A stretch of DNA of 24,398 nt, taken from positions 1 through 24,398 of the forward strand of contig JAUSPT010000012.1 in the NCBI GenBank assembly GCA_030652805.1, given 5' to 3'. The notes beneath the pieces are model-generated. The model saw nothing but the letters and a program-made list of their open reading frames with translations, searched no databases and was not told the DNA's origin. The translations under genes and the position numbers were made by a program. Shown one piece after another: positions 1 to 24,398 of this stretch. Position 1 is the stretch's first letter. Each line of letters opens with the position of its first letter. The DNA is from a bacterium. Lineage in GTDB: Bacteria; JAHJDO01.

Positions 1-45
1 TCTTAATTCCTTCGCAGTCATTGTGATAACGCCCTTTCTCTCCAT
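1..45 (-). CDS. Transposase, N-terminal fragment (first 15 codons)
   Basis: The minus strand reads MERKGVITMTAKELR from an ATG at 45-43 and then runs off the left edge. A strong Shine-Dalgarno (GGAGGAGG) lies just upstream at about 50-57. The MTAKELR beginning resembles the helix-turn-helix start of ISNCY (IS1202-type) transposases, and the flanking tandem GGGACATT repeats support an insertion sequence. Nothing of the catalytic domain is visible, so completeness and activity cannot be judged. Confidence 0.55.
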   Translation of the reverse strand, partial: MERKGVITMTAKELR

Positions 46-139
46 AATGTCCTCCTCCTTCCTTCTGGAGAACATTGTAACCCCTCAAAGGGGACATTTT
101 TAATTTGCTAGAAAGGGACATTATCATTTTGGTATTACA
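1..139 (-). mobile_element. End of an insertion sequence, cut by the window edge (ISNCY/IS481-like)
   Basis: Only the terminal region and the transposase start are present. The tip carries two direct copies of GGGACATT (91-98 and 115-122, 24 bp apart). This matches the design of the complete element at 22840-24398, which also has two tandem copies of a short motif at each end. The proposed outer boundary at 139 is the inverted form of a TGT terminus (TGTAATACC read leftwards) and is a guess, because the other end and any target duplication lie outside the window. The family is inferred from the terminal pattern and the few transposase residues visible. Confidence 0.6.
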
Positions 140-151
140 TATAAAGTCCCC

Positions 152-179
152 CTTTGTCGTTCTCCCTTTTTTCTTTATG
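152..179 (+). repeat. Direct repeat, copy A (28 bp)
   Basis: A 28-bp stretch beginning CTTTGTCGTT and ending CTTTATG. It recurs in the same orientation at 1380-1407 with one mismatch (C/T at the eleventh base). The two copies bracket the nucleotidyltransferase module. This copy lies immediately next to the insertion-sequence end. Confidence 0.75.
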
Positions 180-190
180 GATTAATTTGC

Positions 191-286
191 TACCCAACAA
201 ATGCTCTAATAATTATGTTTGTTGGGTAAATTGTTTTATTGACATGTTACCCAACAAGTTATATTGTAGTATCGTTTGTTAGGTAA
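191..286. promoter_or_regulatory. Operator array: four alternating half-sites
   Basis: Half-site TACCCAACAA occurs at 191-200 and 248-257. Its inverse occurs at 219-228 (TTGTTGGGTA, exact) and 276-285 (TTGTTAGGTA, one mismatch). Centres are 28, 29 and 28 bp apart, and the whole inverted pair repeats with a 57-bp period. The third half-site sits in the spacer between the -35 and -10 boxes, and the fourth lies about where transcription starts, so binding there should repress. This fits autoregulation by one of the two following gene products, which is inference. Confidence 0.7.
239..267 (+). promoter_or_regulatory. Sigma-70-type promoter of the nucleotidyltransferase module
   Basis: TTGACA at 239-244, a 17-bp spacer and TATTGT at 262-267. 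The predicted start is near 274, giving a leader of about 25 bases before the ATG at 299. The spacer contains an operator half-site (248-257). Confidence 0.7.
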
Positions 287-298
287 ATAGGAGTGTTT

Positions 299-619
299 AT
301 GAGAGGAGTTATTAAAGGGGTATTAGCGGAAGAGCTGGAAAATTCTCTCAGGATGAAAAAGGAATATGAGGAGTCCTTAATAAGATTGCCTAAAGGATGT
401 CTTGCAAAAAGGGAAATACACGGTCACGAGTATTATTATTTAGTAAAAAGAATAGATGAAAAAGTAAAATATATCTACAAAGGCAAAATTTCTGAAGAAG
501 AAAAAAAGAAATACGACGAAGCAAAAATACTAAGAGCTAAATATAGGAATTCTTTATCTAGAATAAAAAAACAAATTAAATTTTTAAGGAGCTCATTACG
601 TGGAAAAGAAGCAGTCTGA
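299..619 (+). CDS. Small basic protein, first gene of a toxin-antitoxin-like pair
   Basis: This 106-residue, lysine-rich protein is encoded directly upstream of, and overlapping, a nucleotidyltransferase-fold gene. I chose the ATG at 299 because GGAG at 290-293 sits five bases upstream; a GTG two codons earlier would overlap that ribosome site. The middle carries the pattern LPKGCL...KREIHGHEYYYLVKR...YIYKGK, which I have seen in small proteins encoded beside AbiEii-like nucleotidyltransferases. The rest is charged helix, possibly coiled coil (about residues 60-105). No helix-turn-helix is obvious. The overlap and the operator array suggest it is the regulatory or antitoxin-like partner. Function not established. 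Confidence 0.7.
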   Translation: MRGVIKGVLAEELENSLRMKKEYEESLIRLPKGCLAKREIHGHEYYYLVKRIDEKVKYIYKGKISEEEKKKYDEAKILRAKYRNSLSRIKKQIKFLRSSLRGKEAV

Positions 620-1292
620 ATTATGTTTTGAGATTTTAAGAAGATTTCACAGAAATGGTATTTTAGACAATTTCATTCTTATTGGTAGTTGGTGTGTATA
701 TTTTTACAAGGATTATTTTTCTGGCATCCCATACATAGACCAAACAACTATGAAAACAAGAGATATCGATTTTCTAATAGATAATCCCAATAGAATAAAG
801 AAATATATTGACATACCAGAACTCCTCAAAGATTTAGGGTTTGTTACAACTTTTAAAGGCAGTAGAGGTTATATCAAACTTGATCACCCGGATTTAATAC
901 TCGAATTTTTGGTTCCAGAAAAAGGCAAAGGCACGGATAAACCTCATCCATTGCCAAAATTAGGAATTAACGCAGTTGCTTTAAGATTTTTGAGTTTTCT
1001 TTCAAGCAACACAATTAAAGCTAAAGTGGAAGACTTTTATTTAACATTGCCACATCCTGCCAACTTTGCCTTACATAAATTGATAATTTTCCAACGTAGA
1101 GTTAGAGAAGAAAAGGCTATAAAAGATAGGGACACTGCGGTTAAAATATTAAAGTTTTTAATTAATAAGGACGAAGCAAACATAATCAGGGAAGTTTTTG
1201 ATTTTGTGCCTAAAAAATGGCAGAAGAAGATTATAAATGGATTGGAAGAGCAAGCGGAAGAAAGTATTTTAGAAATACTGAAATCTTTTTGA
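600..1292 (+). CDS. Nucleotidyltransferase-fold protein (possible toxin or abortive-infection effector)
   Basis: A 230-residue protein starting with GTG at 600. AAGGAG lies at 586-591, inside the preceding gene, and the two genes overlap by 20 bases, so translation is probably coupled. The polymerase-beta-type nucleotidyltransferase signature is visible: GSW at 29-31, then TRDIDFLI at 53-60 giving the D-x-D pair (D56, D58), and a possible third acidic residue at E102 (LILEFLV). A KDRD motif follows in the second, helical half, as in AbiEii/MNT-like proteins. Proteins of this kind transfer nucleotides to RNA or protein targets, and many act as toxins or phage-defence effectors. The specific activity here is inferred. 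A terminator follows. Confidence 0.7.
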   Translation: MEKKQSELCFEILRRFHRNGILDNFILIGSWCVYFYKDYFSGIPYIDQTTMKTRDIDFLIDNPNRIKKYIDIPELLKDLGFVTTFKGSRGYIKLDHPDLILEFLVPEKGKGTDKPHPLPKLGINAVALRFLSFLSSNTIKAKVEDFYLTLPHPANFALHKLIIFQRRVREEKAIKDRDTAVKILKFLINKDEANIIREVFDFVPKKWQKKIINGLEEQAEESILEILKSF

Positions 1293-1316
1293 CATTCTCC
1301 GATTTTTATATTGTAG

Positions 1317-1344
1317 GGGCGGGGCTTGCCTCCGCCCTTTTTTT
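1317..1344 (+). terminator. Rho-independent terminator formed from a GTAGGGGC-type palindrome
   Basis: A GC-rich hairpin (GGGCGGGGC at 1317-1325 against GCCTCCGCCC at 1328-1337, one bulged T) is followed by seven T residues (1338-1344). The preceding TTGTAGGGGC (1311-1320) is shared with the inverted repeat at 5754-5779, so this terminator looks like a member of a dispersed palindrome family. Confidence 0.8.
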
Positions 1345-1346
1345 GT

Positions 1347-1380
1347 GTCATTGCGAGGAGCGTAGCGACGTGGCAATCTC
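1347..1380. repeat. REP-like dispersed palindrome (CATTGCGAGG...GGCAATCTC type)
   Basis: The sequence reads GTCATTGCGAGGAGCG, then TAGCGACGTGGCAATCTC. ATTGC/GCAAT form the outer arms around an imperfect GC-rich centre. I recognise it as a widespread bacterial intergenic repeat type. It lies between the terminator and copy B of the 28-bp direct repeat. Confidence 0.7.
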
Positions 1381-1407
1381 TTTGTCGTTTTCCCTTTTTT
1401 CTTTATG
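1380..1407 (+). repeat. Direct repeat, copy B (28 bp)
   Basis: Same orientation as copy A at 152-179, 27 of 28 bases identical. It follows the REP-like element directly, so it may be part of a longer repeat unit whose other half is missing at the left copy. A TATAAT at 1425-1430 downstream could be a -10 box for the restriction operon, but no matching -35 was seen. Confidence 0.75.
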
Positions 1408-1489
1408 ATTTTGGGATGGGGGAGTATAATAAAAAAATAAGGATTAATTAAATAATATGAGGACATCAGATCACAAAGGAAAGGCGAAG

Positions 1490-1774
1490 ATGAGTAAGAT
1501 TAAGGAGTTTTTCTGTCTTACAAACGATAATAATGGATTCAAGTTAGAGATTCTCGAAAATCCAGATGACAAATCTCTTTGTGCGGAACTAACCAGAATC
1601 GAGAATTATTTGCCTCGGCAGCACAGGGGCTCCGATCCGATTTCTTACATGAAATATCATGATTTAGAAAAAATCGTCGGCTCGAATCTCGACCAGATTG
1701 TTGCGAATGCTAAGGCGAGAATTCATGAGCTCGGATTCAATATGCTTAACTGGAAAGAAGAAGAAAAGTTATGA
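1490..1774 (+). CDS. Small unknown protein at the head of the type III restriction operon
   Basis: A 94-residue acidic-to-neutral protein. I prefer the ATG at 1490 because purine-rich AAAGGAAAGG lies 5-15 bases upstream; an in-frame ATG at 1457 would add eleven poorly structured residues with no ribosome site. Its last codon overlaps the start of mod (ATGA, 1771-1774), so it belongs to the restriction operon. I do not recognise a domain. The sequence begins MSKIKEFFCL, has a central YLPRQHRGSDPISYM stretch and ends in predicted helix. A structural accessory or regulatory role for the methyltransferase-nuclease complex is possible but only inferred from position. Confidence 0.7.
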   Translation: MSKIKEFFCLTNDNNGFKLEILENPDDKSLCAELTRIENYLPRQHRGSDPISYMKYHDLEKIVGSNLDQIVANAKARIHELGFNMLNWKEEEKL

Positions 1775-3459
1775 CAAAAAAGCGAAATTACGATAATTGG
1801 AGCAAAGAAGAGCTTATTCGTGAGGTTATTAAGCTCGAAAAACGCAAAAAATACGGTGTAGTATGGGAAGATAAGCTTGAAGAAGTAGCTACATTATGTA
1901 AGGAAAAATTACCGATTCTTGAGGAAGAAGTTAAAAAAGAAATTAAAACAGATAGCGAAAAACCAGTAAATATTTTGATAGAGGGCGATAATTATCATGC
2001 CCTGTCTGTTCTGAACTACACGCATAAAGGCAAAATTGACGTGATATATATTGATCCACCGTATAATACAGGGGCTAAAGATTGGAAGTATAATAATCAT
2101 TATGTGGATAGCAACGATCAATGGAGGCATAGCAAATGGCTTTCCTTTATGGACAAGAGGTTGAGACTTGCAAAAAAATTACTCAAGAAAAATGGAGTGT
2201 TCATTTGCACTATTGACCACAATGAACAGGAAGCTCTTGGTCTGCTTTTGCAAGAGATTTTCCCAGGGAAAAACATAGTATGCGTGACTATTGTTCATAA
2301 TCCTGCGGGGATACAAGGAGATAATTTTTCGTATTGTCATGAATATGCATATTTTGTTTTCTCTAAAGGCGGTAGATATATCGGTCATCAAATAAGAAAT
2401 GAAAATGAAGCCGATATTAGAAATTTTAGAGATGTAACAGGGGATGATTCTTTAAGGACTGCAGCTGCAAATTGTTTTTATCCAATCTACGTTAAAAATG
2501 GAGAAATTATTGGATTTGGTGATGTCTGTAGGAATGATTTTCATCCAGGTAAAGTTAATATTATTAAAAACAATGGAGTAATTGAAGTTTATCCGGTTGA
2601 TCCTCAAGACGTTGAAAGAAAATGGAGATTTGCAAGACAAACCGTAAAAGGCGTTAAAGATGAACTCAAAGCAAAATATATTAATAAACGTAAGGTATGG
2701 GATATAGTCAGGATTAAAAATAGATTTAACTACAAGACTGTCTGGAATGATAGCAGATACTCTTCAAATAATCATGGAACTCAGCTATTAAACCAAATCG
2801 TTGAAAGAAATGCATTTTCTTATCCAAAATCTATTTATGCAGTTATAGACAGTATAGATGCCGCATCAAAAAATAACAATGAAGCGATTATCCTTGATTT
2901 CTTTGCTGGTTCTGGAACTACAGGTCATGCGATTCTTGAGATGAATAAAGACGATGGGGGTAAAAGAAAATTTATTCTTTGTACAAATAACGAAAATAAA
3001 ATAGCTGAAGATATATGTTACCCAAGAATAAAAAACGTAATTAATGGATATATTGGAAGAATCAGTAGCAAAAGAATTAAGGGCCTAGCAGGGAATCTCA
3101 AATACTTCAAAACAGCCTTTGTAGATGCAAACCCTACAGATAAGAACAAAAAAAGACTAGTAGATAAATCAACAGAAATGCTTTGTTTGAAAGAAGACTG
3201 TTTTGATGAAGTCAAAAAAGGTGAGGATTTCAGAATATTTAAGAATAGTCAGAATAAATATCTAGGCATTATATATGATGATAAAGGAATAGAGGGTTTT
3301 AAGAAAGAAGCAAAGAAGATGAAAGAGAAGTTTGTCGTTTACGTATTTTCTCTTGATGAAAGCGCAAGAGAGGAAGAATTTGAGGATATGGCTGACATGG
3401 TGCAATTAAAACCGATTCCGGCAGTCATATTAAATGTATATAAGAGGATATTCAAATGA
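1771..3459 (+). CDS. mod: Type III restriction-modification system, DNA methyltransferase subunit (Mod)
   Basis: A 562-residue N6-adenine DNA methyltransferase of the beta class. The catalytic motif IV DPPYNTG (95-101) comes before the AdoMet-binding motif FFAGSGTTG (377-385), with the target-recognition region between them (about 170-370). The N-terminal lysine- and glutamate-rich stretch (1-65) is probably helical. Mod alone methylates one strand of an asymmetric site and also gives the nuclease complex its specificity. The start overlaps the upstream gene and the end overlaps res (ATGA at 3456-3459), so the subunits are co-translated. The length is slightly short for the family. No simple-sequence tract that would indicate phase variation was seen. 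The recognition site cannot be read from the sequence. Confidence 0.92.
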   Translation: MTKKRNYDNWSKEELIREVIKLEKRKKYGVVWEDKLEEVATLCKEKLPILEEEVKKEIKTDSEKPVNILIEGDNYHALSVLNYTHKGKIDVIYIDPPYNTGAKDWKYNNHYVDSNDQWRHSKWLSFMDKRLRLAKKLLKKNGVFICTIDHNEQEALGLLLQEIFPGKNIVCVTIVHNPAGIQGDNFSYCHEYAYFVFSKGGRYIGHQIRNENEADIRNFRDVTGDDSLRTAAANCFYPIYVKNGEIIGFGDVCRNDFHPGKVNIIKNNGVIEVYPVDPQDVERKWRFARQTVKGVKDELKAKYINKRKVWDIVRIKNRFNYKTVWNDSRYSSNNHGTQLLNQIVERNAFSYPKSIYAVIDSIDAASKNNNEAIILDFFAGSGTTGHAILEMNKDDGGKRKFILCTNNENKIAEDICYPRIKNVINGYIGRISSKRIKGLAGNLKYFKTAFVDANPTDKNKKRLVDKSTEMLCLKEDCFDEVKKGEDFRIFKNSQNKYLGIIYDDKGIEGFKKEAKKMKEKFVVYVFSLDESAREEEFEDMADMVQLKPIPAVILNVYKRIFK

Positions 3460-5657
3460 TAGAGTTACGAGATTATCAAGGGCAGGCGATAAAAAGTCTT
3501 CACGCTAAAGTTGAAAAAGTATTGATGACTCCTGAGAATGAAGTTGTAATATTTCAGGCCCCGACAGGTTCTGGTAAAACTCTTATGGTTTCGGAAATGC
3601 TTAAAAAGCTTGCAAGAGACAGAAAGAGTGATAAGGCATTTTCTTTTGTGTGGATTTCAGTAAGAATGTTGCACGAACAAAGCAAAGAAAAGTTAGAAAA
3701 GTATTACGAAGATGACAGGTTAATCCAATGTTCGTATTTTGAGGATTTAGAAGACAGGAAAATAGGCGAGAATGAGATTCTTTTCATAAACTGGCACAGC
3801 ATAAACAAAAAAGACATCAATATTTATGTGAGAGAAAATGAACAGGATAACAATTTAAATAGCATCATTCAGAATACCAAAGAAGAAGGCAGAGACATTA
3901 TGTTGATTATAGACGAAAGCCATCATACGGCCAAATCAGAGAAATCAAGGGAATTGATAGAAGTTATTTCTCCGAAGGTTACCCTAGAGATTTCAGCTAC
4001 GCCTCATTTAACAGAGAATATTTCTGAGATAGAAAGAGTGCATTTGGCAGACGTTAAGGCTGAAGAGATGATTAAATCGGAGATTTCTGTTAATCCGGAA
4101 TTTAGTAAGAAGAAGATTGGAAATAAGAGCGCAGACGAATTAGTCATAGAGTCTGCTTTATTAAAACGGAAATCGTTGCAGTTAAAATTAAAAGATGAAA
4201 ATACTAATATTAATCCTCTCGTTCTTATCCAGCTTCCGGATAAAAGAGAAGGGATGGATGATAAGAAAAGAAGTGTTATTAATATTCTAGAAGAGAAATT
4301 TGGCATTACAGAAAAGAATGAAAGATTAGCTATTTGGATTTCTGAACAACATTCAGATGCTCTCGCTAATATAGAAAAAAATGATAACAAAGTTGAAGTG
4401 CTGATATTTAAACAAGCAATAGCATTAGGGTGGGATTGTCCGAGAGCTTGTATCTTGGTGATTTTTAGAGAATCAAAGAGTTTTACTTTCACCATTCAGA
4501 CAATAGGCAGGATAATGCGGATGCCTGAATTAAAATATTATAATGAATCAGAACTAAATAAAGGATTTGTTTTTACTAACCTGCCGAACATAGAGATTAC
4601 AGAAGATTATGTAAAGGATTACATCACGATATACGAAGGAAAGAGAGATAATAAATTATATAGCGACGTTTCTATTCCTTCGATTTACCTGAAGCGGCAA
4701 AGAGAGAGGACGAGGCTTTCTGGAAAGTTTGTTAACATATTCTTTGGGGTCGCAGAAGAATATAAATTAGACGATGAAATTGATGCCGAGCCATCGCGTA
4801 TCATTAATCCAGTTATAACTGATGGAAGGATTGTGGATGTTGATAAAGCTGGCGAAATAGAACACAAAGGAACAATAGATATTAAATTAAATGAGAAGGA
4901 GTTATCAGATAGGTTTGACAGGTTTATAGCGCAAGCTTGCTCTCCTTACGCTCCCGTTGATTCAAGCGATAGAATGAAGACGGCAATTTACTTATTCATT
5001 AAGCAGAAATACAAAATTGATAAATATGACCCAAAAGCCCAAATGATTGTTTTAAGCAAGAAGAACTATCAGTCTTTTAATGATATTATAAATCTGGCAA
5101 AAGAGAGGTTTAGGACGGACGTAATTGAGAAACTAAGTGAAACGCGCGAAGTGCAGCAGGTAGAGGAATGGGAAGTACCACAATTGGTTAGTTACAATAG
5201 TAGGTATAAGAAGCAAGAAAAAAATAAATCAATTATGAAGCCGTTCTATGTTGCGCAATTAAGTGAGCCAGAAGAAAATTTTATCGAGTTAATGGAGAAC
5301 TCTGATAAAGTTAAATGGTGGTTTAGGAATGGCCAGGGGGAAATAAAGTATTTTGCTGTCTCATATAAAGATAAAGACGGTATCAAGAGAGGTTTCTATG
5401 TGGATTTTATAGTGATGATGAAGGATGGGCGAATAGGTTTATTTGATACTAAAAAGGGATTCACTGCAGAATTGGCAAAGGAGAGAGCAGAAGCATTGGC
5501 GCAATATATCAAGGAGCAAAATAAAAAGCAAAAAAGTAAGCTTTGGGGTGGAATTGTGACATTTAAAGATGGAAGTTGCAGGTATAACGATTCTGAGAGC
5601 TATGGTGGTGCTATTTCAGAAAGCCAAGCCCCTTACTGGGGAATTTTATCTCTTTGA
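3456..5657 (+). CDS. res: Type III restriction enzyme, helicase-nuclease subunit (Res)
   Basis: A 733-residue superfamily 2 helicase fused to a nuclease. Visible motifs are Walker A APTGSGKT (35-42), motif II DESHH (153-157), motif III SATPH (180-184) and motif VI QTIGRIMRMP (348-357). The C-terminal region carries a PD-(D/E)xK-type centre: D650 in YVDFIV, then FDTKKG with D664 and K666. All key residues are present, so the enzyme looks intact. With Mod it forms the ATP-dependent complex that cuts beside unmethylated sites on invading DNA. The ATGA overlap with mod is typical. No terminator follows directly; the next 290 bases are repeats. Confidence 0.92.
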   Translation: MIELRDYQGQAIKSLHAKVEKVLMTPENEVVIFQAPTGSGKTLMVSEMLKKLARDRKSDKAFSFVWISVRMLHEQSKEKLEKYYEDDRLIQCSYFEDLEDRKIGENEILFINWHSINKKDINIYVRENEQDNNLNSIIQNTKEEGRDIMLIIDESHHTAKSEKSRELIEVISPKVTLEISATPHLTENISEIERVHLADVKAEEMIKSEISVNPEFSKKKIGNKSADELVIESALLKRKSLQLKLKDENTNINPLVLIQLPDKREGMDDKKRSVINILEEKFGITEKNERLAIWISEQHSDALANIEKNDNKVEVLIFKQAIALGWDCPRACILVIFRESKSFTFTIQTIGRIMRMPELKYYNESELNKGFVFTNLPNIEITEDYVKDYITIYEGKRDNKLYSDVSIPSIYLKRQRERTRLSGKFVNIFFGVAEEYKLDDEIDAEPSRIINPVITDGRIVDVDKAGEIEHKGTIDIKLNEKELSDRFDRFIAQACSPYAPVDSSDRMKTAIYLFIKQKYKIDKYDPKAQMIVLSKKNYQSFNDIINLAKERFRTDVIEKLSETREVQQVEEWEVPQLVSYNSRYKKQEKNKSIMKPFYVAQLSEPEENFIELMENSDKVKWWFRNGQGEIKYFAVSYKDKDGIKRGFYVDFIVMMKDGRIGLFDTKKGFTAELAKERAEALAQYIKEQNKKQKSKLWGGIVTFKDGSCRYNDSESYGGAISESQAPYWGILSL

Positions 5658-5753
5658 AGGAGGAAAAGAGGACAGCGACCTTTAAAAGAACAATGTCAAA
5701 CCTTTAACCACTCGGATCCCCCCCAATCAATTCGCAGAATGACAAACGAGATT

Positions 5754-5779
5754 GGGCACAAGATATTGTGCCCCTACAA
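5754..5779. repeat. GTAGGGGC-type palindrome
   Basis: An 8-bp perfect inverted repeat GGGCACAA/TTGTGCCC with a GATA loop, ending CCCTACAA. Read on the minus strand it begins TTGTAGGGGC, the same ten bases that open the terminator at 1311-1320. The middle of the palindrome differs between copies while the ends are kept. Flanking sequence (5731-5753, containing CAGAATGACAAACGAG) resembles another dispersed-repeat fragment. Confidence 0.7.
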
Positions 5780-5780
5780 T

Positions 5781-5804
5781 AACCGCCAGCTAAAGCAAGC
5801 GGTT
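5781..5804. repeat. Imperfect palindrome in the intergenic mosaic
   Basis: AACCGC (5781-5786) pairs with GCGGTT (5799-5804), with GCT/AGC-like inner bases. It directly abuts the GTAGGGGC-type palindrome. The remainder of 5658-5880 shows no coding potential, only purine-rich sequence. Confidence 0.45.
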
Positions 5805-5888
5805 GAGGGAGAGAGAGGGGCAGGGTGAGTTCAAGCAGGCGATTGCGACGGAGAGGACAGGCAAGAGGGGATTTTGAAATATTATTGC

Positions 5889-5917
5889 TTGCACTAAAAA
5901 TTATTTGCAGATATAAT
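5889..5917 (+). promoter_or_regulatory. Sigma-70-type promoter of the FKBP gene
   Basis: TTGCAC at 5889-5894, a 17-bp spacer and a perfect TATAAT at 5912-5917. The start should be near 5924, giving a leader of about 30 bases with AAGGAG at 5941-5946. Confidence 0.75.
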
Positions 5918-5952
5918 CCAGCATTAATAATAACTAATAAAAGGAGATTTTG

Positions 5953-6759
5953 ATGAAAAGAGTTTTGGTAATGTTGATTGGAGTAGGGTTGTTGCTGGCG
6001 TCTCAGGCATGTGATGTAAAAAAGGAAGAAGCGGCTGTAGTACCTAAGGATGAGGGTGTAATTAAGGAAGAAGTGAGTAACGTTAACGGGCTAAAGACTG
6101 CTCGTGAGAAGCTGAGCTATTCTATTGGTCTGCAGCTCGGAACCAGCCTGAAGGAGATAAAGGAGGATATTGATTTCTCTGTTGCGGTTCAGGGCATAGA
6201 AGATAGTTTTAATGACAAAAAACTTCTGCTTACCCAGGAAGAGATAATGAAGGAATTAACGGCTTTCTCTAAAAAGATGCAGGAGAAGCAAATGAAGATT
6301 ATGGAGGAGCAAAAGAAGAAAATGGAAGTGCTGGGCAAAGAAAACAAAAAACTAGGAGAAGCATTTCTGGCAGAGAACAAGGAAAAGAAGGATGTTGTTA
6401 CAACCAAGAGCGGATTACAGTATATAGTATTGAGTAAGGGAGAAGGCGAGAAACCTAAGGCAACTGATCAGGTTAAGGTTCACTACAAAGGGACACTGAT
6501 CGACGGCACGGAATTTGACAGTTCATATAAGAGGGGCGAACCTGTTACTTTTCCAGCGAATCGGGTTATTCCTGGTTGGACTGAAGCGCTTCAGCTCATG
6601 AATGTAGGAAGCAAGTATCAGCTTTTCATTCCATCGGATCTTGCGTATGGCGAACGAGCTGCCGGACCGCAGATCGGCCCGAATGCTACGCTTATCTTTG
6701 AAGTAGAATTATTGTCAATTGAAAAAACGCCCGAACCTGAAATAAAGTCTGAAAAATAA
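5953..6759 (+). CDS. FKBP-type peptidyl-prolyl isomerase, exported lipoprotein-like
   Basis: A 268-residue envelope foldase. The ATG at 5953 is six bases after AAGGAG. Residues 1-19 form a signal peptide ending at C20 (LLLASQAC); the lipobox is imperfect because position -3 is Ser, so lipid anchoring is likely but not certain. Residues about 47-110 match the Mip/FkpA-type N-terminal dimerisation domain, followed by a long charged helix rich in K, E and M (about 95-145). The C-terminal FKBP domain (about 149-258) contains VKVHYKGTLIDGTEFDSSY, VIPGWTEAL and the LAYGERA loop, the usual active-site framework. It should catalyse proline isomerisation and chaperone secreted proteins. It converges on the next gene with five bases between stop codons. 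Confidence 0.9.
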   Translation: MKRVLVMLIGVGLLLASQACDVKKEEAAVVPKDEGVIKEEVSNVNGLKTAREKLSYSIGLQLGTSLKEIKEDIDFSVAVQGIEDSFNDKKLLLTQEEIMKELTAFSKKMQEKQMKIMEEQKKKMEVLGKENKKLGEAFLAENKEKKDVVTTKSGLQYIVLSKGEGEKPKATDQVKVHYKGTLIDGTEFDSSYKRGEPVTFPANRVIPGWTEALQLMNVGSKYQLFIPSDLAYGERAAGPQIGPNATLIFEVELLSIEKTPEPEIKSEK

Positions 6760-6764
6760 GTCTG

Positions 6765-9700
6765 TTACATATCAGGGTTTGAAAGTTTTTCATAATAAGC
6801 TTTGAGGAGTTTGTTGTATTTGGGGATGTATTCCTCGTCTTTGACGGTTGTTAGTTTCTTTCGTAAATCCTTTGGCACGCCTATTGATCTATCGCGGCGT
6901 GCATTGTTTGTATACACAACGGATGTTTGTGCATCCTTGAGCTTGGTTAATATAATCTGCTGTGTCCGAAGGAGCCTTCGAGCCTGGTAATTTTTGATGT
7001 TTTCACATACGTCCTGCATTGAATTGATACTTTCATTCAACATATCTGATGGATAGTTGAGTCTATCCAGTCCTTTCGCAATATTTTTTGCTCTGCTCAG
7101 AACCTGAAGCTGTTTGTCGTGCAGCATTCTTAATTTTAATTCTACCTCAGGCGGCGGTGTGCCTGGCAGACCTTCTCCACCTGCGCCGCTTATCTTTCCT
7201 CCACCAGTCGCGCCACCTGTCTCTGTTGCCTTTTCTTCTGGAATAATACCTTTTTGAAAAGGGTCAGAAGTAAGACGAGCTGGTGTTTTTCTGCCTCCAA
7301 GTCCCATAACTTTGCTTTGAACAAGTTCTCCTGAAGTTTTACCACTTCTGCCTTCTCCGCTTCTTCCTGTTATTTCAGAGCTATCCGGAAGAACATTTCC
7401 AGTTTTACCCTTTGCGCTGAAATTACTTATTGGCCCGTCTTGAACCTCCCACCCAGCTTCGCCCATAGAATCAGCCCATGCACTTGTAATATTTTGAGCT
7501 TCATCAATCAAATCTTCCTCCTGTTCAATAAGTTCTCCAATCATATCTTCAAGTTCATCAGGTAAATCTGCCATAGGAACTTCATAGTCTCCAATGGGTT
7601 GTTCCATATTCCATTTTACTCTATCAGGCTTATCGGGCAGCCAGATTTCAAGGTCCTGTTTTAATTGTTTTGCTAATAGTAGGCCTGCGTCTTCAATAGG
7701 AACAGCGATTTCTATTGTGTTAGGAACAAGGTTATCGGCAATCTTTTCAACATCGCTAAAGAGTTGATTGGTCTGTTCAATTAATGTTGAAGCAGGGAAA
7801 TCCACGTCTGGCAGGCGCGAAAGATCATCCGCAGCTTTTTTAAATATCTTACCCCACTCGCTTTCAAGCATAGAAAGCTTTTTTAATTGCTCTTTTTCTT
7901 GTTCTGAAAGCCCCTCAGAACCTATTTTTGCAAGTTCAGATGTTTGTTTTATAATTTCCTGCTGGTCTTCAAGAAATTTTGAAAGATTTTCATCAAGCTT
8001 TTTAAGAACGGGATGTGCTTTTTCAGTATCCTCTTCAGGTTTTTCTGCAATCACTGTCTCCTGATTCTGAGATAATTGTTCAATACGGTATAATATACCT
8101 TTAAGCACTAGTATTATTTCTTCTTGTGTTAATTCAGTTTCATGGATATAAAGTTTGAATTTTGCAGGAGAAGTAGAGTTTTTTGCGGAATCCAGACCTT
8201 TAATAGCTTTTACCATTAGAACTGCAGATGTATAGTCTAAGCGGTCTTTGTATTTATAAACAGGATGTGTCTCGTCTATAGAAGAAATAATCTCAATGGT
8301 TTTTGCTCGAATATGAACCTGTTTGCCCAATATTTCATCAATATTCGCTTTGTTGCGTTCTCCTGAGTTTAATATGATTAGACTTTTTTTATTTTCTATC
8401 TGTTCAGAAATAATTCCCTTTAGTTTTGCGATTATATCCTTTATTTTTTTATCCTTATCCGAGTTTTGTTTTTTGTCTACAATTTCTATGTTATATTTTT
8501 TTGAAATTGCCCTGTGTACTGTTGGAAGTGTATTGTCAACTGCTTCAACATAATAAGTTAGAATATCTCCTGTTTTTATATCCATTTTATTTAAATCAAT
8601 CTTAAAACTGGATAATATTTCCTTTTTCGGTATGTCATATTCTCTGGTTACATCTCGTAGGGGCGAATCCGTGTATTCGTCCTTTGCATCTTTTGTGCAT
8701 TTTAATATTATTGTTTTTATGCCATAGTCATCAACTGATTTACTGGTTATAGACATAGAATCTTTTTTGCTTAACTGGAGATTTTTTGCTGGAGAGGTAA
8801 TTTTGACAAGTGGAGATAGATCCTTAATTGCCTTAATCCTATACTTATCAGGAGTCAGATTTCTGCATCCATGCACGTCAGTGTAATAGACAGTATAGAT
8901 TCCATCATTCAATACAGGAATTTCTCCCTGTGCGATTTCAGGCTTGATCATAGAGAAACTAATTCTCTTTTTATTTAGTTTAACTTCCAGGGTTTTCAGC
9001 GGTTTATTGAAATGGAATTGCGTATCCACTCTAGTTCCTATCAGTGCCTCTATATGACCATTAGCAGACTCTACTGTTTTAATAGGAAGATTTGTGTATC
9101 CAGGATACCTGTAAGTAAGCTTTACCTTTTTAACCTGAGGTCTTTCTTTTACTTCTATCCTATATAAAGCGCTCTTTCCATCACCAGCAATAATTCTGTA
9201 CTTTACAGGTTGAGTTATGTTTTTTAATTCGTATAAGAAAGAGTCGTTTTTAAAATTCATTTGTATACGTGAATATTTTCTCTCATTCTCATATTTGTAT
9301 ATGATTTCTGCTCCATAGGGCATTACTCCTTTAATAGAAGTAATGACGATAACATCATCGCCAATAAACACAGTACAATTCCCCGGCATTATATTTAATG
9401 TAGTTAATGTAATTGGGGGGATATCTCTGAGAGGATATATCAATCTTGCGGAAGAATTCTTGAAATATCTAGGAAATGCCACATAGTAGAGAATAGTTAA
9501 AAGAACAGACCCTGCTAAAAGATAGGCAAATATACATAACTTCCTTTTATTTACAGCTTTTTTCAGGCTTAACATCTGTGTGGTTTTCAAACTATCTGTT
9601 ATGAGTGCATCAGTAAAGGCAGCTGTGTGAGAATCTAGTTTCCTTCCCAATTGGATGGCGTTTATGAGCCGGTTGTTAATATAAGGATATGCTTTTTCTA

Positions 9701-9989
9701 TATGTACTGCAACCTGGTCAATGTTGAAATATTTTATCATTGGTTTTATGACAAATACTACGAAGCAGGTAATGGCTCCTGTCCAGAAAGCAATAAGGCA
9801 AACTAGACGCATGCCGGGGGAAAAATGGATTAGATTGTCCAAACCTAAAACAGTTATTATTGATATTAGAATTGAAAAAAGGAAGACGGTAATTCCCTCA
9901 AGCAATCTGATACATTTCCAGAATAATCTTAACTTGTTTATTCTGGATTCTAGTTCTATAAAATTAGCAGCTGTGTGAATATTGTCCAA
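6765..9989 (-). CDS. Very large DUF4175-like membrane-anchored protein
   Basis: A 1074-residue protein starting with TTG (9989) nine bases after AGGAGG. Three hydrophobic helices (about 29-50, 61-82, 150-172) anchor it. The long remainder, probably outside the membrane, has beta-rich segments (about 180-500), then charged coiled-coil helices (about 500-840). A glycine-rich but ordered-looking block follows (about 855-945; NFSAKGKTGN, GRSGEGRSGK, GGATGGGK, GGEGLPG), then a helical tail. This matches the layout of DUF4175-like proteins, and the glycine block resembles one in large planctomycete/PVC proteins (from memory). Function unknown; an envelope role is inferred. Around residues 436-445 the codons come from a palindromic repeat (8657-8683). 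Confidence 0.75.
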   Translation of the reverse strand: MDNIHTAANFIELESRINKLRLFWKCIRLLEGITVFLFSILISIITVLGLDNLIHFSPGMRLVCLIAFWTGAITCFVVFVIKPMIKYFNIDQVAVHIEKAYPYINNRLINAIQLGRKLDSHTAAFTDALITDSLKTTQMLSLKKAVNKRKLCIFAYLLAGSVLLTILYYVAFPRYFKNSSARLIYPLRDIPPITLTTLNIMPGNCTVFIGDDVIVITSIKGVMPYGAEIIYKYENERKYSRIQMNFKNDSFLYELKNITQPVKYRIIAGDGKSALYRIEVKERPQVKKVKLTYRYPGYTNLPIKTVESANGHIEALIGTRVDTQFHFNKPLKTLEVKLNKKRISFSMIKPEIAQGEIPVLNDGIYTVYYTDVHGCRNLTPDKYRIKAIKDLSPLVKITSPAKNLQLSKKDSMSITSKSVDDYGIKTIILKCTKDAKDEYTDSPLRDVTREYDIPKKEILSSFKIDLNKMDIKTGDILTYYVEAVDNTLPTVHRAISKKYNIEIVDKKQNSDKDKKIKDIIAKLKGIISEQIENKKSLIILNSGERNKANIDEILGKQVHIRAKTIEIISSIDETHPVYKYKDRLDYTSAVLMVKAIKGLDSAKNSTSPAKFKLYIHETELTQEEIILVLKGILYRIEQLSQNQETVIAEKPEEDTEKAHPVLKKLDENLSKFLEDQQEIIKQTSELAKIGSEGLSEQEKEQLKKLSMLESEWGKIFKKAADDLSRLPDVDFPASTLIEQTNQLFSDVEKIADNLVPNTIEIAVPIEDAGLLLAKQLKQDLEIWLPDKPDRVKWNMEQPIGDYEVPMADLPDELEDMIGELIEQEEDLIDEAQNITSAWADSMGEAGWEVQDGPISNFSAKGKTGNVLPDSSEITGRSGEGRSGKTSGELVQSKVMGLGGRKTPARLTSDPFQKGIIPEEKATETGGATGGGKISGAGGEGLPGTPPPEVELKLRMLHDKQLQVLSRAKNIAKGLDRLNYPSDMLNESINSMQDVCENIKNYQARRLLRTQQIILTKLKDAQTSVVYTNNARRDRSIGVPKDLRKKLTTVKDEEYIPKYNKLLKAYYEKLSNPDM
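8657..8683. repeat. GTAGGGGC-type palindrome embedded in frame in the DUF4175-like gene
   Basis: The plus strand reads GTAGGGGCGAAT, then CCGTGT, then ATTCGTCC. GAAT/ATTC and neighbouring bases pair into a stem of eight to nine pairs with G-T wobbles. It shares GTAGGGGC with the repeats at 1311 and 5779. In the gene it encodes about DEYTDSPLR without disturbing the frame. Confidence 0.65.
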
Positions 9990-10031
9990 TCTTAATTTCC
10001 TCCTATACTAAATTCTACCACCAGTTTGAAT

Positions 10032-10060
10032 TTGAATCCATTATAAATTGAGGGTATAAT
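10032..10060 (+). promoter_or_regulatory. Promoter of the nitroreductase gene, placed for a leaderless transcript
   Basis: TTGAAT at 10032-10037, a 17-bp spacer and TATAAT at 10055-10060. A start seven to eight bases downstream falls on or next to the ATG at 10068. No Shine-Dalgarno is visible between the -10 box and the start codon. Confidence 0.6.
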
Positions 10061-10067
10061 AAATTTT

Positions 10068-10604
10068 ATGGTTATGGATATATTGAAAGCAATAAAGAAA
10101 AGACGTAGTGTACGAGGATATCTGGATAAGGGAATTCCAGAACAGGTTCTTGATCGTATTTTAGAAGCAGCAAGATTAGCTCCCACTGCTGCAAATAAAC
10201 AGCCCTTTAAGCTTATCCTGGTGACTGATAAGTCAACTAAGGCAAAACTAGTTGAAGCGTCTAAAAGACAGACATTTATAGCAGAAGCGCCAATAATAAT
10301 AGTTGGCTGTGCGTTTCCAGAGGAGAGCTATCAGAAGATCGGCGGAGCTCGCACAAGTGAAGGGATTGACATTAGTATTGTTTTTGACCATCTCATGCTC
10401 CAGGCAGCAGAGGAAGGGTTGGGTACTTGCTGGATTGGAGCCTTTGATGAGGCTCAGGTAAAAGCAATATTAAATATTCCTTCTAATGTTGAGGTCATAG
10501 GATTAACTCCTTTAGGATATCCCTCAGGAAAAGAATTCAAGCCTGGCAGGCATACGCAACGGAAGCCACTCAGCGAAATTGTCCTGTACGAGAAATATTT
10601 ATAA
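10068..10604 (+). CDS. Nitroreductase-family flavoprotein
   Basis: A 178-residue FMN-dependent oxidoreductase of the compact nitroreductase type. The N-terminal RRSVRGYLDKGIP and LEAARLAPTAANKQPFKLILV segments are the FMN-phosphate-binding hallmarks. The middle carries DISIVFDHLMLQAAEEGLGTCWIGAF and the C terminus IGLTPLGYPSGKEF, all typical. Such enzymes reduce nitro compounds, quinones or flavins with NAD(P)H; the natural substrate is not evident. Start ATG 10068 is preferred because it coincides with the predicted transcript start; ATG 10074 is the alternative. The gene ends tail to tail with the HD-GYP gene, the stop codons lying within six bases (10599-10604). Confidence 0.88.
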   Translation: MVMDILKAIKKRRSVRGYLDKGIPEQVLDRILEAARLAPTAANKQPFKLILVTDKSTKAKLVEASKRQTFIAEAPIIIVGCAFPEESYQKIGGARTSEGIDISIVFDHLMLQAAEEGLGTCWIGAFDEAQVKAILNIPSNVEVIGLTPLGYPSGKEFKPGRHTQRKPLSEIVLYEKYL

Positions 10605-12149
10605 CGTTCTTATAAAAGCTTCCACTATGTCAGGATCGAATTGACTCCCCGAACATTTTTTTAATTCTGATATTGCTTTCTCTTTTGGCATAGCATCTCT
10701 ATATGGTCTTTTTGATGTCATTGCGTCGTATGAATCTGCAACAGCAAGTATTCTTGAACCCAGAGGAATTTTTTGTCCTTTTAAGCCATCAGGATAGCCG
10801 ATGCCATCGAGCCGTTCGTGATGATGACGGATTATATACCGAACATCATCAAGGAAAGGAGAGTGGGATAGTATCGATTCTGAATAAGTAACATGTTTTT
10901 TTATTTCTTTATATTCTTCACGTGTTAATTTAGCAGGTTTTGTGAGAATGACATCGCTGACGCCGATTTTGCCTATGTCGTGCAGAGCAGCTGCAAGATT
11001 AATATTTTCAATGTCTTTACTATCCATTTTAAGTTCTTTGGCTATAATAACTGCATACTTTGCAACATTCTCAGAATGTCCACACGTGTAAGTATCTTTA
11101 GATTCAATCGCCGTACTTAGAGATTGTACAGTCGTTAAATATGCCTGTTTAGCATCCCTGTAAAAGTGTGCTTTTTCCAAAGCAATGGCAACAAGATTTG
11201 CGTAGTTTATTATTAAATCAAGCTCCTCAAAAGTAAATGAGCTGTTATTAAATTTGTCTGTAAAATTGAGCACGCCTATTGTTGATTGCCCTCTCAGAGT
11301 TACATTAAGAGCATATTGTGATTTATATTTAAGATTTAGAGGTACAACAATAAAAGAACCGGGCTTGTTCATAATCTCAAATCTACTATCCTTTTCTCCT
11401 TTCCCAATGCTTTTGATTAATACAGGTTCTCCTGTTTTCCATACCCAGCCGGATACCCCCTCACCGAGCTTTCTTCCACGTCCTACTATCGACTTGTCCG
11501 TACTTTCTTTTACAGCTAGAATTGGATCTTTATTCTCTTTTTGTTCTACTAACATGATAGATGCATTTTTACATTTTAGGATTTCTGCGCCTTTTCTTAC
11601 TACCAGCTCATATATCTCACTTAGAATATTGGTCTTATTAATTTCCCGTATTATTTCGTTGATATGAATTAGCTGTTCATTTTTCTCTTTAAGTTTCAGA
11701 CTAGTTCGGCAGTATCGGGCAAGCATTGTGGCAAGATGCAAGTCATCCTCAGAAAATTTCTTGTTATCTAATTTGTTAATTATATTGATTACAGCAATTG
11801 TCCTGCCATTATCTATTACAGGGACAATAAGAGAAGTCTTGTATTTTTTAGGATTCGTTTTTAATTTGAGATCAGGGTGCTTCTCCAAGACATCTCTTAT
11901 ATCATTTATAATAAGCGGCTTCTGGGTTTTTGCGACAATTCCTGAAATTCCTTTTCCTATCTTGACTCTTGTAGTTCTTAATACATCATCTTTGAGTTTA
12001 GTTTCGGGGTTTGTGGAACAGGAAACCTGAATATACAGCTCATCTGTAGCATTATCAACCAACATCAGAGACCCTCTTTCAGCGTTCAGGTTCCTGATTG
12101 TTTCTTTCAACACATCTTTTATTCTCTCCTGCTCCAGAGTTCTCTTCAC
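10599..12149 (-). CDS. GAF-GAF-HD-GYP protein, probable cyclic-di-GMP phosphodiesterase
   Basis: A 516-residue soluble sensor-effector starting with GTG at 12149, with GGAGG a few bases upstream. Two GAF domains (about 5-150 and 170-330) should sense small ligands or mediate dimerisation. The catalytic HD-GYP domain follows, with an upstream metal-binding H358, HD at 390-391 in HDIGKIG, and HHHERLDGIGYPDG at 442-455 including GYP at 451-453. All expected metal ligands appear present, so degradation of cyclic di-GMP is likely. No membrane segment or receiver domain is seen, so input comes through the GAF domains. No cyclase is encoded nearby. It converges with the nitroreductase. Confidence 0.88.
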   Translation of the reverse strand: MKRTLEQERIKDVLKETIRNLNAERGSLMLVDNATDELYIQVSCSTNPETKLKDDVLRTTRVKIGKGISGIVAKTQKPLIINDIRDVLEKHPDLKLKTNPKKYKTSLIVPVIDNGRTIAVINIINKLDNKKFSEDDLHLATMLARYCRTSLKLKEKNEQLIHINEIIREINKTNILSEIYELVVRKGAEILKCKNASIMLVEQKENKDPILAVKESTDKSIVGRGRKLGEGVSGWVWKTGEPVLIKSIGKGEKDSRFEIMNKPGSFIVVPLNLKYKSQYALNVTLRGQSTIGVLNFTDKFNNSSFTFEELDLIINYANLVAIALEKAHFYRDAKQAYLTTVQSLSTAIESKDTYTCGHSENVAKYAVIIAKELKMDSKDIENINLAAALHDIGKIGVSDVILTKPAKLTREEYKEIKKHVTYSESILSHSPFLDDVRYIIRHHHERLDGIGYPDGLKGQKIPLGSRILAVADSYDAMTSKRPYRDAMPKEKAISELKKCSGSQFDPDIVEAFIRTL

Positions 12150-12218
12150 ACAGCCCTCCTAAATATTGCAATGAAACGGTATCTACTCCGTATTTTACAC
12201 CAAAATCCAACATTTTTC

Positions 12219-12247
12219 TACAATTTTTTATTAGATAAGACTATAAT
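12219..12247 (+). promoter_or_regulatory. Possible promoter of the glycosyltransferase run
   Basis: A perfect TATAAT lies at 12242-12247. The only -35 candidate at 17-bp spacing is TACAAT (12219-12224), a weak match. The predicted start is about 23 bases before the ATG at 12277, and no Shine-Dalgarno is seen in that leader. Confidence 0.4.
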
Positions 12248-12276
12248 AGACATAATTGCAGTTCAGATAAATTATT

Positions 12277-13422
12277 ATGAAACAGATAAACATTCTTCAG
12301 ATAATAAGTTCCAAAGATGCAACAGGGGGTTCACAGGAGCATACAAGAATTCTTTGTGCTGGATTAGATAAGACCAAATACAGAATTATCGTAGTAACAC
12401 GTCCAGGCTCAATAGTTCCGTATTATAAAGAACAGGGATTTGAAGTAATTCCTGTAGAGCTTAGACATAATCCAGGTTCTATTCTTAAGCTTTTAGGCAT
12501 AATAAAAAGATATAAGATTCATATTATTCATACTCATAATATGCTTGCAGATAGAAGGGGCTGTGTTGCAGGATGGTTGGGGGGAGTTCCTATAGTTGTT
12601 ACTACAATACATACATTAATGAATACAGACAGGTTTGGAGAGGAAAAGAGGGGAACGTCAGTATGGCAGTATAATTTTTTATTGAAACATGTTCCAAAAA
12701 GGATAATTGCATTATCAAAGGAAGTTAAATATCACACTCAGAAAGAGTTGAATTTAGAGGAGGATAGAATAAGCTTAATCTATAATGCATCAGATCTGTC
12801 AAGATTAAACCTAAGTGTTAACAAACAGGAGAAAAAAAGGGAATTTGGAATTGATGAAAACTGCTGTGTTGTAGGCACTGTGGGAAGACTTGTGGAACTT
12901 AAAGGATATCCTTATCTCATTAAAGCAGCTTCTTTAATACTTCAGAAGTTCCCCAAAAAATTGAAGTTCTTAATTGTGGGAGACGGATATATGGCTGAAA
13001 AACTTAAAACCCTGGCTAAGGGTCTTGGAATTGCAGATAAAATAATTTTTGCAGGGCAGAGACAAGATGTTCCTGAAATCCTGCATATTCTTGATATCTT
13101 TGTTTTGACGTCTTATTACGAAGGCCTGCCGCGCTCTATTATTGAGGCACAGGCTTGTGGAGTTCCTGTAGTAGCAACAAACGTGGGAGGCACGCCTGAA
13201 GTTGTAATTAATGATAAGACAGGCATACTTGTTCCTACTAAAGATGAAAAGGCCATTGCTAAGGCAGTAATTGATTTATTGACGAATAAGGATAATGCTA
13301 GAAGAATGGGAAATGCAGGTAGAGAATGGGTGCAGAAGCAGTTTGATGCGCCTGTATTCATTAAAAGAACAGAATATCTTTTTGAAGATCTAATAAGAAA
13401 GCACATACCAGATGTTGCATAA
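12277..13422 (+). CDS. Glycosyltransferase family 4 (first of a tandem pair)
   Basis: A 381-residue retaining GT-B glycosyltransferase, full length for family 4. The N-terminal Rossmann half starts INILQIISSKDATGGSQEH, with the glycine loop that positions the acceptor. The C-terminal half has VGTVGRLVELKGYPYLIKAA and the E-x7-E nucleotide-sugar motif (E282 and E290, in YYEGLPRSIIEAQACGVPVVAT). It would transfer a sugar from a nucleotide donor to a glycan or lipid-linked acceptor at the cytoplasmic membrane face. Donor and acceptor cannot be told. It overlaps the next glycosyltransferase by 11 bases, so the two are probably made together, plausibly for polysaccharide or lipopolysaccharide. Confidence 0.88.
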   Translation: MKQINILQIISSKDATGGSQEHTRILCAGLDKTKYRIIVVTRPGSIVPYYKEQGFEVIPVELRHNPGSILKLLGIIKRYKIHIIHTHNMLADRRGCVAGWLGGVPIVVTTIHTLMNTDRFGEEKRGTSVWQYNFLLKHVPKRIIALSKEVKYHTQKELNLEEDRISLIYNASDLSRLNLSVNKQEKKREFGIDENCCVVGTVGRLVELKGYPYLIKAASLILQKFPKKLKFLIVGDGYMAEKLKTLAKGLGIADKIIFAGQRQDVPEILHILDIFVLTSYYEGLPRSIIEAQACGVPVVATNVGGTPEVVINDKTGILVPTKDEKAIAKAVIDLLTNKDNARRMGNAGREWVQKQFDAPVFIKRTEYLFEDLIRKHIPDVA

Positions 13423-14521
13423 AATACTTTATCTAAGCAGCAGCGTTAATCTATGGGGTGCACGGAGAAGTCTTCTTGACATACTGACTCATTTAGATAA
13501 GAAGACTTTTTCCCCGATTGTTGTGTGTTCATCCAAAGGTCCTTTGACAGAAAAACTGGATGAAATAAAAATTCCATATAGAATTGCAAAAATGAGGTTG
13601 TGGAGAAAGGGGAAATATTTTCCATGGATTCCTCACACTGTTATGTGTCTTGCCAAATTGATAAGAAAAGAGAGAATCTCCCTTGTGCACAGTAACTCTC
13701 ATAGCGATGCTCCGTACGGAATTCTAGCATGCAGGTTTAGAAAAATACCTGTAATTTCACACATAAGAGATATTATTCAACCTGATAAGATAGGTAAATA
13801 TTTGTTAAAGCATGCTGATAGAGTAATTGCAGTTTCAAATGCAGCTGCAAAGCCATTTGAAGACATAAACAATAAAAACAGGAAGTTGCTGGTTATTAAT
13901 AACAGTATTGATATAGATAAATTTAAAGTTACTGGAGATCTAAGAGAGGAACTGGGTATCTCCATGGATGACATGGTTATTGGTATTGTTGGACAGATAA
14001 GCAAACTGAAAGGACATGATGTATTTCTGAAGGCAGCATCAATTATTTTGAAGAAAAACAAAAATGTTAAGTTTCTTATTGCTGGTGAAGTTCGCAGAGA
14101 AAGAGATCAAGGGCTTTGTGAAGCATTGATAAGTAAGTTGAATTTAAAGGGAAATGTCATTTTTACCGGTTTCAGAAATGATATTGCAAATGTAATGTCA
14201 GCAATAGATATACTGGCATTTCCAACTTTAAAGGAATCTTTTGGAAGATCGGCAATTGAAGCAATGGCACATGCAAAACCAGTTGTTGCCTCTAATGTAG
14301 GGGGAGTTCCTGAGATTGTAAGTCATGATAAGACAGGCATTCTAGTTTCCCCGGGAGATGCTGAAGAGCTTGCTAATGGCTTGTTAGAACTGATAAATAA
14401 TAAAAAAAAGAGAGAAGATATGGGAAAAGAAGGATTAAAAGTTGTAAGAGAGAAGTTTTTAATTAGAGGTATGATGAACAGAATAGAAGTGGTGTATAAG
14501 GAGTTGCTTAGAAAGGCATAA
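13412..14521 (+). CDS. Glycosyltransferase family 4 (second of a tandem pair)
   Basis: A 369-residue GT-B enzyme related to its neighbour. It opens HKILYLSSSVNLWGARRSLLDIL. The C-terminal half has IGIVGQISKLKGHDVFLKAA and the E-x7-E motif (E275 and E283, in LKESFGRSAIEAMAHAKPVVAS). Shared phrases with the preceding gene (VVA-NVGG-PE, HDKTGILV versus NDKTGILV) suggest an old duplication, but the acceptor half differs, so the two likely add different sugars or act on different acceptors. The ATG at 13412 lies inside the upstream gene's last codons. A DUF3108 lipoprotein gene follows after one base. Confidence 0.88.
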   Translation: MLHKILYLSSSVNLWGARRSLLDILTHLDKKTFSPIVVCSSKGPLTEKLDEIKIPYRIAKMRLWRKGKYFPWIPHTVMCLAKLIRKERISLVHSNSHSDAPYGILACRFRKIPVISHIRDIIQPDKIGKYLLKHADRVIAVSNAAAKPFEDINNKNRKLLVINNSIDIDKFKVTGDLREELGISMDDMVIGIVGQISKLKGHDVFLKAASIILKKNKNVKFLIAGEVRRERDQGLCEALISKLNLKGNVIFTGFRNDIANVMSAIDILAFPTLKESFGRSAIEAMAHAKPVVASNVGGVPEIVSHDKTGILVSPGDAEELANGLLELINNKKKREDMGKEGLKVVREKFLIRGMMNRIEVVYKELLRKA

Positions 14522-14522
14522 A

Positions 14523-15275
14523 ATGAAATTTTTTTGTTATAAGTTTCTGTGCATTATTTTCTTATCTACGCTAATTATTGCGTGTTCCGTAATTGGCAAT
14601 GCTCAGCCGGTTTTTGTTGAAGGGGAGAAGTTTGAGTATAAAATTAGTTGGCTCGGAATAAAGGCTGGATCCGGAAGCTTGGAATTAGCTGAGATATTGG
14701 ACATTGACGGTAGGGAAGTTTTGCATATTAAAGCAAGAGGAGATTCAATAGGACTGGTTTCTATTATATGTAAAATAAGAGACAGCATGGAATCCTATAT
14801 AGATAAAGAAAAACAATACTCTTTGAAATGTATTAAGGATTTCAGGGAAGGATTTTATAAGAAGAAGGAAACAACTCGTTTTGATCAGGAAAAACATGAG
14901 GCATATGTGAATGAAAAAACTATAGAGATTCTTCCCGAAGCAAAGGACCCTTTTGCATGTTTATACTATATAAGAGCTCAGGAACTAGTTGTAGGAGAAA
15001 CTGTAAGCCTTAATGCCTATGACAATAGAAAAGATCATAGATTAAAAGTGAACGTTCTGAAAAAAGAGACAATCAAGATAGAAAAAAACACCTATGAAAC
15101 AATACTCATAGAGCCTGTTCTTGAAGGGCTGAATCTTGAAGGAGTGCTCAAGGTAGAGGACAGCAAAATAAAAGTCTGGCTTACAGATGATGAGAGAAGA
15201 ATTCCTGTCAGGGTACAGATGAAGATAACGTTCGGTAGCATAGTTGTGGAACTTGTCAATTCTGAATTGCCTTGA
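14523..15275 (+). CDS. DUF3108 lipoprotein
   Basis: A 250-residue exported protein. The signal peptide (1-20) ends in a good lipobox, IIA followed by C21, so it should be lipid-anchored; an alternative signal-peptidase I site near A27 is less likely. The mature part begins VFVEGEKFEYKISWLGIKAGSGSLEL, the hallmark start of DUF3108, and continues as an all-beta domain of about 220 residues with KVWLTDDERRIPVRVQMKI near the end, also typical. The function of the family is unknown; an envelope location is clear. It follows the glycosyltransferases by one base, which hints at a role in the same envelope glycan pathway (inference). Confidence 0.82.
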   Translation: MKFFCYKFLCIIFLSTLIIACSVIGNAQPVFVEGEKFEYKISWLGIKAGSGSLELAEILDIDGREVLHIKARGDSIGLVSIICKIRDSMESYIDKEKQYSLKCIKDFREGFYKKKETTRFDQEKHEAYVNEKTIEILPEAKDPFACLYYIRAQELVVGETVSLNAYDNRKDHRLKVNVLKKETIKIEKNTYETILIEPVLEGLNLEGVLKVEDSKIKVWLTDDERRIPVRVQMKITFGSIVVELVNSELP

Positions 15276-15326
15276 TTGGGTGGTTCGCATATGACATAAT
15301 GCCGGTCAATTACAAAAGGGTTAAAT

Positions 15327-16184
15327 ATGGCAAAGATAGGTATTATTGGTGGCAGCGGGCTCTATGATATGGAAGGACTCAAAAATGTAAGGGAGCTTGA
15401 GATAAATACTCCGTTTGGGAAGCCTTCTGATAAGTATATTACGGGTACTCTTTCTGGGAAAGAGGTGGTATTTCTTCCGAGGCATGGGAGAGGGCATAGT
15501 CTCTCACCTTCTGAAATAAACTATTGTGCCAATATCTATGGCATGAAAAAGCTTGGTGTGGAATGGATTATTTCTGTTGGTGCTGTTGGCAGCCTTAAAG
15601 ATAATATTCATCCTCTGGATATTGTTATTCCTGACCAGTTCTTTGATAGAACAAATCAGGCTCGCAAATGCAGCTTTTTTGGAGACGGAGTAGTTGCTCA
15701 TATTAGTTTTGCTAATCCTGTTTGCCCTGATTTGAGCAAGATGCTATACGAAACAGTGAAGAAATTTGGGTTAAGAGTTTATAATGGAGGAACATACTTG
15801 AATATGGAAGGGCCTGCATTTTCTACAAAAGCAGAATCTTTCTTTTATAGAAAAATGGGCTTTGATGTTATTGGAATGACGAATTTGATGGAAGCAAAAC
15901 TGGCTAGAGAAGCAGAGATCTGCTACGGGACAATGGCAATGGTTACTGATTACGATTGTTGGCATGAGACAGAAGAAATAGTAAGTGTGGAGACTATAAT
16001 TGCAAATCTTAATAAAAACGCAGAGAATGCAAAGAAGATTATAAAAGCAGCTGTTAAAGAGATTTCCTCTGAGAGAAAGTGCGAGTGCGCTAATGCGCTG
16101 GCTACTGCAATCATAACAGACAGAAGTATTATTTCTCAACAAGCAAAGGACAAGCTTAGTGTTATAGCAGGAAAATATCTATAG
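15327..16184 (+). CDS. mtnP: S-methyl-5'-thioadenosine phosphorylase
   Basis: A 285-residue purine-nucleoside-phosphorylase-family enzyme that splits methylthioadenosine with phosphate into adenine and methylthioribose-1-phosphate, the first step of methionine salvage after polyamine synthesis. Visible signatures are IGIIGGSGLYDM at the start, the phosphate-site PRHGRGHSLSPSEINY, ISVGAVGSL, and NMEGPAFSTKAES...GMTNLMEAKLAREAEICY...VTDYDCW. Length and order match the family. A ribosome site AAAGGG lies seven bases before the ATG. Related inosine or guanosine phosphorylases cannot be fully excluded. No other salvage genes are present in the window. Confidence 0.9.
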   Translation: MAKIGIIGGSGLYDMEGLKNVRELEINTPFGKPSDKYITGTLSGKEVVFLPRHGRGHSLSPSEINYCANIYGMKKLGVEWIISVGAVGSLKDNIHPLDIVIPDQFFDRTNQARKCSFFGDGVVAHISFANPVCPDLSKMLYETVKKFGLRVYNGGTYLNMEGPAFSTKAESFFYRKMGFDVIGMTNLMEAKLAREAEICYGTMAMVTDYDCWHETEEIVSVETIIANLNKNAENAKKIIKAAVKEISSERKCECANALATAIITDRSIISQQAKDKLSVIAGKYL

Positions 16185-16190
16185 AATATT

Positions 16191-17300
16191 ATGGCTAAAG
16201 AAAAGAAATTATTTATTGCAGCCACAAGACAAAATGACGGAAAAACATTAGTAAGTCTTGGTCTTATGATGGCATTTAAACAGTATGTCAAGAATATTGG
16301 ATTTATGAAACCTGTTGGTCAACGATATGTAGAGGTTGAAGGATATAAAGTTGATGAGGATGCTGTGCTGATAAAAAGTTGCTGTAATTGTGACGGAGAA
16401 TTACGACATATAAGTCCAATAGCTGTTGAAAGGGGTTTTACTGAGGAGTATATAGATCATGGAAAAAAACAAGTTTTAACGGATATTATTACGGAAGCTT
16501 ATAGGGAGATTTCAAAAGGTAAGGATATGGTAGTGATTGAGGGAACAGGACATGCTGGTGTCGGGTCTGTTTTTGATCTGGGAAATGGGTCTGTTGCAAA
16601 ATTGCTGGGCGCAAAGGTTCTGATGATAACAGTAGGCGGGATTGGCCGTCCAATAGATGAGATTGTTTTAAATAAGGCACTGTTTGAAAAAGAGGGGGTA
16701 GAATTAGTAGGTGTTGTAATTAATAAAGTTATACCTGATAAAATGGATAAAATTAAGGATTACATAAAGAGAGGATTAGCAAAGAAGGGGATTGAACTGT
16801 TTGGAGCTATACCATATACAAAACGTCTTACATGGCCAAGTATAAAACAGGTTATGGAAAGCATTCCTTCAAAGCTTGTAAATGGCAGGGAATCTCTTGA
16901 TAATCAAATTGAAAAGATTGTAGTAGGAGCAATGACTCCACATAATGCATTGGGCTTTTTTGGTGAAAGGGTGCTGTTAATTACACCTGCGGATAGAGAG
17001 GATATTGTGCTTGCTGCCATGAGTTCTTCAGTTATTGGAACAGAGAAGAAGCACAGGATATCAGGAATAATATTAACAGGCAAGATGCAGATTCACCAGT
17101 CCGTAATGAATCTCATACAAAAGACAACCATACCTGTTCTGGCTGTGGATATAGATACTTACGGAGTTGCATCATTGATACATGACCTTGTAGTTAAGAT
17201 AGCTGAGACGGATATGGAGAAAATAAGAACTGCCAAAAGCCTTGTTGAAGAGTATGTGGATGTTAGAAGATTATTTGAGAGATTAAATAGAGATAATTAA
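16191..17300 (+). CDS. BioD-like P-loop protein with DRTGG-type domain (phosphotransacetylase N-terminal-like)
   Basis: A 369-residue cytoplasmic protein. The N-terminal half is a dethiobiotin-synthetase-like P-loop NTPase with a modified Walker A, ATRQNDGKT (11-19), and the phrases FMKPVGQRY and VVIEGTGHAGVGSVFDLGN that line the active site of this family. The C-terminal part (about 220-340) begins NALGFFGERVLLITPADREDIVLAA, the DRTGG domain pattern. This arrangement is found free-standing and as the N-terminal extension of long phosphotransacetylases; here there is no transacetylase domain. A regulatory or ligand-sensing ATPase role is likely but unproven. It starts six bases after mtnP. 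Confidence 0.82.
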   Translation: MAKEKKLFIAATRQNDGKTLVSLGLMMAFKQYVKNIGFMKPVGQRYVEVEGYKVDEDAVLIKSCCNCDGELRHISPIAVERGFTEEYIDHGKKQVLTDIITEAYREISKGKDMVVIEGTGHAGVGSVFDLGNGSVAKLLGAKVLMITVGGIGRPIDEIVLNKALFEKEGVELVGVVINKVIPDKMDKIKDYIKRGLAKKGIELFGAIPYTKRLTWPSIKQVMESIPSKLVNGRESLDNQIEKIVVGAMTPHNALGFFGERVLLITPADREDIVLAAMSSSVIGTEKKHRISGIILTGKMQIHQSVMNLIQKTTIPVLAVDIDTYGVASLIHDLVVKIAETDMEKIRTAKSLVEEYVDVRRLFERLNRDN

Positions 17301-17324
17301 TAGAGAAAACAGGAGAGCTTTAAT

Positions 17325-18854
17325 ATGGAAAAGACAAAAAGAATTATTGAAATACTTGATACAACATTAAGGGATGGAGAACAAACTCAGGGTGTTTCCT
17401 TTTCTCGCAGTGAGAAGTTGAATATTGCCAAAATGTTACTTAATGAGGTAGGGATAGACAGAATAGAAGTTGCGTCTGCCAGAGTGTCTCAGGGAGAGAA
17501 GGAATCTGTTACAAGTATCATGCAGTGGGCAAAACTGAGGGGGTTCCTAAGCAAGGTCGAAGTATTGGGATTTGTTGATCATAGAGCATCTGTTGATTGG
17601 ATATTCTCAACAGGTGCTAACGTAATGAATCTATTAACTAAAGGATCAGAAAAGCACCTGAAATTTCAATTGCGCAAAGATATAAAAACACATATCAGTG
17701 AAATAAGAGAAACAATAGATTATGCAAAAGAGAAAGGACTTACTGTAAATATTTACTTAGAAGACTGGTCTAATGGTTACAGAGATTCTAAGGATTATGT
17801 TATGGAAATTACGAAAGCGCTATGCAATATGAGTGTTAATAGAATAATGCTGCCTGATACTCTTGGAATTCTTACACCTCATACAACATATACCTATGTT
17901 AAGGATATGGTGAGCTCGTTTCCAGACATGGGATTTGACTTTCATGCGCATAATGATTATGGTCTTGCCACTGCAAATAGCCTGTATGCAATTGAGGCAG
18001 GGGTTGGAGCAATTCATGTTACCGTTAATTGTTTGGGCGAACGTACTGGCAATGCTTCTTTGGGTGAAATTACAGCTAATATTCATGATAATACAGAATG
18101 CAAGACACATGTTGTTGAAAGAAAGATTATTTCTGCCAGTAAATTAGTAGAGACTTTTTCAGGCAAGAGAGTTGCTGCAAATACACCGATTGTTGGTCAG
18201 GATGTTTTTACGCAAACCAGTGGAATTCATGCCGATGGAGATAAGAAGGCAAATTTATATGCAAATCCGCTTTTGCCTGAAAGATTTGGCAGGAAAAGGA
18301 CATATGCTCTTGGTAAACTGAGCGGGAAGGCTTCGTTAGATCAAAATTTGACTGAATTGGGAATAGAGCTTACTGAAGAAAACAAGAAAAAAGTTTTACA
18401 GGAGATAATCCAGCTTGGTGATAAAAAGAAATCAATCACAATAGAAGATCTGCCTTTTATAATTGCTGATGTGCTTGAAATAGGAGAAGGGAATCTAGTT
18501 CAAATTACAGATTGTATTGTGACAAGCGGAAAGGGGATCTTGCCGACAGCGTCATTTGTTCTCCAATATGGGGAGCAGAAGATAAAAGAGTCTGCGTCTG
18601 GTAATGGGGGATACGATGCTTTTATGAATGCGTTAAAAAAAGCATGCAGCAGAATAAAGCTTTCTATGCCGGAATTAATTGATTATGAAGTTAGAATTCC
18701 TCCCGGAGGGAAAACAAGTGCTTTAGTTGAAACATTGATAATATGGTCTGCTAAAGACAAGGTTTTTAAAACTATTGGTGTTGATTCTGATCAGATTATA
18801 GCAGCTATTAAAGCATCTGAAAGGATGCTGAACATTATTGCGCGAGAAAAATAG
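17325..18854 (+). CDS. 2-isopropylmalate synthase / citramalate synthase-like enzyme
   Basis: A 509-residue DRE-TIM metallolyase that condenses acetyl-CoA with a 2-oxo acid. The catalytic DTTLRDGEQT is at 12-21 (R16, D17). Metal-binding histidines lie in FDFHAHNDYGLATAN, and CLGERTGNASLGE is the conserved closing motif. TSGIHADGDKKANLY and FGRKRTYALGKLSGK mark the linker regions, and a LeuA-type allosteric domain fills about 385-505. The YLEDWSNGYRDS phrase is typical of a distinct bacteroidete-type subfamily annotated either as isopropylmalate or as (R)-citramalate synthase. I cannot choose the acceptor (2-oxoisovalerate or pyruvate) by eye; leucine or isoleucine synthesis follows accordingly. 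AGGAG precedes the ATG. Confidence 0.85.
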   Translation: MEKTKRIIEILDTTLRDGEQTQGVSFSRSEKLNIAKMLLNEVGIDRIEVASARVSQGEKESVTSIMQWAKLRGFLSKVEVLGFVDHRASVDWIFSTGANVMNLLTKGSEKHLKFQLRKDIKTHISEIRETIDYAKEKGLTVNIYLEDWSNGYRDSKDYVMEITKALCNMSVNRIMLPDTLGILTPHTTYTYVKDMVSSFPDMGFDFHAHNDYGLATANSLYAIEAGVGAIHVTVNCLGERTGNASLGEITANIHDNTECKTHVVERKIISASKLVETFSGKRVAANTPIVGQDVFTQTSGIHADGDKKANLYANPLLPERFGRKRTYALGKLSGKASLDQNLTELGIELTEENKKKVLQEIIQLGDKKKSITIEDLPFIIADVLEIGEGNLVQITDCIVTSGKGILPTASFVLQYGEQKIKESASGNGGYDAFMNALKKACSRIKLSMPELIDYEVRIPPGGKTSALVETLIIWSAKDKVFKTIGVDSDQIIAAIKASERMLNIIAREK

Positions 18855-18856
18855 CT

Positions 18857-19606
18857 GTGGTTTATTACAAATCAGCGGAAGAAATAAAACTTATAAGATT
18901 AAGCTGTCAATTAACTGCACAAACCTTGAATTATATTTCCGAACATATTAAACCTGGTATTTCTACTCTTTATTTAGACAGATTGGCTGAAGACTATATT
19001 AGAAGTTTTGATGCAGTTCCATCTTTTTTGGGATTTAGAGGATATCCAAACAGCATATGTGCTTCTGTTAATAATGTAGTAGTTCATGGAATACCAAGAA
19101 AAGATGAGATTTTGAGAGAAGGCGATATAATAACTATAGATGTTGGAGTTTGTAAGAATGGTTATTATGGAGATAAAGCAATTACCTATCCTGTGGGAGA
19201 GATATCTTCTCTTGCACAGAATCTTATTAAGGTTACAGAAGAGGCCTTAGATATTGGTATTACTGAAGCAGTAGAAAACAATAGATTAGGTGATATTGGT
19301 AATGCTATTCAGACATATGTTGAACAACAGGGTTTTTCAGTTGTAAGAGATTTTGTTGGTCATGGTATAGGATCTAGTGCACATGAAGACCCGCAAGTGC
19401 AACACTTTGGCAAATCAGGTACAGGATTTACTCTCAAAAAAGGGCTGGTTATAGCTATCGAGCCTATGATTAATGTAGGGTCATATCAAACAAAGGTGTT
19501 ATCAGATGGGTGGACAGCTGTCAGCTCCGATGGCAGTTTGTCTGCACAGTTTGAACATGTTGTAGCCATTACTGATAACACTACGGAAATCCTTACTCTT
19601 TCCTAA
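18857..19606 (+). CDS. map: Methionine aminopeptidase, type I
   Basis: A 249-residue dinuclear-metal peptidase that removes the initiator methionine from nascent proteins. All five metal ligands are in place: D95 (IDVGV), D106 (GYYGD), H169 (GHGIG), E202 (IEPM) and E233 (QFEH). Substrate-contact histidines H78 and H176 are also present. The length fits the short bacterial type I enzyme with no N-terminal zinc extension. It starts with GTG two bases after the preceding stop and has no clear ribosome site, so it probably depends on translation of the upstream gene. It is the last gene of the run and is followed by a strong hairpin. Confidence 0.93.
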   Translation: MVYYKSAEEIKLIRLSCQLTAQTLNYISEHIKPGISTLYLDRLAEDYIRSFDAVPSFLGFRGYPNSICASVNNVVVHGIPRKDEILREGDIITIDVGVCKNGYYGDKAITYPVGEISSLAQNLIKVTEEALDIGITEAVENNRLGDIGNAIQTYVEQQGFSVVRDFVGHGIGSSAHEDPQVQHFGKSGTGFTLKKGLVIAIEPMINVGSYQTKVLSDGWTAVSSDGSLSAQFEHVVAITDNTTEILTLS

Positions 19607-19612
19607 TAGAAA

Positions 19613-19639
19613 AGCCTGCTGTTCAGTTAACAGCAGGCT
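19613..19639. terminator. Hairpin terminator between convergent map and MC1 genes
   Basis: A perfect 11-bp stem (AGCCTGCTGTT/AACAGCAGGCT) with a five-base loop. On the plus strand it is followed by GACTATTTTC and on the minus strand by TTTTCTATTAGG. Both tails are T-rich but interrupted, so it plausibly serves both converging transcripts. Confidence 0.75.
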
Positions 19640-19668
19640 GACTATTTTCTCTTCAAGAAGTATTTTTA

Positions 19669-19965
19669 TTATATTTTGTCTAACTTTTCCACACGAAGTT
19701 TTTTTACAACTGGCTTGTTTATTGTACTTGGCATCCAAGCAGGTGCATTAGCAGGTTTAGCAATTTTCTTTACGGAACCTTTAAATATGTGTATTCTCCA
19801 TTTGCCGTCTTTTTTCTTGCTGTGCTCTCTTAATTTAATGAGACCGTCAGCATCCTTCAGACCTCTGGAAGCAGCTTTTAGAGCAGCCTGTCTTGCGCCT
19901 TTCCCTTTAAAGACGTGATCCTCTTTCTTGCCTATTCTTACTGAGTAGAGCTTTGCTGTTGCCAT
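19669..19965 (-). CDS. MC1-family chromosomal protein (archaeal-type DNA-binding protein)
   Basis: A 98-residue, very lysine-rich protein with an excellent ribosome site (AAGGAGG nine bases before the ATG at 19965). The pattern GARQAALKAASRG...LIKLREHSKKK...IHIFKGS...APAWMPSTINKPVVKKLRVEK follows Methanosarcina MC1 almost phrase for phrase, including the WMP, KP-VKK and C-terminal EK signatures, and has the same length of just over 90 residues. MC1 is a monomeric architectural protein that binds and sharply bends DNA, best known from methanogens and haloarchaea. Here it is flanked by ordinary bacterial genes and transcribed alone between two oppositely oriented units. A nucleoid role is inferred; transfer from archaea is possible. 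Confidence 0.85.
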   Translation of the reverse strand: MATAKLYSVRIGKKEDHVFKGKGARQAALKAASRGLKDADGLIKLREHSKKKDGKWRIHIFKGSVKKIAKPANAPAWMPSTINKPVVKKLRVEKLDKI

Positions 19966-20043
19966 CCTTTTCCCTCCTTGTTTTAGTTGGCTTATTAGTT
20001 TATAACATTATAGCGCAAAGCTATTGGAGAATGCAAACAAAAA

Positions 20044-21468
20044 ATGATTCCCTTAATTGAAGAAATAAAGTTAGACTTATCTCCCATTCAAGTATATGAG
20101 ATATTTAAGACGTCTGCTTATTCGTTTATTCTGGATAGCGGAACGCATGAATATGGGCTAGGTGAATACGCTTTTATAGGAGGAGATCCTTTCCTGTTGG
20201 TAATGGCAGAGGGATCAGATGTTAAGATTACATATAGAGACTCGTCAGATGTATTGAAAAACGCAGATGTATTAGAAGTTATAAAAAGAATATTGTCTGA
20301 TTATCAAATTGAAAATAATATTTTCCCAGTGCCTTTTTGTGGAGGATGTGTGGGGTATTTCTCGTACGATTTTGGAAGAACACTGGAGAAAATACCCAAT
20401 AAAGCTAAGAATGATAGTGGTATTCCTGATTGCTGTCTAGCTTTTTACGATTTGGTAATTGCGTATAGTTATAGCCAAAACAAGTTTTATGTAGTATCAA
20501 CAGGCTTTCCTGAGAAAGGTCTTAAAGGAGAGAATAGAGCAGAAGAAAGATTAAAACTAGTTTTAGGCAGGTTAAGGGCATTAAAAGGCAAAAAGCTCAA
20601 TAATTCCATCGTTTCTCCTTCTATTATTAATGAAAGAGATATTCTTTCCAATTTCACAAAAGCTTCTTATCTAGGCACTGTAAATAGGATAAAGGAGTAT
20701 ATTGCTGCAGGTGATATATATCAGGTGAATTTATCTCAGCGATTCATCTTTGATTTATGTATGGACAGTTTTGAGTTATATAAGCGTCTTACCAAAATAA
20801 ATCCTGCGCCTTTTGAAGGGTTCCTGAATTTTGGAGAAGAATCCATTATAAGTGCCTCTCCTGAGAGATTCCTTAGTTTAAGGGATGGCGTTGTCAGAAC
20901 AAGGCCAATGAAAGGAACCAGACCAAGAGGAAAAACAAAGAAAAAGGATGAGAGATTGAAGAATGATTTGTTGAAGAGCGAAAAGGACAAGGCAGAGCTT
21001 ATAATGATTGTTGATCTTGAGAGAAATGATATAGGAAAAGTATGTGAATATGGATCCGTATATCTGGAAAGCAGAAGAGATATTGAAAAATATTCTACAG
21101 TCTTTCAGACAACATCTACTGTTCGAGGTCTGTTAAGTAAGGGAAAGGACAGGATTGACCTGTTAAGGGCATGTTTTCCAGGAGGGTCTATTACCGGTGC
21201 GCCAAAGATCAGGGCTATGGAGATAATTGAGGAGCTTGAGCCAACAAGAAGAGGAATATATACAGGGTCTCTTGGATATTTAAGCTTTTCCGGTGAAATG
21301 GATTTGAATATACTGATTCGTACATTAGTTGCTAAAAAGAATGAAATTCGTTTTCAGGTAGGAGGAGGGATTGTTGCTGATTCTGTGCCTGAGGAAGAAT
21401 ATCAGGAAACATTGGATAAGGCAAAAGCTCTCTTTAGTGCTTTAGGGGTTGCAAACCCCTTGAAATAA
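20044..21468 (+). CDS. pabB: Aminodeoxychorismate synthase component I (PabB-type)
   Basis: A 474-residue chorismate-utilising enzyme. The C-terminal catalytic half contains YLGTVNRIKEYIAAGDIYQVNLSQRF, SPERFL, KAELIMIVDLERND, FPGGSITGAPKIRAMEIIEELEP and GGGIVADSVPEEEY, all family hallmarks. The diagnostic segment reads RTRPMKGTRPRG with K290. PabB enzymes have this lysine (PIKGT) where anthranilate synthase has alanine (PIAGT), so 4-amino-4-deoxychorismate for folate is the likely product rather than anthranilate. The glutamine amidotransferase partner is not in this window. No Shine-Dalgarno is visible before the ATG; GGAG at 20025-20028 is too far. Confidence 0.87.
   Translation: MIPLIEEIKLDLSPIQVYEIFKTSAYSFILDSGTHEYGLGEYAFIGGDPFLLVMAEGSDVKITYRDSSDVLKNADVLEVIKRILSDYQIENNIFPVPFCGGCVGYFSYDFGRTLEKIPNKAKNDSGIPDCCLAFYDLVIAYSYSQNKFYVVSTGFPEKGLKGENRAEERLKLVLGRLRALKGKKLNNSIVSPSIINERDILSNFTKASYLGTVNRIKEYIAAGDIYQVNLSQRFIFDLCMDSFELYKRLTKINPAPFEGFLNFGEESIISASPERFLSLRDGVVRTRPMKGTRPRGKTKKKDERLKNDLLKSEKDKAELIMIVDLERNDIGKVCEYGSVYLESRRDIEKYSTVFQTTSTVRGLLSKGKDRIDLLRACFPGGSITGAPKIRAMEIIEELEPTRRGIYTGSLGYLSFSGEMDLNILIRTLVAKKNEIRFQVGGGIVADSVPEEEYQETLDKAKALFSALGVANPLK
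21444..21460. other. Small hairpin at the 3' end of pabB
   Basis: AGGGGTT and AACCCCT form a 7-bp stem inside the last codons of pabB (encoding GVANPL). The tail TGAAATAAAATCTTT lacks a clean T run, so termination here would be weak. It could simply slow or stabilise the transcript. Confidence 0.4.
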
Positions 21469-21544
21469 AATCTTTCAAATTGGCTGGCATAAGGAAATCC
21501 CTTGTGATAGAATTAGCGGGCAACAAAAATGAGAGGAAAAAGAT

Positions 21545-22825
21545 ATGCGGGAAAGGCTGATTATACAGGGGGGAAAACAGCTAAAAGGGGAAATCTCTCC
21601 TGCCGGAAATAAGAATGAGGCGTTAGCAATACTGGCAGCATCTCTTCTGACGGAGGAGGCCGTCAGGCTCAAGAATGTACCGGATATTTGTGATGTTCGG
21701 GACATGGTTGAGATTATGCGTGATATTGGAGTAGATGTAAAAAGAGTAGGAGAGCATGAGTATTTAATTAAGGCATTATCTATAAAAAAGATGGAGTTAA
21801 ATTCTGAGCTATGTTCTCGGATAAGAGGTTCATTCCTGTTTGCAGCGCCTATTCTGGTAAGATGTGGCAAGGTAAAATTACCAAAGCCCGGAGGAGATAG
21901 AATAGGGCGGCGCAGAATTGACACACATCTACTTGCTCTGGAGGCATTAGGTACTTCTGTTAGTGTTGGAAATGACTATAAGTTAGAAATCGGAACTGGT
22001 TTTCACGGCGCTGATATTTTTCTGGATGAGGCAAGTGTTATGGCAACGGAAAATACAATAATGGCAGCTGCGTTTGCCAAGGGGAAGACTACTATAGTTA
22101 ACGCAGCTTCAGAGCCTCATGTGCAGGGTTTGTGTAAGTTCCTTAATTCTCTTGGCGCAAAAATATCCGGTATAGGCAGCAACATCTTAACAATAGAAGG
22201 AGTAAAGCAGCTATGTGGCGGAGAGTATTTAATATCCTCAGACCACATTGAAACAGGTAGCTTTATAGGGCTTGCTGCGGCTACACATAGTGAATTATTA
22301 ATAAAAAATGCGCCTGTAGAACATATGAGAATTATTTTCTTGGTCCTTGAAAAACTTGGAATAAGTTTAGAGATAGATAAAAGGGATATTTTTGTTCCTG
22401 TTCAGAAAAAGATGAAAGTTGTTACGGATGTTGGTGGCGCAATACCTAAGATAGATGATAGTCCATGGCCTGGATTTCCAGCAGATCTTGTAAGTATAGC
22501 ACTTGTTATCGCCACTCAGTCAGAAGGCACAGTTTTAATATTTGAAAAGATGTTTGAAAGCCGTCTCTACTTTGTTGATGAATTGATTAATATGGGAGCA
22601 AAGATTGTTTTGTGTGATCCTCACAGAGCAGTAATTGTGGGCCCTTCAGATTTACACGGATGTGAGATTGTAAGTCCTGATATTAGAGCTGGAATGGCAC
22701 TCCTTATAGCAGCCCTATGCGCAAAGGGGAAAAGCACAATACATAATATCAGGCAGATAGACAGGGGATATGAAAGAATAGACCAAAGGCTGTGTTCCTT
22801 GGGTGCGGATATTGTGAGGGTTTGA
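21545..22825 (+). CDS. murA: UDP-N-acetylglucosamine 1-carboxyvinyltransferase with Asp in place of the active-site Cys
   Basis: A 426-residue enolpyruvyl transferase catalysing the first committed peptidoglycan step, from PEP and UDP-GlcNAc. The start ATG is eight bases after GAGGAA. Family marks are [15 protein letters not shown] (K23, N24), [36 protein letters not shown] and [18 protein letters not shown]. In the loop PGG-x-RIG most bacteria have Cys (C115 in E. coli); here residue 118 is Asp (GAT at 21896-21898). Asp at this position keeps activity and gives intrinsic fosfomycin resistance in chlamydiae and mycobacteria. The usual Arg-Pro after it reads Arg-Arg. Fold and length are otherwise normal. 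Confidence 0.9.
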
Positions 22826-22839
22826 TAATAATTTAGCTG

Positions 22840-22886
22840 TGTTAGATAAAATTTAAAAGTGCACAGTTTAAAGTTTAAAAGTGCAC
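22840..22886. repeat. Left end of the insertion sequence with two transposase-site repeats
   Basis: The outer copy of TTTAAAAGTGCAC is at 22852-22864 and the inner copy at 22874-22886, 22 bp apart. The inner copy also encodes the last residues and stop codon of the transposase (VHF-stop). Confidence 0.85.
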
Positions 22887-24134
22887 AATATTTAGGTCTT
22901 CATTTTTAGCTGTTTGAACACCAACAAGCCTATTGTCATACCAGCACCTGATTTCAGATATGCCAGTTTTCTCATCAGGATAAATACGCAGATTAACCTT
23001 ACTTCCAATAGGAGCATCGCTAATTTTCAATAAGATGTTGTTAATAGAAATTTTCCTGTAAGGGTTAACGGTTCTATCCATTCTTAAACAGAAGATATCC
23101 TTTACAGATTGAAAAGGCGGCTTGATAACAAACGGTCTAAATAACGACTTTTTCTCTTTTAAGGCTCTTTGAAATCTAAAATAAGGCACTTCGCCTGTAG
23201 TTGAATGAATACGGTGATAGTTATACTGCCCAACTTCTTGAAATAATATTCTTTTAGCGCCTTGGATATCAACTATATTTTCTCTTGCGCATATTCTGAC
23301 TAAATGATCCTGTATCCATCGGTAAGGACGCTCAACCTTGCCTTTTGCCTGAGGAGATAGGGCGGGAATATATTTGACATTACAATCATTAAGAACCTGT
23401 TTCCACTGGGTGTCTACTTCATCAGTGAGTTTGTAATGTTTGCGCCAAATAGAATCTCTACCCTGCACAAATCGGAATATTGAATGAGAATCAGCATAAA
23501 TAGAAAGAGGGAAACCGTATTTTAGAAATAAGTCTTGAATAGCCATAATATGAGCCAAAGTAGTCTCTTTTCTGATTAGACCAGCGTATAACATATACCG
23601 GCTGAAGTCATCAATGGATGTGATTAAATACCACTTTTCTTGAGCATAGGGCGACCATTTATGGTAAGAGGAATCATGTTGGATAAGTTCTCCTGCGTAA
23701 TTGGTTAAGACTTCTCGATCATGAGCCTTATGTTTGATCCTTTTAAGATAAAAACCGTGTTTTTTAGCCCGGCTGATGATTGTGGGCAGAGAAACTATTT
23801 GTTTTTCTTTAGTTGCAAGCTGGTTTTTAATAAAGCTGTAGTTGTATGATTTAATAGTGGTGTCTTTATCCTTAATGAGTTCTTCCTCAAAAGTTAACTC
23901 TTTAAGGATATTCTTTTCGATTGCAGGGTCAATAGCTCTGGGATTTTTCTTCCTGTGGTACTGAATGGAAAAGCCATCGGAATTCTCGCGATACTGCTTA
24001 ACCAAGTCACAAAAGCGTCTTCTTTTGATATCCAGAATTTCTTGAAGATAGCTTCTTTTGATATCCCCTTTTAGATAACGCCCAATAAGCTCTTTGACTT
24101 GATTGTCTGTAAATCTTTTGTGAAGCTGCGCCAT
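22875..24134 (-). CDS. DDE integrase-core transposase
   Basis: A 419-residue transposase starting at ATG 24134-24132, with AGGGAGGG eight bases upstream. The N-terminal 130 residues form helix-turn-helix-type DNA-binding regions (VKELIGRYLKGDIKRSYLQEIL). The integrase core shows the three acidic residues in context: ELIQHDSSYHKW (first D), SIYADSHSIFRF (second D) and SPQAKGKVERPYRWIQD (E). This resembles the ISNCY/IS1202 and IS481 groups. The C-terminal domain (about 330-419) is probably beta-rich. The frame is intact, so it may be active. The start codon lies in a perfect inverted repeat (24133-24173), and a folded leader precedes it, suggesting tight control of expression. Confidence 0.88.
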   Translation of the reverse strand: MAQLHKRFTDNQVKELIGRYLKGDIKRSYLQEILDIKRRRFCDLVKQYRENSDGFSIQYHRKKNPRAIDPAIEKNILKELTFEEELIKDKDTTIKSYNYSFIKNQLATKEKQIVSLPTIISRAKKHGFYLKRIKHKAHDREVLTNYAGELIQHDSSYHKWSPYAQEKWYLITSIDDFSRYMLYAGLIRKETTLAHIMAIQDLFLKYGFPLSIYADSHSIFRFVQGRDSIWRKHYKLTDEVDTQWKQVLNDCNVKYIPALSPQAKGKVERPYRWIQDHLVRICARENIVDIQGAKRILFQEVGQYNYHRIHSTTGEVPYFRFQRALKEKKSLFRPFVIKPPFQSVKDIFCLRMDRTVNPYRKISINNILLKISDAPIGSKVNLRIYPDEKTGISEIRCWYDNRLVGVQTAKNEDLNIVHF

Positions 24135-24173
24135 GATTTAAACCCTCCCTTTTTAACGCAGAGTTTAAATCAT
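24133..24173 (-). promoter_or_regulatory. Hairpin that traps the transposase start codon
   Basis: ATGATTTAAAC (24133-24143) and GTTTAAATCAT (24163-24173) are perfect 11-bp inverted repeats. In the minus-strand mRNA the loop of 19 bases contains most of the ribosome site (GGGAGG), and the 3' arm ends inside the AUG. The stem is AT-rich, so it should be moderately stable and could be opened by ribosomes or another structure. It could alternatively be a DNA operator. Confidence 0.7.
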
Positions 24174-24187
24174 AACTATCTTTAATA

Positions 24188-24274
24188 ATTGTGGAAACTG
24201 CCGTTCTGTGGATAACTCTCCGAGTTACCCACATCGCTTGGACAACCTTGCAGGTTGACCACAGTTACCACAAT
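24188..24274 (-). promoter_or_regulatory. Three-way-junction element in the transposase leader
   Basis: Three nested inverted repeats: outer stem 24188-24200 with 24262-24274 (12 of 13 pairs); inner hairpin 24207-24218 with 24222-24233 (12 pairs, one G-U in the minus-strand RNA, three-base loop); inner hairpin 24239-24248 with 24252-24261 (9 of 10 pairs, three-base loop). All six arms are variants of TGTGG(T/A)TAACT. The arm at 24207-24215 is a perfect DnaA box (TTATCCACA on the minus strand), and its partner TTACCCACA differs by one base. It lies between the predicted promoter and the start-codon hairpin. Confidence 0.7.
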
Positions 24275-24284
24275 ACTGCTGTAT

Positions 24285-24313
24285 TTTATATATCTCTTCT
24301 TTTCAACCCCCAA
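24285..24313 (-). promoter_or_regulatory. Possible transposase promoter
   Basis: On the minus strand TTGGGG (24313-24308), a 17-bp spacer and TATAAA (24290-24285). The -35 is a weak match. The predicted start, near 24278, would place the three-way junction at the very 5' end of the mRNA. Confidence 0.4.
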
Positions 24314-24314
24314 A

Positions 24315-24336
24315 CCCCCATTCTTGGGGGCTTTTT
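24315..24336 (+). terminator. Plus-strand terminator inside the insertion sequence end
   Basis: CCCCCA/TGGGGG with a TTCT loop is followed by C and five T residues. It acts on rightward transcripts, opposite to the transposase, and would stop read-through from the murA side after it has crossed the element. Confidence 0.7.
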
Positions 24337-24340
24337 AGGT

Positions 24341-24398
24341 GTGCACTTTTAAAACTTAAATCGCTTAAAAACTGTGCACTTTTAAATTTTAACTGACA
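24341..24398. repeat. Right end of the insertion sequence with two transposase-site repeats
   Basis: Inverse copies of TTTAAAAGTGCAC lie at 24341-24353 and 24374-24386, 33 bp apart, compared with 22 bp at the left end. The tip is ACTGACA at 24392-24398. Confidence 0.85.

Follow-up and report, generated by a model that had tools for sequence, protein, structure and literature searches.

The window, the whole 24,398-nucleotide stretch of DNA analysed here, ends in a complete ISNCY-like insertion sequence (IS) of 1559 bp (22840..24398, minus strand), bounded by TGTTAGATAAAATTTAAAAGTGCACAG and TGTCAGTTAAAATTTAAAAGTGCACAG in inverted orientation. Its transposase gene (22875..24134, minus strand) encodes a 419-residue, ISNCY_2-like DDE protein related to IS481. 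The protein is a relative of ISNCY_2 only: it matched NCBIfam NF033594 with E 3e-43 and 148 bits against a curated cut-off of 250, which the transposase of locus L097 passes at 410 bits, and a Pfam search with the window transposase gave no match. Left of the IS lies a 16-bp target duplication, GATAATAATTTAGCTG (22824..22839, plus strand), the other copy of which adjoins the IS end on contig C83. Because contigs C12 and C83 both carry this duplication, they are neighbours. The genome contains several copies of the IS: five right and four left ends were counted, mostly at contig breaks; a second copy (C50/C95) has a target duplication of about 15 bp. Insertion of the window IS took place directly at the stop codon of a MurA-like gene. 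Elsewhere in the window (1771-5657), adjoining DNA-methyltransferase-like and helicase/restriction-like genes, recognized by eye, are possibly a type III restriction-modification system.

In the transposase leader, about 50 nt before the start codon, the minus strand of positions 24188-24274 forms a three-way junction composed of an outer stem and two hairpins with three-base loops, as supported by RNA and DNA folds, a covariance-model match of 90-104 bits, and covariation. The outer stem P1 pairs 24262-24274 with 24188-24200 and encloses hairpins P2 (24239-24261, loop GCA at 24249-24251) and P3 (24207-24233, loop GGA at 24219-24221); P2, P3 and P1 are linked by short GC/GA joints. The minus strand folded as RNA at -40.5 kcal/mol (z -6.13) and the plus strand as DNA gave z -6.60, with 0 of 200 shuffles equal in either case, confirming the position and fold proposed in a preliminary description of this DNA. 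That description also held all six arms to be versions of one motif; a TGTGG...TAACT-like motif is indeed common to the arms but is loose in the first hairpin (TGGTCAACC). Directly at the base of P1, on its 5' side, is a CAGCAGT tag (24275..24281, minus strand), a YMG triplet run that contains GCAG and was assigned from the family-wide tag count described below.

A window scan also identified a GC-rich hairpin followed by a T-run (24315..24330, plus strand), which is terminator-like for transcripts leaving the IS; such a hairpin precedes the element in the leader of the ISNCY relative L085 as well. GC-rich palindromes (CCCCCAAGAATGGGGG; CTCTCCCTTGATGGGAGAGGG...GGGTGAGGG) recur just before junction elements, at window 24315-24330, at L096 1440-1480 and in the upstream flanks of L102 and L054, and may be another repeat family. 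The promoter that had been predicted to start the mRNA at the outer stem was not borne out: scanning the minus strand of the window returned a single weak promoter-like site (24197-24169), where 0.8 were expected by chance, and this site is located at the base of the stem on the transposase side.

Distribution and genomic context of the element

A DNA search of the window's genome revealed a 72% identical copy of the element downstream of an IS256/Mutator transposase. A covariance model (R1) was built from five sequences with two arms shortened by hand, then refined to R2 and R3. Models were run on about 400 distinct genomes of 97,973, most of them drafts in which IS fall at contig ends, and detected the element in about 16 genomes from at least five phylum-level groups. 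Phylum queries assigned G042, G181, G273/G397 and G320 to four phylum-level groups apart from the window's own; the groups taken in by the phylum searches for G042, G181, G273 and G320 were small. Copies number 1-8 per genome and reside mainly in IS; they are 50-170 nt long and mostly branched, the ends of the mobile unit being placed only approximately. One match, L103, was removed from the genome count: it consists of clustered DnaA boxes and was judged a chance match. The window element had no Rfam match at gathering score, further search yielding only sub-threshold plant miRNA matches, and no DNA match in plasmid, phage and E. coli collections, among which there was no cultured host. Pattern matches in viral contigs were at chance level and none was scored by R3. 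The window structure is thus a member of a previously unlisted family, of which an earlier description is possible given that most subscription papers lay outside the literature search. The covariance model allows the element to be annotated easily.

The host IS belong to unrelated families (ISNCY, IS256, IS110 and IS21), and in them the element is located in the interval that separates the transposase gene from the IS end. Its orientation varies. Among ISNCY-like IS it is upstream and sense in the window and L096, and downstream and antisense in L097 and L105/L109. In IS256 it is downstream antisense in L098 and downstream sense on contig C1 of the window's genome and in G002. It is downstream and antisense in IS110 (L099), in IS21 next to IstB (L100, L101/L108, L140/L142) and in a remote DDE group in G042. 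In L060 it precedes an ORF whose identity as a transposase is unproven. Read from the nearest IS end, the folded strand points inward in nine of the ten arrangements scored, which is suggestive only, as the sample is small and partly of shared ancestry and includes the unproven L060 ORF. Two copies in G002 are not within any IS seen; their contigs carry RPA-type Rep, TraC/TraE, ParA, DnaN and ArdC genes, and we infer that these contigs are one conjugative plasmid. A plasmid-like contig of G002 carrying element L054 also has a reverse transcriptase gene (RVT_1; L090 1132-2151, G002:C130).

The preliminary description had raised the possibility of an RNA switch for transposase expression. An mRNA leader would always occupy the 5' UTR in sense orientation, whereas the copies in L053, L097-L100, L109, L140 and L142 are downstream and antisense. 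Because most copies are antisense and downstream of their transposase gene and some are in no IS seen, a switch fails as a general account, and we conclude that controlling the transposase as an mRNA switch is not the element's primary role. For the window IS itself, the preliminary description had named homologous IS without the repeats as evidence against its proposal, and two relatives, L013 and L014 (best tblastn segments 60-67% identical), do lack the element. A third candidate, L012, was unusable for this comparison because its contig begins 69 nt before the gene. Right ends of this IS in G002 (L047-L049) nearly match the window's up to GGGGGTTTGGGGG, followed by wholly different sequence; apparently, either the leader was exchanged or the module was never there.

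Conserved structure, modular arms and strand specificity

We examined covariation in an alignment of 16 sequences. Changes on both sides were present in 26 of 36 pairs, a count equalled by 0 of 500 shuffles, and there were 100 double-change cells compared to 29 in shuffles. Overall, 93.7% of cells were paired, against 74.9% when shuffled and 38-47% when slid. These counts lean towards the model because the alignment was fitted to it; folds of single sequences gave the same architecture. Compensatory changes were also found in an earlier count on 12 sequences. The joints are conserved as well, as A-GC-(GA) before P3 and (GA)-GC-G(T/G)C after it. Compensatory changes thus occur in all stems, the outcome that the preliminary description had named as its test, and the junction structure is under selection and conserved by compensatory change.

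The number of arms is variable. The window element and most others are three-way junctions; L086, L104, L105 and L109 are single long hairpins without P3, and L084, L101 and L108 are nested double junctions. In the otherwise highly similar IS copies of G042, P2 is either TAACTC-AAA-GAGTTA or GGTCGCC-TCG-GGCGACT, and all four combinations of P2 type and upstream variant are present. The second of these arms recurs letter for letter in the diverged IS L062. P2 swaps in near-identical IS, together with an identical arm in a diverged one, indicate that whole arms are moved or recombined as units. The usual definition of an IS family rests on its transposase and ends; in this case, a single noncoding structured module that changes its arms block-wise is common to ISNCY, IS256, IS110, IS21 and plasmid-like contigs in at least five phylum-level groups.

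The sense strand folded better than its complement in all 21 elements compared, with both RNA and DNA parameter sets. Among relatives there were 42 G-T cells and 8 A-C cells, the latter mostly from the degenerate copies L107 and L102. These counts fix the strand, but neither they nor the folding energies separate RNA from single-stranded DNA (ssDNA). The G-U pair that had been taken as a hint of selection on RNA does exist, in the second hairpin.

We then considered sequence outside the stems. A GYMG tag lies within about 20 nt on the 5' side in 19 of 23 elements and on the 3' side in 2 of 23; shuffling gave a mean of 4.2 and a maximum of 12 of 23 in 2000 shuffles. YMG triplet runs were present in 17 elements on the 5' side and in 0 on the other. 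The tag takes the forms GTAG, GCAG or GTCG, often as triplet runs, and is followed by a stem with TGTGG/CCACA at its base; it is absent in 4 of 23 copies. At one ISNCY end (L086 52-116, G060), a nearly symmetric AGTAGTAGTAATGTGG hairpin also takes in the tag, which pairs with TACTACCACTACT on the 3' side. The loops are also distinctive. GNA accounts for 9 of 16 distinct triloops of the elements, compared to 39 of 243 in other hairpins of the same DNA counted on either strand (about 8% per strand), and there is only one GNRA tetraloop, GNRA and UUCG being nearly absent. GNA triloops are unusually stable in DNA mini-hairpins and are found in RNA too.

Candidate functions of the element

The 5' GYMG tag, the GNA triloops and the strand specificity point to ssDNA, making a DNA structure with a putative binding protein, the alternative offered in the preliminary description, the better of its two options. 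Our preferred reading, held tentatively and with somewhat less than even confidence, is that the element belongs to a family of tagged, branched palindromes similar to repetitive extragenic palindromes (REPs), acting as ssDNA and riding on other mobile elements. A strand exposed as ssDNA, whether as lagging-strand template, copied-out IS or conjugating plasmid, would fold, and a candidate protein would recognise the tag plus hairpin, by analogy with the TnpA_REP (RAYT) HUH proteins that read GTAG-tagged REPs. Such recognition would account for both the spread of the element and the exchange of its arms. TnpA_REP reads GTAG plus a loop or bulge on ssDNA (PMC8266576), and degenerate REP tags, GYAG and GTMG, are documented (PMC3733652). 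As in GTAG- and CGTC-tagged REP palindromes and REPtrons, the element combines an unpaired 5' GYMG-type tag with a strand-specific hairpin, many loops of 2-4 nt and a position often 3' of genes (PMC3733652, PMC8266576). The unpaired tag at the hairpin foot that marks the GTAG superfamily of REPs is present in the 19 tagged copies.

Several features count against this REP-like reading. REPs are short single palindromes of 20-40 nt, whereas the element is branched or nested at its 50-170 nt, with a TGTGG/CCACA core and a triplet-run tag, and four of the 23 copies are untagged. REPs are interspersed on the chromosome at high copy, usually more than 100 per genome, against 1-8 copies located inside IS and on plasmid-like contigs. 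In addition, the element flanked 0 of 30 Y1_Tnp loci inspected, which were mainly from genomes lacking it, and no REPtron was found among them. Weakly in favour of the REP-like reading, Y1_Tnp genes occurred in 13 of the 14 sampled genomes with the element compared to 223 of 385 overall, a difference confounded by relatedness and IS load. The subterminal hairpins of IS200/IS605 are similar in being ssDNA structures near a mobile-element end with a 5' guide tetranucleotide, but the hosts here are DDE/DEDD transposons with double-stranded DNA chemistry and carry one structure per element rather than one at each end. If the element does act as ssDNA, REP-like biology would no longer be limited to short repeats of the chromosome but would include branched modules carried by transposons, and the element would offer an experimental route to the way in which host replication completes copy-out transposition.

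A close rival, which we regard as rather unlikely, is a site of single-strand initiation or promotion (ssi/Frpo-like, or a primosome-loading hairpin), in which a displaced or transferred strand folds and primes its complementary strand. IS21, IS256 and IS110 are among eight families listed as copy-out/paste-in (PMC9333248), a pathway in which the flanking 3'-OH primes host replication that runs inward and completes circles (PMC9333248, PMC7780238). A folded strand that reads inward from an IS end would therefore be on the displaced strand of that end, as in the nine of ten arrangements above, few and related as these are; two copies, the IS256-like one of the window's genome and the one near Rep, do not agree with a single simple polarity. 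Frpo/ssi sites transcribe from the incoming strand (PMC11541004), and the plasmid-like copies lie near Rep and ArdC, the folded strand being the template strand for ArdC. Like Frpo/ssi sites and ABC-primosome hairpins, which are structured ssDNA sites on conjugative plasmids, the element has stems resembling DnaA boxes; unlike them, it showed no conserved -10/-35 or DnaA box and is mostly in IS. No -10/-35 was found in the hairpin in the window scan and no conserved hexamers were seen in alignments. DnaA binding was rejected as a conserved function: TTATNCACA is present in the window, C1 and L095 but lost, with the stems kept, in L097, L098 and L099. The REP-like and single-strand initiation readings are not mutually exclusive. 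A wider proposal, which we consider doubtful, is a new class of modular, branched, cis-acting ssDNA control element, acquired independently by unrelated copy-out/paste-in IS and by conjugative plasmids because it aids the single-to-double strand conversion of their intermediates.

Alternatively, the structure could act as an RNA insulator or regulator, blocking or destabilising transcripts that enter the IS or folding the transposase leader; this we consider quite unlikely. In most arrangements the sense strand runs inward from outside the IS, so that the structure would be part of entering transcripts, and the excess of G-T over A-C pairs is tolerated by RNA too, but the polarity is reversed in the IS256-like copy, and the loops are GNA triloops rather than GNRA or UUCG. 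The window copy precedes the transposase start as does the 5'-UTR structure that controls the ISPpu9 transposase (PMC8450116); unlike such leaders, most copies are downstream and antisense, and some are on a plasmid-like backbone. There is no U-tract, the window promoter does not rise above chance, and the element is absent from Rfam. Insulation of entering transcripts is thus possible but poorly supported.

Least probable, in our view, is a passive hitchhiker arising from hairpin-templated replication errors and recombination and amplified only by IS transposition, as the block exchange of arms and the nested hairpins resemble DNA-level processes and the low copy numbers track those of the IS, but a 5' tag, unpaired joints and a strand bias kept among phylum-level groups need a selecting agent.
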